A stretch of DNA of 64,000 nucleotides, taken from Hyphomicrobiales bacterium (GTDB lineage: Bacteria > Pseudomonadota > Alphaproteobacteria > Rhizobiales > Beijerinckiaceae). Of this stretch, positions 1-64,000 are shown one piece after another. The notes beneath the pieces are model-generated. The model searched no databases and was not told where the DNA came from. It was given only the letters and a program-made list of their open reading frames with translations. How positions within the stretch are numbered: position 1 is the stretch's first letter; each line of letters starts with the position of its first letter. Position numbers and translations under genes: made by a program. Where the stretch lies: the NCBI GenBank assembly GCA_900470775.1, contig UCBZ01000040.1:124295-188294 (forward strand), read 5' to 3'.

Positions 1-1184
1 TGCTGGTAGGACAACTTCGCGGCCGAGCGCATCAGGATGCGGTGGAAAGAGTGGCTCTTCTTCGAGCCGTCCGCCTTGAGCACGAGCCTGACCGCCAGTG
101 CCGGCCGGTCTTCGCCCTCGCGCAGCGAGCATAGATCGTTGGAGATGCGCTCGGGCAGCATCGGCACGACGCGATCGGGAAAGTAGACCGAGTTGCCGCG
201 CTCGAGCGCCTCCCTGTCCAGCGATGACCCCGGCAGGACATAGGCTGCGACATCGGCGATCGCGACCGTGACGACATGGCCGCCGGGATTGTCGGGATCG
301 TCGTCGGGCGCGGCATGGACCGCGTCGTCATGATCCTTGGCGTCGGCCGGGTCGATCGTGATCAGGGCTAAGTCGCGCCAGTCCTCGCGTCCCGCCGTGC
401 CGGCCGGCTTGACGGCATCCGCCTCGGCGATCGTCGCCGGCTGGAAGACGTTCGGGATGCCATGAGCATGGATCGCGATCAGGCTGACGGCGCGCTCCGA
501 TTTCAGCGAGCCCAGCCGCTCGCGCACCTGCGCCTCAGGTGGGCCAAAGCGGCTCTCGCTGCGCAGTGCGACAGAGACGAGATCGCCATCCTCGGCACCG
601 CCGGTCTGGCCCTTGGGGATCAGCGCTTCGCGCCCTTGCGCTTTCTTGTCGATCGGGATCAGCCGGCCCGAGCCGTCGGGGAGGGCGCGGAAGATGCCGA
701 GCACCTGGGCCTTGCCCTTGCCCATCACCTTCAGCACGCGGCCGGAATAGGAATAGCCGTCGACGCCTTTGAGGCGTGTCAGCTTGAGCAGGACCTGGTC
801 GCCGATACCCGGCGCCGGGGCGGCATGGCGCTTGGCCCGGAATTCGCGCTGGCGCTCGATCAGGATCTTCGGCGGCGTGCCCTGATCGGCCTCGTTCCAC
901 TCCAGCGGCGCGGCGTAAGGGTCGCCGTCGCGGTCCTTGCCCTTGATCTCGCAGAGCAGCACCGGCGGCAGCACGCCGCGCGGATGCACCGGCCGCTCGA
1001 CGCCGTCGCCGCCGGTCTCGCCCTCTTCCTCGAGGTCCTTGAGGAGGCGCTTCAGCCAGATCTTGCCGCCGCCCGACAGACCGAAAGCCTTGGCGATCTC
1101 GCGGCGGCCGACCTCGCGCCCGGCCTGCCGCTCGGATTCGATGAAGTCGAGGATCGCCTCGCGGCTTGGTTCAGGCGCGGACAA
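1..1184 (-). CDS. rnr: Ribonuclease R, N-terminal part (gene runs off the left edge)
   Basis: Processive 3'-to-5' exoribonuclease of the RNB/RNase II family that degrades structured RNA, including rRNA and mRNA decay intermediates. About 394 codons are inside the window. The minus-strand frame reads through an N-terminal winged-helix region (PSREAILDFI, REIAKAFGL), the OB-fold region, HGIPNVFQPATIAEAD, and the RNB active-site acidic cluster (DPADAKDHDDAV, near positions 318-353). The in-frame stop upstream leaves TTG at 1184 as the best start, giving MSAPEPSREAILDF, which begins where related proteins begin. The start overlaps the end of a 17-codon ORF in another frame (1221-1171), so translational coupling is possible. 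The C-terminal S1 domain is outside the window. Confidence 0.92.
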   Translation of the reverse strand, partial: MSAPEPSREAILDFIESERQAGREVGRREIAKAFGLSGGGKIWLKRLLKDLEEEGETGGDGVERPVHPRGVLPPVLLCEIKGKDRDGDPYAAPLEWNEADQGTPPKILIERQREFRAKRHAAPAPGIGDQVLLKLTRLKGVDGYSYSGRVLKVMGKGKAQVLGIFRALPDGSGRLIPIDKKAQGREALIPKGQTGGAEDGDLVSVALRSESRFGPPEAQVRERLGSLKSERAVSLIAIHAHGIPNVFQPATIAEADAVKPAGTAGREDWRDLALITIDPADAKDHDDAVHAAPDDDPDNPGGHVVTVAIADVAAYVLPGSSLDREALERGNSVYFPDRVVPMLPERISNDLCSLREGEDRPALAVRLVLKADGSKKSHSFHRILMRSAAKLSYQ

Positions 1185-1290
1185 CGCTGCGGCTCTCGAT
1201 AATGCTTGGAGTCATGATCATGCTCCTGATGTGGCATGCGCATCGCCGCGATACCAGAAGCTGCGTCGAATGGCTCCCCTGCAGCGTCGG

Positions 1291-1326
1291 AAAAGAAAGA
1301 AGGGCCGCCCTTTCGGACAGCCCTTC
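1291..1326 (-). terminator. Intrinsic terminator between the small leader ORF and rnr
   Basis: Read on the minus strand, 1326-1299 can fold into a 12-pair stem (three of the pairs G-U) capped by a GAAA tetraloop, followed by TTTCTTTT at 1298-1291. It lies after the 25-codon ORF and about 105 bases before the rnr start, so it either ends a separate short transcript or acts as an attenuator of rnr. Confidence 0.8.
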
Positions 1327-1373
1327 CATTGTCGAACCGCAGCCCCGGTAACCGGGCCTGAAGATTCAAAAGC

Positions 1374-1451
1374 TCACGCGGAACAAGACCCCCACTTGGA
1401 AAGAGTCCAGGTCCACCCGCTTTGAACCAGCGGCTGATGACAATGAGACAC
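1374..1451 (-). CDS. 25-codon ORF behind a full-length Shine-Dalgarno; leader peptide or small protein, function unknown
   Basis: GTG start at 1451, TGA at 1374-1376. The deduced peptide begins (M)SHCHQPLVQSGWTWTL and is rich in Ser, Trp (3), Cys (2) and His (2). Directly upstream, GAAAGGAGGTGATCC (1468-1454) is complementary to the entire 3' tail of alphaproteobacterial 16S rRNA, with a 7-base spacer from AGGAGG to GTG. A TTGACA lies about 65 bases upstream, a small CCCGG/CCGGG hairpin follows near 1346-1361, and then the strong terminator at 1291-1326. This resembles a discrete transcription unit of about 200 nt or a leader-peptide attenuator for rnr. I do not recognise the peptide. An overlapping longer frame starting at 1459 runs across the terminator and is less plausible. 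Confidence 0.45.
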   Translation of the reverse strand: MSHCHQPLVQSGWTWTLSKWGSCSA

Positions 1452-1493
1452 TGGATCACCTCCTTTCAGTTGTTACCGACAAGATCAGGCTAG

Positions 1494-1522
1494 GGCGATT
1501 CTCGGCCCCGCGTAAATGTCAA
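1494..1522 (-). promoter_or_regulatory. Candidate sigma-70 promoter for the rnr leader unit
   Basis: A consensus TTGACA -35 box lies on the minus strand at 1522-1517. Seventeen bases downstream is ATCGCC (1499-1494), a poor -10 of the kind common in GC-rich alphaproteobacteria. Transcription from here would begin about 35 bases before the GTG at 1451. Confidence 0.35.
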
Positions 1523-1742
1523 AAAACGCGCTGCCGGCTAGGCTGCAACAGGCGGCGGGAACGCCGGAAACGGTACATTGCGCGGCACTGCTCATTTTAA
1601 CGCCGGTATGACTGCCTATAATTTCATCAAATCTCGGTGCGTCGCATGATTTTTGCGTGTCCCCGGTCTCTCGCCGCAGGAAATGCCGTTAGAATGCGTC
1701 ATCCGGCAGAGACTTGTCGTTCCGTAACGTCTGGTTGTGCCG

Positions 1743-1758
1743 TTGGCACGTCGCTTGC
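1743..1758 (+). promoter_or_regulatory. Sigma-54 (RpoN) promoter for urtABCDE
   Basis: TTGGCACG, four bases, then TTGC: the GG (-24) and GC (-12) dinucleotides are separated by exactly 10 bases, matching the sigma-54 consensus YTGGCACG-N4-TTGC. It lies about 78 bases upstream of the urtA ATG. Sigma-54 dependence fits nitrogen-limitation control of urea uptake through NtrC, though the enhancer site was not located. Confidence 0.75.
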
Positions 1759-1835
1759 GAGCCGCCTGCCTCGGGCCGGGGAGGCCCGCCGCCGCCCACT
1801 CAAGGGCGCGGCAAACCAGGGATGGTTCGGGGGAT

Positions 1836-3122
1836 ATGTCCGTGAACACCACACGTCGCGTTATTTTGGGCGCCGCTCTCGCGGGCGCCACTGTTCTGGG
1901 CTCCTACCTGCCGGCAGCGGCGCAGGAGACCATCAAGGTCGGCATCCTCCACTCGCTCTCGGGCACGATGGCGATTTCCGAGACGACGTTGAAGGACGTC
2001 ATGCTCATGCTCATCGACGAGCAGAATAAGAAGGGCGGCGTGCTCGGCAAGAAGCTCGAGGCCGTCGTGGTCGATCCCGCTTCCAACTGGCCGCTCTTCG
2101 CCGAGAAGGCCCGCGAGCTGATCACCAAGGACAAGGTCTCGGCCGTGTTCGGCTGCTGGACATCGGTCTCGCGCAAGTCGGTCCTGCCGGTCTTCAAGGA
2201 GCTGAACTCGATCCTGTTCTACCCCGTCCAGTACGAGGGCGAGGAGAGCGAGCGCAACGTGTTCTACACCGGCGCAGCCCCGAACCAGCAGGCCATTCCC
2301 GCGGTCGACTATCTCGCCAAGGAGGAGAAGGTCCAGCGCTGGGTCCTCGCCGGCACCGACTACGTCTATCCGCGCACGACCAACAAGGTCCTCGAGGCCT
2401 ATCTGAAGTCCAAGGGCGTCAAGTCCGAGGACATCATGATCAACTACACGCCGTTCGGTCATTCCGACTGGCAGACGATCGTCTCCGACATCAAGAAGTT
2501 CGGCACCGCCGGCAAGAAGACCGCCGTGGTCTCGACCATCAACGGTGACGCCAACGTGCCGTTCTACAAGGAACTCGGCAACCAGGGCGTCAAGGCGACC
2601 GACATCCCGGTCGTGGCGTTCTCGGTCGGCGAGGAAGAGCTCGCCGGCATCGACACCAAGCCGCTGCTCGGCCATCTCGCCGCGTGGAACTACTTCCAGT
2701 CGGTCAAGACGCCCGAGAACGAGGCCTTCATCAAGCAGTGGAAGGCCTACAAGAAGAACGACAAGGCCGTCACCAACGACCCGATGGAGGCCCATGTCAT
2801 CGGCTTCGCCATGTGGGTGAAGGCCGTCGAGAAGGCCAAGAGCTTCGATCCCGACAAGGTCATCGACGCCCTGCCGGGCATCGAGGCGCCGAACCTGACC
2901 GGCGGCATCTCGAAGATGCTTCCGAACCACCACATCACCAAGCCTGTCCTGATCGGCGAGATCAAGGCCGACGGCCAGTTCGACGTGGTCTCCAAGACCG
3001 GTCTCGTCGCCGGCGACGCCTGGTCCAAGGAGCTCGACGGCTCGAAGGACCTGATCGGCGACTGGGTCGAGAAGAAGTGCGGCAACTTCAACGTCAAGAC
3101 CGGCAAGTGCGGCGGCGCGTGA
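1836..3122 (+). CDS. urtA: Urea ABC transporter substrate-binding protein UrtA
   Basis: Periplasmic urea receptor of the UrtABCDE high-affinity transporter, 428 aa, Peripla_BP/LivJ-like fold. The ATG at 1836 is preceded by GGGGGA. The leader contains TTRR (5-8), then a hydrophobic stretch and an AAAQ cleavage region near residue 30, so export by Sec or possibly Tat. The mature part starts ETIKVGILHSLSGTMA, the typical UrtA beginning, and includes FGCWTSVSRKSVLPV and LFYPVQYEGEE. It is the first gene of the operon, behind a sigma-54 promoter. Two stable hairpins follow it, as often seen after binding-protein genes that must be made in excess of the permease. Confidence 0.93.
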   Translation: MSVNTTRRVILGAALAGATVLGSYLPAAAQETIKVGILHSLSGTMAISETTLKDVMLMLIDEQNKKGGVLGKKLEAVVVDPASNWPLFAEKARELITKDKVSAVFGCWTSVSRKSVLPVFKELNSILFYPVQYEGEESERNVFYTGAAPNQQAIPAVDYLAKEEKVQRWVLAGTDYVYPRTTNKVLEAYLKSKGVKSEDIMINYTPFGHSDWQTIVSDIKKFGTAGKKTAVVSTINGDANVPFYKELGNQGVKATDIPVVAFSVGEEELAGIDTKPLLGHLAAWNYFQSVKTPENEAFIKQWKAYKKNDKAVTNDPMEAHVIGFAMWVKAVEKAKSFDPDKVIDALPGIEAPNLTGGISKMLPNHHITKPVLIGEIKADGQFDVVSKTGLVAGDAWSKELDGSKDLIGDWVEKKCGNFNVKTGKCGGA

Positions 3123-3134
3123 GGATTTGAGGGG

Positions 3135-3210
3135 GAGGGACGACACGGGCTCATAACACCCGGCCGTCCCTCGAATTCCGACGACGCCCCCGGCCCTGTG
3201 CCGGGGGCGT
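3135..3210 (+). other. Tandem stable hairpins between urtA and urtB
   Basis: First stem: GAGGGACG (3135-3142) with CGTCCCTC (3165-3172) plus an inner CGGG/CCCG. Second: a perfect 11-pair stem, ACGCCCCCGGC (3184-3194) with GCCGGGGGCGT (3200-3210) and a 5-base loop. No T-tract follows. They probably stabilise the urtA 3' end or give partial read-through, keeping binding protein in excess. The function is inferred. Confidence 0.55.
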
Positions 3211-3261
3211 TCGACACCGCCGATCTACGAAGCCGCCGACCTGCAAACCCGAAACGAGCCC

Positions 3262-4863
3262 ATGCGGATTGTGTCCTGCCTTCTGCGCATGATTGCGCTC
3301 GCGACGCTGCTTGCGCTCCAGCCGGGCGCGGCAGCCGCCCAGAGTGCCGATGAAGCCTTCACCAGGCTCGGTGCCGACAGTTTCTCCGATACCAACCGGG
3401 CGATCGAACTGCTGATCGCGAACGCTCATCCGCAGGCCGCACCGATCATCGAAGCCCTGGCCGCCGGCCGGCTGCTGGCGGGCGGCGGCGCGGTCGTCAT
3501 CAAGACGACAGACGGCAAATTTCTCGACGCCAGGACAGGCGCTGCCCTGCCCGCCGAGTCCCCTGGGCTCGCTCCGGTTCGCCTGAACAACGGTGTCCGC
3601 CGCAACATTCAGGCCGCGCTCGGCGGTCTCGGCCTGCTCAATCCCGACGCTGGCAAGCGCATCGCCGCGGCCGAGGCGGTCTTCAAGTCGCGTGACGTGG
3701 CGCTGCTGCCGGTGCTGGAAGGTGCGATTGCCAAGGAGACCGACGCCAGGGCCAAGGCCGCGTTGCGCCAGGCCCAGGCTGCGATCCTCGTCGCCAAACC
3801 CGACGCCCCGCCCTTCGACCGGATTGCCGCCATCGACGTGCTGCGCGAGCGCGGCGACCAGGATGCGCTCGCCACCCTGCGCTCACTGCCCGCTGACTCC
3901 TCCCCCGCGTTGAAGGAGGCCCAGTCCCGCGCCGTCTCGGCCATCGAGGGCAAGCTCGCCGTCTGGCGCGCCGGCCAGAACCTCTGGTACGGCCTCTCGC
4001 TCGGCTCCGTGCTGCTGCTGGCGGCGATCGGGCTGGCCATCACCTTCGGCGTGATGGGCGTGATCAACATGGCCCATGGCGAGATGGTGATGCTCGGGGC
4101 CTACACCACCTTCATCGTGCAGGAGATCATCCGCACGCGCTTTCCCGGCCTGTTCGACTATTCGCTGCTGATCGCCGTGCCGCTCGCCTTCATGGTGGCC
4201 GGCCTCGTCGGCATCGCCATCGAGCGTGGCGTCATCCGCTTCCTCTATGGCCGGCCGCTGGAGACGCTGCTCGCCACCTGGGGCATCAGCCTGATCCTGC
4301 AGCAGGCGGTGCGCACGGCTTTTGGGCCGACCAACCGCGAAGTCGGTGCGCCGAACTTCATGTCCGGGGCCTTCGAGATCGGCCAGCTCGCCATCACCTG
4401 GAACCGGCTCTGGATCATCGTCTTCGCGGGCCTCGTCTTCGCTGCCCTGCTGGCGATCCTGAAGCTGACGCCGATCGGCCTGCAGATGCGCGCCGTGACC
4501 CAGAACCGCCGCATGGCCTCGGCCATGGGCATCCGCACCGGCCGCGTCGATGCGCTGACCTTTGGGCTCGGCTCCGGTGTTGCGGGGTTGGCCGGCGTCG
4601 CGCTCTCACAGATCGACAATGTCAGCCCCAATCTCGGCCAGAGCTACATCATCGATAGCTTCATGGTCGTGGTCTTCGGCGGCGTCGGCAATCTCTGGGG
4701 CACGCTGATCAGCGCGATGACGCTGGGCGTCGCCAACAAGCTTCTCGAACCCTATGCCGGTGCAGTGCTCGGCAAGATCGCGCTGCTTGTCTTCATCATC
4801 CTCTTCATCCAGAAGCGCCCGCGCGGCCTGTTCGCGCTCAAGGGCAGGGCGGTGGAAGCATGA
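3262..4863 (+). CDS. urtB: Urea ABC transporter permease UrtB
   Basis: Inner-membrane permease, LivH/BPD_transp_2 family, 533 aa. Residues 1-27 are a signal-like segment ending AAAAQ. Residues about 28-240 form a soluble helical region peculiar to UrtB-type permeases. The multi-spanning domain starts near residue 244 and carries the family segment FGVMGVINMAHGEMVMLGAY and the C-terminal VVVFGGVGNLWGT loop that contacts the ATPases. It follows urtA by 139 bases and overlaps urtC by 4 bases (ATGA), implying translational coupling. Confidence 0.93.
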   Translation: MRIVSCLLRMIALATLLALQPGAAAAQSADEAFTRLGADSFSDTNRAIELLIANAHPQAAPIIEALAAGRLLAGGGAVVIKTTDGKFLDARTGAALPAESPGLAPVRLNNGVRRNIQAALGGLGLLNPDAGKRIAAAEAVFKSRDVALLPVLEGAIAKETDARAKAALRQAQAAILVAKPDAPPFDRIAAIDVLRERGDQDALATLRSLPADSSPALKEAQSRAVSAIEGKLAVWRAGQNLWYGLSLGSVLLLAAIGLAITFGVMGVINMAHGEMVMLGAYTTFIVQEIIRTRFPGLFDYSLLIAVPLAFMVAGLVGIAIERGVIRFLYGRPLETLLATWGISLILQQAVRTAFGPTNREVGAPNFMSGAFEIGQLAITWNRLWIIVFAGLVFAALLAILKLTPIGLQMRAVTQNRRMASAMGIRTGRVDALTFGLGSGVAGLAGVALSQIDNVSPNLGQSYIIDSFMVVVFGGVGNLWGTLISAMTLGVANKLLEPYAGAVLGKIALLVFIILFIQKRPRGLFALKGRAVEA

Positions 4864-5999
4864 TCTCGCGCTTCCTCCTGCAGAACATGGACAAGCGGGG
4901 ATATGTCTTCCTCGCCCTCGTCGCCGCCATCGGCATCTTGGTGCCGCTGCTCAACCTCTTGATGCCGGTAGGCTCGCTGTTCCACGTTCCGACCTCGACC
5001 ATGTCGCTCTGGGGCAAATATCTCTGCTACGCCCTGCTGGCGATCTCTCTCGACCTAGTTTGGGGCTATTGCGGCATCCTTTCGCTTGGCCACGGCGCCT
5101 TCTTCGCGCTCGGCGGCTATGCGATGGGCATGTATCTGATGCGCCAGATCGGCTCGCGCGGCACCTATGGCAACCCGGTGCTGCCCGATTTCATGGTCTT
5201 CCTGAACTGGCAGGAGCTGCCCTGGTACTGGTACGGCTTCTCCTCCTTCCCCTTCGCCATGCTGATGGTGCTGCTCGCGCCCGGCCTGCTCGCCTTCGTC
5301 TTCGGCTGGTTCGCCTTCCGCTCGCGCGTCACCGGCGTCTATCTCTCGATCATCACCCAGGCGCTGACCTATGCGCTGCTGCTCGCCTTTTTCCGCAACG
5401 ACATGGGCTTCGGCGGCAATAACGGCCTGACCGATTTCAAGGACATCCTTGGCTTCAACGTCCAGGCGCAGACGACTCGCGCTGCTCTGTTTTCGATGAC
5501 CTGCGTCATGTTGATCGCCGGCTTCCTGATCGCGCGCGGCATCGTCGTGTCGAAGCTCGGCAAGGTGGTGATCGCGATCCGCGACGCGGAGTCGCGCACC
5601 CGCTTCCTCGGCTACCGGGTCGATCGCTTCAAGCTCTTCGTCTTCACCGTCTCGGCCTGTATGGCCGGTGTGGCGGGCGCGCTCTACGTCCCCCAGGTCG
5701 GCATCATCAACCCCAGCGAATTCGCCCCGGCGAACTCGATCGAGACCGTGATCTGGGTCGCCGTCGGCGGACGCGGCACGCTGGTCGGCGCCGCGCTCGG
5801 CGCCGTCGTCGTCAACTATGCCAAGACGGTGTTCACCTCGGGCTTCATGGCGCCGTACTGGCTGTTCGCGCTCGGCGCGCTCTTCGTCTTCGTCACGATC
5901 TTCATGCCCAAGGGCATCATCGGCACGGCGCGCGAACTCTGGGAAAAGCGCCGCAAGCCAGCGCCCACCGTCACTCCCGAACCGGCCCCGGCGGAGTGA
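4860..5999 (+). CDS. urtC: Urea ABC transporter permease UrtC
   Basis: Second inner-membrane permease of the urea transporter (LivM/BPD_transp_2 family), 379 aa, about ten membrane segments. It shows the LivM-like LSLGHGAFFALGGYAMGMY motif and a C-terminal cytoplasmic loop, ETVIWVAVGGRGTLVGAALG, for ATPase contact, then a short Pro/Ala-rich tail. The start overlaps the urtB stop (ATGA) and the stop abuts urtD. Confidence 0.93.
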   Translation: MISRFLLQNMDKRGYVFLALVAAIGILVPLLNLLMPVGSLFHVPTSTMSLWGKYLCYALLAISLDLVWGYCGILSLGHGAFFALGGYAMGMYLMRQIGSRGTYGNPVLPDFMVFLNWQELPWYWYGFSSFPFAMLMVLLAPGLLAFVFGWFAFRSRVTGVYLSIITQALTYALLLAFFRNDMGFGGNNGLTDFKDILGFNVQAQTTRAALFSMTCVMLIAGFLIARGIVVSKLGKVVIAIRDAESRTRFLGYRVDRFKLFVFTVSACMAGVAGALYVPQVGIINPSEFAPANSIETVIWVAVGGRGTLVGAALGAVVVNYAKTVFTSGFMAPYWLFALGALFVFVTIFMPKGIIGTARELWEKRRKPAPTVTPEPAPAE

Positions 6000-6004
6000 C
6001 TGTC

Positions 6005-6765
<761 letters not shown>

Positions 6766-6769
<4 letters not shown>

Positions 6770-7467
6770 GCATGCTGACCGTCGACGCCATCGATCTCCA
6801 CTACGGCGCAGCCCAGGCGCTGCGCCGCGTCTCGGTCACCGCTGAGGCCGGTAAGGTCACCTGCGTGATGGGTCGCAACGGGGTCGGCAAGACTACGCTG
6901 ATGCGCGCCATCGTTGGCCAGCAGGCGATCAGCGCCGGCAGGATCTCCTTCGGTGGGCAAGACATCTCGACCTTGCGCACCGAGGATCGCGCGCGTGCCG
7001 GCATCGGCTTCGTGCCGCAGGGCCGCGAGGTCTTCCCGCTGCTGAGCGTGAAGGAAAACCTCGAGACCGGCTTCGCGCCTTTAGCGCGCAAGGAGCGCTA
7101 CGTTCCCGATGAACTCTTCGACCTTTTCCCCGTGCTCAAGTCCATGCTGGGCCGACGCGGCGGAGACCTCTCGGGTGGCCAGCAGCAGCAACTCGCCATT
7201 GCGCGAGCGCTGGTCACCCGGCCCAAACTGCTGGTGCTGGACGAGCCGACCGAGGGCATCCAGCCCTCGATCATCAAGGATATCGGCCGCGCGATCGATT
7301 ATCTGCGCTCGAAGGGCGACATGGCGATCGTGCTGGTCGAGCAGTATTTCGACTTCGCCCGCGACCTCGCCGACACGATGTTCGTGATGGATCGCGGCGA
7401 GGTCGTGCTGTCGGGCCCGATGAAGGACCTCGACGCTAATCAGGTGCAGCGTCTGATCCAAGTGTAG
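6766..7467 (+). CDS. urtE: Urea ABC transporter ATP-binding protein UrtE
   Basis: Second ATPase (LivF type), 233 aa. Walker A GRNGVGKTT, signature LSGGQQQQLAIARAL, Walker B LLVLDEPTEGIQPS, H-loop VEQYFDFA. The ATG at 6766 overlaps the urtD stop (ATGA). It is the last gene of the operon; a palindromic repeat lies immediately downstream. No urease genes are in the window. Confidence 0.93.
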
Positions 7468-7471
7468 CAGC

Positions 7472-7561
7472 GTCATGCTCGCCCTTGTGGCGACCATCCA
7501 CGTCTCGAACACGGCACTCGACAAGGAAGACGTGGATGGTCGGGACAAGCCCGGCCATGAC
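7472..7561. repeat. Imperfect palindromic intergenic repeat (CCATCCACGTCT type)
   Basis: Two arms of about 34 bases, GTCATG...CCATCCACGTCT and AGACGTGGATGG...CATGAC, are inverted around a 22-base spacer and match at most positions. It sits between the convergent urtE and Lrp-type regulator genes, where a hairpin could end transcription from either side. It looks like a dispersed REP-like element; other palindromes in the window share the GTCAT end but not the core. Confidence 0.7.
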
Positions 7562-7575
7562 GGGGAGGGTATCGC

Positions 7576-8040
7576 TCAAAACGCCAGCGGCGCGTTGTCG
7601 ACGACCTCCTTCATCACGAAGAAGGTCCGCGTCTGCCGCACGCCGGGCAGCGCGATCAGCTTGTCGGCGTGGAGCTTGTTGAAATCCGCCATGTCGCGGA
7701 CCCGGATCTTGAGGATGTAATCGAAATCGCCGGCGACGATGTGGCAATCGAGCACTGCGGGCATGTTCCGGATGGCGGCCTCGAAGTCGCCGAAGCTCTC
7801 GGGCGTCGAGCGGTCGAGCACCACGCCGACGAAGGCGAGCGTGCCCATCTCGACCTTTTGCGGCGAGACCTGGGCCCTGACCGAGGTGACGTAACCCTCG
7901 GCGAACAGGCGCTGGATTCGGCGGTGGCAGGTGGCGGCGCTGGTGTTCACCCGCTTGGCGATCTCGGCATTGCCGAGCCGCCCGTCGGACTGCAGCAGGC
8001 GCAGGATTTTAAGGTCGGTCCGATCGAGATTCGACGTCAT
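7576..8040 (-). CDS. acdR: Lrp/AsnC-family transcriptional regulator, probable AcdR
   Basis: 154 aa. N-terminal winged helix (DLKILRLLQSDGRLGNAEIAKRVNTS) and a C-terminal RAM/AsnC ligand-binding domain (residues about 65-145). Transcribed divergently from acdS with a 160-bp shared upstream region containing two inverted repeats. In rhizobia and Azospirillum an Lrp-type AcdR in this arrangement activates ACC deaminase, so that role is inferred from position. A more general amino-acid-responsive regulator remains possible. Confidence 0.8.
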   Translation of the reverse strand: MTSNLDRTDLKILRLLQSDGRLGNAEIAKRVNTSAATCHRRIQRLFAEGYVTSVRAQVSPQKVEMGTLAFVGVVLDRSTPESFGDFEAAIRNMPAVLDCHIVAGDFDYILKIRVRDMADFNKLHADKLIALPGVRQTRTFFVMKEVVDNAPLAF

Positions 8041-8052
8041 GAAAGGATCTTC

Positions 8053-8109
8053 CAGATTTGATCTGAATTATGCCGTACGAGCCGCAGGATCGAGCATATA
8101 GCGATGCTC
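8053..8109. promoter_or_regulatory. Candidate operator region between acdR and acdS
   Basis: Two perfect inverted repeats: CAGAT-TTG-ATCTG (8053-8065), next to the acdR start, and GAGCAT-N6-ATGCTC (8092-8109), upstream of acdS. Lrp-family proteins bind such short dyads, often in pairs. Binding is not shown by sequence alone. Confidence 0.4.
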
Positions 8110-8200
8110 ATAACGCAGAATAATGCCTTACTTCGGAAGGACGTTCCAGCCTGTTTTCGGTAGGTTTCCGACCATCGCACCCGATGGAGAACCGGTCGCC

Positions 8201-9211
8201 ATGCTGAGCAAATTCGAGCGTTATCCCCTGACTTTCGGCCCCACGCCGATCGAGCCACTACCGCGCCTGTCGGCCCATCTCGGTGGCGCCGTCGAGATCT
8301 TCGCCAAGCGCGAGGACTGCAATTCGGGCCTGGCCTTCGGTGGTAACAAACTGCGCAAGCTCGAATACATCGTGCCCGACGCGATCGCGAGCAATGCCGA
8401 CACGCTGGTCTCGATCGGCGGCGTGCAGTCGAACCACACCCGCATGGTCGCGGCGACTGCCGCCAAGATCGGCATGAAATGCCGGCTGATCCAGGAAAGC
8501 TGGGTGCCGCATGAGGACGCCGTCTATGACCGCGTCGGCAACATCCTGATGTCGCGCGTCATGGGCGCCGAGGTGCAGCTCGTCGACGAGGGCTTCGACA
8601 TCGGCATCCGCGAGAGCTGGGAGAAGGCGCTGGCCGACGTGAAGGCCAAGGGCGGCAAGCCCTATGCGATTCCGGCCGGCGCCTCGGTCCATAAATTCGG
8701 CGGTCTCGGTTATGTCGGCTTCGCCGAGGAGGTTCGGGCGCAGGAGGCCGAACTCGGCTTCAAGTTCGACTACATCATCGTCTGCACCGTCACTGGCTCT
8801 ACCCATGCCGGCATGGTCGTCGGCTTCGCCAAGGACGGCCGCCAGCGCAACGTCATCGGCATCGACGCCTCGTTCACGCCCGCCCAGACGCGCGCCCAGG
8901 TGCTCGATATCGCGCAGAAAACCTCAGCGCTGGTCGGCGGCAAGGACATCACCAACGACGACATCGTCCTGAACGAGGACTATGCCTATCCGGTCTATGG
9001 CGTGCCCTCGCAGGAGACGATCGAGGCGATCCGCCTTTCGGCCCGGCTCGAGGGTATGATGACCGACCCCGTCTATGAGGGGAAATCCATGCAGGGCATG
9101 ATCGACCTGGTGAAGAAGGGCTTTTTCCCGGCGGGCTCGAAGGTGCTCTACGCCCATCTCGGCGGGGTGCCGGCGATCAACGGCTACAGCTACACCTTCC
9201 GCAACGGCTGA
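8201..9211 (+). CDS. acdS: 1-aminocyclopropane-1-carboxylate (ACC) deaminase
   Basis: PLP enzyme that cleaves ACC, the plant ethylene precursor, into ammonia and 2-oxobutanoate; cytoplasmic. The 336-aa length matches the family. The PLP lysine is K50 in LAFGGNK. The residues separating true ACC deaminase from D-cysteine desulfhydrase are present: Tyr-Glu in DPVYEGKSM (292-293) and Leu in YAHLGGVPA (320). The ATG at 8201 gives the standard [16 protein letters not shown] beginning; an upstream in-frame start at 8123 would add 26 unlikely residues. Divergent from the Lrp-type regulator. The next ORF starts 6 bases downstream and may be co-transcribed. Confidence 0.94.
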
Positions 9212-9216
9212 TCGCG

Positions 9217-9522
9217 ATGAAAGCGGTCATTCTCTGCGAGTTCGCTTCGGGAGAGATCGGCGTGCGTGCGGGGCTTCTCGACCGCATCGCGCCGCTTTCA
9301 CTCTCGGGCGAAGGTCGCCTCAGCTTCGTGGCGACCGGGCGCGGTGACCAGGACAAGCCGGTGACCGAGATCGTCGCGGTCGCTTTCGCCAGGGAACAAG
9401 TGGCCGACGCGGTCATGCTGCGCTGGCGCGGCGACCCGACCTTTCCGACAGCGGTAGCGACGCGACTGATGCGGATCGAGCCGATCTGGTCGATCGAGCC
9501 GCTGGCCATGATGTTCCCCTGA
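9217..9522 (+). CDS. Hypothetical protein, 101 aa, downstream of acdS
   Basis: Starts 6 bases after the acdS stop, suggesting an operon. The protein (MKAVILCEFASGEIGVRAGL...) has no signal peptide or membrane segment and no family I recognise. Codon usage is GC-rich at third positions like its neighbours, which supports coding. A role tied to ACC deamination is only positional inference. Confidence 0.55.
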   Translation: MKAVILCEFASGEIGVRAGLLDRIAPLSLSGEGRLSFVATGRGDQDKPVTEIVAVAFAREQVADAVMLRWRGDPTFPTAVATRLMRIEPIWSIEPLAMMFP

Positions 9523-9535
9523 ACCAGCGGCAGCC

Positions 9536-9946
9536 TCAGCCGTGAAGCGGCAGGCCCTTGACGATCTTGTCGACCTGCTTGCGGTCGGCATGGAGCGCAA
9601 GCCCGACGAGGTCGAGGTCGGCGGTCGCCACAGTGGCGACGGCGGCGCGGTTGTCCGCGTCGTTGCCGGTCGAAAATAGCGCGCGGGTGTAAAGCGAGGG
9701 CCTGACGCCGCGCTCCTGCGCCCGGCTGAGAGTCAGCCGCAACTGCTCCGGCGTCGCCTGGAAGATCAGGATCGGCTGGCGGATCAGCGGGCCGTAGAAC
9801 CGCCCCGACGCGTCGCTGTAGTGTTCGCCCCCGAGTTCGGGATAGGCTGCCACGAGTCCGCCGGCGAGGAAGCTGGCGGCGTTGAGTTTCTGCCAGGTCG
9901 CGAGCTGCTCGTCGACCACGATGGCGATCTTGGTGTCGTAACGCAT
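9536..9946 (-). CDS. DUF2000 family protein
   Basis: 136 aa, starting MRYDTKIAIVVDEQLATWQKLN, the usual DUF2000 beginning, with the conserved QKLNAASFLAGG segment. The molecular function of the family is unknown to me. The start codon (9946-9944) overlaps the ATG of the AraC-family gene on the other strand (9945-9947), so the two promoters must lie inside each other's coding sequence. The AraC protein is the obvious candidate regulator. Confidence 0.82.
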   Translation of the reverse strand: MRYDTKIAIVVDEQLATWQKLNAASFLAGGLVAAYPELGGEHYSDASGRFYGPLIRQPILIFQATPEQLRLTLSRAQERGVRPSLYTRALFSTGNDADNRAAVATVATADLDLVGLALHADRKQVDKIVKGLPLHG

Positions 9947-10811
9947 GGCGCTATCGCTAGCCGGGCCGGACGAAGGCCGTCTTGAACGATCGTGCGGCCC
10001 CTCGCAGGGCGATTGGGTACGTGCCGGCGCCGGCGTCCCCGGCATCGAGCGGATCGAGGCGTTCTTCAGCGGCCACGCCTATGATCCCCATCGCCACGAC
10101 ACCTATGCGCTCGGCCTGACGCTGAGCGGCGTGCAATGTTTCGACTATCGCGGCGCGCGGCAGGACAGCGCGGCCGGGAACGCCATCGTGCTGCATCCCG
10201 ACGAGATCCATAACGGCCGCTCGGGGATGGAAACCGGTTTCCGCTATCGCATGCTCTATCTCGAGCCGAAGCTGGTGCGCGCCGCGCTCGGCGAGCGGGC
10301 GACCGCGCTGCCTTTCGTTCCGGCTGCGGTCTCCTCCGATCCGGTGCTTGTCGATGCTGTCGCGCGCGCCTTGTCCGACCTTGAGCGCCCGCTGGCGCAA
10401 ATCGAGGCCGATGAGCGCGTGCTGGACCTGGCCGACGCCATGCTGGCGCTCGACCCCGCCATCGCCCGCAAGGCCGGCGGCGCGACGGCGCTCGCCGCGT
10501 CCGAGCGTGTCCGGCAGTTTCTCGACGCGCATATCGGCCGCAGCGTCTCGTCCTGCGAGCTGGAGGCGGTCTCCGGCCTCGATCGCTTCACGCTGGCGCG
10601 CCATTTCCGCAGGAATTTCGGCACCAGCCCCTACAATTACCTTGTGATGCGCCGGCTTGACCGGGCCCGGACGCTGCTGCGCGGCGAGGGAGCGCTCGCG
10701 GACATCGCCTTTGCCTGCGGCTTTGCCGATCAGAGCCATCTGACCCGGCAATTCCGTAAGGCGTTCGGCGTCACGCCCGGCCGCTGGCGCGCCTTGCAGC
10801 GCGCCCGGTGA
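9945..10811 (+). CDS. AraC-family transcriptional regulator
   Basis: 288 aa. The N-terminal cupin-type sensing domain (SGHAYDPHRHDTYALGLTL) is followed by the C-terminal double helix-turn-helix: SSCELEAVSGLDRFTLARHF, and IAFACGFADQSHLTRQFRKA ending GVTPGRWR. Start uncertain: ATG 9945 is the only ATG in a sensible place and overlaps the start of the divergent DUF2000 gene, its likely target. I saw no better internal start. Confidence 0.88.
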   Translation: MALSLAGPDEGRLERSCGPSQGDWVRAGAGVPGIERIEAFFSGHAYDPHRHDTYALGLTLSGVQCFDYRGARQDSAAGNAIVLHPDEIHNGRSGMETGFRYRMLYLEPKLVRAALGERATALPFVPAAVSSDPVLVDAVARALSDLERPLAQIEADERVLDLADAMLALDPAIARKAGGATALAASERVRQFLDAHIGRSVSSCELEAVSGLDRFTLARHFRRNFGTSPYNYLVMRRLDRARTLLRGEGALADIAFACGFADQSHLTRQFRKAFGVTPGRWRALQRAR

Positions 10812-10943
10812 TGGCCCGAGACGCCCGATCCGGCTCTGACGTTCCCGTGCGACCGGCTTGTCGCCAAGGCGGCAGGGATGCAAGAAGCGCTGAGATGAAG
10901 CCGGCAAGGCTGACCATGCCGCCGGTCCTGAAGGATTGAGACG

Positions 10944-11930
10944 ATGCAGCTTGGAGTGATCGGCCTCGGCCGGATGGGTGGCAACATCGTGCGCCGTCTG
11001 ATGCGCGCGGGGCATGACAGCGTGGTCTATGACCGCGATCCGAAGCCCGGCGCGGCGCTTGCCGCCGATGGCGCTGTCGTCGCCAGCGACCTGAAGGACA
11101 TGGTCGCGAAGCTCAAGGCGCCGCGCGCGATCTGGGTCATGCTGCCGGCCGGCAAGATCACCGAGGCGACCATTGCCGAGTTGGCGGGGCTGATGTCGCC
11201 CGGCGACACGCTGATCGACGGCGGCAATGCCTTCTGGAAGGACGACGTCCGGCGCGGCCAGGAGATGGCGGCCAAGGGCATCCACTACATGGATGTCGGC
11301 ACGTCTGGCGGCGTCCATGGGCTCGATCGCGGCTATTGCCTGATGATCGGCGGCGACAAGGAAGCCTTCGACAGGCTGGAGCCGATCTTCAGCACGCTGG
11401 CGCCCGGCAAGGGCGAGATCGAGCCGACCAGGCATCGCGAAGGCCGCAATCCGACGAGCGAACAGGGCTATCTGCATTGCGGCCCGGTCGGGGCCGGCCA
11501 CTTCGTCAAGATGGTCCATAACGGCATCGAATACGGCATGATGCAGGCCTTCGCCGAGGGCTTCGACCTGCTGCGCAATGCCTCCGCCAAGGACGGCCTG
11601 CCGCCCGAATACGGCTTCGATTTCGACACCGCCGAAATCTCCGAGGTCTGGCGCCGGGGCTCGGTCGTGACCTCCTGGCTGCTCGATCTCACCGCCGAGG
11701 CGCTGGCCGCCGACGCGGATCTCTCGGCCTATTCCGGCAACGTCTCGGATTCGGGCGAAGGCCGCTGGACGGTCGATGCCGCCGTCGAGACCGCGACGCC
11801 GGCTGAGGTGCTAACCTCGGCGCTGTTTGCCCGCTTCCGCTCGCGCGTCGACCACACCTTCGGCGAGAAGATACTCTCCGCCATGCGCGCTGGCTTCGGC
11901 GGCCATGTCGAAGCCAAGAAGCAGGGCTGA
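10944..11930 (+). CDS. gnd: 6-phosphogluconate dehydrogenase (decarboxylating), short form
   Basis: Oxidises 6-phosphogluconate to ribulose 5-phosphate and CO2. 328 aa, the short YqeC-type family often NAD-dependent, rather than the 470-aa type. N-terminal Rossmann [13 protein letters not shown], the substrate signature [20 protein letters not shown], and the catalytic lysine region [16 protein letters not shown]. It lies 6 bases upstream of gluconokinase, giving a two-gene route gluconate to 6-phosphogluconate to ribulose 5-phosphate. Confidence 0.93.
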
Positions 11931-11936
11931 CGCAGA

Positions 11937-12464
11937 ATGGCTTCCTCGCAAACGGTCGTGAAGCCGGCCGTCATCGTCGTCATGGGCGTCGCAAGCTCTG
12001 GCAAGACCTCGCTCGGCGAGCGCTTGGCCGGGCAGCTCGGCTGGCCTTTCCGCGACGCCGATTCCTTCCACCCACCCGAGAACGTCGCCAAGATGGCGGG
12101 CGGAACGCCGCTGAACGACGAGGATCGCAAGCCCTGGCTGGCGGCGATCGCGGCCTGGATCGACGATCTGCGGAGCTCGGGCGGCAACGGCATCGTCACC
12201 TGCTCGGCGCTGAAGCGCGCCTATCGGCGCGTCATCATCGGCGACCGGCCCGATGTCGCGCTGGTCTATCTCCAGGGCTCGCGCGAACTGATCGGCGCCC
12301 GCATGGCACAGCGCCAGCATCACTTCATGCCGCCGGCGCTGCTGGACAGCCAGTTCGCGGCGCTGGAGGAGCCGGGCGAGGATGAGCGCCCGCTGGTCGT
12401 CTCGGTCGAGCTGTCGAAGGATGCGATTGAATCGGAGGTGTTGACGCGGCTGGGGCTCGCCTGA
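11937..12464 (+). CDS. gntK: Gluconokinase
   Basis: Phosphorylates gluconate with ATP. 175 aa, GntK family: P-loop GVASSGKTSL, then FRDADSFHPPENVAKM, the substrate-binding segment, and TCSALKRAYR. Likely operonic with gnd. It converges with the DoxX gene (stop codons 5 bases apart). Confidence 0.92.
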   Translation: MASSQTVVKPAVIVVMGVASSGKTSLGERLAGQLGWPFRDADSFHPPENVAKMAGGTPLNDEDRKPWLAAIAAWIDDLRSSGGNGIVTCSALKRAYRRVIIGDRPDVALVYLQGSRELIGARMAQRQHHFMPPALLDSQFAALEEPGEDERPLVVSVELSKDAIESEVLTRLGLA

Positions 12465-12469
12465 ACCGC

Positions 12470-12871
12470 TCAGCGTCGCCAGGGCCAGGCGATGACGCCG
12501 CCGACATGGAGCGCCCACCAGATCAGCACCGGCTGCAGCGCCAAGCGCGGCGCGTGATACCACCATGTCGAGGGAAGCCCTGCTAGCGCAATGCCTTCGA
12601 CAGCATGCTTGATGTTGGCCGGGAAGACGCAGAACGCGTAGAGCGCCAGGCCGATCCCGGCCGCCCGGCGCAAACGCGGCACGAACAGGCCGATAGCGCC
12701 GAGGATTTCCGCGATGCCCGTCAGCAGCACGACGGTTCGCGGCGCCGGCACCCAGTCCGGCACGATCGGCAAGAACGCCTCGGGCGAGCGGAGATGCAGC
12801 AGCCCGGCGCCGAGATAAAACGCCGCCATCAGCCAGAGCATCGCGACGCGATGGTGCGGCAGAAGCGTCAC
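12470..12871 (-). CDS. DoxX-like small membrane protein
   Basis: About 133 aa with four predicted membrane segments: LWLMAAFYLGAGLLHL, TVVLLTGIAEILGAIGLFV, AGIGLALYAFCVFPANIKHA and a last one before WPWRR. DoxX/SURF4-like family. I chose GTG at 12871, which overlaps the stop of the upstream oxidase-like gene (GTGA) and has GAGG just before it; ATG at 12841 is the alternative. Coupled to the multicopper-oxidase-fold protein, so possibly a membrane partner for it. Confidence 0.78.
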   Translation of the reverse strand: MTLLPHHRVAMLWLMAAFYLGAGLLHLRSPEAFLPIVPDWVPAPRTVVLLTGIAEILGAIGLFVPRLRRAAGIGLALYAFCVFPANIKHAVEGIALAGLPSTWWYHAPRLALQPVLIWWALHVGGVIAWPWRR

Positions 12872-14316
12872 GTCACCTCGAACCAGCTCCAGAGGCCCCG
12901 GTCGAAGCGTTCGAGTACGGTCGAGGAGATCAGCCAGCGGCCGGGATTTTCGGCGATGAAGGCGATGTGCAGCCGCTTGCCCTCGGGGATCTGAACCGTA
13001 TCGAGGAAATAGGGCTCCCAGCCATCGTCGAGCGGATGCAGCAGGCGGAACGTATGGCCATGGACATGGATCGGCTGGAAGAAGGCCGTCCTGTTCTCGA
13101 TGGCGAGCACGATCGGCGTGCCGCGCTTGACGCTGAACAGCGGCTTCCCCGAGGCGTCCCCGAACCCGCCATTGATGCGCCAGGGCCGCGCCGGGTCGAT
13201 GCCGGCAAGGTCGAGCTTGAAATCGGCCGCAACCCTGGCCCCGCCTTCGATTACGACGGTGGGTCGAACCGCGTCCTGGAGGCGGACGGCCGCCGGCAGG
13301 GTCGGGTTGGCCTTCAAGGCCATTGGGGCCGTCGAGGGCGGCTTGGCCGCGCCTTCCGTCACGAGCCGGACGAGGGGCACGCCTGAGCCGACGAGGGCTG
13401 TCACCATCGCGGTGGCGCCGGCCTCGCCGGGCATGTCGACCAGCAGGTCGTAGCGCGTGCCCGGTGCGAAGGGCAGTTGCGCGCGCACAGGTTCGAAGGA
13501 TTCGGTCGGCTGGCCGTCGACGGCGACGACGACCGCCTTGATGCCGTCGAAGCGCAACCGCATGATCCGGGCATTGCAGGCATTGGCGAGGCGCAGCCGC
13601 ACCCGCGCACCGGGCGCGACCGCGACACGCTGCGGCGGCGAGCCGCCATTGACCGTAATCCAGCTTCCCAGCCGCCCGGCGGCGGCCCCGTCGGGGCTGC
13701 TGCCGGAGAAGGCCTGCAGCGTCTGGTCGTCTCCGAGCAGCCAGTCGGTCACGAGCACCGGCAGATCGAGATCGACCGGCGGCGGCTCCGACTCCTCGAC
13801 CACCAGCAGGCCGCTCAGGCCGCGCCCGGCCGGCTCGGATGAGCCGCCGATGACGAGCGGGCGATACAGGATCGTGCCGGAGTCGGGCGGCTTGAGCCGG
13901 TATTCGAAGCTTTCGCCGGGTGCGATCGGCGGCTGGCTGAAGCCGCCGACGCCGTCCATCGCCGCATCGCCGCGCAGGCCCTGCCAATGCAGCGACAGCG
14001 GACTCGTCGTCTTGTTCGCCAGCGTCAGCCGCAACGTCTCACCCAGCTTGATTCGCAAGGGCGGACCCGGTGTGACGCCATCGAAGGCCCAGATCTCGGT
14101 TTCGGTGGGGGGCGACGGCCTCAGCCGGACCTTGGCCGGCGCGGCGGTCAGAATGCGTGGCGCAGCTTCGGGCGCGGCCGGCGGTGCTGCGGGCGGCGTC
14201 TGTGCCGGTGCCTGCCCAGTCAACGCCAGCGTCGTCGAGGCGCCAAGGCCGGCGAGCGCTACACGGCGCGTCGGGGGGGCAGGGCGGTTGTGTGCGTCGC
14301 TCATGCTCATCGGCAT
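12868..14316 (-). CDS. Multicopper-oxidase-fold exported protein lacking most copper ligands
   Basis: About 482 aa. Tat-type leader (PTRRVALAGLGAS...) followed by a Pro/Ala linker and three cupredoxin domains. The four copper motifs are degraded: motif 1 is HWQG (not HxHG); motif 2 is GTILYRP (no HxH); motif 3 is QPIHVHGHTF (first His lost, HxH kept); motif 4 is WLISSTVLERF, with no HCHxxxH. It is therefore unlikely to be an active laccase. A SufI/FtsP-like structural role or different metal use is possible. Start uncertain: ATGs at 14316, 14310 and 14304 all precede the twin arginines. Translationally coupled to the DoxX protein. Confidence 0.8.
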   Translation of the reverse strand: MPMSMSDAHNRPAPPTRRVALAGLGASTTLALTGQAPAQTPPAAPPAAPEAAPRILTAAPAKVRLRPSPPTETEIWAFDGVTPGPPLRIKLGETLRLTLANKTTSPLSLHWQGLRGDAAMDGVGGFSQPPIAPGESFEYRLKPPDSGTILYRPLVIGGSSEPAGRGLSGLLVVEESEPPPVDLDLPVLVTDWLLGDDQTLQAFSGSSPDGAAAGRLGSWITVNGGSPPQRVAVAPGARVRLRLANACNARIMRLRFDGIKAVVVAVDGQPTESFEPVRAQLPFAPGTRYDLLVDMPGEAGATAMVTALVGSGVPLVRLVTEGAAKPPSTAPMALKANPTLPAAVRLQDAVRPTVVIEGGARVAADFKLDLAGIDPARPWRINGGFGDASGKPLFSVKRGTPIVLAIENRTAFFQPIHVHGHTFRLLHPLDDGWEPYFLDTVQIPEGKRLHIAFIAENPGRWLISSTVLERFDRGLWSWFEVT

Positions 14317-14494
14317 AATTGGCGCCGCGCCGGATGGCGAGAGGGGCGTGGCAGGGAACGCCGGGCCTGGCACTGCCCGGCGTGTTTTGCAGAACCGTCA
14401 TTTTTTTGCTGCATGGCGCGGCTGAAATGCGTATAGCACCGGCGCCCAACGATGGCCGCGCTGCGTTTTCTCGCGCGCTGGCGCCATCGGGCCG

Positions 14495-14579
14495 GCGGGC
14501 GTGGCGGAACTGGTAGACGCACTGGTTTTAGGTACCAGCGGCGAAAGTCGTGGGGGTTCGAGTCCCTCCGCCCGCACCA
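14495..14579 (+). tRNA. tRNA-Leu (anticodon TAG)
   Basis: Acceptor stem GCGGGCG pairs with CGCCCGC. The anticodon arm CTGGT-TTTAGGT-ACCAG gives TAG. There is a long variable arm as expected for leucine, a T-arm GGGGGTTCGAGTCCCTCC, and an encoded CCA end. Confidence 0.95.
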
Positions 14580-14721
14580 TCAAGCGTGCGATCGCATCGT
14601 GCTTTATGGCGATGATGCGTGAATCGTTCGCTGCCGGGATATGGATTTTCGCGAGCGCGGCGGCGGTCTCCGGCGTCGCGCTTTGGACATTGAAGTTAGA
14701 GCTGTTGGCGGATCGAAAAAG

Positions 14722-16164
14722 ATGAACGTGACCGAAACCCTCTCGCAGGGCCTCAAGCGCGAATTTCAGGTGGTGCTGAACGCCGCCGACCTCAAGACGC
14801 GGCTCGATGACGGCCTTCAGGGCCTTCAGGGCAAGGCCAAGATCAACGGCTTCCGTCCCGGCAAGGTGCCGGTCGGCCATCTGCGCCGGCTCTATGGCCG
14901 CTCGGTCATGGCCGATGTGCTGCAGAACGCGGTCAACGAGGCCAACCAGAAGATCGTCGCCGATAACGGCCTGAAGCTCGCCTTCGAGCCGCAGATCAAG
15001 TTCCCCGAGAACAAAGACGAGATCGAGGCCGCGATGGAGGCCAAGGGCGATCTCGCCTTCACGGTCGCGCTCGAGGTCCTGCCGAAGATCGAGCTTGCCG
15101 ATCTCTCCGACGTCGCGCTGGTCAAGCCGGTCGCCGAGGTTCCCGACGCCGATGTCGACTCGTCGCTGGAGCGCATGGCCTCGTCGAACCGCACCTTCGC
15201 CAACAAGGGCGAGAAGGCCAAGGCCGCGAACGGCGATCGCCTGCTGATCTCCTTCGTCGGCACGCTCGAGGGCAAGCCCTTCGACGGTGGCACGGGCGAG
15301 GGCATTCCGCTCGATCTCGGCGCTGGCCAATTCATTCCTGGCTTCGAGGAGCAGCTTGAAGGCGCCAAGGCCGGCGAGACCCGCACCGTCAAGGTCACCT
15401 TCCCGGAGAACTACACCGCCGAGCAGCTCGCCGGTAAGCCGGCCGAGTTCGAGGTCACCGTGACCGAGGTCCAGGCCCCGGAAGCCGTCAAGATCGACGA
15501 CGAGCTCGCCAAGGCTTTCGGCCTGGAATCGCTCGATGCGCTGAAGTCCGCCATCCGCGAGCAGATCGGCCGCGATTTCGGCGCCCAGTCGCGCCGCAAG
15601 CTCAAGAAGAGCCTGCTCGATGCGCTCGACGGCAAGTACACCTTCGAGCTGCCCCCGACCCTGGTCGAACAGGAGTTCGCCAGCGTCTGGAGCCAGGTCG
15701 AGGCGGACATGAAGGAAGCCAAGAAGTCCTTCGCCGACGAGGGCACGACCGAGGAGACGGCCAAGGCCGATTACCGCAAGATCGCCGAGCGCCGCGTCCG
15801 TCTGGGTCTCGTGCTGGCCGAGATCGGCGAGCAGGCAAAGGTCCAGATCTCGGATGACGAGGTCACCCAGGCCCTGGTCGAGCGCGCCCGCCAGTTCCCC
15901 GGCCAGGAGAAGCAGGTCTGGGAGTTCTACCGCAAGAACCCGCAGGCGCTGGCCGAGATCCGCGCCCCGATCTTCGAGGAGAAGGTCGTCGATCATCTGC
16001 TGGGCCAGGTGAAGGTCGAGGACCAGACCGTGTCCCGCGAGGCGCTCTATGCCGACGAGGACGCTGATGAGGCGACCGACGCCAAGCCGAAGAAGGCTGC
16101 CGCCAAGAAGGCGAAGAAGGCCGACAAGGCCGAGGCGACGGCGGCCGACGACGCGTCCGCCTGA
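14722..16164 (+). CDS. tig: Trigger factor
   Basis: Ribosome-associated chaperone and prolyl isomerase, 480 aa. N-terminal ribosome-binding domain with the GFRPGKVP signature loop, a middle FKBP-type domain ([20 protein letters not shown] ... [16 protein letters not shown]), and a C-terminal helical chaperone domain. A Lys/Ala-rich tail of about 30 residues extends the C-terminus, common in rhizobia. ATG at 14722 yields the standard MNVTET beginning. Followed by a strong terminator, then clpP, clpX and lon. Confidence 0.95.
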
Positions 16165-16194
16165 GCGGGCCGGAAACCTTAATTCCGAACATTC

Positions 16195-16231
16195 CGCCGC
16201 TCGGCCTCGTGCCGGGCGGCGCTTCTCTTTT
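16195..16231 (+). terminator. Intrinsic terminator after tig
   Basis: An 11-pair stem (16195-16205 with 16211-16221, one G-T pair, 5-base loop) followed by CTTCTCTTTT. It separates tig from clpP. Confidence 0.85.
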
Positions 16232-16325
16232 CAGCCGCCTTTGCCGTGCTTATGTGGTGTCTTCTCAAGACAGCCGCGATTCGACCGAATGCCGGTTTCC
16301 GGCCTCACCATCCAAGGACATGTCA

Positions 16326-16952
16326 ATGCTGCGCGATCCGATCGAGACCTACAACAATCTCGTCCCGATGGTGGTCGAGCAGTCGAGCCGCGGCGAGCGC
16401 GCCTTCGACATCTATTCGCGCCTGCTGCGCGAGCGCATCATCTTCCTGACCGGTCCGGTCGAGGATTATTCGGCGTCGCTGATCGTGGCGCAGCTCCTCT
16501 TCCTCGAAGCGGAGAACCCGAAGAAGGAAATCTCCTTCTACATCAACTCGCCCGGCGGCGTGGTGACCTCGGGCATGTCGATCTACGACACGATGCAGTT
16601 CATCCGCTGCCCGGTCACGACCTTGTGCGTCGGACAGGCCGCCTCGATGGGTTCGCTCCTGCTGACCGCTGGCGCCAAGGACATGCGCTTTGCGTTGCCC
16701 AACGCCCGCATCATGGTCCACCAGCCCTCGGGCGGTTTCCAGGGCCAAGTCACCGACATCCTGATCCACGCCCGTGAGGTCGAGAGCCTCAAGCGCCGGC
16801 TCAACGAGATCTACGAGAAGCACACTGGCCGCTCCTATGCCGAGATCGAGGCGGCGCTGGAGCGCGATAATTTCATGACCGCCGAGCAGGCCCGCGACTT
16901 CGGCCTGATCGACAAGGTTATCGACAAGCGGCCCGAGGAGGCCACGGCCTGA
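16326..16952 (+). CDS. clpP: ATP-dependent Clp protease proteolytic subunit
   Basis: Serine protease forming the tetradecameric chamber that works with ClpX. 208 aa. The catalytic triad by spacing to E. coli is Ser107 (GQAASMGS), His132 (MVHQPSGG) and Asp181 (ERDNF). I chose ATG 16326, with AAGGA 7 bases upstream; ATG 16320 is too close to that site. Followed by clpX after 285 bases. Confidence 0.95.
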
Positions 16953-17237
16953 TTGACTGCGACCAGCGGGCGCGCCGCCTGTGGGTTGGCGCGGCTGCGT
17001 CCCGAGCCCATATTGCATGGGAACCGGCCCCGTGTTTGCATGGGGAATCGGACAAGCCCCGGGATGATCCCGAAGGTGTTCCAGCCTGATCCTGTTGTGG
17101 ATCAACCGCGAATTCGGGCGTGCCGGAACGGCGCGTTAACCAGATGAGCGTGAACTGGGCGCCTATTATGACGGAGAGACGACGGTTGCATCCGCTAAGG
17201 CTGATGTGGTCTCCGGCTCCGAGAATGGAGATGGACG
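16953..17237 (+). other. clpP-clpX intergenic region
   Basis: No gene seen. It contains a direct repeat, TTGCATGGG-A, near 17013-17023 and 17036-17046 (about 23 bases apart), of unknown meaning. No strong terminator is evident, so clpP-clpX read-through is possible. Confidence 0.5.
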
Positions 17238-18506
17238 ATGAGTAAGGTCAGCGGCGGCGATTCGAAGAGCACGCTCTACTGCTCCTTCTGCGGCAAGAGC
17301 CAGCACGAGGTTCGCAAGCTGATTGCGGGCCCGACCGTGTTCATCTGCGACGAGTGCGTCGAGCTCTGCATGGACATCATCCGCGAGGAATCCAAATCCG
17401 CGCTGGTCAAGTCCAAGGACGGCGTGCCGACCCCGAAGGAGATTCGCAAGGTCCTGGATGACTACGTCATCGGCCAGGAGCATGCGAAGAAGGTCCTCTC
17501 CGTCGCGGTCCACAACCACTACAAGCGGCTGTCGCATGCGACGAAGCACAACGACGTCGAGCTGGCGAAGTCGAACATTCTGCTGATCGGGCCGACCGGC
17601 TCGGGCAAGACGCTGCTCGCGCAGACGCTCGCCCGCATCCTCGACGTGCCCTTCACCATGGCGGATGCGACGACGCTGACGGAAGCCGGCTATGTCGGCG
17701 AGGACGTCGAGAACATCATCCTCAAGCTGCTCCAGGCCTCGGACTACAATGTCGAGCGGGCGCAGCGCGGCATCGTCTATATCGACGAGATCGACAAGAT
17801 CAGCCGCAAGTCCGACAACCCGTCGATCACGCGGGACGTCTCGGGTGAGGGCGTCCAGCAGGCACTGCTGAAGATCATGGAAGGCACCGTCGCCTCCGTG
17901 CCGCCGCAGGGCGGGCGCAAGCATCCGCAGCAGGAATTCCTGCAGGTCGACACGACCAACATCCTGTTCATCTGCGGCGGCGCCTTTGCCGGTCTGGACA
18001 AGATCATCTCGGGTCGCGGCAAGGGCACGTCGATCGGTTTCGGCGCGACCGTCAAGGGTCCCGACGATCGCCGCGCAGGCGCGATCTTCCGCGAGGTCGA
18101 GCCCGAGGATCTGCTCAAGTTCGGCCTGATCCCGGAATTCGTCGGCCGTCTGCCGGTCCTGGCGACGCTCGAGGATCTCGACGAGGCGGCGCTGAAGACC
18201 ATCCTGACCGAGCCGAAGAACGCCCTGGTCAAGCAGTACCAGCGCCTCTTCGAGATGGAGGACACCGAGCTGACCTTCACCGACGAGGCGGTCGCCCTGA
18301 TCGCCCGCAAGGCGATCGACCGCAAAACTGGTGCGCGCGGCCTGCGCTCGATCATGGAGAGCATCCTGCTCGAGACGATGTACGAGCTGCCTGGCCTCGA
18401 AGGTGTCGAGCAGGTCGTGATTGGCCCCGAAGCCGTCGAGTCCAAATCGCGCCCGCTCTTCATCTATTCGGAGCGCGAGGACGAGGCCAAATCTGCCTCC
18501 GCGTGA
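17238..18506 (+). CDS. clpX: ATP-dependent Clp protease ATP-binding subunit ClpX
   Basis: AAA+ unfoldase, 422 aa. N-terminal C4 zinc-binding domain ([11 protein letters not shown] ... CDECVELC), Walker [11 protein letters not shown], Walker [11 protein letters not shown], sensor-2 region [10 protein letters not shown]. It delivers substrates to ClpP. In alphaproteobacteria ClpXP turns over cell-cycle regulators. An excellent intrinsic terminator follows about 50 bases after the stop. Confidence 0.96.
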
Positions 18507-18555
18507 GAATCGGGCCTTGGCCGATTCGCGTGCCGGCAGTGTTCGAAACAGCAAG

Positions 18556-18579
18556 CGCGCGCCGATTGGCGCGCGTTTT
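18556..18579 (+). terminator. Intrinsic terminator after clpX
   Basis: Perfect 8-pair stem CGCGCGCC/GGCGCGCG with GATT loop (18556-18575), followed by TTTT. Confidence 0.88.
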
Positions 18580-18911
18580 GCGTATCCGGGCAGGACGGCT
18601 TGGGTTTTGCTTAACCGTTCAGCCATCGGATTCGGACAGAATCTCGATCCAGCGCACGGCTATGGTGCGACATCATGGCCTCAACTGGGTCGGAGCAAAT
18701 CGACGCAGACGAAACTTCTGGGGGCAGGGTACGCAGGCTCGCTTGAAAGCCGGCGAGGAAGTCTCCACTTTAGCATCACTCGCGAGAGTCGCATGCCTGT
18801 TGAGGGTGCGATGCGCGGGGGCGGACGGAGTGAATGGTCGCTCCGCACGCTTACGTTCGATCGCGTCGCCCATCTCGGGGATGCGCCGGGCGCAACCACA
18901 AAGGAAAAGTC
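18580..18911 (+). other. clpX-lon intergenic region
   Basis: No gene seen. It carries a candidate heat-shock promoter at 18742-18770 and, just before lon, the ribosome-binding site AAGGA. Confidence 0.6.
18742..18770 (+). promoter_or_regulatory. Candidate RpoH (heat-shock) promoter for lon
   Basis: CTTGAAA (18742-18748), a 14-base spacer, then CTCCACTT (18763-18770), resembling the sigma-32 consensus CTTGAAA-N11-16-CCCCATNT at 13 of 15 positions with the N counted. It lies about 140 bases upstream of lon, a classical heat-shock gene. Match by eye only. Confidence 0.4.
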
Positions 18912-21338
18912 ATGACTGGCTCGGCGCCCCGCGCTCCTTTCGTTTCCGGTGAGACCGGCACCTATCCGGTTCTCCCCCTGCGCGACATCGTCGTTTTCCC
19001 CCATATGATCGTGCCGCTCTTCGTCGGCCGCGAGAAGTCGATCCGTGCCCTCGAGGAGGTCGTCAAGACCGATGGGCTGATCCTGCTCGCGACGCAGAAG
19101 AACGCCGGAGACGACGATCCGGAGACCAAGGACATCTATGAGATCGGCACGCTCGCCCGCGTGCTGCAACTGCTGAAGCTGCCCGATTCCACCGTGAAGG
19201 TGCTGGTCGAGGGTGTCGGCCGTGCCAAGGCCACGGCCTATGTCGCCGACGAGGCCTTCTATCAGGCCGAGGCCATCGGCCTGGCCGAGGAAGAGGGCAA
19301 GAAGGTCGAGGTCGAGGCGCTGGGCCGTTCGGTCGTCAGCGAGTTCGAGAGCTATGTGAAGCTGAACAAGAAGATCTCGCCCGAGATCGTCGCCGCTGTC
19401 TCGCAGCTCGACGAGCCCTCCAAGCTCGCCGACACCGTGGCGTCGCATCTGGCGGTCAAGATCGCCGACCGGCAGGCCGTGCTCGAGATCACCCATGTCG
19501 CGCATCGGCTGGAGAAGGTCCTCTCGCTGATGGAAAGCGAGATGTCGGTGCTCCAGGTCGAGAAGCGCATCCGCTCGCGCGTCAAGCGCCAGATGGAGAA
19601 GACCCAGCGCGAGTACTACCTCAACGAGCAGATGAAGGCGATCCAGAAGGAGCTCGGCGACGGCGAGGAAGGCCGCGACGAGCTGGCCGAGCTGGAAGAG
19701 CGCATCGCCCGCACCAAGCTCTCCAAGGAAGCCCGTGACAAGGCTGTCGCGGAGATGAAGAAGCTGCGGCAGATGTCGCCGATGTCGGCCGAGGCGACGG
19801 TGGTGCGCAACTACCTCGACTGGATGCTCGGCATACCATGGGGCAAGAAGTCGAAGATCAAGAAGGATCTGGCGGCCGCGCAGGCGGTACTGGACGACGA
19901 TCACTTCGGCCTCGACAAGGTCAAGGACCGAATCGTCGAGTACCTTGCGGTGCAGCAGCGGACCAACCGGCTCGCCGGCCCGATCCTGTGCCTCGTCGGC
20001 CCTCCGGGCGTCGGCAAGACCTCGCTCGGCAAGTCGATCGCCAAGGCGACCGGCCGTGAGTTCGTGCGCATGTCGCTCGGCGGCGTGCGTGACGAGGCCG
20101 AGATCCGCGGTCACCGCCGCACCTATATCGGCTCGATGCCCGGCAAGATCATCCAGTCGATGAAGAAGGCCAAGACCGCCAACCCGCTCATCCTGCTCGA
20201 CGAGATCGACAAGATGGGACAGGACTTCCGTGGCGATCCGTCGGCGGCCCTGCTGGAGGTGCTCGATCCCGAGCAGAACGGCACCTTCAACGACCATTAC
20301 CTGGAGGTCGACTACGACCTCTCGAACGTGATGTTCGTGACCACGGCCAACACGCTGAACATCCCGCCGGCCCTTCTGGACCGCATGGAGGTGATCCGCA
20401 TCGCCGGCTACACCGAGGATGAGAAGACCGAGATCGCCCGGCGTCACCTGATCCCGAACGCGATCAAGAAGCACGGCCTCGAATCCAAGGAATGGTCGAT
20501 CGAGAACGATGCGCTGCAGACGCTGGTCCGCCGCTATACGCGGGAGGCGGGCGTCCGCAATCTCGAGCGCGAGCTCTCCAACACCGTCCGCAAGGCGGTG
20601 AAGGACATCGTGCTGACCAAGAAGAAGAAGGTCACGGTCAACAACGAACTGCTTGAGGAGTATCTCGGCCCGCCGCGCTATCGCTATGGCATGGCCGAGA
20701 CCGAGGATCAGGTCGGTATCGTCACCGGCCTGGCCTGGACCGAGGTCGGCGGCGAGTTGCTGACGATCGAAGGCGTCATGATGCCCGGCAAGGGCAAGAT
20801 GACCGTCACGGGCAACCTCAAGGAGGTCATGAAGGAATCGATCTCGGCGGCGGCATCCTATGTCCGCTCCCGCGCCCTCGATTTTGGCATCGAGCCGCCC
20901 TTGTTCGACCGGCGCGACATCCACGTCCACGTTCCCGAGGGGGCAACCCCGAAGGACGGGCCGTCTGCCGGCATCGCGATGGCGACGTCGATCATCTCGG
21001 TGCTGACCGGCATCCCGACCAACCGCGACGTCGCCATGACCGGCGAGGTCACGCTGCGGGGCAGGGTGCTGCCCATCGGCGGGCTCAAGGAAAAGCTCCT
21101 GGCGGCGCTTCGCGGTGGCATCAAGAAGGTGCTGATCCCCGAGGACAACGCCAAGGATCTGATCGACCTGCCCAAGTCGGTCCGCGAGGGCATGGAGATC
21201 ATCCCGGTCTCGCGCATGGAGCAGGTGCTCCAGCACGCTCTGACGCGCGTGCCGCTGCCGATCGTCTGGGAAGAGGATCTGAAGGCGATCCCCGCCAAGC
21301 CGGTCGAGGATGACGCTTCGGGTCTCGTCGCCCACTGA
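18912..21338 (+). CDS. lon: ATP-dependent protease Lon
   Basis: 808 aa, the usual length. N-terminal substrate-binding domain ([20 protein letters not shown]), coiled-coil region, AAA+ module with Walker [11 protein letters not shown] and Walker [10 protein letters not shown], and the C-terminal protease domain with the catalytic serine (about S685) in DGPSAG and the lysine in [10 protein letters not shown]. The ATG at 18912 has AAGGA 7 bases upstream. Ends in a strong terminator. Confidence 0.96.
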
Positions 21339-21363
21339 GCCGCGTCACAGCGGGACATCCATG

Positions 21364-21396
21364 GCCGCCGGCGCTCGTCGCCGGCGGCTTTCTTTT
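21364..21396 (+). terminator. Intrinsic terminator after lon
   Basis: Perfect 10-pair stem (21364-21373 with 21379-21388, loop CTCGT) followed by TTTCTTTT. Confidence 0.9.
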
Positions 21397-21485
21397 GCGA
21401 TAGAGCAGTTTTGGCGGGGCGCCGGCCATGGCCGGCCTTTGTCCGCTTGAAGAGGCGGCCCGCAGGCCTTAAACGGGCGCGGCAG

Positions 21486-21561
21486 GGGCGGTTAGCTCAG
21501 TTGGTAGAGCGTCTCCTTTACACGGAGAGGGTCGGCGGTTCGAGCCCGTCACCGCCCACCA
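21486..21561 (+). tRNA. tRNA-Val (anticodon TAC)
   Basis: GGGCGGT/ACCGCCC acceptor stem, D-arm TTAGCTCAGTTGGTAGAG, anticodon arm TCTCC-TTTACAC-GGAGA, T-arm GGCGGTTCGAGCCCGTC, and an encoded ACCA end. Confidence 0.96.
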
Positions 21562-21686
21562 GCCGTCACGTCGGACGGAAGCCTCGCTGCGATCCGCGCG
21601 AGCCCTGGATATTCCGCATGATCCCGGCCTTACGAGCCCGAACGCGCGGCCGCAATTTTCGCCCGTTTCGGCGCGAGGCTGCGGTC

Positions 21687-22121
21687 ATGACGAATCGAGC
21701 CCGACCGACGTTGCCGACAGCGCAAATTCTGGCAGCAGCCGTCGCGAGCATGGTCGCCGCGACGAATGCGGCCGGCCAAACGGTCCTGCCCGATTCCTTC
21801 TTCGCCGGCCGGCCAGCCTTCTCCCACGCCGAGCAACCTGCCAGCCCGGCGAGTTGCGGCGATATCGCCTCCCAGCTTCCCGGTTCCGTTCCGCGCGATT
21901 CGCGCGTCGACATGGCCATGATTGGCGCCGTCACGCTGATTCAGACTGACGGCGCGCTCTGGTATGTCGCGGTTTGCTCCGATCCCGGCGTGCGCGTGCT
22001 GTGTGTCACCTACAGCGCCAATGACCTGAAGCTTGGCGACAGGGCTGTGCTGCGCGGTGGCTACAGCCGCCAGGGCAGCCGTCATGTGATGCTCGACCCG
22101 TGTCTGGCGTCGGCGGAATAG
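21687..22121 (+). CDS. Exported hypothetical protein, 144 aa
   Basis: The N-terminus (TAQILAAAVASMVAATNAAG) looks like a signal peptide with cleavage near residue 28. The mature part has three cysteines (SCGDI, VCSDP, VLCVT) and a fourth near the end (DPCLASAE), so periplasmic disulfides are plausible. The C-terminal half (LKLGDRAVLRGGYSRQG) suggests a small beta-rich domain. No family recognised. Single gene between tRNA-Val and tRNA-Asp. Confidence 0.65.
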   Translation: MTNRARPTLPTAQILAAAVASMVAATNAAGQTVLPDSFFAGRPAFSHAEQPASPASCGDIASQLPGSVPRDSRVDMAMIGAVTLIQTDGALWYVAVCSDPGVRVLCVTYSANDLKLGDRAVLRGGYSRQGSRHVMLDPCLASAE

Positions 22122-22261
22122 ACCTGCGCCAACGCAATATCGCGCAGGGTCCCGAGATATTTTTCCACCGATCGGCTTTGCTGCCGTCACGCGCTTGACA
22201 CTTCCGGCCCATCGCCATAATCCACACCTCGCTGACGGCCACCGCGTCGCAGCCGCCCTGC

Positions 22262-22338
22262 GCGGGCGTAGCTCAGTTGGTTAGAGTGCCGGCCTGTCAC
22301 GCCGGAGGTCGCGGGTTCGAGCCCCGTCGCCCGCGCCA
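22262..22338 (+). tRNA. tRNA-Asp (anticodon GTC)
   Basis: Acceptor GCGGGCG/CGCCCGC, D-arm TAGCTCAGTTGGTTAGAG, anticodon arm CCGGC-CTGTCAC-GCCGG, T-arm CGCGGGTTCGAGCCCCGTCG, and an encoded GCCA end. Confidence 0.96.
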
Positions 22339-22486
22339 CGTCCCTCCTCACAGTGTGCTCCTGCTCACAGTTGTGTGAAACGTGATCCGCCCCGATTGGG
22401 GCGTCGTTCCCTTGCCCTTGTGGAAGTCCTGTCTAGTCTGCTGCGGTCGCGATCCGCCTTGGATCGGCTTTGCCCCGGAGATATCG

Positions 22487-23257
22487 ATGCACCGCAGGTC
22501 AGTCGCTCTCCTGGCGATCGCCAGTCTGTTTTCCTGGACCTCTGCCACGGCCTTTGCCGACGAGGTCAAGGTCCTGACCGCGGGCGCCTTCAAGCCGATC
22601 GTGCTGGCGGTGGCGGCCGAGTTCGAGAAGGGCAGCGGCCACAAGCTCGTCATCGACAACGATACTGCCGGCGCGTTGCTGCGCCGCATTGGCAGCGGCG
22701 AGGCCTTCGATGTTGCGGTGCTGACGCCGGCAGCCGTCAAGGACCTTGTCACTGCCGGCAAGATCGTAGCCGGCACGCCGGTCAACCTGGCGCGCACCTC
22801 GGTTGGCGTCGCGGTCAAGGATGGCGCTCCGCGCCCCGATATCTCGACAACGGCTGCCTTCAAGGCGGCGCTGCTGGCCGCGACCAAGGTCGCCTATATT
22901 GACCCTGCCGCCGGCGGCTCAAGCGGCATCTATTTCGCCAAGCTGCTCGAGACGATGGGAATCGCCGATCAGGTCAAGGCCAAGGCGGTGCTGGTTCCGG
23001 GCGGGCTCGTCGCGCAGCGGCTGGTCACGGGCGAGGCCGATCTCGCCATCCACCAGATCAGCGAGATCCTTGCGGTGAAGGGGGCGACGCTGGTCGGGCC
23101 GCTGCCGGCGGAGATACAGAGCTATACGGTCTACACGGGTGGGCTGGCTGCGGCAGGCACGCGACCGGAGGCCGCCAAAGCGTTCCTGGCGTTCCTCGCC
23201 GGCGATGTCGCCCGGCGCATCCTCGCCGAGAAGGGCATGGAGCCGGCGCCCGAGTGA
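22487..23257 (+). CDS. ModA-like periplasmic substrate-binding protein
   Basis: 256 aa. Signal peptide MHRRSVALLAIASLFSWTSATAFA. The mature protein begins DEVKVLTAGAFKPIVLAVAAEFEKGSG and has the extracellular solute-binding (SBP_bac_11/ModA-like) layout with DIAVLTP-type and SSGIYFAKLLE segments. Members often bind oxyanions such as molybdate, but there are no modB or modC genes here, so ligand and partner are unknown. It converges with the M15-like peptidase gene. Confidence 0.82.
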   Translation: MHRRSVALLAIASLFSWTSATAFADEVKVLTAGAFKPIVLAVAAEFEKGSGHKLVIDNDTAGALLRRIGSGEAFDVAVLTPAAVKDLVTAGKIVAGTPVNLARTSVGVAVKDGAPRPDISTTAAFKAALLAATKVAYIDPAAGGSSGIYFAKLLETMGIADQVKAKAVLVPGGLVAQRLVTGEADLAIHQISEILAVKGATLVGPLPAEIQSYTVYTGGLAAAGTRPEAAKAFLAFLAGDVARRILAEKGMEPAPE

Positions 23258-23276
23258 GCGCGCTCCTCCGGCTCTT

Positions 23277-23915
23277 TCACCAGGGCCGGCGCGGTCCGGT
23301 GTCGACGTGGAGAATGCCGTTCCAGTAGACCTTGTGCCCGCCGACCTCGGGCAGGGCACGCACCCATTCGATGACGCTGCGCGGGCGCACGCCCGGCACG
23401 CGGAAATCCATCGCCTCGCAGCGCTTGTGATAGGAGCCGCGCCGCGCCCGCCAGGGCGGCCGCCAGGTCGAGGTCACCTTCACCGCGCCGTACTTGTCGG
23501 AGATCTTGGCCAGGATGAGCTTCAGCCGCTGCGGCAGGCAGACGGTCGAGGTTCCCGGATCCGTCGATATGCCCGGCCTGTCGGGTTTCTCGTTGGGATC
23601 GAACTCCGGCTCGGCGCCGGCCTTCTGGCCGGGCGTCAGCTGCGGCCATTCCGGGCCCTCGCCTTCATCGGGCTCGGCGGTCATCGGCGAGGTCGGGTCG
23701 GGCGGGGTTGAGTTGGAGGAGGCCGCCTGCGCCTCGGGCGCCGGCGGCGGCACGACGATCAAGGGCAGTGTCGGGTTGCTCAGCAATTCGAGATCGAAGG
23801 GGCGTTGCGGCGGCAGCGGCGCGCGCATCATCTGCCCGTCCTGCGCGGACGCGACGGCAGATGGCAGGGCGCTGATGAGCGCCAGCCCCAATGCGACTCG
23901 AAGCGACGGCCTCAC
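23277..23915 (-). CDS. Exported peptidase M15A / DUF882-like protein
   Basis: 212 aa. Signal peptide ending near ASAQ (about residue 25), a Pro-rich linker (25-120), then a C-terminal hedgehog/DD-peptidase-type domain: VTSTWRPPW, GSYHKRCEAMDFRVPGV with the zinc-binding His and Asp of SxHxxxxAxD, and a final HVDTGP carrying the third ligand. Probably a periplasmic peptidoglycan endopeptidase or carboxypeptidase. Transcribed with the upstream small exported protein (5-base gap). Confidence 0.8.
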   Translation of the reverse strand: MRPSLRVALGLALISALPSAVASAQDGQMMRAPLPPQRPFDLELLSNPTLPLIVVPPPAPEAQAASSNSTPPDPTSPMTAEPDEGEGPEWPQLTPGQKAGAEPEFDPNEKPDRPGISTDPGTSTVCLPQRLKLILAKISDKYGAVKVTSTWRPPWRARRGSYHKRCEAMDFRVPGVRPRSVIEWVRALPEVGGHKVYWNGILHVDTGPRRPW

Positions 23916-23920
23916 GGCGT

Positions 23921-24265
23921 TCAGGGAGCCGGGGCCGGAATGAAGACGCCCCGCGCTTCAGGGCCGACGAGAGGCAGCAGAGGGGATTTGGAGCAGAGCG
24001 CCGCGAGCCCCGCCGGAGCGGCCGTGATCTTCTCGAGGTCGAGCAGCGGGCGCATCGCGCTTCCGGCAAAGTAGCCCGCCAGCCACAGCGAAAGCTGGGC
24101 CTGGTCGTTCTCGCTCATCGCGGTGAAATCGGCGCAGCTCGCGCGAGTCAGATCGACGCCCTCGGCCCGGACGCTGGACGGGGCGGACACGGACGCCAGG
24201 AACAGGGTCGCGGCTGCGAGGACCGGCGTTGCCGCCGTCTGGAGAAGCCTGGAACGCGCGCGCAT
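23921..24265 (-). CDS. Small exported HdeA-like protein
   Basis: 114 aa. Signal peptide (LLQTAATPVLAAATLFLASV ... VRA). The mature segment, GVDLTRASCADFTAMSENDQ then LSLWLAGYFAG and a second cysteine in LAALCSK, has the two-cysteine arrangement of HdeA-family acid-stress chaperones. Family assignment is tentative. It heads a two-gene unit with the M15-like peptidase, divergent from nuoA. Confidence 0.68.
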   Translation of the reverse strand: MRARSRLLQTAATPVLAAATLFLASVSAPSSVRAEGVDLTRASCADFTAMSENDQAQLSLWLAGYFAGSAMRPLLDLEKITAAPAGLAALCSKSPLLPLVGPEARGVFIPAPAP

Positions 24266-24550
24266 GGGGCGCCTTTCTCGAAGACACGGCCTGCGCCGCG
24301 AGGAAATCGATTCGGCGCGAGTGTGTCGCGTCATGCTGGCATCCGCCAGTGACAAGCCGGCGCTATGCGGCAAAAATCCGATGCGCTCGACAAGCCGGCC
24401 GGGGCAGGGGGCCGAAAATGGCCGCGCCTGCGCCCAATTCAACCCGGTTGCGCGATGCTGCGGCGCGGCAGAGTCTTGCTTCATTCTAATGCAAGGGCTA
24501 ATCGACACGGACCGGCGCGCCGTCATCGGCCGTTTGAAGCGGGATCGTCC

Positions 24551-24931
24551 ATGCAAGCTCTCCCAGTGCCATCGCTGCTGAACGACTATCTGCCGCTGGT
24601 CATCTTCATCGGCGTCGCGGCCGTCATCGGCCTGGCCCTGCTGATCGCTCCCTTCGCGATCGCCTATTCCAAGCCTGATCCCGAGAAGCTTTCGGCCTAT
24701 GAATGCGGCTTCAACGCTTTCGACGACGCCCGCATGAAGTTCGACGTCCGGTTCTATCTGGTGGCGATCCTGTTCATCATCTTCGATCTCGAGGTCGCCT
24801 TCCTGTTCCCCTGGGCCGTCGCTTTCGGCGGTCTCGGCTGGTATGGGTTTTGGTCGATGATGATCTTCCTGGGCGTGCTGACGGTCGGCTTCGTCTATGA
24901 GTGGCGCAAGGGTGCGCTGGAGTGGGACTGA
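24551..24931 (+). CDS. nuoA: NADH-quinone oxidoreductase subunit A
   Basis: Membrane-arm subunit of complex I, 126 aa, three membrane helices. Conserved [20 protein letters not shown] loop and [12 protein letters not shown] segment. The ATG at 24551 gives [13 protein letters not shown]. First gene of the nuo operon. Confidence 0.95.
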
Positions 24932-24997
24932 TCGTCTCATCGCAAGCACGAATGTCGCGACTTATCTGACGGTTACGGGTTCACAAGGGTTCGTTTC

Positions 24998-25582
24998 ATG
25001 GCAACAACAGCGATCGACCGCGGCGATCCGCTCGTCGCGCCCGCGCCGAAAGGCCTGCTCGGGCCCGACGGCCTGCCGGTTGGCCAGCGCGACCCCTTCT
25101 TCACCTCGATCAACAGCGAGCTCGCCGACAAGGGCTTCCTCGTCACCGCCACTGACGACCTGATCAACTGGTCGCGCACCGGCTCGCTGATGTGGATGAC
25201 CTTCGGGCTCGCCTGCTGCGCCGTCGAGATGATGCAGCTTTCGATGCCGCGCTACGACGTCGAGCGTTTCGGTTTCGCGCCGCGCGCCTCGCCGCGTCAG
25301 TCCGACGTGATGATCGTCGCGGGCACGCTGACCAACAAGATGGCCCCGGCGCTGCGCAAGGTCTACGATCAGATGCCCGAGCCGCGCTATGTCATCTCGA
25401 TGGGCTCCTGCGCCAATGGCGGCGGCTATTACCACTACAGCTATTCGGTGGTGCGCGGCTGCGACCGCATCGTGCCGATCGACATCTATGTGCCGGGCTG
25501 CCCGCCCACGGCGGAGGCTCTGCTCTACGGCGTGCTGCTGCTGCAGAAGAAGATCCGGCGTACGGGCACGATCGAGCGCTAG
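24998..25582 (+). CDS. nuoB: NADH-quinone oxidoreductase subunit B
   Basis: Carries the N2 [4Fe-4S] cluster next to the quinone site, 194 aa. Cluster ligands: the CC pair (C73-C74) in [10 protein letters not shown], then GSCANGGG and [10 protein letters not shown]. The N-terminal ~35-residue extension is Pro/Gly-rich. A 110-bp palindromic repeat, not a gene, separates it from nuoC. Confidence 0.96.
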
Positions 25583-25585
25583 TTT

Positions 25586-25695
25586 GCGTCATGCTCGGGC
25601 TTGACCCGAGCATCTCCTGACGGAGAGGCGTGGGATTAAGACGGGATTGGGCTCAATCCTGCATGAGATGCTCGGGGCAAGCCCGAGCATGACGC
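25586..25695. repeat. Palindromic repeat inside the nuo operon (ATGCTCGGGCTTG type)
   Basis: The 31-base arms GCGTCATGCTCGGGCTTG...ATCTC and its inverse at the right end differ at one position and flank about 48 bases. It begins 3 bases after nuoB and ends 24 bases before nuoC. The same arm recurs between radA and alr (54783-54859). Confidence 0.85.
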
Positions 25696-25719
25696 GGTTG
25701 AGCAACGAAGGTTAAGACG

Positions 25720-26325
25720 ATGAGCGAAGCGCTCGTAGCACTCGGCGAAGAGATCAAGGCGGCGCTGCCCGGCGCCGTGACGGATGCCGTCATCACCTTC
25801 GGCGAGCTGACGGTCCATGCCGGGGCAGCATCGATCGTCGAGGTCATGCGGACGCTCTATGCCGATCCGCGCTTTCGCTTCGTCAATTTCACCGATATCG
25901 CCGGCGCCGATTATCCTGGCCGCGAGAAGCGTTTCGACGTCGTCTACCACCTGCTCGCGCCCTATTCGAACCGCCGCATCCGCGTGAAGGTCCAGACCGA
26001 CGAGGCGACGCCCGTCCCCTCGATCATCGAGGTCTTCCCGGCGGCGAACTGGTATGAGCGCGAGGCCTACGACTTCTACGGCATCCTGTTCTCGGGCCAT
26101 CCCGATCTGCGCCGCATCCTCACCGATTACGGTTTCGAGGGTTATCCGCTGCGCAAGGACTTCCCGCTGACCGGCTTCGTCGAGGTCCGCTACGACGACG
26201 AGCAGAAACGCGTCGTCTACGAGCCGGTGAAGCTCAATCAGGAATTCCGCAACTTCGACTTCCTCTCGCCCTGGGAAGGCACGGACTACGTGCTGCCGGG
26301 CGACGAGAAGGCGAAAGCGAGCTGA
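25720..26325 (+). CDS. nuoC: NADH-quinone oxidoreductase subunit C
   Basis: Hydrophilic connecting subunit (30-kDa type), 201 aa. Signature [19 protein letters not shown] and [24 protein letters not shown]. Not fused to NuoD, as usual for alphaproteobacteria. The repeat upstream lengthens the nuoB-nuoC gap to 137 bases. Confidence 0.96.
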
Positions 26326-26330
26326 TCGCC

Positions 26331-26792
26331 ATGGCTGAGAGCAAGCGCATGGCCGAGAGTAAGCGGTTGTCGGGCGGATGTCTGTGCGGCGCGGTTCGTT
26401 ACACGGCCGTGCCGGACAAGCCCGAAATGGATGTCTGCCATTGCGGCATGTGCCGGCGCTGGAGCGGTGGTGTCTTCATGTCGGTGCCGTGCAACGAACT
26501 CGATGTCGAGAACGAGACCGTGCTTGGCCGCTACGCTTCGTCCGATTGGGCCGAGCGCCTGTTCTGCAAGGAATGCGGCAGCAGCTTGTTCTGGCGTATG
26601 CCGAGTGACAAGAGCGGGCACGTCGCGGTCGCCTTCCAGAGTTTCGACGACACCAGTTCCTTCACTTTCGTCGCGGAAATCTTCATCGACGAAAAGCCGC
26701 CGCTTTACGACTTCGCCGGCGAGCGCCCGCGCCTGACCGGCAAAGAGGTGATGGAGCGGTTCGAGGCACAGCAGGAATCCGGACATGAGTGA
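26331..26792 (+). CDS. GFA-family zinc-binding protein inserted between nuoC and nuoD
   Basis: 153 aa, glutathione-dependent formaldehyde-activating enzyme (GFA/CENP-V) fold. Zinc cysteines in [20 protein letters not shown] and [11 protein letters not shown]. The N-terminus is duplicated, [12 protein letters not shown], from an 18-base tandem repeat; translation could start at either ATG (26331 or 26349). The 3' end overlaps nuoD by 8 bases, so it is fully integrated in the operon. Substrate unknown; not a complex I subunit. Confidence 0.88.
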
Positions 26793-27975
26793 ACACAACA
26801 TCCGGAACTTCTCGATCAATTTCGGCCCGCAGCACCCGGCGGCGCATGGCGTTCTGCGCCTCGTGCTGGAGCTCGACGGCGAAATCGTCGAGCGCGTCGA
26901 TCCGCATATCGGCCTGCTGCATCGCGGCACCGAGAAGCTGATCGAGGCCAAGACCTATCTGCAGGCGCTGCCCTATTTCGACCGGCTCGATTACGTCGCG
27001 CCGATGAACCAGGAGCATGCCTATTCGCTGGCGGTCGAGAAGCTGATGGGCGTCACGGTTCCGCGCCGCGGCCAGCTCATCCGCGTGCTCTATTCCGAGA
27101 TCGGCCGCATCCTCTCGCACATCCTCAACGTCACCACGCAGGCGATGGACGTGGGCGCGCTGACGCCTCCGCTCTGGGGCTTCGAGGAACGCGAGAAGCT
27201 GATGATCTTCTACGAGCGGGCCAGCGGGTCGCGCATGCATGCGGCTTATATCCGGCCCGGCGGCGTGCATCAGGACCTGCCGACCTCGCTGATCCACGAC
27301 ATCGCCGAGTGGTGCGATCCGTTCCTGAAGGTCTGCGACGATCTCGAGACGCTGCTGACCGACAACCGCATCTTCAAGCAGCGCAATGTCGATATCGGCG
27401 TTGTCGATCTCGAAACCTGCTGGAAATGGGGTTTCTCGGGCGTGATGGTGCGCGGCTCCGGCGCCGCCTGGGATTTGCGCAAGTCGCAGCCCTATGAGTG
27501 CTACGACGAGATGGAATTCGACATCCCGATCGGCAAGAACGGCGATTGCTACGACCGCTATCACATCCGCATGGAAGAGATGCGCCAGTCGGCTTCGATC
27601 ATGAAGCAGTGCTGCGAGAAGCTGCTGGCGCCGGAAGGCGGTGGGCCGATCTCCTCGCTTGACGGCAAGATGGTGCCGCCCAAGCGCGGCGAGATGAAGC
27701 GCTCGATGGAAGCGCTGATCCACCATTTCAAGCTCTATACCGAAGGCTACAAGGTGCCCGAGGGCGAGGTCTATGCGGCGGTCGAGGCGCCCAAGGGTGA
27801 ATTCGGCGTCTATCTCGTCTCCGACGGCACCAACAAGCCCTATCGCTGCAAGATCAAGGCACCGGGCTTCGCCCATCTGCAGGCCATGGATTTCATGTGC
27901 CGCAAGCACATGCTGGCGGACGTCTCCGCCATCCTGGGCTCCCTCGATATCGTCTTTGGTGAAGTAGACCGCTGA
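26785..27975 (+). CDS. nuoD: NADH-quinone oxidoreductase subunit D
   Basis: 49-kDa-type subunit forming the quinone pocket with NuoB, 396 aa. Starts [19 protein letters not shown]; contains [14 protein letters not shown] and the C-terminal [12 protein letters not shown] overlaps the GFA gene, and the stop overlaps the nuoE start (TGATG). Confidence 0.97.
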
Positions 27976-29210
27976 TGTCCGTCCGTCGTCTCGCCCCCGA
28001 TCACGTCCAGCCCGCTTCCTTCGCCTTCGATCCGGCGAACGAGAACTGGGCCGACCAGCAGATCGCCAAATATCCGGAAGGCCGCCAGGCCTCTGCCGTG
28101 ATTCCGCTGCTGTGGAAGGCGCAGGAGCAGCATGACGGCTGGGTGCCGCGCGCCGCGATCGAGGCGGTCGCGCGCAAGCTCGGCATGGCGCCGATGCGCG
28201 TCATGGAGATCGCGACCTTCTACACGATGTTCAACCTGCAGCCGGTCGGGGAGCATTTCATCCAGCTCTGCGGCACGACGCCCTGCGCGCTGCGCGGCGC
28301 CGAGGCGATCAGGAAGGTCTGCGAGGACGTCATCGGGCCGCAATCGACGGTGAGCGCCGACGGCAAGCTGTCCTGGCTCGAGGTCGAGTGCTTGGGCGCC
28401 TGCTGCAACGCCCCGATGGTGCAGATCAATTTCGACTATTACGAGGATCTGACGCCCGAGAATTTCACGGCGCTGCTCGACGATCTGCGCCATGGCCGCC
28501 CGGTCAAGACGGGCTCGCAGATCGGTCGCTCCGGCTCGGAGCCGCTGGGCGGCGGCGAGACGCTGAAGGATCCGGCGCTCTATGACGGCACGGTGATCGG
28601 CGCCGGCGACTGGCAGAAGCGCGTCGCCGAGCAGCGCAAGGCCGCTGCCGAAGCGGCGGCTGCAAAGGCTGCCGCAGAGGCCGAGGCCAAGAAGGCTGAG
28701 GCGACGCCCGCCGCGGTGGCCGAGAAGCCCGCGAGCGAAACCGCCGCTGCCGGCAGGCCGAAACCCTCCGGAACGGCGCAGCCTTCGGGCGCGGCCAACG
28801 ATACGCCCGCCGCCGGCGGCAAGCCGAGCCCCGAGGCCGTCAAGGAATCCGCCAAACCTGCCGACAACAAGCCTGCCGAGCCGGTTGCGGCCAAGGCGCC
28901 TGAGGCTACCGGCGCGCCCGCTGGGCCGGAGAGCAAGCCCGAGCTTCTGACCGCCGCGCGCGATGGCAAGGGCGATGATCTCGGCCTGATCTGGGGCGTC
29001 GGCCTCAAGCTTGCAAAGATGCTCAACGAGATGGGCGTCTGGCATTTCGACCAGATCGCGAGCTGGAAGGCCGAGGAACTGGCCTGGGTCGATGCGCGGC
29101 TGACCGGCTTCAAGGGCCGCGCCACGCGCGACGACTGGGTCTCGCAGGCCAAAAAGCTCGCGACAGGCTGGCGGCCGGATTCGGCCGTCGGCGACAAGCC
29201 GGTGAAGTGA
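27975..29210 (+). CDS. nuoE: NADH-quinone oxidoreductase subunit E with long C-terminal extension
   Basis: Thioredoxin-fold [2Fe-2S] subunit of the NADH dehydrogenase arm, 411 aa, roughly twice the 160-200 aa core. Cluster cysteines C99, C104, C139 and C143 (CGTTPC and CLGAC). Residues about 215-325 are a low-complexity Ala/Lys/Glu/Pro linker. The last ~75 residues ([20 protein letters not shown] ... [12 protein letters not shown]) look like a helix-hairpin-helix type domain. Similar extensions occur in rhizobial NuoE; their role is unclear to me. Confidence 0.95.
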
Positions 29211-29220
29211 GGCGAAAACG

Positions 29221-30525
29221 ATGCTTGCTGATCGCGACCGGATTTTCACCAATCTCTACGGCCTTCACGACCTGTCGCTGAAGGGCGCCATGGCGCGCGG
29301 CGCCTGGGACGGCACCAAGTTCCTGCTCGAGCAGGGCCAGGACTGGATCATCGACGAGATGAAGAAGTCCGGCCTGCGCGGGCGCGGCGGCGCCGGCTTC
29401 CCGACCGGGCTGAAATGGTCGTTCATGCCCAAGAAGAGCGACGGGCGTCCGAGCTATCTCGTCGTCAATGCCGACGAGTCGGAGCCCGGCACCTGCAAGG
29501 ATCGCGAGATCATGCGCAACGACCCGCATACGCTGGTCGAGGGCTGCCTGATCGCCTCCTTCGCGATGAACGCCAACGCCGCCTACATCTACATCCGCGG
29601 CGAATACATCCGCGAGCGCGAGGCGCTGCAACGTGCCGTCGACGAGGCCTATGAGGCCCGGCTGATCGGCAAGGACAACATCCACGGCTATCCCTTCGAC
29701 CTCTACGTCCATCACGGCGCTGGCGCCTATATCTGCGGCGAGGAGACGGCCCTGCTCGAAAGCCTCGAGGGCAAGAAGGGCATGCCGCGGATGAAGCCGC
29801 CATTTCCGGCCAATGTCGGCCTCTATGGCTGCCCGACGACCGTCAACAACGTCGAGTCGATCGCGGTTGCGCCGACCATCCTGCGGCGCGGCGCCAGCTG
29901 GTTTTCCTCGCTCGGCAACCCCAACAATGTCGGCACCAAGCTGTTCTGCGTCTCCGGCCATGTGAACAAGCCCTGCAATGTCGAAGAGGTGATGGGCATC
30001 CCCTTCCGCGAACTGATCGACCGCCATTGCGGCGGCGTGCGCGGCGGCTGGGACAATCTGATGGCCGTCATTCCCGGCGGTTCCTCGGTGCGCATGGTGC
30101 CGGCCGAGCAGATCATCGACACGCCGATGGATTTCGACTCGCTCTCGAAGCTGCGCTCGGGCCTCGGCACGGCGGCAGTGATCGTGATGGACAAGTCGAC
30201 CGACATCGTCCGCGCCATCGCCCGCATCAGCTATTTCTACAAGCATGAGAGCTGTGGCCAGTGCACGCCCTGCCGCGAGGGCACGGGCTGGATGTGGCGC
30301 GTGCTCAACCGCATGGCCGAGGGCCGGGCGCAGAAGCGCGAGATCGACATGCTGCTCGACGTCACCAAGCAGATCGAGGGCCACACCATCTGCGCGCTCG
30401 GCGACGCCGCCGCCTGGCCGATCCAGGGCCTGATCGCGCATTTCCGTCACGAGATCGAGAAGCGCATCGACGACTATGCCGCCAACCCGCACAGCGAGCC
30501 TGTGCGCCTGATGGCGGCGGAGTGA
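29221..30525 (+). CDS. nuoF: NADH-quinone oxidoreductase subunit F
   Basis: NADH- and FMN-binding subunit, 434 aa. [10 protein letters not shown] nucleotide loop, [32 protein letters not shown], and the N3 [4Fe-4S] ligands in [11 protein letters not shown] plus the later HTICALGD cysteine. Entry point of electrons from NADH. Confidence 0.97.
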
Positions 30526-30529
30526 GACC

Positions 30530-32593
30530 ATGACCAAACTCCTCATCGACGGCATCGAAGTCGACGTTCCGCCGGAGTACACCGTGCTGCAGGCCTGCGA
30601 GGCAGCGGGCGCCGAGGTGCCGCGCTTCTGCTTCCACGAGCGCCTCTCGATCGCCGGCAATTGCCGCATGTGCCTCGTCGAGGTGAAGGGCGGGCCGCCC
30701 AAGCCGCAGGCTTCGTGTGCCATCGGCGTGCGCGATCTGCGCCCCGGCCCCAATGGCGAGCCGCCTGTCGTCTCGACCAAGTCGCCTATGGTCAAGAAGG
30801 CGCGCGAGGGGGTGATGGAGTTCCTCCTGATCAACCACCCGCTGGATTGCCCGATCTGCGACCAGGGCGGCGAGTGCGACCTGCAGGACCAGGCTATGGC
30901 CTATGGCGTGGACAACTCCCGCTATGCCGAGAACAAGCGCGCGGTCGAGGACAAGTATATCGGCCCGCTGGTCAAGACCTCGATGACGCGCTGCATCCAG
31001 TGCACGCGTTGTGTCCGCTTCACCACCGAAGTCGCCGGCGGCCAGGATCTCGGCGCGATCGGCCGCGGCGAGGACATGGAGATCACCACCTATCTCGAGC
31101 AGGCGATGACCTCGGAGCTGCAGGGCAATGTCGTCGATCTCTGCCCGGTCGGCGCGCTGACCTCGAAGCCCTACCAGAACAAGGCCCGCCCCTGGGAGCT
31201 GACCAAGACCCAGTCCATCGACGTGATGGACGCGGTCGGCTCGGCCATCCGCGTCGATTCCCGTGGCAAGGAGGTCATGCGCATCCTGCCCCGCCTCAAC
31301 GAGGCGGTGAACGAGGAGTGGATCTCCGACAAGACCCGCCACATCGTCGATGGCCTGCGCACGCAGCGTCTCGATCGGCCCTATATCCGCCAGAACGGCG
31401 CGCTGCGCCCGGCCTCATGGGCCGAGGCCTTCGCTGTCATCGCCGAGAAGGTGAAGGCGGCCAGCCCTGCGAAGATTGGCGCCATCGCCGGCGATCTCGC
31501 CGCTGTCGAGGAGATGTTCGCGCTGAAAAGCCTGATCGCCTCGCTCGGATCGGCCAATCTCGATTGCCGGCAGGATGGCAGCAAGCTGCATCCGAAGTTC
31601 GGCCGCGCCAGCTACATCCTCAATGCCGGCATCGCCGGGATCGAGGAGGCCGATGCGCTGATGATCATCGGCGCCAATCCCCGCAAGGAAGCGCCGATCC
31701 TGAACGCGCGCATCCGCAAGCGCTGGCTGCGCGGCGATTTCACGCTCGGCCTGATCGGCGAGAAGGCCGATCTGACCTATGACTACGCCTATCTCGGCGC
31801 CGGTCCCGACACGCTCGCTGGCTTCGTCGACCATGCCCCGGCCAACAGGCAAAAGCCGATGCTGCTGATCGGGCAGGGCGCCCTGGCCCGTCCCGATGGC
31901 GAGGCGATCCTGGCGATGGCCGCCAAGGCGGCGCGCTCGCTCGGTGTCGTCAAGGATGGCTGGAACGGCTTCGGCGTGCTGCACACCGCTGCCGCCCGCG
32001 TCGGCGGTCTCGATCTCGGCTTCGTGCCAAGTGAGGGCGGTCTCGATGTCGCCGGCATGATCGCGCCGGGCGCGCTCGACGTGCTCTTCCTGCTCGGCGC
32101 CGACGAGATCGACGTGCCGGCGGGCGCCTTCGTGGTCTATCAGGGCACGCATGGCGACAAGGGCGCCCATCGCGCCGACGTCATCCTGCCGGGCTCGGCC
32201 TATACCGAGAAGTCCGGCACCTACGTCAACACTGAAGGCCGCGTGCAGATGACCGACCGCGCCACCTTCCCGCCGGGCGACGCCCGCGAGGATTGGGCGA
32301 TCCTGCGGGCGCTCTCGGCCGCGCTCGGCAAGACGCTGCCCTTCGACTCGCTGGCCGGCCTGCGCAAGGCGCTCTACGAGGCGCATCCGCATTTCGCCGC
32401 GCTCGATGTGCTCCAGGCTGCCGACCCAGTCGGGCTCGGCCCGCTCGCCGATCTCGGCGGCAGCGCCGACAAGGCGGGCTTCGTCTCGCCCGTCGCCGAT
32501 TTCTACCAGACCAACCCGATCGCGCGCGCTTCCGCCGTGATGGCCGAATGTTCGGCGCTGGCCTCGGGCCGGCTGCAGCAGGCGGCGGAGTAA
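30530..32593 (+). CDS. nuoG: NADH-quinone oxidoreductase subunit G
   Basis: 687 aa. N-terminal [2Fe-2S] ferredoxin domain (CRMCLVEV), the His-Cys motif with [14 protein letters not shown], a further cluster in [13 protein letters not shown], and a C-terminal molybdopterin-oxidoreductase-like domain without cofactor. The length is typical of alphaproteobacteria. Spaced 4 bases from nuoF and 6 from nuoH. Confidence 0.96.
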
Positions 32594-32599
32594 GCGGCC

Positions 32600-33619
32600 A
32601 TGAACTGGGACCTCGTCCTCACGATCGCGATCATGCTCGGCAAGAGCCTGCTGCTGCTGGTCTGCCTGCTGGTCTTCATCGCCTATATCCTGCTCGCCGA
32701 CCGCAAGATCTGGGCGGCGGTGCAGCTTCGCCGCGGCCCCAACGTGGTCGGGCCCTTCGGCCTGTTCCAGAGCTTTGCCGACCTGCTGAAATTCGCCTTC
32801 AAGGAGCCGATCATCCCGTCGGGCGCCAACAAGGGCGTGTTCCTGCTGGCGCCCTTCATCTCCTGCCTGCTCTCGCTGGGCGCCTGGGCGGTGATTCCGG
32901 TGGCGGAAGGCTGGGCGATCGCCAACATCAATGTCGGCGTGCTCTACATCCTCGCGATCTCGTCGCTCGGCGTCTACGGCGTGATCATGGCCGGCTGGGC
33001 CTCGAACTCGAAATATCCCTTCATGGGCGCGTTGCGCTCGGCGGCGCAGATGGTTTCCTACGAGGTCTCGATCGGCTTCGTCATCATCACCGTGCTGCTT
33101 TGCGTCGGTTCGCTGAACCTGACTGCCATCGTCGAGGCACAGAACGGCCGCTTCGGCCTGTTCGGCTGGTATTGGCTGCCGCTGTTCCCGATGTTCGTGG
33201 TCTTCTTCATCTCGGCGCTGGCCGAGACGAACCGGCCGCCCTTCGACCTTCCCGAAGCCGAGTCCGAACTCGTCGCCGGCTTCATGGTCGAGTATTCCTC
33301 GACGCCCTATCTGCTGTTCATGCTCGGCGAATACGTGGCGATCATGACCATGTGCGCGCTGACCGTGATCCTGTTCATGGGCGGCTGGCTGCCGCCGTTC
33401 CCGATCGCGCCCTTCACCTGGCTGCCGGGCGTGTTCTGGTTCGCCCTCAAGGTCTGCATGGTCTTCTTCATGTTCGCGATGGTGAAGGCCTTCGTGCCGC
33501 GCTACCGCTACGACCAGTTGATGCGGCTGGGCTGGAAGGTCTTCTTGCCGCTCTCGCTGGTCTCTGTGGTGGTGGTCGCCTTCGTGCTGCAGGTCACCGG
33601 CTGGGGGCCGGTGCGCTGA
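32600..33619 (+). CDS. nuoH: NADH-quinone oxidoreductase subunit H
   Basis: Membrane subunit at the junction of the two arms, lining the quinone channel, 339 aa with about eight helices. [21 protein letters not shown] and [20 protein letters not shown] are the family signatures. The stop overlaps the start of a small membrane ORF. Confidence 0.97.
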
Positions 33620-33858
33620 TGGGAGTCTCGCCCGGCCTGATCGGCGCGCTGATCGGGCTCGTCGTGGGGCTGGTGGAATACAGGATCGTGTCTGCGCTGG
33701 TCATCGGGGCCTTGCGCCGGACCGATCCGTCGAAGACGCAAGGCGAGCGCGACGATTACGAGCGTCGCATTGCTTACGTCAGGGCCGCGCTGGTCGTCTT
33801 GATGATCGGCGTCACGCCCGTGCTGGGTTATGTCATCGGCCAGACGGTGTTTGGCTGA
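33619..33858 (+). CDS. Small membrane protein between nuoH and nuoI, 79 aa
   Basis: ATG at 33619 overlaps the nuoH stop (TGATG) and the ORF ends 20 bases before nuoI, so it is translated as part of the operon. Two hydrophobic segments, [20 protein letters not shown] (about 7-26) and [20 protein letters not shown] (56-75), flank a charged loop ([18 protein letters not shown]). Not a canonical complex I subunit, and I do not recognise the family; an assembly or accessory role is only positional inference. Confidence 0.72.
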
Positions 33859-33878
33859 GTTGGAAGGACGAGAAGGCT

Positions 33879-34367
33879 ATGTCGCTCGCACAAGCCGCCA
33901 AGGGTCTGCTGCTGAAGGAGTTCGTCGGCGCGTTCGTGCTGTCGATGCGCTACTTCTTCAAGCCGAAGGCGACGCTGAACTACCCCTTCGAGAAGGGCAT
34001 GCTCAGCCCCCGCTTCCGGGGCGAGCACGCGTTGCGTCGCTATCCCAACGGGGAAGAGCGCTGCATCGCCTGCAAGCTGTGCGAGGCGATCTGCCCGGCC
34101 CAGGCGATCACCATCGAGGCCGGCCCGCGCCGCAATGACGGCACGCGCCGCACGACGCGCTACGACATCGACATGACCAAGTGCATCTATTGCGGCTTCT
34201 GCCAGGAGGCCTGCCCGGTCGATGCCATCGTCGAGGGGCCGAATTTCGAGTTCGCGACCGAAACGCGCGAGGAGCTGTTCTTCGACAAGGACCGGCTGCT
34301 CGAGAACGGTGCCCGCTGGGAGCGCGAGATCGCGCGCAACATCGCGATGGACGCGCCGTATCGCTGA
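33879..34367 (+). CDS. nuoI: NADH-quinone oxidoreductase subunit I
   Basis: Ferredoxin-like subunit holding N6a and N6b, 162 aa. Two cluster motifs: [15 protein letters not shown] and [16 protein letters not shown]-terminal amphipathic helix. A 136-base gap follows before nuoJ, with no gene seen in it. Confidence 0.97.
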
Positions 34368-34503
34368 GATGGCTCGGGCAGACCCGTCGCGCGGTTGTCG
34401 CAGCCGGTGGGCCTGACTATAGACGCTCCAAACTGCGCCTCGACGAGAGTCGGGCGTGATTGAAAACGAGAGCCGCCCCGCAGGGGCGGAAAGGCTGACC
34501 GAG

Positions 34504-35127
34504 ATGAATGCCGCAGCGGCTTTCTTCTATCTGTTCGCAGGCGTCACCGTCGCTTCGGCGTTCATGGTGGTGACCTCGCGCAACCCCGTTCACTCGGTGC
34601 TCTTCCTGATCCTGGCCTTCGTCAATGCGGCCGGGCTGTTCATGCTGCTGGGGGCCGAGTTCCTGGCGATGCTGCTGATCGTCGTCTATGTCGGCGCGGT
34701 CGCGGTGCTGTTCCTCTTCGTGGTGATGATGCTCGACGTCGATTTCGCCGAGTTTCGCCAGGGCTTCCTGAACTACCTGCCGATCGGGGCGCTGATCGGG
34801 CTGATCTTCGCGGTCGAGCTTTTGCTGGTCGTCGGCGGCTGGGTCATCGACCCGCAGATCGTCAAGGCCCCGGTCGCGGCGATTCCCGCCGGCATCACCA
34901 ACACCGAGGCGCTCGGGCGCGTGCTCTACACCCAATATGTCTACTACTTCCAGGCGGCCGGACTCGTGCTGCTCGTCGCCATGATCGGCGCGATCGTGCT
35001 GACTTTGCGCGAGCGCGTCGGCATCAAGCGCCAGGACGTCACCGCGCAGAACGCCCGCACCAAGGCGACCGCGATGGACGTCAAGAAGGTGCCGTCCGGC
35101 GCCGCGCTGCCGGAGGAGACGGTCTGA
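34504..35127 (+). CDS. nuoJ: NADH-quinone oxidoreductase subunit J
   Basis: Membrane subunit, 207 aa, five helices. [20 protein letters not shown] is the conserved helix with the pi-bulge. ATG at 34504 (MNAAAAFFY); a longer frame from 34456 is unlikely. The stop overlaps the nuoK start (TGATG). The C-terminal ~40 residues are a polar tail. Confidence 0.95.
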
Positions 35128-35432
35128 TGATCGGATTGGGCCATTACCTCGCCGTCGGCGCGATCCTGTTCACGCTCGGCGTGCTCGGCATCTTCCTGAA
35201 CCGCAAGAACGTCATCGTCATCCTGATGTCGGTCGAGCTCATCCTGCTCGCCGTCAACCTGAACTTCGTCGCCTTCTCGAGCTTCCTGGGCGACATCGTC
35301 GGGCAGGTCTTCGCCCTGCTGGTGCTGACGGTCGCGGCGGCGGAGGCCGCCATCGGGCTTGCCATTCTCGTCGTCTACTTCCGCAACCGCGGCACGATCG
35401 CGGTGGAAGACATCAACATGATGAAAGGCTGA
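35127..35432 (+). CDS. nuoK: NADH-quinone oxidoreductase subunit K
   Basis: 101 aa, three helices. Conserved membrane glutamates in [14 protein letters not shown] and [11 protein letters not shown] take part in proton transfer. One-base overlap with nuoJ. Confidence 0.97.
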
Positions 35433-35458
35433 GGCGCGAACGCGCCCGGAACCGCCCC

Positions 35459-37480
35459 ATGTATCACGCGATCGTCTTCCTCCCCCTGATCGGCTTCCTG
35501 ATCGCCGGCCTGTTCGGCCGGCTGATCGGCGCGCGCGGCTCGGAGATCGTCACCACCTCGCTGCTGGTCGTCTCGGCCGTGCTGTCCTGGATCGCCTTCT
35601 TCAGCGTCGGCTTCGGCCATGGCACGACCCGCGTCCAGATCGCGACCTGGCTCGCTTCGGGCGATCTGCGCGTCGACTGGGCCTTCCGCGTCGACACGCT
35701 GACCGTGGTGATGCTGGTCGTCGTCAACACCGTTTCGTCGCTCGTGCACCTCTACTCGATCGGCTACATGAACGAGGATCCTCACCGGCCGCGCTTCTTC
35801 GCCTATCTGTCGCTGTTCACCTTCGCCATGCTGATGCTGGTGACCGCCGACAATCTGGTGCAGATGTTCTTCGGCTGGGAGGGCGTCGGTCTCGCCTCCT
35901 ACCTCCTGATCGGCTTCTGGTACCAGAAGCCCTCGGCTTGCGCCGCCGCGATGAAGGCCTTCATCGTCAACCGCGTCGGCGATTTCGGCTTTCTGCTCGG
36001 CATCTTCATGGTCTTCGTGCTGACGGGCTCGGTCGCTTTCGACTCGATCTTCCCGCAGATCGCAGGGCTGACCGAGCGCAGCTTCCGCTTCCTCGGCTAT
36101 GACTGGAACGCGCTGACACTGACCGCGCTGCTGCTCTTCATGGGCGCGATGGGCAAGTCCGCGCAGTTCCTGCTGCACACCTGGCTGCCGGACGCGATGG
36201 AAGGCCCGACCCCGGTCTCGGCCCTGATCCACGCCGCGACCATGGTCACCGCCGGCGTCTTCATGGTCGCTCGGCTCTCGCCGATCTTCGAATACGCGCC
36301 GAACGCGCTGACGGTCGTCATCGTCATCGGCGCGACGACGGCCTTCTTCGCCGCGACGGTCGGCCTCGTCCAGAACGACATCAAGCGGGTCATCGCCTAT
36401 TCGACCTGCTCGCAGCTCGGCTACATGTTCGTGGCGCTCGGCGTCGGCAATTACGGCGCCGGCATCTTCCACCTCTTCACCCATGCCTTCTTCAAGGCGC
36501 TGCTGTTCCTCGGTGCCGGCTCGGTCATCCATGCGATGCACCATGAGCAGGACATGCGGAACATGGGTGGCCTGCGCAAGCACATCCCCATGACCGCAGC
36601 CGCCATGACGATCGGCACGCTGGCGCTGACCGGTTTCCCGCTCTTCGCCGGCTACTTCTCCAAGGACGCGATCATCGAGAGCGCCTATGCCGCCGTCGCG
36701 CATAAGGGCTTCGCTGCTTCTTACGCCTTCGTGCTGCTGGTCGTGGCCGCGCTGATGACCTCGTTCTACTCCTGGCGCCTCTACTTCATGACCTTCGAGG
36801 GCAAGCCGCGCTGGGGTGCGGACGCTCACGCCGCGCACGGCCACGATGCGCACGGCCATGACGACCATGCCCATGCGGCCCACGCCCATGACGATCACGG
36901 CCACGGCCATGATCACACGCCCCATGAGAGCCCGCTCGTGATGCTGATCCCGCTCGCCGTGCTCTCGCTCGGCGCGGTCGCGGCCGGCTTTGCCTTCAAG
37001 GAGGCCTTCGTCGGCCACGAGTTCGAGCATTTCTGGAAGAGCGCGCTCTTCATGGGCAAGGACAACCACATCCTGCACGAGATGCACGAGGTTCCCGGCT
37101 GGGTCGTGGCTTCGCCCTTCATCGCGATGGTGCTGGGCTTCCTGATCTCGCTCTACATGTATGTGCTGCGGCCGGACGTGCCGGGCAAGCTCGCCGCGGC
37201 CAACCCGGTCCTCTACAAGTTCCTGCTGAACAAGTGGTATTTCGACGAGATCTACGACTTCCTGTTCGTGAAGCCGGCGATGTGGATCGGAAAATTTCTC
37301 TGGAAGAAGGGCGATGGCTTCGTCATCGACGGCATGGGTCCCGATGGCATCTCGGCCCGCGTCGTGGACGTCACCAACCGGGTCGTCCGGCTCCAGACCG
37401 GCTATGTCTATCACTACGCCTTCGCCATGCTGATCGGCGTCGCAGGCTTCGTGACCTGGTATCTCTTGGCGCGCGGGTGA
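35459..37480 (+). CDS. nuoL: NADH-quinone oxidoreductase subunit L with histidine-rich loop
   Basis: Distal antiporter-like proton-pumping subunit, 673 aa. Core motifs [36 protein letters not shown] and the long C-terminal lateral helix ending in the last membrane segment. Residues about 455-490 contain 14 histidines in His-Gly/His-Asp repeats within a predicted loop, an obvious metal-binding or low-complexity insertion. Confidence 0.96.
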
Positions 37481-37481
37481 G

Positions 37482-38999
37482 ATGATGGATTTCGGCTTCG
37501 GCATTCTCACCGGTCTTCTCGTCCTGCCGCTGGTCGGCGCAGCCTTCATCCTGACGCAGCGCGGCGATCAGGCCGCGGTCGACTCCAATGCGCGCTATGC
37601 GGCGCTCGCGGCTACCGTCGCGACCTTCGTGCTCGCCTGCTATGCTTGGAGCCAGTTCGACCCGGCCAATCCCGGCTTCCAGATGGTCGAAACCCACGCC
37701 TGGGTTTCCGATGCCATCAAGTTCAAGCTCGGCGTCGACGGCTTCTCCTTCCCCTTCGTGGTGCTGACCGCATTCCTGATGCCGTTCTGCATCCTGGCGT
37801 CCTGGCACTCGATCACGAAGCGGGTGCGCGAATACATGGTCGCGTTCCTGATCCTGGAGACGCTGATGATCGGCGTCTTCGTGGCGCTCGACCTCGTGCT
37901 GTTCTACCTCTTCTTCGAGGGCGGCCTGATCCCGATGTTCCTGATCATCGGCATCTGGGGCGGCAAGCGTCGCGTCTACGCCTCCTACAAGTTCTTCCTC
38001 TACACGCTGCTCGGCTCGGTCCTGCTGCTGCTGGCGTTGATGGCGATGTACTGGAACGCCGGCACCACCGACATTCCGACGCTGCTGGCGCATAAATTCC
38101 CGGCCGGCATGCAGACCTGGCTCTGGCTCGCCTTCTTCGCCTCCTTCGCGGTGAAGATGCCGATGTGGCCGGTCCACACCTGGCTGCCCGACGCCCATGT
38201 CGAGGCGCCGACCGCCGGCTCGGTCGTGCTCGCCGCGATCATGCTGAAGATGGGCGGCTATGGCTTCATCCGCTTCTCGATCCCGATGTTCCCCGAGGCG
38301 TCCGCTTACTTCGCCTCCTTCGTCTTCGCGCTCTCCGTCATCGCCATCGTCTACACCTCGCTGGTGGCGCTGATGCAGGAGGACATCAAGAAGCTCATCG
38401 CCTACTCGTCGGTCGCCCATATGGGCTTCGTCACGATGGGCCTGTTCACGCTGACGACGCAGGGCATCCAGGGCGCCATGTTCCAGATGGTCAGCCACGG
38501 GCTGGTCTCGGGCGCGCTCTTCCTCTGCGTCGGCGTGATCTATGACCGGATCCACACCCGCGAGATCGCGGCCTATGGCGGGCTGGTCAACCGCATGCCG
38601 ATTTACGCCGTCATCTTCATGGTCTTCACCATGGCCAATGTCGGGCTTCCGGGTACCGCAGGGTTTGTCGGCGAGTTCCTGACGTTGATGGGCGCGTTCA
38701 AGGCCAACCCCTGGGTCGCGTTCATCGCATCCTCGGGCGTCATCCTGTCGGCGGCCTATGCGCTCTGGCTCTACCGCCGCGTCGTCTTCGGCGAACTGGT
38801 CAAGCCCGAGCTCAAGGACATCATGGATCTCGACCGCCGTGAGATGGTCATCCTTGCCCCGCTGGTGCTGCTGACGATCTGGTACGGCATCCGTCCGGGC
38901 ACGATCCTCGACGCCTTCGCCGCGCCGACGGAAGCGCTCATCAAGAACTATCAGGCCGCACTCACCGCCGCGAAAACGGCGATGCTGGCTGTTCAGTAA
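37482..38999 (+). CDS. nuoM: NADH-quinone oxidoreductase subunit M
   Basis: Antiporter-like proton-pumping subunit, 505 aa, about 14 helices. [35 protein letters not shown] and [18 protein letters not shown] are diagnostic. Two adjacent ATGs (37482, 37485) are possible starts. Confidence 0.97.
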
Positions 39000-39010
39000 G
39001 GTCTCGCAGG

Positions 39011-40438
39011 ATGGCTCTGCCCGCTCTCGGCCCGGCGCTTCCGGAAATCATCCTCGCCATCGGCGCCATCGCGATGGTGCTGATCGGCGCGATCCAGGGC
39101 GAGCGCGCCACGCGCCTGCTCGAAGGCATCGCGATCGCGCTCTTTGCCCTGACGCTGGTGCTGGTGCTCTCCGCCGAGGGCAGGGTGCTGACCTTCAATG
39201 ACGGGTTCATCGCCGATGGCTTTGCCCGCTTCTTCAAGGTCCTGACGCTGTTCGGCGCCGCAGCCGCGATCCTGCTTTCCTCGGACTCGCTTCGCCGCGA
39301 CGGTTCGATGCGCTTCGAGTTCCCGATCCTGATCGTGCTGTCGACCATCGGCATGATGATGATGATCTCGGCCAATGATCTGATCAGCCTCTATGTCGGC
39401 CTCGAATTGCAGTCGCTGGCGCTCTACGTCGTCGCGGCCTTCGACCGCGACAACGCCAAGTCGACTGAAGCAGGCCTGAAATACTTCGTCCTCGGCGCGC
39501 TCTCCTCAGGCATGCTGCTGTACGGCGCCTCGCTGACCTACGGCTTCACCGGCACGGTGACCTACCCCGGCATCGCGGCCGCCGTGCAGCACGGCCATCC
39601 CGGCATCGGGCTGATCTTCGGCATCGTCTTCATCGCCGCCGGTGTCGCCTTCAAGATCTCCGCCGTACCGTTCCATATGTGGACGCCCGACGTGTATGAG
39701 GGCGCCCCGACCCCGGTCGCGGCCTTCTTCGCTTCCGCGCCCAAGATGGCGGCCATGGCGATGGTCGTTCGTATCTTCGTCGGCGCCTTCCCGGGCGCGC
39801 TGCATGAATGGCAGCAGATCATCGTCTTCATCTCTATCGCCTCGATGGCGCTGGGTGCCTTCGCCGCGATCGGCCAGAGCAACATCAAGCGCCTGCTGGC
39901 CTATTCCTCGATCGCGAACATGGGCTACGCGCTGGTCGGCCTCGCCGCCGGCACTGCGGCCGGTGTCCAGGGCGTGATGGTCTATATGGCGATCTATCTC
40001 GCCACGACGCTGGGGGCCTTCGCCTGCGTGCTGCTGATGCGCCGCGACGGCAAGGCGGTCGAGGACATCTCGGAGCTCGCTGGCCTCTCGCGCACCAATC
40101 CCTGGATGGCGTTTGCGCTGTCGATGATGATGTTCTCGCTGGCCGGCATTCCGCCGCTCGCCGGCTTCTGGGCGAAGTTCTACGTCTTCCTCGCCGCCAT
40201 CGACGCCAAGCTCTATGTGCTCGCCGTCATCGGCGTCGTCACCAGCGTGGTGGGCGCCTACTACTATCTGCGCCTGGTCAAGGTAATGTATTTCGACGAC
40301 GCCAAACCCGCCTTCGAAAAGGGCGACCTCGGCGTGCGCGCCGTGCTGCTGGTCTCGGCGATCTTCGTGCTGGCGCTCTCGCTGCTGCCGGCCCCGCTGC
40401 TCAACTCGGCGGCCGCTGCGGCGAAGTCGCTGTTCTGA
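39011..40438 (+). CDS. nuoN: NADH-quinone oxidoreductase subunit N
   Basis: Third antiporter-like subunit, 475 aa. [38 protein letters not shown] and [20 protein letters not shown]. Last gene of the nuo operon; a palindromic repeat follows 34 bases after the stop. Confidence 0.97.
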
Positions 40439-40472
40439 GCTTGGCGCTTTTACACTGCTTCCTGAACCACCA

Positions 40473-40588
40473 CCGTCATCCCGGACAAGCGGCGAAGCCG
40501 CGCCGATCCGGGATCCATTCCGGAGCGCCGATCGGAGAGGTTCCGGAATGGATCCCGGGTCTCCGTTTCGCTACGCCCGGGATGACGG
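40473..40588. repeat. Palindromic repeat after nuoN (GTCATCCCGG type)
   Basis: Outer arms CCGTCATCCCGG/CCGGGATGACGG and inner arms CGGGATCCATTCCGG/CCGGAATGGATCCCG give a nested hairpin of 116 bases. A shorter copy of the outer arms occurs at 48384-48429. May serve as the nuo operon terminator. Confidence 0.82.
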
Positions 40589-40609
40589 CGAGGTGGCCGG
40601 ATCCGTCTC

Positions 40610-41368
40610 ATGCTCGGTGAAGCTGCCCGCGCCGCCGGCTACCGGCTGATCGTCCGCGACGATGTCGGCTCGACCATGGAGGAGGCGCGGCGCGCCTTGG
40701 CCCAAGGCGATCCCGGCCTGCTCTGGATCGTCGCGCGCAGCCAGAATGCCGGGCGCGGCCGCCATGGCCGGCAATGGGGTTCGCCGCCGGGCAATCTCTA
40801 TGCGAGCCTGCTGCTCGTCGCACCCTGCGAGCCGGCGCTGGCGCCGCAGCTCGGCTTCGTCGCGGGGCTCGCCTTGCATGATGCCGCCACGCGCGTCAGC
40901 GGAGGGGCGCTGCCGGGGCTGAAGCTGAAATGGCCCAACGATCTGCTGATCGACCGCGCCAAGGTTTCGGGCCTGCTGCTGGAAGGCGAGAGCCGGGCAG
41001 GGCGGCTCGATGTCGTCATCGGGCTCGGCGTCAACATCGCCTCCTGTCCGACCGACACGCCCTATCCCGCGACCTTCCTCAAGCAGCACCAGCCCCAAGT
41101 GACGGTTGAGTCCGTTCTGGCCGCCCTGAGCGATGCTTGGCTTACCCGCTTCGAGACCTGGTCGCGCCCCGGCGGCTTCGGGCCCATCCGAGCCGCCTGG
41201 CTGGAGCGGGCCGCCTTTCTCGGCGAGGAGATCACGATCCGGCTGACGGAAGGGCCGCTGACCGGCCGCTTCGCCGGCCTCGACCCGAGCGGGCGCCTCG
41301 AACTCGAGACCAGCGCCGGCCTGCGCGTCATCGATGCCGGCGACCTTTATTTCGGAACGCCAACCTGA
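40610..41368 (+). CDS. birA: Biotin--[acetyl-CoA-carboxylase] ligase
   Basis: Attaches biotin to carboxylase carrier domains. 252 aa; contains the GRGRHGRQWGSPPGNLYAS biotinyl-AMP loop and the LKWPNDLLID motif. No N-terminal DNA-binding domain, so it is the enzyme-only (group I) type and not a repressor. BirA immediately after nuo is a common rhizobial order. Confidence 0.94.
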   Translation: MLGEAARAAGYRLIVRDDVGSTMEEARRALAQGDPGLLWIVARSQNAGRGRHGRQWGSPPGNLYASLLLVAPCEPALAPQLGFVAGLALHDAATRVSGGALPGLKLKWPNDLLIDRAKVSGLLLEGESRAGRLDVVIGLGVNIASCPTDTPYPATFLKQHQPQVTVESVLAALSDAWLTRFETWSRPGGFGPIRAAWLERAAFLGEEITIRLTEGPLTGRFAGLDPSGRLELETSAGLRVIDAGDLYFGTPT

Positions 41369-41485
41369 GCGCGAGCGACAATAGCGTTCGCGCCGGTCTG
41401 GAGACCGCGTGGCGAGCGTGCTAGGGCTCCCTCAACATCGTGCTGCGCCCGTGAGCGCCGCCCATCGACCCAGTCAGGATGACCC

Positions 41486-43156
41486 GTGACCCGTTCCCAA
41501 GATCAGCTCGTTTTCGTTCCTCTCGGCGGCCTCGGCGAGATCGGCATGAATGCCGCTCTCTACGGCTTCGGGCCCGAGGGACGGCGGAAATGGATCTTGG
41601 TCGATTGCGGCCTGTCCTTCGCGGGGCCGGAAGTACCCGGCGTCGATATCGTCTTCCCCGATCTGCGCTACATCATCGAGGAACGCGCTAACCTTCTGGG
41701 CATCGTCATCACCCACGCCCATGAGGACCATATCGGCGCGCTTGCCGCGCTCTGGCCGTCCCTGCGTGCGCCGGTCTATTGCACCAAGTTCGCCGCCGGC
41801 CTGCTGGCGACGCGCCGCCTCTCCGAGCCGGGCGCCCCCAAGGTGCCGATGCACATCATCGCGCAGGGCGGCAGCTTCAAGCTCGGCCCCTTTGATATCG
41901 AATTCGTGCCGGTCGCCCATTCGATCCCCGAATCGAATGCGCTCGCCATCCGCACGCCGGTCGGCCTCGTCGTCCACACCGGCGACTGGAAGATCGACCC
42001 GACCCCGCAGGTCGGCCTGCCGACCGACGAGAAGCGCCTGCGCGAACTCGGCGACGAGGGCGTGCTGGCGCTGGTCTGCGACTCGACCAATGTGATGCGC
42101 GACGGCACCTCGCCGAGCGAGGCCGACGTCGCGGCCAAGATCAAGGAACTGGTCCATTCGGCAACGGGTCGCGTCGCCGTCACCACCTTCGCCTCGAATG
42201 TCGCCCGCCTACGGGCGGTGGCGGAAGCCGCCATGGCCGACCAGCGCGAGGTCGTCGTCGTCGGCCGCGCCATGGACCGCGTCATCGATGTCGCGCGCGA
42301 ATGCGGCTATCTCGACGGCATCCCGGCCTTCCGCTCGGCCGACACCTATGGCTACCTGCCGCGTGACAAGGTCGTCTGCCTGCTGACCGGCAGCCAGGGC
42401 GAGCCGCGCGCGGCGCTGTCGCGCATCGCCTCCGACGACCATCCCGAGATCACCCTGACGGCGGGCGACCGCGTGATCTTTTCCTCGCGCACCATTCCGG
42501 GCAATGAGAAGGCGGTCGGCGCGATCCAGAACGCGCTCGCCCGCGACAATATCGAGATCATCACCGACCGCACGCACCTCGTCCATGTCTCGGGCCATCC
42601 GCGCCGAGAGGAGATGGCCAGGCTCTACGGCTGGCTGAAGCCGAAGATCGTCATTCCCGCCCATGGCGAGGATCTGCATCTGTCCGAGCACGCGATCTTC
42701 GCGCGCAGCCTCGGCGTCAAGATCGTGGTGAAGGCCGGCAATGGCGACGTCGTCGCGATCACGGCCGAGGGCGCCAGCAAGGTCGACGAGGTCACGCATG
42801 GCCGGCTCTATCAGGACGGCAATCTGCTGGTGAACGCGCTGGAGAAGACGATCCCCGAGCGCCGCCGCCTGTCCTTCGTCGGGATGATCTCGGTTGCGGT
42901 GGCGATCGACGAGAAGGGCGGGCTTGCCGGCGACCCCGAGATCGCGGTGCTCGGCCTGCCGCCCTATACCCGCGACGGCACCGGCTTCGACGAATATGTC
43001 GCCGAGGCGGTCTCCGAGCTGATCGACGGCATCCCCAAGGCGCGCCGGCGCGACCCCGAGGCGCTTCGCAACGCGCTGGAGCGTGGCCTGCGTAGCGCCG
43101 TCAACGAGGAGTGGGGCAAGAAGCCGCTGGTGCATGCGCTGGTGATCGAGGTCTAG
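41486..43156 (+). CDS. rnj: Ribonuclease J
   Basis: Metallo-beta-lactamase/beta-CASP ribonuclease with 5'-exonuclease and endonuclease activity, 556 aa. Zinc motif HAHEDH (residues 77-82), VHTGDWKID, beta-CASP segments, and the SGHPRREEMARLYGWLKPK motif. GTG start at 41486 with AGGA upstream. Together with rnr this puts two RNA-decay enzymes in the window. Confidence 0.94.
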   Translation: MTRSQDQLVFVPLGGLGEIGMNAALYGFGPEGRRKWILVDCGLSFAGPEVPGVDIVFPDLRYIIEERANLLGIVITHAHEDHIGALAALWPSLRAPVYCTKFAAGLLATRRLSEPGAPKVPMHIIAQGGSFKLGPFDIEFVPVAHSIPESNALAIRTPVGLVVHTGDWKIDPTPQVGLPTDEKRLRELGDEGVLALVCDSTNVMRDGTSPSEADVAAKIKELVHSATGRVAVTTFASNVARLRAVAEAAMADQREVVVVGRAMDRVIDVARECGYLDGIPAFRSADTYGYLPRDKVVCLLTGSQGEPRAALSRIASDDHPEITLTAGDRVIFSSRTIPGNEKAVGAIQNALARDNIEIITDRTHLVHVSGHPRREEMARLYGWLKPKIVIPAHGEDLHLSEHAIFARSLGVKIVVKAGNGDVVAITAEGASKVDEVTHGRLYQDGNLLVNALEKTIPERRRLSFVGMISVAVAIDEKGGLAGDPEIAVLGLPPYTRDGTGFDEYVAEAVSELIDGIPKARRRDPEALRNALERGLRSAVNEEWGKKPLVHALVIEV

Positions 43157-43187
43157 GATCGTCCGGCAGCCGCAGGGGAGTGCAAGC

Positions 43188-43592
43188 ATGATCGGACGCC
43201 TGAACCACGTCGCCATCGCCGTGAAGGACCTCGCAGCGGCGACCGCGCTCTACCGCGACACGCTGGGCGCCTACGTCTCGCAGCCCCTGCCGCAGCCGGA
43301 GCATGGCGTCACCGTCGTCTTCGTCGAACTGCCGAACACCAAGATCGAGCTGCTGGAGCCGCTGGGCGCCGATTCGCCGGTCGGCAAGTTCATCGAGCGC
43401 AATCCCGATGGCGGCATCCACCACATCTGCTACGAGGTCGACGACATCATCGCCGCCCGCGATCGCCTGAAAGCCACAGGTGCCCGCGTGCTCGGCACCG
43501 GCGAGCCGCGCATCGGCGCCCATGGCAAGCCGGTGATCTTCCTGCATCCGAAGGACTTCACCGGCACGCTGGTCGAACTCGAGCAGGCCTGA
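43188..43592 (+). CDS. mce: Methylmalonyl-CoA epimerase
   Basis: Interconverts (R)- and (S)-methylmalonyl-CoA in propionyl-CoA catabolism. 134 aa, VOC fold: LNHVAIAVKDL with the first metal His, HGVTVVFVELPNTKIELLEPL, GGIHHICYEVDDI, and a C-terminal ELEQA glutamate. Start of a small operon with RidA and DUF1467. Confidence 0.93.
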   Translation: MIGRLNHVAIAVKDLAAATALYRDTLGAYVSQPLPQPEHGVTVVFVELPNTKIELLEPLGADSPVGKFIERNPDGGIHHICYEVDDIIAARDRLKATGARVLGTGEPRIGAHGKPVIFLHPKDFTGTLVELEQA

Positions 43593-43597
43593 CGCCG

Positions 43598-44008
43598 ATG
43601 GACGCATCCCCGATCACGTTCTTCGGCGAGCCCGAGCCAGGCTCGACCCGCCCCTTCAGCGCCGCGACGCGCGCCGGCGGCCTCGTCTTCGTGTCCGGCC
43701 ATTCGGCGCCGCACGATCCCGCGCGCGGCATCCATCGTGGCGAGACACCGGCCGATGAGGTCCGCAACGCGCTGGCCCATATCGCGAGCATTCTCGCGGA
43801 GGCGGGCTCCTCGCTGGAGCGAGTCGTGCAGATGACGATGCTGATCACCGACCCGGCCGACTACGCCGCCTGCAACGCCGAATATGTGAAGCATTTCCAC
43901 GGCGGTCTCCCGGCGCGGCACACCGCGCGCTTCGGCGTGCCGACGCAGGCGCGCGTCGCCTTCTCCTGCATTGCGCTGGCGGGCGACGCCGCGGGGAAGC
44001 AGCCATGA
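43598..44008 (+). CDS. RidA/YjgF-family protein
   Basis: 136 aa, YjgF/YER057c/UK114 fold. GGLVFVSGHSAPHD, VRNALAHIASILAEAGSSLE and ARVAFSCIALAGD match the family, whose members are enamine/imine deaminases. This may be a divergent subgroup of RidA. The ATGA overlap with the next gene implies coupling. Confidence 0.85.
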   Translation: MDASPITFFGEPEPGSTRPFSAATRAGGLVFVSGHSAPHDPARGIHRGETPADEVRNALAHIASILAEAGSSLERVVQMTMLITDPADYAACNAEYVKHFHGGLPARHTARFGVPTQARVAFSCIALAGDAAGKQP

Positions 44009-44235
44009 CCATCGCCAGCGCACTTGCCGTCTATTTCGTCATCTGGTGGACGGTGCTCTTCGCCGTGCTGCCCTTCGGCGTCCGCAGCCAGGCGGAGACG
44101 GGGGAGGTCACGCAAGGCACAGAACCCGGAGCGCCGGCGCTGCCGGGCCTGCTGCGAAAGGCGGTGATCACCTCGATCATCGCCGCAGTCGTCTTCGTCA
44201 TCGTCTGGTATGTCTGGGCGAATTTCGACCTGTAG
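44005..44235 (+). CDS. DUF1467 family membrane protein
   Basis: 76 aa, two membrane helices (VYFVIWWTVLFAVLPFGVRS and ITSIIAAVVFVIVWYVWANF). Typical alphaproteobacterial DUF1467 protein, which usually follows mce. Function unknown. Confidence 0.85.
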   Translation: MTIASALAVYFVIWWTVLFAVLPFGVRSQAETGEVTQGTEPGAPALPGLLRKAVITSIIAAVVFVIVWYVWANFDL

Positions 44236-44667
44236 GACAGGCGATCCGGCTATCGGCCAGTCTGGCTGATGGCACAGAAGGCAATCGCGGCAATCCGGAC
44301 AGCAGACAAAGAAAAAGGCAAGGCCGATGCCTTGCCTTCTCTAGTCTGTTTTTACCGCAGTAACGGCGCGCGTCTGTTCGCGTGCGACTCGTATACTAGG
44401 CGGGCGTTTGTCCTCCCGAGACCTGGTCCGCGGCGCTTCGATCAACAAAGCGTGTCCAGCAAGAGTTTGATAACCGATCGTGACAGCTCTGTCATCACTT
44501 TAGGCATGCGAAGCCTGATCTTTTTGCAAAATTATTCTCCGCTGCACTTGTGCAGTGCAACATCGTGCGATTCGCGTAGCTTTGGCGCCTTGTTCCGGCC
44601 AAAGGATGCCGCTACGACCCGCCTAGATAGGACTCCCGCCGGATCGTCGGTGGACATGGAGATGACA
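44236..44667. other. 432-base intergenic region with bidirectional terminator and palindromes
   Basis: No convincing ORF. It holds a perfect 10-pair terminator-like hairpin (44315-44338) and two perfect palindromes upstream of the cyclophilin gene, TGACAG-CT-CTGTCA (44481-44494) and CTGCAC-TT-GTGCAG (44542-44555). The 44340-44480 stretch could encode a short minus-strand RNA ending at the hairpin, but this is not demonstrated. Confidence 0.55.
44311..44338. terminator. Terminator hairpin between DUF1467 and the cyclophilin gene
   Basis: AAGGCAAGGC (44315-44324), loop CGAT, GCCTTGCCTT (44329-44338). On the minus strand it is followed by a run of Ts then CTTTG, a good U-tract. On the plus strand the following bases (CTCTAGTCTG) are weaker before TTTTT. 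It can end the mce-RidA-DUF1467 transcript, or a minus-strand RNA. Confidence 0.7.
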
Positions 44668-45222
44668 ATGCTGCGCAGCTCGCTTGCTACCCTCGCCGTC
44701 CTGGCGTCGCTCGGCTTCGCCCAGATGCCTGCCCAGGCCCAGGCGCCGGACCCGAACAACACGCTGATCCTGGAAACCAAAGACGGCCCGGTGACGATCC
44801 GGCTGCGGCCCGATCTCGCGCCCAAGCATGTCGAGCAGATCAAGGCGCTGACCAAACGCGGCTTCTACGACGGCATCGTCTTCCACCGCGTCATCGACGG
44901 CTTCATGGCGCAGACCGGCGATCCGACCGGCACCGGCACCGGCGGCTCCGACCTGCCCAATATCAAGGCCGAGTTCACCCCGACGCCCTACAAGATCGGT
45001 TCGGTCGGTATGGCGCGCTCGCAGTCGCCCGATTCCGCCAATTCGCAGTTCTTCATCTGCTATGAGGGCTGCAGCTCGCTGACCGGCCAGTACACGCTCT
45101 TCGGCGAGGTCGTCTCGGGCATGGACGCCGTGCGCAAGATCAAAAAGGGCGCTGCCGGCAGCGGCCAGGTCTCCGGCCCCGACAAGATCGTCCGTCTGCG
45201 CCTGCAGGCCGACGCGAAGTAA
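44668..45222 (+). CDS. Periplasmic peptidyl-prolyl cis-trans isomerase (cyclophilin type)
   Basis: 184 aa. Signal peptide MLRSSLATLAVLASLGFAQ...AQA; cyclophilin domain with FYDGIVFHRVIDGFMAQTGD, GTGTGGSD and SQFFICYEG. I chose ATG 44668 because GGAG lies 6 bases upstream; ATGs at 44656 and 44662 are in frame. Active-site Arg and Phe are retained (FHRVI, FMAQ). Paired with a cytoplasmic paralogue at 45904. Confidence 0.93.
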   Translation: MLRSSLATLAVLASLGFAQMPAQAQAPDPNNTLILETKDGPVTIRLRPDLAPKHVEQIKALTKRGFYDGIVFHRVIDGFMAQTGDPTGTGTGGSDLPNIKAEFTPTPYKIGSVGMARSQSPDSANSQFFICYEGCSSLTGQYTLFGEVVSGMDAVRKIKKGAAGSGQVSGPDKIVRLRLQADAK

Positions 45223-45256
45223 GCCTCCGAGTAGGGCGCAAAGGCAGGGCCGGATC

Positions 45257-45904
45257 ATGCAGGCGTTGGTGCCTCCGATCGTGTTGGCCTTGCTCCTTGC
45301 GACCCTTGCCGGCGCTCAGGCTCAGGGGACCACCGATTTCGGCCTGCCGCCGGCATCGGGCTCGCAGAACCCGGTTCTGCCGCCGCCCTCGGGCTCTCAG
45401 AATCCGGTTCTGCCCCCGCCTTCGGGGCAGCGCTATTTGCCGGGTGTCGGCGGCCGCTTCGGCGGCAGCGACCTGCCCGGCAGCGGCGAACGCAGACTTC
45501 CTGCGCCGCCGCGCTCCGGCAGCGGCGAGATCGGCGTCATCGGCACGGTCGAGCCTGACACGAAGGCGTTCGACGACGGGGCGCTCAATACGCTTGCCGA
45601 GATCGCGCCGGCGTTGCAACGCTGCTGGACGCCACCCGCGATCGACGGCGCCGACACGGGCGTGATGGCGACCGTCCGGTTCAGCCTGCGCCGCGACGGC
45701 TCGCTCTTTGGCCAGCCCCGCGTGACCTGGGAAACCAGGAGAACCGACCCCGATCTGCGCCGGCGCTTCACCGACTCGGTCGTCGCCGCCGTTCGCAGCT
45801 GCACACCAATGAGGTTGTCCCAGCCGCTCGGAGCGGCTATCGCGGGGCGACCTTTGTCCATTCGCTTCCACGGCCGCGCGCCGACCCAAGAAAGGCCGAC
45901 CTGA
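45257..45904 (+). CDS. Exported TonB C-terminal-like protein with Pro-rich tandem repeats
   Basis: 215 aa. Signal peptide ending AGAQAQ. An 11-residue repeat, PPxSGSQNPVL, occurs twice plus a partial third copy (33-base DNA units from 45347). The C-terminal half (LAEIAPALQRCWTPP ... VRFSLRRDGSLFGQP ... VVAAVRSCTPM) resembles the TonB/TolA C-terminal fold with two cysteines. No N-terminal membrane anchor beyond the signal, so it is not a classical TonB. One-base overlap with the downstream cyclophilin. Confidence 0.75.
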   Translation: MQALVPPIVLALLLATLAGAQAQGTTDFGLPPASGSQNPVLPPPSGSQNPVLPPPSGQRYLPGVGGRFGGSDLPGSGERRLPAPPRSGSGEIGVIGTVEPDTKAFDDGALNTLAEIAPALQRCWTPPAIDGADTGVMATVRFSLRRDGSLFGQPRVTWETRRTDPDLRRRFTDSVVAAVRSCTPMRLSQPLGAAIAGRPLSIRFHGRAPTQERPT

Positions 45905-46374
45905 TGTCCCTCGATCCCGAGAACACCCTCGTCATGGAAACCACCAAGGGCAAGGTGGTGATCAAGCTGCGTCCCGATCTCGCCCCGAATCATGTCGAGC
46001 GCCTCAAGCTGCTCGCCCGCGAGGGGTTCTATGACGGCATCGTCTTCCACCGCGTCATCGACGGCTTCATGGCCCAGGTCGGCTGCCCGCACGGCACCGG
46101 CACCGGCGGCTCGAAGCATCCGGACCTGGCGCAGGAGTTCAACGCCGAGCCGCATGTCCGCGGCGTCTGCTCGATGGCCCGCTCGCAGAACCCGAACTCG
46201 GCTAACAGCCAGTTCTTCATCGTCTTCGAGGATGCCCGCTTCCTCGACAAGCAGTACACCGCCTGGGGCCAGGTCGTCGAAGGCATGGAGATCGTCGATA
46301 CGATCAAGCGCGGCGAGCCGGTGCGTGATCCCGATTCGATCGTCTCGATGAAGGTGATGGCCGACGTCGCCTGA
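45904..46374 (+). CDS. Cytoplasmic peptidyl-prolyl cis-trans isomerase (cyclophilin type)
   Basis: 156 aa, no signal peptide. Close paralogue of the exported protein at 44668: FYDGIVFHRVIDGFMAQVG, GTGTGGSKHPDLAQEF, NSQFFIVFED. PpiB-like. TGATG overlap with the upstream gene; 25 bases before queA. Confidence 0.94.
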   Translation: MSLDPENTLVMETTKGKVVIKLRPDLAPNHVERLKLLAREGFYDGIVFHRVIDGFMAQVGCPHGTGTGGSKHPDLAQEFNAEPHVRGVCSMARSQNPNSANSQFFIVFEDARFLDKQYTAWGQVVEGMEIVDTIKRGEPVRDPDSIVSMKVMADVA

Positions 46375-46399
46375 GCGACATCGTGCGGCCTGATTGCAA

Positions 46400-47497
46400 A
46401 TGAAAATCGGGCTCTTCGACTTCGACCTCCCCGAAGACCGCATCGCGCTGAGGCCCGCCAGCCCGCGCGATGCGGCGCGTCTGCTCGTCGTCAGGCCAGG
46501 CGAGCCCGAGCCTTTTGAGGATCGCGGCATTCGCGACCTCGTCTCGCTCCTGCGGCCCGGCGATGCGCTCGTGCTCAACGACACGCGCGTCATTCCCTCG
46601 CGGCTTCGCGGCCGCCGCCGGCGCGGCGACTCCGTCGCCGGTGTCGAGATCATGCTGCACAAGCGCGAAGCCGCCGATCGCTGGCGCGCCTTCGCCCGCC
46701 CGGCCAAGAAGCTGGCGCTCGGCGAGACCGTCACCTTCGGCGACGATGCCGAGGGCAGCGCCTGCGAACTCGGTCGGCTTCAGGCTGAAATCGTCGAGAA
46801 GGGCGAGGCCGGCGAGGTCGAGCTGCGCTTCACGCTTGCCGGAAGCCATCTCGACGAAGCCATTGCCCGGATGGGGGAATTGCCGCTGCCGCCCTATATC
46901 GCCGGCAAGCGCCCGACCGATCAGGCGGATGCCAGCGATTACCAGACCATGCATGCCCGCGAAGACGGCGCGGTCGCGGCACCGACGGCAGGGCTGCATT
47001 TCACGCCCGAGCTTGTCGCTGCGCTGGAAGCACACGGCGTCTCGCGCCATTTCGTCACGCTGCATGTCGGCGCCGGCACCTTCCTGCCGGTCAAGGCCGA
47101 CGACACCGACGAACACCGTATGCATGCCGAATCGGGCAGCGTCACGCCTGAGACGGCGGCTGCGCTGAATGCCGTGAAGCAGCGGGGCGGTCGGATCGTC
47201 GCGGTCGGCACGACCTCGCTGCGCCTGCTCGAAAGCGCGGCTGGCGAGGATGGCGTCATCGCCCCGTTCTCGGGCGACACCGCGATCTTCATCACGCCTG
47301 GCTATCGCTTTCGCGCCGTGGATCTGCTGCTGACGAACTTCCACCTGCCGCGCTCTACGCTGTTCATGCTGGTCTCGGCCTTCTGCGGCCTCGAGTTGAT
47401 GCAGCGCGCCTACGCGCACGCCATCGCGCAGGGCTATCGCTTCTACTCCTATGGCGATGCCAGCCTGTTGCATCGCGCTTCTCGGCCCTCATCCTGA
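46400..47497 (+). CDS. queA: S-adenosylmethionine:tRNA ribosyltransferase-isomerase
   Basis: Makes epoxyqueuosine in tRNA by transferring ribosyl from SAM. 365 aa: [46 protein letters not shown] and [20 protein letters not shown] at 46400 chosen over TTG 46394. The last four codons and the stop fall inside a palindromic repeat, so the extreme C-terminus (RPSS) is repeat-derived. tgt, a frequent neighbour, is absent here. Confidence 0.94.
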
Positions 47498-47591
47498 GGA
47501 GCGCGACAGGCGCGTCTCGAAGGATGCTCCAGCGATCTCCGGCACCTCTTGAAGCATCCTTCGAGACGCCGCTTCGCGGCTCCTCAGGATG
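47490..47591. repeat. Palindromic repeat overlapping the queA stop (CATCCTGAGGAGC type)
   Basis: 39-base arms, CATCCTGAGGAGC...GTCTCGAAGGATGCT and the inverse, around a 24-base centre. The left arm provides the queA TGA at 47495-47497. Similar CATCCTGAGGAGC palindromes are, from memory, common in Bradyrhizobium-related genomes. Confidence 0.85.
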
Positions 47592-47675
47592 AAGGCTCGG
47601 TAAAATCGTGTTCCGGCTCGCCATGGCCCGGCGAAAATGCTACCCGGCACCACCACATAGGAATTCTGAGCGACC

Positions 47676-48341
47676 ATGGCCGATATTTTCCGCGAAATCG
47701 ACGAGGAGGTGCGCCGCGACAAGGCGGCAGCGCTCTGGAGCAAGTACGGCATCGTCTTCATCGGGCTCGCGGTCGCGGCCGTCCTGGCCGTGGCCGCCTG
47801 GCAGTTCTGGCTCCATCGCGAGCAGCAGGCCTCGCAGGTCGTCGGCGCCCGGCTGGAAGCGGCCCTGAAGGCGTCGCGCGACGGCAACGGCACGGAAGCC
47901 GAGACGATCCTGGGCGAACTGGCCGCCAGCAGCACGCCCGCCGGCTATCGCCAGATCGCGCGCTTCCGCCTTGCCGCCGAGACGGCCAAGCGCGACGCGG
48001 CCGAGGGAGCCACCGCGTTCGACGCGCTCGCCAATGACGGCTCCTTGGCGCAGCTCTACCGCGACCTTGCCCGCCTGCGTGCCGGCATGCTGCGTGTCGA
48101 TCTCGTGCCCTATGCCGAACTTAAGGCGGCGCTGGAGCCGCTGGCGACGCCGCAAGGGATCTGGCGCCATTCGGCCCGTGAATTCCTCGGCATCGCCGCG
48201 CTCAAGGCCAATCTCTTCGAGGATGCCGGCCGCTGGTTCGACGCCATCATTACTGACCCGCAATCGCCGTCGGTGCTGCGCCAGCGCACCGAACTCTACC
48301 TCGCACTGGTGCGCGGTGGGCCGGTCGAGACCAAGAACTGA
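47676..48341 (+). CDS. Membrane-anchored tetratricopeptide-repeat protein (YfgM-like)
   Basis: 221 aa. Cytoplasmic N-terminus (ADIFREIDEEVRRDKAAALW), one membrane helix (about 24-44, YGIVFIGLAVAAVLAVAAWQF), then a helical repeat domain. YfgM-type proteins sit beside bamB and der; here der follows but bamB is missing from the usual position. Confidence 0.82.
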   Translation: MADIFREIDEEVRRDKAAALWSKYGIVFIGLAVAAVLAVAAWQFWLHREQQASQVVGARLEAALKASRDGNGTEAETILGELAASSTPAGYRQIARFRLAAETAKRDAAEGATAFDALANDGSLAQLYRDLARLRAGMLRVDLVPYAELKAALEPLATPQGIWRHSAREFLGIAALKANLFEDAGRWFDAIITDPQSPSVLRQRTELYLALVRGGPVETKN

Positions 48342-48383
48342 GTTCCTACGGACCAGGTTTGCTGGAATTTCATTTGTAGCGCT

Positions 48384-48429
48384 GGTCATCCCGGATCAGC
48401 GCCGCTTTTGCGGCTTGTCCGGGATGACC
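48384..48429. repeat. Short GTCATCCCGG palindrome before der
   Basis: Arms GGTCATCCCGGA/TCCGGGATGACC enclose a GCCGC-TTTT-GCGGC inner hairpin. TTTTTTT follows at about 48435, so it could act as a terminator for the upstream TPR gene. Related to the repeat at 40473-40588. Confidence 0.75.
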
Positions 48430-48502
48430 GTGCGTTTTTTTGTCGGCTGCGAGCATTCCAACGCCGTTGGACCGCAGGCGAAACAGGATTATCTGAACTG
48501 CC

Positions 48503-49924
48503 ATGACCGCCACCGTCGCCATCATCGGCCGCCCCAATGTCGGCAAGTCGACGCTGTTCAACCGGCTCGTCGGCAAGAAGCTCGCGCTGGTCGACGACCT
48601 GCCGGGCGTGACGCGCGACCGGCGTGAGGGCGAAGCCTCGCTCGGCCATCTGCGCTTCAACATCGTCGATACGGCCGGGTTGGAAGACGCCGATCCGGGC
48701 TCGCTCGCCGGCCGCATGCGGGCACAGACCCAAACCGCCATCGACCAGGCCGACGTGATCCTGTTCATGATCGACGCCAGGCTCGGCCTGACGCCGATGG
48801 ACCAGCCCTTCGCCGATCTCGTGCGCAAATCCGGCAAGCCCGTCATCCTGCTCGCCAACAAGGCCGAGGGGAAGAAGGGGCTCGACGGCATCTTCGAATC
48901 CTATGCGCTGGGCCTCGGCGACCCCGTGCCGTTCTCGGCCGAGCACGGCGAGGGCACCTCCGACCTGCTCGAGGCCCTCGCGCCCTATGTCGATGTCGAG
49001 CCGGAGGAAGAGGAGCCCTTCGACGAAAGCTATGGCGACAAGCGCTGGGTCGAGGCCCCCGCCGCCTTCGTCGACGAGGAGGCGGAGTACAACGACCCCA
49101 ACAAGCCGCTGCGCGTCACCATCATCGGCCGTCCCAATGCGGGCAAGTCGACCCTGGTCAACCGCATGATCGGCGAGGAGCGGCTGCTGACCGGCCCCGA
49201 GGCCGGCATCACGCGCGACACCATCTCGGTCGACTATGAGTGGCGCGGCCGGCCGGTGAAGCTCTTTGACACGGCGGGCATGCGCAAGCGCGCCCGCATC
49301 GAGGAGAAGCTCGAGAAGATGTCGGTGCAGGATGCGCTGCGCGCGATCCGCTTCGCCGAGGTCGTCGTGGTGCTGCTGGACGCCACCATCCCCTTCGAGA
49401 AGCAGGACCTCACGCTGGTCGACTTCACCGAGCGCGAGGGCCGCACCGTCGTCATCGGCCTGAACAAATGGGATCTCGTCGCCGACAAGAACGGTCTGCT
49501 GGCCGAGCTCAAGGAGAAGGCGACGCATCTTCTGGCGCAGGTGCGCGGCGTGCCGATCGTGCCGCTGTCGGGTCTCGCCGGTGAGGGCATCGACCGGCTG
49601 ATGCAGGCGGTCTTCCAGAGCTACGACGTCTGGAACCGCCGGATTTCGACGGCGAAGATCAACCGCTGGCTCGAAGGCGTGCTCTCGGCCCATCCCCCGC
49701 CAGCCGTGGCCGGCCGACGCATCAAGATCCGCTACATGACGCAGGCCAAGGCGCGCCCGCCGACCTTCGCACTGTTCGGCAACCAGCTCGACCATCTGCC
49801 GGTGTCCTACACCCGCTATCTGGTCAACAATCTGCGCGAGGCCTTCGAGCTGCCGGGAACGCCGATCCGCCTGCACACGCGCGGCGGCGAGAACCCCTAC
49901 GACAAGAACAAGCGCGCGGGCTGA
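48503..49924 (+). CDS. der: Ribosome biogenesis GTPase Der (EngA)
   Basis: Double-Era GTPase for 50S maturation, 473 aa. Two G domains: [12 protein letters not shown] with DTAGLE and NKAEG, then [12 protein letters not shown] with DTAGMR and NKWDL, followed by the C-terminal KH-like domain. Acidic linker [11 protein letters not shown] between the domains. Confidence 0.96.
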
Positions 49925-49942
49925 CGATTCCGCGCAGGATGG

Positions 49943-50212
49943 TCAGCCCTTGAACTCGCGGTCCATGACCGGCGCGTCCGGGCGTTGCCGATCAAGGCTT
50001 TCGCGATAGCGCAGACAGCCGCGCAGGAATTTGGGCCAGGGCGGCACGGCGATCTCGGGATCGACAGCCTCCGGCAGCAATTCCCAGAGCTGGGGATGGT
50101 GCCAGCACAGGTCGTGGCCGGTCGCGTCGCGATGTGCCCTGATGCCGGCCCGCAGCCGCTTCACCTCATCGAGAAGCTGGTTTCGCGAGAGCTGCGGGAG
50201 ATCATCGTCCAT
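49943..50212 (-). CDS. Conserved small protein, 89 aa, unknown function
   Basis: N-terminal helix (RNQLLDEVKRLRAGIRAHRD) followed by DLCWHHPQLWELLPE, a His/Trp/Cys motif I associate with small conserved hypothetical proteins of many proteobacteria, then PPWPKFLRGCLRYRESLD. No signal or membrane segment. Convergent with der, and in the same direction as the SDR gene. Confidence 0.7.
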   Translation of the reverse strand: MDDDLPQLSRNQLLDEVKRLRAGIRAHRDATGHDLCWHHPQLWELLPEAVDPEIAVPPWPKFLRGCLRYRESLDRQRPDAPVMDREFKG

Positions 50213-50270
50213 GCTCGCCTCCTGCCTGCGGAAACGAGGCAGGAGGAAATTGGTTCGCTGTCCGGGATGG

Positions 50271-51011
50271 CTAGGCCGGCATCTGCGGGCTGAGCACCTT
50301 GCCCTGCGGGAAGTCGAAGATCTTGCCGCTCTGCGCCCAGTCCGGCGAGGCGATCGCGACCAGATGCGGCGCCAGATCCTCCGGCGTCTTCAGCGTTAGC
50401 GGGTCCTCGCCCGGCATCGCCTCGGCGCGCATGCGTGTGCGCAGCGGTCCGGGATTGACCATCATCAGCTTGAGCGGGGTCGTTGCGGTCTCGGCGGCGT
50501 AGGTGCGCCCCATCGCCTCGACGGCGGCCTTGGAGATCGAATACGGCCCCCAGTAGGCCAGGCATTTATGCGCCGCGCCCGAGGACATCAGGATCACGCG
50601 GGCAGCGTCCGACGCCTGCAGCGCCGGCTCGACGGACTTCAGCAGCCGCCAGTTCGCGGTGACGTTGGTGTCGAAGACATTCGCCCATTCCTTTGGCGAG
50701 GCATGGGTCAGCGGCGAGAGCGGGCCGAGGATGCCGGCATTGGCCAGCAGGATATCCAGCTTGCCCCAGCGCTGCATCAGCGCAGGCCCGAGCTTCTCGA
50801 TCGCCGGCGCATCGCTGAGATCGAGCGGGACCAGTGTCGCGGTACCACCGATGGCACGGATTTCATCGTCGAGTTCCTCGAGCGCACCACTGGTGCGTGC
50901 AAGCGCGACGACATGTGCGCCGGCCTGCGCGAAAGCGAGCGCCGCCGCACGGCCGATGCCGCGCGAGGCGCCAGTAACCAGCGCGACGCGCCCTTCCAGA
51001 GGCTTGGACAT
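50271..51011 (-). CDS. Short-chain dehydrogenase/reductase
   Basis: 246 aa, classical SDR. NAD(P) loop TGASRGIGRA, NAGILG, catalytic Ser in LMSSGAAH, and YSISKAAVEAMG with Tyr and Lys. The substrate is not predictable. It lies downstream of purF (15-base gap) and is likely co-transcribed; the purF-SDR pairing is common in rhizobia. Confidence 0.88.
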   Translation of the reverse strand: MSKPLEGRVALVTGASRGIGRAAALAFAQAGAHVVALARTSGALEELDDEIRAIGGTATLVPLDLSDAPAIEKLGPALMQRWGKLDILLANAGILGPLSPLTHASPKEWANVFDTNVTANWRLLKSVEPALQASDAARVILMSSGAAHKCLAYWGPYSISKAAVEAMGRTYAAETATTPLKLMMVNPGPLRTRMRAEAMPGEDPLTLKTPEDLAPHLVAIASPDWAQSGKIFDFPQGKVLSPQMPA

Positions 51012-51026
51012 GAAAACCCTTGCAGC

Positions 51027-52514
51027 TCAGCCGGCTTCGGCCAAGAGCGAAATCCGCTGCTTGGCGCTCTCGCCGACGACGTCGGTCAGCGAGGTCGGAT
51101 AATCGCCGGTGAAGCAGTGGTCGGTGAACTGCGGCCGGACGGGATCGCGCCGCTCATGGCCCATGGCGCGATAGAGCCCTTCGACCGAAAGGAAGGCCAG
51201 CGAATCGGCACCGACGAACTGGCGCATCTCCTCCAGCGTATGGGTCGCGGCGAGCAGCTTCTCCCGGTCGGGCGTATCGATGCCGTAATAGTCGGGATGG
51301 GTGATCGGCGGCGAGGAGATGCGGAAATGCACCTCCTTGGCGCCGGCCTCGCGCATCATCTTGACGATCTTGAACGAGGTCGTGCCGCGCACGATCGAAT
51401 CGTCGACCAGCACGATGCTCTTGCCCTCGACGACCGAGCGGTTGGCCGAGTGCTTCAGGCGCACGCCGAGTTCGCGGACCTTCTGCGTCGGCTCGATGAA
51501 GGTGCGGCCGACATAGTGGTTGCGGATGATGCCGAGCTCGAAGGGGATTCCGCTGGCCTGCGAGAAGCCGAGCGCGGCCGGCACGCCGGAATCCGGCACG
51601 GGCACGATGACGTCGGCGTTGGCCGGAGCCTCCAGCGAGAGCTGCGCGCCCATGCGCTTGCGGCGCTCATAGATGCTCTGGCCCTTCACGATCGAATCGG
51701 GACGGGCGAAATAGATGTATTCGAAGATGCAGGGCCGCTCGGCGACCGGCGGGAAGGGCTTGTGGCTCTCGATGCCGCCTTCCGAGATCACGATGACCTC
51801 GCCGTTCTCGACCTCGCGGATAAACTTTGCGCCGATGATGTCGAGCGCACAGGTCTCCGAGGTCAGGATCGGGCAGCCGTCGAGTTCGCCCAGCACCAGC
51901 GGACGGATGCCGAGCGGGTCGCGGGCGCCGATCAGCTTCTTGTTGGTGATGCCGACGAAGGCATAGGCGCCCTCGATCTGGCGGATCGCCTCGACGAAGC
52001 GTTCGATGAAATGCGGCTTGCGGCTGCGCGCGACGAGATGCAACAGCACCTCGGTGTCCGAGGTCGACTGATAGATCGCGCCGTCGCGCACGAGGTTGCG
52101 CCGCAGCGTCAGCCCATTCGTCAAATTGCCGTTATGGGCGACCGCGAAGCCGCCGCCATGCAGTTCGGCGAACAGCGGCTGGACGTTGCGCAGGATGGTC
52201 TCGCCGGTGGTCGAGTAGCGGACATGGCCGATAGCCTGCTTGCCCTTGAGCTTCTCGATCACGGAGACTTCCGAGAAGGCGTCGCCGACGAGGCCGAGCC
52301 GGCGCTCGGAATGGAAGCGCGTGCCGTCGAAGGTGACGATACCCGCCGCCTCCTGGCCGCGATGCTGGAGCGCATGCAGGCCGAGCGCTGTCAGCGCAGC
52401 GGCATCGGCGTGGCCGAAGATGCCGAACACGCCGCATTCCTCCCGCAGCCGATCGGCATAGGGATCGAAAGGGGTCTCGGTCTCGGCGGCCCTCGTCTCG
52501 AATTGCGAGATCAT
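51027..52514 (-). CDS. purF: Amidophosphoribosyltransferase
   Basis: First committed step of purine synthesis: PRPP plus glutamine to phosphoribosylamine. 495 aa. A 26-residue N-terminal propeptide precedes the nucleophile Cys27 (ECGVFGIFG), so processing is expected. Ntn glutaminase domain, then a PRTase domain with VLVDDSIVRGTTS. The C-terminal FTDHCFTGDYP retains only one of the cysteine pair that binds the [4Fe-4S] cluster in B. subtilis-type enzymes, so a cluster is doubtful. Confidence 0.95.
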   Translation of the reverse strand: MISQFETRAAETETPFDPYADRLREECGVFGIFGHADAAALTALGLHALQHRGQEAAGIVTFDGTRFHSERRLGLVGDAFSEVSVIEKLKGKQAIGHVRYSTTGETILRNVQPLFAELHGGGFAVAHNGNLTNGLTLRRNLVRDGAIYQSTSDTEVLLHLVARSRKPHFIERFVEAIRQIEGAYAFVGITNKKLIGARDPLGIRPLVLGELDGCPILTSETCALDIIGAKFIREVENGEVIVISEGGIESHKPFPPVAERPCIFEYIYFARPDSIVKGQSIYERRKRMGAQLSLEAPANADVIVPVPDSGVPAALGFSQASGIPFELGIIRNHYVGRTFIEPTQKVRELGVRLKHSANRSVVEGKSIVLVDDSIVRGTTSFKIVKMMREAGAKEVHFRISSPPITHPDYYGIDTPDREKLLAATHTLEEMRQFVGADSLAFLSVEGLYRAMGHERRDPVRPQFTDHCFTGDYPTSLTDVVGESAKQRISLLAEAG

Positions 52515-52593
52515 CTCAAGGCTCCATGCGGCTCGAAAGAAGACCGCGGCTCGAAGGATAAAGCGGCTCGAAGAACAGGTGGTTAGGCGAAGA

Positions 52594-53277
52594 TTATGGG
52601 CGCGTCGGGGCGGGCGTCGTCGGGCGGGTGGCGTCGATGGCGCGCTGCAGCGCCTGACGGTCGGCGGCGTTGGGCACCTGGGTGCGGCGCTGCGGGTCGG
52701 CGGTCGGGTTTGCCGGCGCGCGAGGTTCTTCGGCGGGCGCCTCTGTCGGCTCCGTACCGGTCTTGGGCTTCAGCAAATTCTTGATGAAGTCGGCGTTGAC
52801 GTCCTGCGGGAGCATTGTGATCAGCGATCGGCCCGTCTCTTCGAGCATCGGCTTGGCCTTGGCGTCCCTGGCCCAGGTCGGCATGTTCTTGTCGCCCATC
52901 AGCGCCGCGAAGAAGAGATAGCCGATCACTGCGAGAAGGACGCCGCGGGCGGCGCCGAAGACAAAGCCGAGCGTGCGGTCGAGTGCGCCGATGCGCGAAT
53001 CGAGCACGAAGTCCGAGATCCGCGCCGTCACCAGCGACACCACGATCAGCGTCACCAGGAAGAGCGAGGCGATCGCGGCGATCAGGGCGATGGTGTCGTT
53101 GGGGATGTACTGCTTCAGGATCGGCAGCATCTGCGGGTGGAACACCCAGGCGACTGCTGCGGCTGCCGCCCATGAGGCGATCGCGAGCACTTCGCGCGTC
53201 AATCCGCGCACGGCGGCCAGCAATGCCGAGATCAGAACCACGCCGACGACGACGAGATCGAGAATGGTGACGGGCAT
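52594..53277 (-). CDS. cvpA: CvpA family membrane protein
   Basis: 227 aa. Four membrane segments in the first ~125 residues (ILDLVVVGVVLISALLAAVR, then three more, with FVLDSRIGALDRTLGFVFGA as the conserved loop), followed by a soluble Pro/Ala/Arg-rich tail. CvpA genes commonly precede purF, as here. Linked in other bacteria to envelope homeostasis and colicin V export. Confidence 0.9.
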   Translation of the reverse strand: MPVTILDLVVVGVVLISALLAAVRGLTREVLAIASWAAAAAVAWVFHPQMLPILKQYIPNDTIALIAAIASLFLVTLIVVSLVTARISDFVLDSRIGALDRTLGFVFGAARGVLLAVIGYLFFAALMGDKNMPTWARDAKAKPMLEETGRSLITMLPQDVNADFIKNLLKPKTGTEPTEAPAEEPRAPANPTADPQRRTQVPNAADRQALQRAIDATRPTTPAPTRP

Positions 53278-53383
53278 GGATGAGCCGCTTCTTTATGGTC
53301 TCGGAATGGCCAGCCGGAGATGGGTTGGCCGTATCGGCTTTGCTATACGCGTTCAGGGCCTCTGCGTCACTATTGCGAAGCCG

Positions 53384-54778
53384 TCATTTCACATCTCTGC
53401 GAGGTGCCCGGGACGCGATATCCGCAACGAGTTCCGTGACATGGCCGAAACGCCTCAACTCCAACCCGCCGCCGTCCCCGGCATCGGCACCACCTGACGG
53501 CATCAGGGCTGCCTCGAAGCCGAGTTTGGAAGCCTCGCGCAGCCGCGCTCCGGCGACCGAAACCGGCCGGATCGCTCCCGAAAGCGCGATTTCCCCGAAA
53601 TAGACCGATTCGGGTGGCAGGATTGCGCCCGTTAGCGAGGAAACGAGCGCGGCCGCCACGGCGAGGTCCGCGGCCGGCTCGTTGACGCGCAGGCCGCCGG
53701 CGACGTTGAGATAGACGTCGTGTTGCCCCAGTCTCAAGCCGCCATGCGTTTCCAGCACGGCGAGCACCATGGCGAGCCGGCTGTTCTCCCAGCCGACGAC
53801 GGCGCGGCGCGGCGTGCCCAGCGAGGTCGGCGCGACCAGCGCCTGGATCTCGACCAGAACCGGCCGCGTGCCTTCGATGCCGGCGAAGACGGCCGCCCCC
53901 GGCGCCGCCTGGTCGCGCCCCGCAAGAAAGAGCGCCGACGGATTGGTGACTTCGGACAGACCCATGCCGGTCATCTCGAAGACGCCGATCTCGTCGGTCG
54001 CGCCGAAGCGGTTCTTCTGTCCGCGCAGGATACGGAACGCATGGGCGCCTTCGCCCTCGAAGGAGAGCACGGCGTCGACCATGTGCTCGACCACGCGCGG
54101 GCCTGCGATCTGGCCGTCCTTGGTGACATGGCCGACCAGAATCATGCAGGCGCCGCTGGTCTTGGCGTAGCGGATCAACGCCTGCGCCGAGCCGCGCACC
54201 TGCGTCACGGTGCCGGGCGCGCTCTCGACCTCGCCCGACCACATCGTCTGGATCGAATCGATCACCACCAGGGCAGGGCGGGTGCCCTGGCCCAGGGTCG
54301 CGATGATATCCTCGACATTGGTTTCCGCCGCGAGATCGACCGGCGCATCCGCCAGGCCCATGCGCTCGGCTCGCAGCCGCACCTGCCCGGTCGATTCCTC
54401 GCCCGAGACATAGACGACGCGGCGCCCCGACAGCGCCAGCGCGGCGCAGGCCTGCATCAGCAGGGTCGACTTGCCGATGCCCGGATTGCCGCCGATCAGC
54501 AGCACCGAGCCCGGCACGAAGCCGCCGCCGGTGACGCGGTCGAGCTCGCTGATCCCTGAGACGATGCGCGGCGCGTCCTGCGTGTCGCCCTTGAGGCTCT
54601 CCAGCGCGAAGACGCGGCCTCTCGGCTTGCCGCCGGAGCTGCGCGCGCCGGGCACGGGTGCAGCCTGCGCCTCCTCGGAGAGCGAGGACCAGGTCCCGCA
54701 GGCGTCGCATTTGCCCTGCCAGCGATGATAGACCGCGCCGCAGGCCTGGCAGGTATAGGTCGGACCGCGCTTGGCCAT
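53384..54778 (-). CDS. radA: DNA repair protein RadA
   Basis: RecA-like branch-migration helicase, 464 aa. N-terminal C4 zinc finger (CQACGAVYHRWQGKCDACG), Walker A GGNPGIGKSTL, the KNRFG motif (GQKNRFGATDE), and a C-terminal Lon-protease-like domain. Upstream of it (54783-54859) lies a palindromic repeat. Confidence 0.95.
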   Translation of the reverse strand: MAKRGPTYTCQACGAVYHRWQGKCDACGTWSSLSEEAQAAPVPGARSSGGKPRGRVFALESLKGDTQDAPRIVSGISELDRVTGGGFVPGSVLLIGGNPGIGKSTLLMQACAALALSGRRVVYVSGEESTGQVRLRAERMGLADAPVDLAAETNVEDIIATLGQGTRPALVVIDSIQTMWSGEVESAPGTVTQVRGSAQALIRYAKTSGACMILVGHVTKDGQIAGPRVVEHMVDAVLSFEGEGAHAFRILRGQKNRFGATDEIGVFEMTGMGLSEVTNPSALFLAGRDQAAPGAAVFAGIEGTRPVLVEIQALVAPTSLGTPRRAVVGWENSRLAMVLAVLETHGGLRLGQHDVYLNVAGGLRVNEPAADLAVAAALVSSLTGAILPPESVYFGEIALSGAIRPVSVAGARLREASKLGFEAALMPSGGADAGDGGGLELRRFGHVTELVADIASRAPRRDVK

Positions 54779-54782
54779 CAGC

Positions 54783-54859
54783 CGTCATTCTCGGGCGAAG
54801 CGAAGCGCAGACCCGAGAATCTCTTGCAGGAGATGCTCGGGTCAATCCCGAGCATGACG
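54783..54859. repeat. Palindromic repeat between alr and radA (ATGCTCGGG type)
   Basis: Two adjacent hairpins: ATTCTCGGG...CCCGAGAAT (left) and ATGCTCGGG-TCAAT-CCCGAGCAT (right), with matching GTCAT ends. The right half matches the arm of the repeat inside nuo (25586-25695). Confidence 0.8.
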
Positions 54860-54877
54860 CGCGCGTGGCCGCTCATC

Positions 54878-56008
54878 TCACAGCCCGACATAGCGGCGCG
54901 CATGGCGCCGGCCCAGGCTGGTCAGGATCTCGTAGCCGATCGTCTTGGCCCCTGCGCCGACCGTCTCGAGGTCGAGCGGCCCACCGATCAGCGTGACGGA
55001 CGCGCCGCGCTGGACCTCCGCGGCCGGCACATCCGTGACATCGACGATGGTCAGATCCATCGAGACCGTGCCGACGAAGGGGCAGATAACGCCGCCGACG
55101 ACCGCCGAGCCGCCGGTGCTGGTGTCCGTCCAGCTCGCATTGCGCGGATAGCCGTCGGCATAGCCGAGGCAGATCGTGGCCAACCGGCTGCGGCGCTTGG
55201 CGGTCCAGCGGCCATTATAGCCGACTTGCGTGCCGGCATCGACGTCGCGGAGCTGAAGAATGCGCGCCTCCAGCCTGATGACGGGACGCATCGGGTTGGG
55301 CTTGCCGGGTGTCGGATTGCCGCCATAGAGGCCGTAGCCCGGCCGGGTGAGCTGATAGGACGGGCAGTCCTTGAGGAAATGCCCCGAGGAGTTCTTGAGC
55401 GAGGCCGGCAGTCCGGGAAAGGCGGCCGCGATCTCGGCGAAGGCTGCGATCTGGCGGTCATTGGCCGGATCGGCCTCGTCCTCGGAGGAGGCGAAATGGC
55501 TCATCACCAGCCCGATCCCGGCGGCGGTGATGGCGCCGGCCTTCTCGCGCGCCAGATTGAGCCCCTCGCCGGGCCACAGGCCAAGCCGGTTCATCGCCGT
55601 ATCGACATGCAGCGCTGCCGGCCGCGCATTGGCTCCGCCTTGCCGGAACGCCGCCCATTCGAGCAGCTCCTGATGCGAGCCCAGAACGGGTGAAAGCTCA
55701 TGCTGGGCATAGACATCGCACTGACCGGGCAGGAGCCCGTTCAGGACGTAGATCGCCGCCTCGCGATCGACACTGCGGGCGCGGATGCCTTCGGAGACAT
55801 GGGCGACGAAGAAACTCCGGCAGCCGGCCCGCGACAGCGCCGTCACCGCCGGCTCGATGCCGATGCCATAGGCATTGGCCTTGACGACGGCGGCGGCTTC
55901 GGTTCCGGCGCGTTCGCCGAGCGCCCGCCAGTTGGCGATCAGCGCGCCGAGATCGATCGTCAGCGTGGTGCCGCAGGTTTCGGCGTCTGGTGTGTCGAAG
56001 GCGTTCAT
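54878..56008 (-). CDS. alr: Alanine racemase
   Basis: PLP enzyme making D-alanine for peptidoglycan. 376 aa; PLP lysine K43 in AVVKANAYGIG; the second catalytic Tyr region is CLGYADGYPR; ends with DLETVGAGAKTIGYEILTSL. The ATG overlaps the dnaB stop (4 bases). Confidence 0.95.
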   Translation of the reverse strand: MNAFDTPDAETCGTTLTIDLGALIANWRALGERAGTEAAAVVKANAYGIGIEPAVTALSRAGCRSFFVAHVSEGIRARSVDREAAIYVLNGLLPGQCDVYAQHELSPVLGSHQELLEWAAFRQGGANARPAALHVDTAMNRLGLWPGEGLNLAREKAGAITAAGIGLVMSHFASSEDEADPANDRQIAAFAEIAAAFPGLPASLKNSSGHFLKDCPSYQLTRPGYGLYGGNPTPGKPNPMRPVIRLEARILQLRDVDAGTQVGYNGRWTAKRRSRLATICLGYADGYPRNASWTDTSTGGSAVVGGVICPFVGTVSMDLTIVDVTDVPAAEVQRGASVTLIGGPLDLETVGAGAKTIGYEILTSLGRRHARRYVGL

Positions 56009-57492
56009 TCGCGGTCCGGAAGTCGCATTTCGTCGGCACGGTCGGAGAAGCGCGTCACCTCGGCATCAAACTGCAGGGCGATCGCGCCGGTGGGGCCATG
56101 GCGCTGCTTGCCGATGATGAGCTCGGCCACGCCATGGGCGGCCTCCATCTCGATCTGCCATTTGTTGTGGTCTTCGGTGCCGGGGCGCGGCTCCTTGCCC
56201 TTGAGGTAGTATTCCTCGCGGTAGACGAACATCACGACGTCGGCGTCCTGCTCGATCGAGCCCGATTCACGCAGGTCCGAGAGCTGCGGGCGCTTGTCGT
56301 CGCGGCTTTCGACCTGACGCGAGAGCTGCGAGAGCGCGACGATCGGCACGGCCAGTTCCTTGGCCAGGGCTTTCAGGCTGGTCGTGATCTCGGTCAGCTC
56401 CTGCACGCGGTTCTGATTATTCTTGGCCGAGCCCGAGAGCAGCTGCAGATAGTCGATGAACAGGACGTCGAGGCCCTTCTGGCGCTTCAGCCGACGGGCG
56501 CGGGCGACGAGCTGGGCAATCGAGATACCGCCGGTCTGGTCGATATAAAGCGGCAGCTTCTCGATCTGCGCGGCGACATCGGTCAGCTTGGCGAAATCGC
56601 CCTCGGTGATGCGGCCCTGCCTGATCTTGTAGGAGGAGATGCCCGATTGTTCGGCGACGATACGCGTCGCCAGCTGGTCGGCCGACATTTCGAGCGAGAA
56701 GAAGGCGACGATGCCGCCATCGACCGTCTTGATCGTGCCGTCGGTCTGGCGTTCGCCGCGCCAGGCCTTGGCGATGTTGAAGGCGATGTTGGTGGCGAGC
56801 GACGTCTTGCCCATGGCCGGGCGGCCAGCGAGCACGATCAGGTCTGAAGACTGCAGGCCGCCCATGCGCTGGTCGAGGTCGCGCAGGCCCGTCGACAGGC
56901 CCGACAGGCCGCCGGCGCGCTGATAGGCGTTGGCGGCCATCTCGATCGCGGTGAACAGCGCCCCGTCGAACTTCTGGAAACCGCCCTCGTAGCGGCCCTT
57001 TTCGGCAAGTTCGTAGAGCTTGCGTTCGGCCTCCTCGATCTGCTCTCGCGGAGCCATTTCGACGGGCGCGTCATAAGCGACGTTGACGAGATCCTCGCCG
57101 ACTCCGATCAGCTGGCGGCGGATCGCCAGGTCATAGACCGTGCGGCCGTAATCGCCGGCATTGATCACGGTCGTTGCCTCCGCCGCGAGACGGGCGAGAT
57201 ATTGCGAGGCGGTGATGCCGCCGAGATCCATCTCGCCGACGAAGGTCTTGAGCGTGATCGGCGTCGCGATCTTGCCGGCCCGTATCAGGCTCGAGGTCAG
57301 CTCGAAGACGCGCTGATGGATCGGCTCGAAGAAGTGGTCGGGCAGCAGGAAGTCGGAGACGCGGTAGAACGCATCGTTGTTGACCAGGATCGCGCCCAGC
57401 AGTGCCTGCTCGGCCTCGATGTTGTGAGGCTGAACGCGGTATTCGGCCTCACGGGTTTCGAGGCGGGTGACGAGGGCGGTTGCTGTGGCCAT
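56005..57492 (-). CDS. dnaB: Replicative DNA helicase DnaB
   Basis: 495 aa. N-terminal domain (VQPHNIEAEQALLGAILVNN), then the RecA-like domain with Walker A GRPAMGKTSL, Walker B DVLFIDYLQLL and the DnaB-specific SRQVESRDDKRPQLSDLRES. The ATG at 57492 (MATATALV) is preferred to a frame-extended start at 57552. No intein seen. Confidence 0.96.
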   Translation of the reverse strand: MATATALVTRLETREAEYRVQPHNIEAEQALLGAILVNNDAFYRVSDFLLPDHFFEPIHQRVFELTSSLIRAGKIATPITLKTFVGEMDLGGITASQYLARLAAEATTVINAGDYGRTVYDLAIRRQLIGVGEDLVNVAYDAPVEMAPREQIEEAERKLYELAEKGRYEGGFQKFDGALFTAIEMAANAYQRAGGLSGLSTGLRDLDQRMGGLQSSDLIVLAGRPAMGKTSLATNIAFNIAKAWRGERQTDGTIKTVDGGIVAFFSLEMSADQLATRIVAEQSGISSYKIRQGRITEGDFAKLTDVAAQIEKLPLYIDQTGGISIAQLVARARRLKRQKGLDVLFIDYLQLLSGSAKNNQNRVQELTEITTSLKALAKELAVPIVALSQLSRQVESRDDKRPQLSDLRESGSIEQDADVVMFVYREEYYLKGKEPRPGTEDHNKWQIEMEAAHGVAELIIGKQRHGPTGAIALQFDAEVTRFSDRADEMRLPDRE

Positions 57493-57616
57493 TGCTCTCG
57501 ATAGGTCAAAACCGGCCGTGGGCGGAACCCGAACAGACAGTGAACACAACAATTAGACCGAACTCTGCCCGCTGTCCACAGACTCTCCTGCGAAGACGAT
57601 TTGGGTTGACTGGATT

Positions 57617-57656
57617 TGCTGCCAGCTTGCCATCAGCAGCCATCTTGATGGCAGCA
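57617..57656 (+). promoter_or_regulatory. Candidate VapBC operator
   Basis: Overlapping inverted repeats upstream of vapB: TGCCATCA (57628-57635) with TGATGGCA (57646-57653), and TGCTGCCA (57617-57624) with TGGCAGCA (57649-57656). Type II antitoxins usually repress their own promoter at such dyads. Confidence 0.5.
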
Positions 57657-57697
57657 GTTCGAAGGCGTATTTTGAAGGACCTCCGGAGGTACCGCGC

Positions 57698-57946
57698 ATG
57701 GCCGAACCGCAATTATCCGTCCGCAGCGCGCGAGCCCGCGACATCGCGCATCGTCTGGCGCAGCGCGAGAAGCGTACGGTCGCCCAGATCGTCGAGCGGG
57801 CGCTTGAGCGTTACGAGGCGAGCGAGGCCGCGCGGGAGCCAGCGGCTGAATTCTATGCGCGGATGCGGGCGGATCCCGGCGACGACATCGATCTGATGGA
57901 GGTCATCAACGAGGCGCGCAAACCGCATACCGGCATCGATCTGTGA
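57698..57946 (+). CDS. vapB: VapB-type antitoxin
   Basis: 82 aa. N-terminal ribbon-helix-helix-like segment (LSVRSARARDIAHRLAQREKRTVAQIVERAL) and an acidic toxin-binding tail (EPAAEFYARMRADPGDDIDL). GGAGG precedes the ATG. The stop overlaps the vapC GTG (GTGA). Confidence 0.85.
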   Translation: MAEPQLSVRSARARDIAHRLAQREKRTVAQIVERALERYEASEAAREPAAEFYARMRADPGDDIDLMEVINEARKPHTGIDL

Positions 57947-58356
57947 TTTTCATCGACACCAATGTCGTGTCGGAGACCATGCGCAGCGAGCCGAATCCGC
58001 ATGTGAATGCTTGGCTCCAACGGCATGATCGCGAACTCGCCCTTTCGACCGTCGTCTTGGCCGAGATCGCGTTTGGCATCGAACGCATACGCCCGGAACA
58101 GCGCGCAAACCGCTTCGAACAGAAATTGCAGGAGTTGAGGCGGCGGTTCGCTGGTCGCTTCTTCACGCTGAACGACGACGCGGCGCTTGCCTATGGCGAA
58201 CTCATGGGGCGAGCGATGCGTGAGGGCATCGTCATCTCGATCGCCGACGGCATGATCGCGGCGATTGCGCGGGTCAATGGCGGGCGTCTCGCCACGCGAA
58301 ACATCAAGGATTTTAGATCGACTGGCCTCGAACTGATCGATCCCTGGGCCATTTGA
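57943..58356 (+). CDS. vapC: VapC-type PIN-domain ribonuclease toxin
   Basis: 137 aa. PIN-domain acidic residues D5 (FIDTNVVSE), E41 (VVLAEIAFG), D102 (SIADGMIAA) and D123 in ATRNIKDF are all present, so it is probably active. GTG start overlapping vapB. The module sits on the plus strand between dnaB and rplI, which are both minus-strand genes. Confidence 0.9.
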   Translation: MIFIDTNVVSETMRSEPNPHVNAWLQRHDRELALSTVVLAEIAFGIERIRPEQRANRFEQKLQELRRRFAGRFFTLNDDAALAYGELMGRAMREGIVISIADGMIAAIARVNGGRLATRNIKDFRSTGLELIDPWAI

Positions 58357-58363
58357 GCCCATG

Positions 58364-58396
58364 AAAAAAGGCGCCGCGATCGCTCGCGACGCCTTT
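58364..58396 (-). terminator. Terminator of the rpsF-rpsR-DUF2232-rplI operon
   Basis: AAAGGCG...CGCCTTT outer stem and CGCGA-TCGC-TCGCG inner stem (58367-58396). On the minus strand it is followed by TTTTTT, a clear intrinsic terminator. It also faces vapC from the other side. Confidence 0.82.
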
Positions 58397-58421
58397 GGCT
58401 GTGACGGGCTTAAGCCTGGTC

Positions 58422-58985
58422 TCAGCGATCGTCCTCGCCGGCGTCCGCCAGCGCCGCGCCGATCTCGAGGCCGAGATCGTCGAGGTCGAACTCCTCGCGG
58501 GCCGTGACGTTCTCGCCGCGCACCTGGCGCTCGGCTTCCTGGGCCGAGCGGGCGACGTTGACCGTCACCGTGACCGAGACTTCCGGATGCAGCACCACCG
58601 GAACGGTGTGCAGGCCGAGGGTCTTGATCGGGGCGTTCAGCGTGACCTGGCTGCGGGCGACGTTGAAGCCGTCTGTGGTCAGGGATTCGGCGATGTCACG
58701 GGTCGAGACCGAGCCGTAGAGCACACCGGATTCGCCCGACTGGCGCAGGATCACGATCGAGTGGTTGTTGAGCGTCTCGGCGACCGACTCGGCCTCGGAC
58801 CTCAGCTCGAGATTGCGGGTCTCGAGCTCGATCTTCTGGCCCTCGAAACGCTTCTTGTTTTCCTCGGTGGCGCGCAGCGCCTTGCCGCGGGCGAGCAGGT
58901 AGTTGCGGCCGAAACCGTCGCGGACGCGGACGACTTCGCCCATCTGGCCGAGCTTGGCGACGCGTTCGAGCAGGATCACTTCCAT
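58422..58985 (-). CDS. rplI: 50S ribosomal protein L9
   Basis: 187 aa. N-terminal rRNA-binding domain [31 protein letters not shown], connecting helix, and a C-terminal domain with an acidic tail longer than the ~150-aa norm. Separated from DUF2232 by 90 bases containing a 16-bp-period direct repeat of TGGTGGTCGAA (59031, 59047). Confidence 0.96.
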
Positions 58986-59075
58986 GGTCTTCTTCTCCTT
59001 TTTGAGAGCGGTTGGTGTGTCTTCAGGTCTTGGTGGTCGAAAGGTTTGGTGGTCGAAGTCGGTGGGTGTTCGAAA

Positions 59076-60032
59076 TCAGGTGGAAGGCGGTGGTGGCGGC
59101 CCGGCCCGCTTGCGCAGGCCGAAAAGGCTGTCGAGGATGCCGGCGAGCGCCAGCAGCGGCGTCAGCACGGCCTGCATCACGACGAGCGCGACATAGACGC
59201 TGACCAGCATCGGTGTGCGCCAGGCTTGGCCCCGCGAGAGGTCGTGCAGCAGGCTGAGGCCGGTGAACATGAAGGCCGCCAGCAGGGCGCCGACCAGGGC
59301 GACGCCTGCCAGCCCGACGAAACCGTCGAGCGCGGCGGTCGCGAGGCCCGCCACCAGCAGCACAACCGCCTGGCGTGGCAATGCCGTCGACGGGATGAAA
59401 GGCCAGGGGCGCGGCAGGCGGCCCGACAGCTGCACGGTCTTCGCGGCGAGCCAGAGATTGGCGGTGATGGTGGTGACGATCGATGCCCCGATGCCGAGCG
59501 GAACGGCCCGCACCAGCAGCGGTGTCACATTCGCCGCGAGTTCGGCCTGCGTCGTGCCCGGGGGCAGGCTGATCATCCTGCTGCGGACCATTTCGGCCAG
59601 CAGGTTCTCGACGATCCGGGCGATGACCGAGCGATAGGTCTCGTAGTCGGTCGTCATCACCAGCGCGCTGGCGATCGTCGCCATCGCAGCGGTCGCGGCG
59701 ATCCAGACCATCAGGTTGCCGAGCGGATACCATTCGGCCTGGCCGGCGCCGTCGGTGCGCGCCAGCAGCGCGAGATAGGCGATCCACCACGCCGGCAACG
59801 CGATGATGAGGGCAAAGGCGATCCCGGCTGGCAGGCTGAGCGCGATGGCCACGGCAATCGCGCCGGCACCGACGGCAAACAGCCCGGCGCGATGGTTCCA
59901 GCCCAGCGCGGCGATGAAGATTGGCAGGGGAGCGGCTGAATACAACAGCACGGCCAGCGGCGATCCGGTGATCACCACTGAGAAGAGCAGGGCCGCAACG
60001 AGGCCCGCGCCGATGCCGACAATCGGTATCAT
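59076..60032 (-). CDS. DUF2232 family membrane protein
   Basis: 318 aa with about eight membrane helices (MIPIVGIGAGLVAALLFSVV, ...), polyproline C-terminus (GPPPPPST). Conserved between rpsR and rplI in alphaproteobacteria. Function unknown. ATG 60032 chosen over a start 66 bases upstream. Confidence 0.88.
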   Translation of the reverse strand: MIPIVGIGAGLVAALLFSVVITGSPLAVLLYSAAPLPIFIAALGWNHRAGLFAVGAGAIAVAIALSLPAGIAFALIIALPAWWIAYLALLARTDGAGQAEWYPLGNLMVWIAATAAMATIASALVMTTDYETYRSVIARIVENLLAEMVRSRMISLPPGTTQAELAANVTPLLVRAVPLGIGASIVTTITANLWLAAKTVQLSGRLPRPWPFIPSTALPRQAVVLLVAGLATAALDGFVGLAGVALVGALLAAFMFTGLSLLHDLSRGQAWRTPMLVSVYVALVVMQAVLTPLLALAGILDSLFGLRKRAGPPPPPST

Positions 60033-60203
60033 CTTCGTCCTGCTGTCCCGCTGCTCCCGGGCCTGACGGCCGGGCAGGGTGAGAGGCTTTGGCCTCAACG
60101 AACCCGATGGAGTTTCACCACAGGGCGACTGGTGGAATTCAGGCGGTAGAACTTGGGCCAGTGCCCGGCGGCGATCGCTCGCCGCCGGTATCTTCAGATC
60201 CGC

Positions 60204-60449
60204 TCAGCGGATGACGTAGGGCAGCAGGCCGAGGAAGCGGGCGCGCTTGATCGCCTGGGCGAGCTCGCGCTGCTTCTTGGCGGAGACCGCCGTGATGCGC
60301 GACGGCACGATCTTGCCGCGCTCGGAGATGTAGCGCGAGAGCAGGCGCACATCCTTGTAGTCGATCTTGGGAGCGCCCTCGCCCGAGAAGGGGCAGGACT
60401 TGCGGCGGCGGAAGAAGGGGCGGCGTGCGCCAGCAGATGCAGTCGACAT
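60204..60449 (-). CDS. rpsR: 30S ribosomal protein S18
   Basis: 81 aa: [61 protein letters not shown]. Binds the platform as a heterodimer with S6. Three bases downstream of rpsF. Confidence 0.97.
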
Positions 60450-60452
60450 GGA

Positions 60453-60926
60453 TCAGGCCTCCGCGCCGGTTGTGGTTTCGGTGCCTTCGTCGTCGCGACG
60501 CGGGCGGTCGCGGCGCGGGGCGCCACGATCGCCGCCACGGTCGAAGCGGTCACCACCGCCGGGCCGGTCGAAGCGGTCGCCCCGATCGCCACGATCATCG
60601 CGGTCGCGCTTCTGGAGCATGGCCGACTGGCCTTCCTCGAGCTCTTCGACGCGGATGGTGAGGAAGCGCAGCACGTCCTCGTTGATGCGCATCTGGCGCT
60701 CCATCTCCAGCACGGCGGCGGAGGGGGCGTTGATGTTCAGCAGCGAATAATGCGCCTTGCGGTTCTTTTTGATGCGATAGCCCAGCGACTTGACGCCCCA
60801 GTACTCGACCTTGGGGACCGAGCCGCCATTCGCCTCGATGATGCCCTTGAACGTCTCGACAAGAGTCTCGACCTGCTGCGCGCTGACGTCTTGTCGCGCG
60901 AGCAGAACATGCTCGTACAATGCCAT
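60453..60926 (-). CDS. rpsF: 30S ribosomal protein S6 with Arg/Asp/Gly-rich tail
   Basis: 157 aa. Core S6 fold ([20 protein letters not shown] ... [21 protein letters not shown]). From about residue 112 a repetitive tail of [15 protein letters not shown]-type units runs to the end, longer than in E. coli S6. The ATG at 60926 is the standard start. Confidence 0.95.
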
Positions 60927-61270
60927 GGTTGGCCTTCCTTGTTTCACCCTGTTTCGCTCGGCGCGGAGCCCTCCGAGCCCTGGATAAGGCCCGACAGGAT
61001 TTCATCGAAGGCGGAGACACGGGATGACGGCTCAGGATATGAGCCTGCGGAGCGATCTCGAAGAGGGTGAGGACGCGCTGCCATCCGTTCAGCCTCCGGC
61101 CGAACAAACAGGAGGCGGTCGTTACAGGCTAAGGGGCGGCCATGCAACCAAAATCCGTGCAGGAGCGCCGTTTCGACCGCTGAAATCTCGCCTCGACGCT
61201 TGACTTGACGTCCAAGGCAGTGTGACAGCCCCGTGAATTCGCTCAAAACGTTGAATTCGAGGCTTGCCGA
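60927..61270. other. Divergent region between rpsF and fabD
   Basis: No gene seen. On the minus strand, the rpsF leader can form GCTCGG/CCGAGC (60956-60978), with CTCCG in the loop, and GGCTCA-GGATA-TGAGCC (61029-61045). Either could be the S6:S18 autoregulatory structure known from other rpsF leaders, but I could not confirm the consensus. A TTGACTTGACG near 61201-61213 may be part of the fabD promoter. Confidence 0.45.
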
Positions 61271-62233
61271 ATGACGACTGCGTTCCTCTTTCCCGGCCAG
61301 GGCTCCCAGGCCGTCGGCATGGGCAAGGCCCTGGCCGAAAGCTTCGCTGCCGCCAAGGCCGTCTTCGACGAGGTCGATGCGGCGCTGTCGCAGAAGCTCT
61401 CCACCGTGATGTGGGAGGGGCCGGGCGAGGAGCTGACGCTGACCAGCAATGCCCAGCCGGCCCTGATGGCGGTTAGTCTCGCGGTGATCCGCGTGCTCGA
61501 ATCGGAAGCCGGGCTCGACCTGAAGCGCGATGCAGCCTTCGTCGCCGGCCATTCGCTGGGCGAGTATTCGGCGCTCGCCGCTGCCGGCACCTTCAGCATC
61601 ACTGATGCTGCCCGCCTCCTGCGTATCCGTGGCGATGCCATGCAGAAGGCCGTACCGGCGGGCGAGGGCGCCATGGCAGCCCTGCTCGGAGCGGAACTTG
61701 ATCTGGCGCGCGCCATCGCAGCCGACGCGGCGCAGGGCCAGGTCTGCGAGGTCGCCAACGACAATGGCGGCGGGCAGGTGGTGCTGTCGGGTGCCAAGGC
61801 CGCGATCGACCGCGCCATCGTGCTCGCAGGCGAGCGCGGCGTCAGGCGTGCCATGCTTCTGCCGGTTTCGGCTCCTTTCCATTGCACGCTGATGCAGCCG
61901 GCGGCGGAGGCCATGCAGGCCGCGCTGGCGCAGGTCGCGATGCGGGCGCCCGTCGTGGCGGTGATGGCCAATGTCGGCGCAGCCCCGCTCAGCGATCCCG
62001 ACGCGATCCGGGTCTCGCTGGTGGCGCAGGTGACGGGCACCGTGCGCTGGCGCGAATGCGTCGAAGCGATGGCCGCGGCCGGCGTGACCCGCTTCGTCGA
62101 GGCCGGCAGCGGCAAGGTGCTGGCCGGACTGGTCAAGCGCATCGCGGCTGGCGCCACGCCGATCTCGGTCGGAACGGCCGACGACATTGCGGGTTACAAA
62201 GCCTCGGCAGGTTACACGGCCTTGGACAGGTAA
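61271..62233 (+). CDS. fabD: Malonyl-CoA:ACP transacylase
   Basis: Loads malonyl onto ACP for fatty acid synthesis. 320 aa: FLFPGQGSQAVGMGKAL, nucleophile S95 in AGHSLGEYSAL, VSAPFHCTLM with the catalytic His. First of fabD-fabG-acpP-fabF. Confidence 0.96.
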   Translation: MTTAFLFPGQGSQAVGMGKALAESFAAAKAVFDEVDAALSQKLSTVMWEGPGEELTLTSNAQPALMAVSLAVIRVLESEAGLDLKRDAAFVAGHSLGEYSALAAAGTFSITDAARLLRIRGDAMQKAVPAGEGAMAALLGAELDLARAIAADAAQGQVCEVANDNGGGQVVLSGAKAAIDRAIVLAGERGVRRAMLLPVSAPFHCTLMQPAAEAMQAALAQVAMRAPVVAVMANVGAAPLSDPDAIRVSLVAQVTGTVRWRECVEAMAAAGVTRFVEAGSGKVLAGLVKRIAAGATPISVGTADDIAGYKASAGYTALDR

Positions 62234-62279
62234 GAACCCGGAACGGGTCAAAGACGGCGAATGCCGAAAGGGAGAGACG

Positions 62280-63017
62280 ATGCTTGATTTGACGGGCAAG
62301 AAGGCCCTGGTCACCGGTGCGACCGGCGGCCTCGGCGGCGCGATCGCGCGCATGCTCCACGGGCAGGGCGCAACCGTCGCTCTCTCCGGTACCCGTGCCG
62401 AGGCCCTGGAGGCATTGGCTGCTGAACTCGGCGAACGGGTGGTGATCGCGCCCTGCAATCTCGCAGACAAGGATTCGGTCGAAGCGCTCGTGCCCGCAGC
62501 CGAGGAGAAGCTCGGCGGTCTCGATATTCTTGTGAACAATGCCGGCGTGACCAAGGACAATCTCTTCCTGCGTCTGAAGGACGAGGACTGGGACGCCGTC
62601 ATCGCGGTCAATTTGACGGCGGCCTTCCGGCTGTCGCGTGCTGCGGTGAAGTCGATGATGCGCCGGCGCTATGGCCGCATCATCTCGATCGGCTCCGTGG
62701 TCGGCACCACCGGCAATCCCGGGCAGGGCAACTATGCCGCCTCGAAAGCCGGGCTGATCGGCATGTCGAAGGCGCTCGCCGCCGAAGTCGCCAGCCGCAA
62801 CATCACGGTGAATGTGGTTGCGCCGGGCTTCATCGAGTCACCGATGACTCAGGCGCTGAACGACAAGCAGCGCGAGGGCATTCTCTCCGACGTGCCGATG
62901 GGGCGTCTCGGCGTCGGCGCCGACGTTGCGGCCGCGGTTGCCTACCTCGCCAGCACGGAGGCCGCCTATGTGACGGGGCAGACCCTTCACGTCAACGGCG
63001 GAATGACAATGATCTGA
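62280..63017 (+). CDS. fabG: 3-oxoacyl-ACP reductase
   Basis: NADPH-dependent SDR, 245 aa: GATGGLGGAIARML, NNAGVTKDN, catalytic Ser (ISIGSVVG), and YAASKAGLIGMSKALA. ATG 62280 has GGGAGAG upstream. Ends HVNGGMTMI, typical FabG. Confidence 0.96.
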   Translation: MLDLTGKKALVTGATGGLGGAIARMLHGQGATVALSGTRAEALEALAAELGERVVIAPCNLADKDSVEALVPAAEEKLGGLDILVNNAGVTKDNLFLRLKDEDWDAVIAVNLTAAFRLSRAAVKSMMRRRYGRIISIGSVVGTTGNPGQGNYAASKAGLIGMSKALAAEVASRNITVNVVAPGFIESPMTQALNDKQREGILSDVPMGRLGVGADVAAAVAYLASTEAAYVTGQTLHVNGGMTMI

Positions 63018-63274
63018 AGGAGTTGAGAGCGTTTCTAAACAAAGTTTATCGACCTCGCGACGCTCTCGCCAGCCACCATCGGGTGTGTTAACTAGCGCCG
63101 TCGCGCAGCGATGCAGGGTTCGGGGGACTTGACGCGAACCCGGTTGTTGCGTTTGTGCAGGCTTCGAGTTCCGACCCGTCGACACCGTTTCGGTGAGGTG
63201 GGATTCAGGAGTGAACGTCCCCATATGCGACGCGATCCAGCGTTGCGTGTTTTCAATCTGCAAGGAAAAGACCC
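63018..63274 (+). other. fabG-acpP intergenic region with likely acpP promoter
   Basis: Contains an 8-pair inverted repeat GAGAGCGT/ACGCTCTC (63025-63067) just after fabG and a TTGACG at about 63129 that may be the -35 of an acpP promoter. AAGGAAAAG precedes acpP. No gene seen. Confidence 0.45.
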
Positions 63275-63508
63275 ATGAGCGATGTCGCCGAGCGCGTGAA
63301 GAAGATCGTGGTCGAGCATCTCGGCGTCGAGCCTGAGAAGGTCGTGGATGGCGCCAATTTCATCGAGGATCTCGGGGCGGACAGCCTCGATACGGTCGAG
63401 CTCGTGATGGCGTTCGAGGAAGAGTTCGGCGTCGAGATCCCCGACGACGCCGCTGAGACGATCGTGACCGTCGGCGACGCCGTCAAGTTCCTGTCGAAGA
63501 CCGCCTGA
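63275..63508 (+). CDS. acpP: Acyl carrier protein
   Basis: 77 aa, highly acidic. Phosphopantetheine attachment at Ser37 in [13 protein letters not shown]. Carries acyl chains for FabD, FabG and FabF. Confidence 0.98.
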
Positions 63509-63544
63509 TCGACCTTTTGGGTCGGTTGGCCGCAGCAGAGCGCC

Positions 63545-64000
63545 ATGGCTTCACATAGTCTCCCGATGCGACGCGTCGTCGTGACCGGTCTGGGCATGGT
63601 GACTCCGCTCGCCTGCGGCGTCGAACAGACCTGGTCGCGTATTCTTGCCGGCGCCAGTGGCGCCGGCCCCATCACCAGCTTCGACTGCAGTGATCTGCCG
63701 GCGCGCATCGCCTGCAACATCGCGCGTGGTGACGGCAGCGACGGCACCTTCAATCCGGACGACTGGATGGAGCCGAAGGAGCAGCGCAAAGTCGATGACT
63801 TCATCGTCTTCGCGATGGCCGCCGCCCGGCAGGCCCTGACCGACGCCAACTGGAAGCCCGAAAGCTACGAGGACCAGATCGCGACCGGTGTCGCCATCGG
63901 TTCCGGCATCGGCGGCCTCGGCGGTATCTACGAGGCCTCGATCCTGCTGAAGGAACGCGGCCCGCGCCGCCTCTCGCCCTTCTTCATTCCGGGCCGGCTG
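63545..64000 (+). CDS. fabF: 3-oxoacyl-ACP synthase II, N-terminal part (runs off the right edge)
   Basis: 152 codons visible: RRVVVTGLGMVTPLACGVEQ, then FVFAMAAARQALTDANW-type and GSGIGGLGGIYEA segments of condensing enzymes. The active-site Cys lies beyond the window. ATG 63545 is used; ATG 63566 (MRRVVVTG) is the alternative. Confidence 0.93.
   Translation, partial: MASHSLPMRRVVVTGLGMVTPLACGVEQTWSRILAGASGAGPITSFDCSDLPARIACNIARGDGSDGTFNPDDWMEPKEQRKVDDFIVFAMAAARQALTDANWKPESYEDQIATGVAIGSGIGGLGGIYEASILLKERGPRRLSPFFIPGRL

Follow-up and report, generated by a model that had tools for sequence, protein, structure and literature searches.

The window, by which we mean the whole stretch of 64,000 nt that was analyzed, carries a compact minus-strand element in which every part named by the original prediction was located (TTGACA, Shine-Dalgarno sequence, GTG, 25-codon ORF, and a terminator with GAAA loop and U-run). 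The features of the locus are as follows.

3..1184, minus strand: N-terminal part of rnr (RNase R), the downstream neighbor, assigned by Pfam RNB (1.9e-41) and synteny.
1298..1327, minus strand: intrinsic terminator with GAAA loop and U-run, identified by terminator scan and fold and conserved in the genus.
1301..1475, minus strand: the whole RNA, a match to RF01867 (CC2171) by cmscan (88.2 bits, gathering threshold 75, E 8.7e-17, model positions 1-159).
1326..1333, minus strand: 3' strand of the predicted P1 helix, GACAAUGG, at the foot of the terminator.
1374..1451, minus strand: short ORF MSHCHQPLVQSGWTWTLSKWGSCSA, with a GTG start at 1451-1449 and 25 codons plus TGA.
1398..1411, minus strand: CCUGGACUCUUUCC, within the ORF, a possible degenerate 16S-tail copy (pseudo-anti-SD), its position matching that of the family site.
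1439..1446, minus strand: 5' strand of the predicted P1 helix, UCAUUGUC, which is codons 2-5.
1451..1467, minus strand: extended Shine-Dalgarno sequence (SD) GAAAGGAGGTGATCCAG, complementary over 17 nt to the 16S 3' tail.
1467-1453, minus strand: the SD 15-mer GAAAGGAGGTGATCC, as read in the window sequence.
1468..1475, minus strand: A-rich 5' leader TAACAACT (family consensus CAACAAYY), from column counts over 124 clusters and from alignments A1 and A2.
1488..1516, minus strand: probable promoter, TTTACG (1516-1511), 17 nt, CTAGCC (1493-1488), its role suggested by own-genus conservation.
1522-1517, minus strand: TTGACA.

Elsewhere in the window, positions 1837-6769 hold a divergent cluster that reads as a substrate-binding protein, two permeases and an ATPase, a putative urea-type ABC transporter (urt).

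The minus strand from 1475 to 1301 is a full-length member of RF01867, the Caulobacter sRNA CC2171, scoring 88.2 bits against a cut-off of 75. The SD 15-mer occurs once in the 5.55-Mb source assembly (reversed control, 0), and the whole RNA folds at -83 kcal/mol compared to a mean of -64.8 in dinucleotide shuffles, exceeding 200 of 200 (z -4.31). Because the 15-mer is unique, the fold surpasses the shuffles and an Rfam family is matched, the element is more than a chance arrangement; it is real, and a member of a known sRNA family. A weak match to BjrC1505 (19 bits, cut-off 50) was set aside. In the predicted fold, codons 2-5 are closed with the foot of the terminator (CAUUGUC/GACAAUG), followed by a branched middle and a terminator of 12 pairs with a GAAA loop; the terminator scan counts 13 pairs in the same stem. 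We would expect an autonomous transcript of about 180 nt, which, like its translation, is predicted here from sequence. Among 31 own-genus sequences, the majority-base frequency was 0.995 across the leader, SD and first eight codons, 0.78 in codons 9-25, 0.95 across the P1 3' strand and terminator, and 0.62-0.54 past the terminator.

The 16S gene ends in ...CTGCGGCTGGATCACCTCCTTTCT in three same-genus genomes (the pattern was found in 3 of 16), and therefore GAAAGGAGGTGATCCAG is complementary to the 16S tail over 17 nt (1467-1451), the G of the start codon included. The complementarity to the 16S tail originally claimed for the SD was thus confirmed with a tail taken from those three genomes; no 16S gene was detectable in the source assembly. 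In the RF01867 alignment, upper-case consensus letters run longest over GAAAGGAGGUGAUCCAGUGUCUCAU, which covers the SD, the start codon and codons 2-3. Across our loci the conservation of SD and start is partly by construction, the loci having been gathered with the Rfam model and with patterns that contain both. Eleven other SD-like sites of the genus (nine with GGAGGTGATCCAGTG, two with variants) were fetched as possible second copies and rejected. The open frame around ten of them runs to 363-667 codons, as read in stretches of 1.7-2 kb, and that around L128 to 230 codons; from the open frames alone they look like interiors of coding genes, and they were excluded from every count.

The consensus TTGACA of the original prediction is present at 1522-1517, but does not stand as a conserved promoter box. 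It was found in just 10 of 31 own-genus upstream stretches and is too distant from the -10-like box, compared to 29 of 31 for TTTACG; TAGCC was likewise found in 29 of 31, and CTAGCC exactly in 16. A consensus scan of the upstream stretch for a sigma-70 promoter gave no match.

At E <= 0.001, RF01867 matched 47 of 61 relatives, 35 of 60 genomes in the family search and 94 of 387 genomes of the class, with 35, 20 and 15 of these matches, respectively, above the Rfam cut-off. The wider family is mostly under that cut-off (15 of the 94 matching class genomes pass). The exact 20-base ribosome-binding module AAAGGAGGTGRTCNNNTGTC was present in 95 of the 387 alphaproteobacterial genomes and its reversed pattern in none. 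In a phylum sample of 377 genomes, it was present in 81 of 151 alphaproteobacteria and in 0 of 226 other Pseudomonadota (hand count from the table). A pattern one base off matched Microvirga massiliensis, Sphingobium bisphenolivorans, Polymorphobacter multimanifer and Sphingomonas montanisoli. One of 14 control genomes matched RF01867, namely Caulobacter vibrioides. When 60 weaker or unlisted matches were read, an SD close to GGAGGTGRTC was found near the expected place in 57, and in most of these RTGTC, or something close to it, comes next with a short ORF, while the P1 strand pair is often a different one; in the remaining three (L161, L162, L185) the script found no SD. Twenty loci, mostly diverged members, matched no Rfam family at gathering. 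Taken from the sequences, the best if still tentative explanation is that RF01867 sits in a wider alphaproteobacterial family whose small RNAs are translated.

For the analyses below, 206 distinct instances were clustered to 152 (an earlier set of 173 to 124; a later locus makes 207). L222, whose module lies at the end of a contig, was left out as too short. Copy number is mostly one per genome; G410, G417, G287 and G070 each have two or three matches, and G025, a small own-genus genome, has no RF01867 match. Mobile spread was considered and rejected, no phage match being obtained; the single plasmid match, a short one covering 22 per cent of the query, fell in a 2.8-Mb replicon of Methylobacterium bullatum, unannotated at that place.

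Within the reach of the flanks, about 1.5 kb, rnr was present at 30 of 30 own-genus loci and at 0 of 56 others; with more own-genus loci the count was 35 of 37, and still none outside the genus. The expected co-location with rnr therefore holds in the window's genus and is absent beyond it, where rnr is not part of the element. The own-genus L176 and L177 retain the element with no rnr within the flanks examined. Using a crude ORF caller, the largest recurring neighbor cluster among 124 element clusters had four members, and the next ORF ran in the same direction in 57, in the opposite direction in 66 and was absent in 1. On synteny, an rnr attenuator was rejected for the family, contrary to the coupling of rnr to translation that had been suggested, and it is scarcely credible that the element attenuates rnr in cis through translation within this one genus: rnr does adjoin the element at those 35 of 37 loci and here lies downstream on the same strand, but it is found at none of the 56 loci beyond the genus, the terminator ends about 114 nt before it and the family shares no neighbors. 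The predicted fold has the terminator formed, and no antiterminator was noticed in that fold. The alternative suggestion of an independent sRNA gene was borne out as to autonomy: Rfam already knows it as an sRNA, it carries a terminator of its own, its neighbors differ across lineages and its ORF is under selection.

The ORF spans 14-36 codons in 148 of 152 clusters and 55-58 codons in the other four; none is shorter than 14. Frames +1 and +2 fell in the 14-36-codon range in only 40 of 147 and 44 of 145 clusters, and composition shuffles of the earlier cluster set did so in 37 per cent. Neither the Rfam model nor the patterns demand an open frame, and no instance was dropped for a missing stop. 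The first letter of the start codon, which was left free, was G in 111, A in 78, T in 6 and C in 0 of 195 distinct cases; codon 2 provides no evidence, as the instance pattern fixes the letters after it (TG, then T/C, C/G). All three stop codons are in use (68, 37 and 19 of 124), and hence no single fixed word marks where the ORF ends. In L137, L241, L193 and L196 the module stands ahead of the 55-58-codon ORFs, which by eye resemble exported proteins (signal-peptide-like start, cysteines); these may be separate genes using the same ribosome-binding site, and the four clusters were excluded from the structure tests.

The peptide behaves differently from the frame. Past codon 5, pN/pS was 1.00 over 50 disjoint close pairs (equal ORF length and 2-35 per cent divergence only), compared to 0.81 and 0.84 in the other frames, and differences by codon position numbered 116, 134 and 103. 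By group, the value was 0.62 in own-genus subtype A (12 pairs; other frames 1.14 and 0.96), 1.94 in subtype B (3 pairs), 1.51 in other MSH members (15 pairs) and 0.84 in the remaining members (17 pairs; other frames 0.64 and 0.87). The 31 own-genus sequences align within the ORF free of gaps, but the word CUGGACUC sits one base further downstream in subtype B (L011, SRGAHGLDSSHEGFGCA) than it does in subtype A (e.g. L005, VQGGRTWTHSLWGSCSA). The middle of the ORF thereby falls into another frame, with length and stop unchanged, and even within a single genus this compensated frameshift gives the peptide a different middle. Scans of five peptides against Pfam and NCBIfam gave no match.

The reading frame is under selection, and the peptide beyond codon 5 is without overall purifying selection. 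Of the small protein first proposed, the conserved frame stood and the peptide past its first codons did not; likewise, the synonymous-substitution bias sought was absent overall and seen in subtype A alone. That the 25-residue peptide is itself the product is very unlikely, for all that its frame is conserved, its ribosome-binding site is strong, the MSHC start is kept in one clade and subtype A stands below its other frames: the overall value of 1.00, those of 1.51 in other MSH members and 0.84 in the remainder, the frameshift and the unmatched peptides argue against it, and the MSHC codons are at the same time a strand of P1. Our best explanation so far, a tentative one, is that what is kept is translation as such and not the peptide made.

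We examined the pairing of codons 2-5 with the terminator foot across the family. In a swap test covering 161 of the 173 instances, which reduce to 55 distinct 5' strands, strands paired with their own partners at -8.06 kcal/mol compared to -5.38 with swapped ones (p 2e-8; clusters here and below are not phylogenetically independent). Cells with changes on both sides numbered 10 compared to 1.9 expected in alignment A1 (61 of 65 listed sequences; L062, L084, L085 and L099 were left out by eye) and 23 compared to 7.8 in A2 (30 of 68, from clade B, chosen by eye and mainly with a GAGCARCC-like motif), and 0 of 500 shuffles reached either count, with P1 columns counted from the same alignments that were tested. 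Two of five P1 measures on A2 did not stand out, namely the pairs showing both-side change (31 of 500 shuffles) and the pair types (90 of 500). Paired cells, at 92.8 and 87.3 per cent, dropped to 57 per cent or less when one strand was slid; in A1 a slide of -3 gave a covariation score of 0.122, nearly equal to the unslid 0.128. RNAalifold did not draw P1 on A2, the one alignment on which it was run. By these computations, codons 2-5 are predicted to pair with the terminator foot, and compensatory changes support the pairing.

RNAalifold on the same 30 selected clade-B sequences, the set that also gave the A2 covariation, paired the SD, GGAGGU..UCC, with a downstream GGAGCARCCUYC that resembles the 16S tail GGAUCACCUCC; eight of the nine pairs lacked change on both sides. 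Across the family, pairing of the 17-nt SD to the stretch from codon 8 to the terminator was stronger than in shuffles (-15.5 compared to -12.9; 119 of 138 clusters, p 1e-19). A 13-nt SD exceeded the shuffle mean in 109 of 138 clusters and failed to in 29. In 105 of 138 clusters, compared to 46 expected, the best site fell in the zone 12-42 nt ahead of the stop. The commonest distances to the stop with the 13-nt SD were 33 nt (21 clusters) and 14 and 25 nt (12 each); the end of a 16-nt window lies 9 nt from the stop in the 25-nt arrangement and 17 nt in the 33-nt arrangement. Cluster by cluster, the native pairing ranked with the best 1 of 30 shuffles in 33 of 138 and with the best 3 in 57 of 138. 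A reversed-SD control was also enriched, more weakly (-11.62 compared to -11.01, p 0.01; 76 sites in the zone compared to 46), and therefore part of this signal is local composition.

The flank of the SD and the internal site also vary together. CUGG was found in the zone in 54 of 66 clusters with CCAG after the SD compared to 20 of 82 without it (p 3e-12), and the association held inside the MSH clade (43 of 47 compared to 8 of 31); of six control words, five gave nothing and one p 0.03. Kinship among the clusters inflates the p-values given for the internal site. A GAGCARCCU-like motif 51-57 nt past the start was listed for 28 instances outside the MSHC clade, in frames 0, 1 and 2 for 18, 4 and 6 of them. 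In the window's genus the corresponding place holds CTGG in 28 of 31 sequences, CTGGAC in 26 and CTGGACTC in 14; CTGG survives the compensated frameshift, and the CUGG in CCUGGACUCUUUCC could pair with CCAG at 1454-1451. Pairing of the 17-nt SD was not significant in own-genus sequences, being equalled or exceeded by shuffles in 15 of 20 for L018, 15 of 20 for L002 and 9 of 20 for L011. As computed over the sequences, an SD-complementary site near the end of the ORF appears usual in the family, enriched and positioned.

Variants of the arrangement were observed. After the stop, L166, L293 and L294 have CCACCTCC, which copies the 16S tail almost exactly. In L083, L145, L285, L286 and L291 a 14-codon ORF ends CHLA..AR, and its codons include the SD-complementary UGUCACCUC.

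In folds of the whole RNA, the SD was more open than with shuffled downstream sequence (0.34 compared to 0.25 unpaired; 104 of 140 clusters). It was less than 0.3 unpaired in 45 of 140 clusters and near zero in a minority; in L165, L166 and L292-L295, one lineage with 18-codon ORFs (MSRKVLE-like), it was almost wholly masked in all six tested. The accessibility test covered 140 and the pairing test 138 of 148 clusters, the rest having no called terminator or too short a stretch.

This relative exposure bears on whether the RNA acts as a ribosome decoy, in which the extended SD would hold 30S subunits or 16S 3' ends by titration and the ORF would only let the ribosome leave. The 15-17 nt of complementarity to the 16S tail and the single occurrence of the 15-mer in the assembly also suit such a role. 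We consider it unlikely, since an RNA present mostly as a single gene copy would need very high abundance, and a decoy has no need for an ORF of 14-36 codons or for an internal site complementary to its SD.

A rather unlikely reading, though a slightly more probable one, is a trans-acting sRNA in which the C-rich motif of the ORF (CCUYC/GCCUC) would serve as an anti-SD-like seed, pairing with the SDs of other mRNAs and gated by the RNA's own translation. An A-rich 5' leader and an intrinsic terminator are typical of many sRNAs. The element has both, Rfam classes CC2171 as an sRNA, and the motif is kept at the RNA level across different reading frames; however, it varies together with the flank of its own SD, which argues for a partner in cis.

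The reading that we prefer, with a probability of roughly 45 per cent, is a self-masking, translation-gated RNA whose state follows ribosome availability. The SD at the 5' end would be offered to the ribosome with a 15-17-nt match to the 16S tail, followed by a start codon and an ORF of 14-36 codons whose codons 2-5 would be shut by the long-range P1 helix. In most lineages, a degenerate copy of the 16S tail shortly before the stop would pair with the RNA's own SD. When no ribosome is present, the RNA would close on itself, with P1 formed and the SD partly masked, and a 30S subunit would have to displace the internal copy from the SD. A ribosome reaching the stop would melt P1 and cover or open the copy, leaving the SD free for the next ribosome. 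The RNA would in this way flip between closed and translated states with ribosome availability; we infer both the flipping by translation and the sensing from the arrangement of the parts. Candidate outputs are RNA stability, release of a trans-pairing seed, or ribosome holding. A broader proposal, which we regard as doubtful, is that the family is a class-wide autonomous sensor of ribosome availability, built from a full-length SD and its own anti-SD copy within a short ORF, in which each translating ribosome would reopen the site for its successor, translation itself would be the signal and the output would be in trans or on the RNA's own stability.

The element shares with RF01867 a full-length match over gathering, the module, the P1 helix and the terminator. 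The Rfam entry is an sRNA gene, and the passage on it in the Rfam 15 paper, which reports the addition of one covarying pair, does not include the ORF, the absence of peptide selection or the SD-complementary site (PMC11701678). A parallel in idea comes from passages on the uORF in the Sinorhizobium meliloti duf1127_1 leader, in which the RNA and not the peptide matters, the RBS can pair with early codons, and a monitor of ribosome availability was proposed (PMC12218461). By description, the two are alike in the short ORF, the importance of RNA rather than peptide, and the ribosome-availability idea; they differ in that the uORF belongs to a leader attenuating a downstream gene, presumably via Rho, whereas in our element the terminator is intrinsic and the gene downstream is not constant. 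The dual-function attenuator sRNA rnTrpL/peTrpL is likewise a small RNA of Alphaproteobacteria whose short ORF is translated, but as excerpted its 14-codon ORF is leaderless, its peptide functional, and it is linked to trp genes (PMC10117765). Extended SD motifs of Staphylococcus aureus share the long SD-16S pairing, but are presented as a genome-wide feature of initiation and not as a dedicated small RNA (PMC13009471).

Translation of CC2171 may already lie within the dataset of Schrader 2014, where two previously predicted Caulobacter ncRNAs, left unnamed in the passages concerned, are stated to be translated (PMC4117421). A CC2171 match is listed in Mesorhizobium huakuii in an excerpt of PMC5596092, and nothing on CC2171 was found in the available portions of PMC5521070, PMC5082802 and PMC12559287. 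RF01867 is thus known from Caulobacter; in the open-licence literature searched, we found no account of a CC2171 ORF, of class-wide P1-ORF pairing or of the internal 16S copy, and these are undescribed there.

A family catalogued as non-coding keeps its reading frame across Alphaproteobacteria while its peptide drifts, an unusually clean split between being translated and making a protein. At the least, RF01867 merits a wider model and annotation of the ORF. If the self-masking reading is true, many bacteria, Caulobacter included, would possess a natural single-RNA reporter of free ribosomes, and the sensing would be directly testable.
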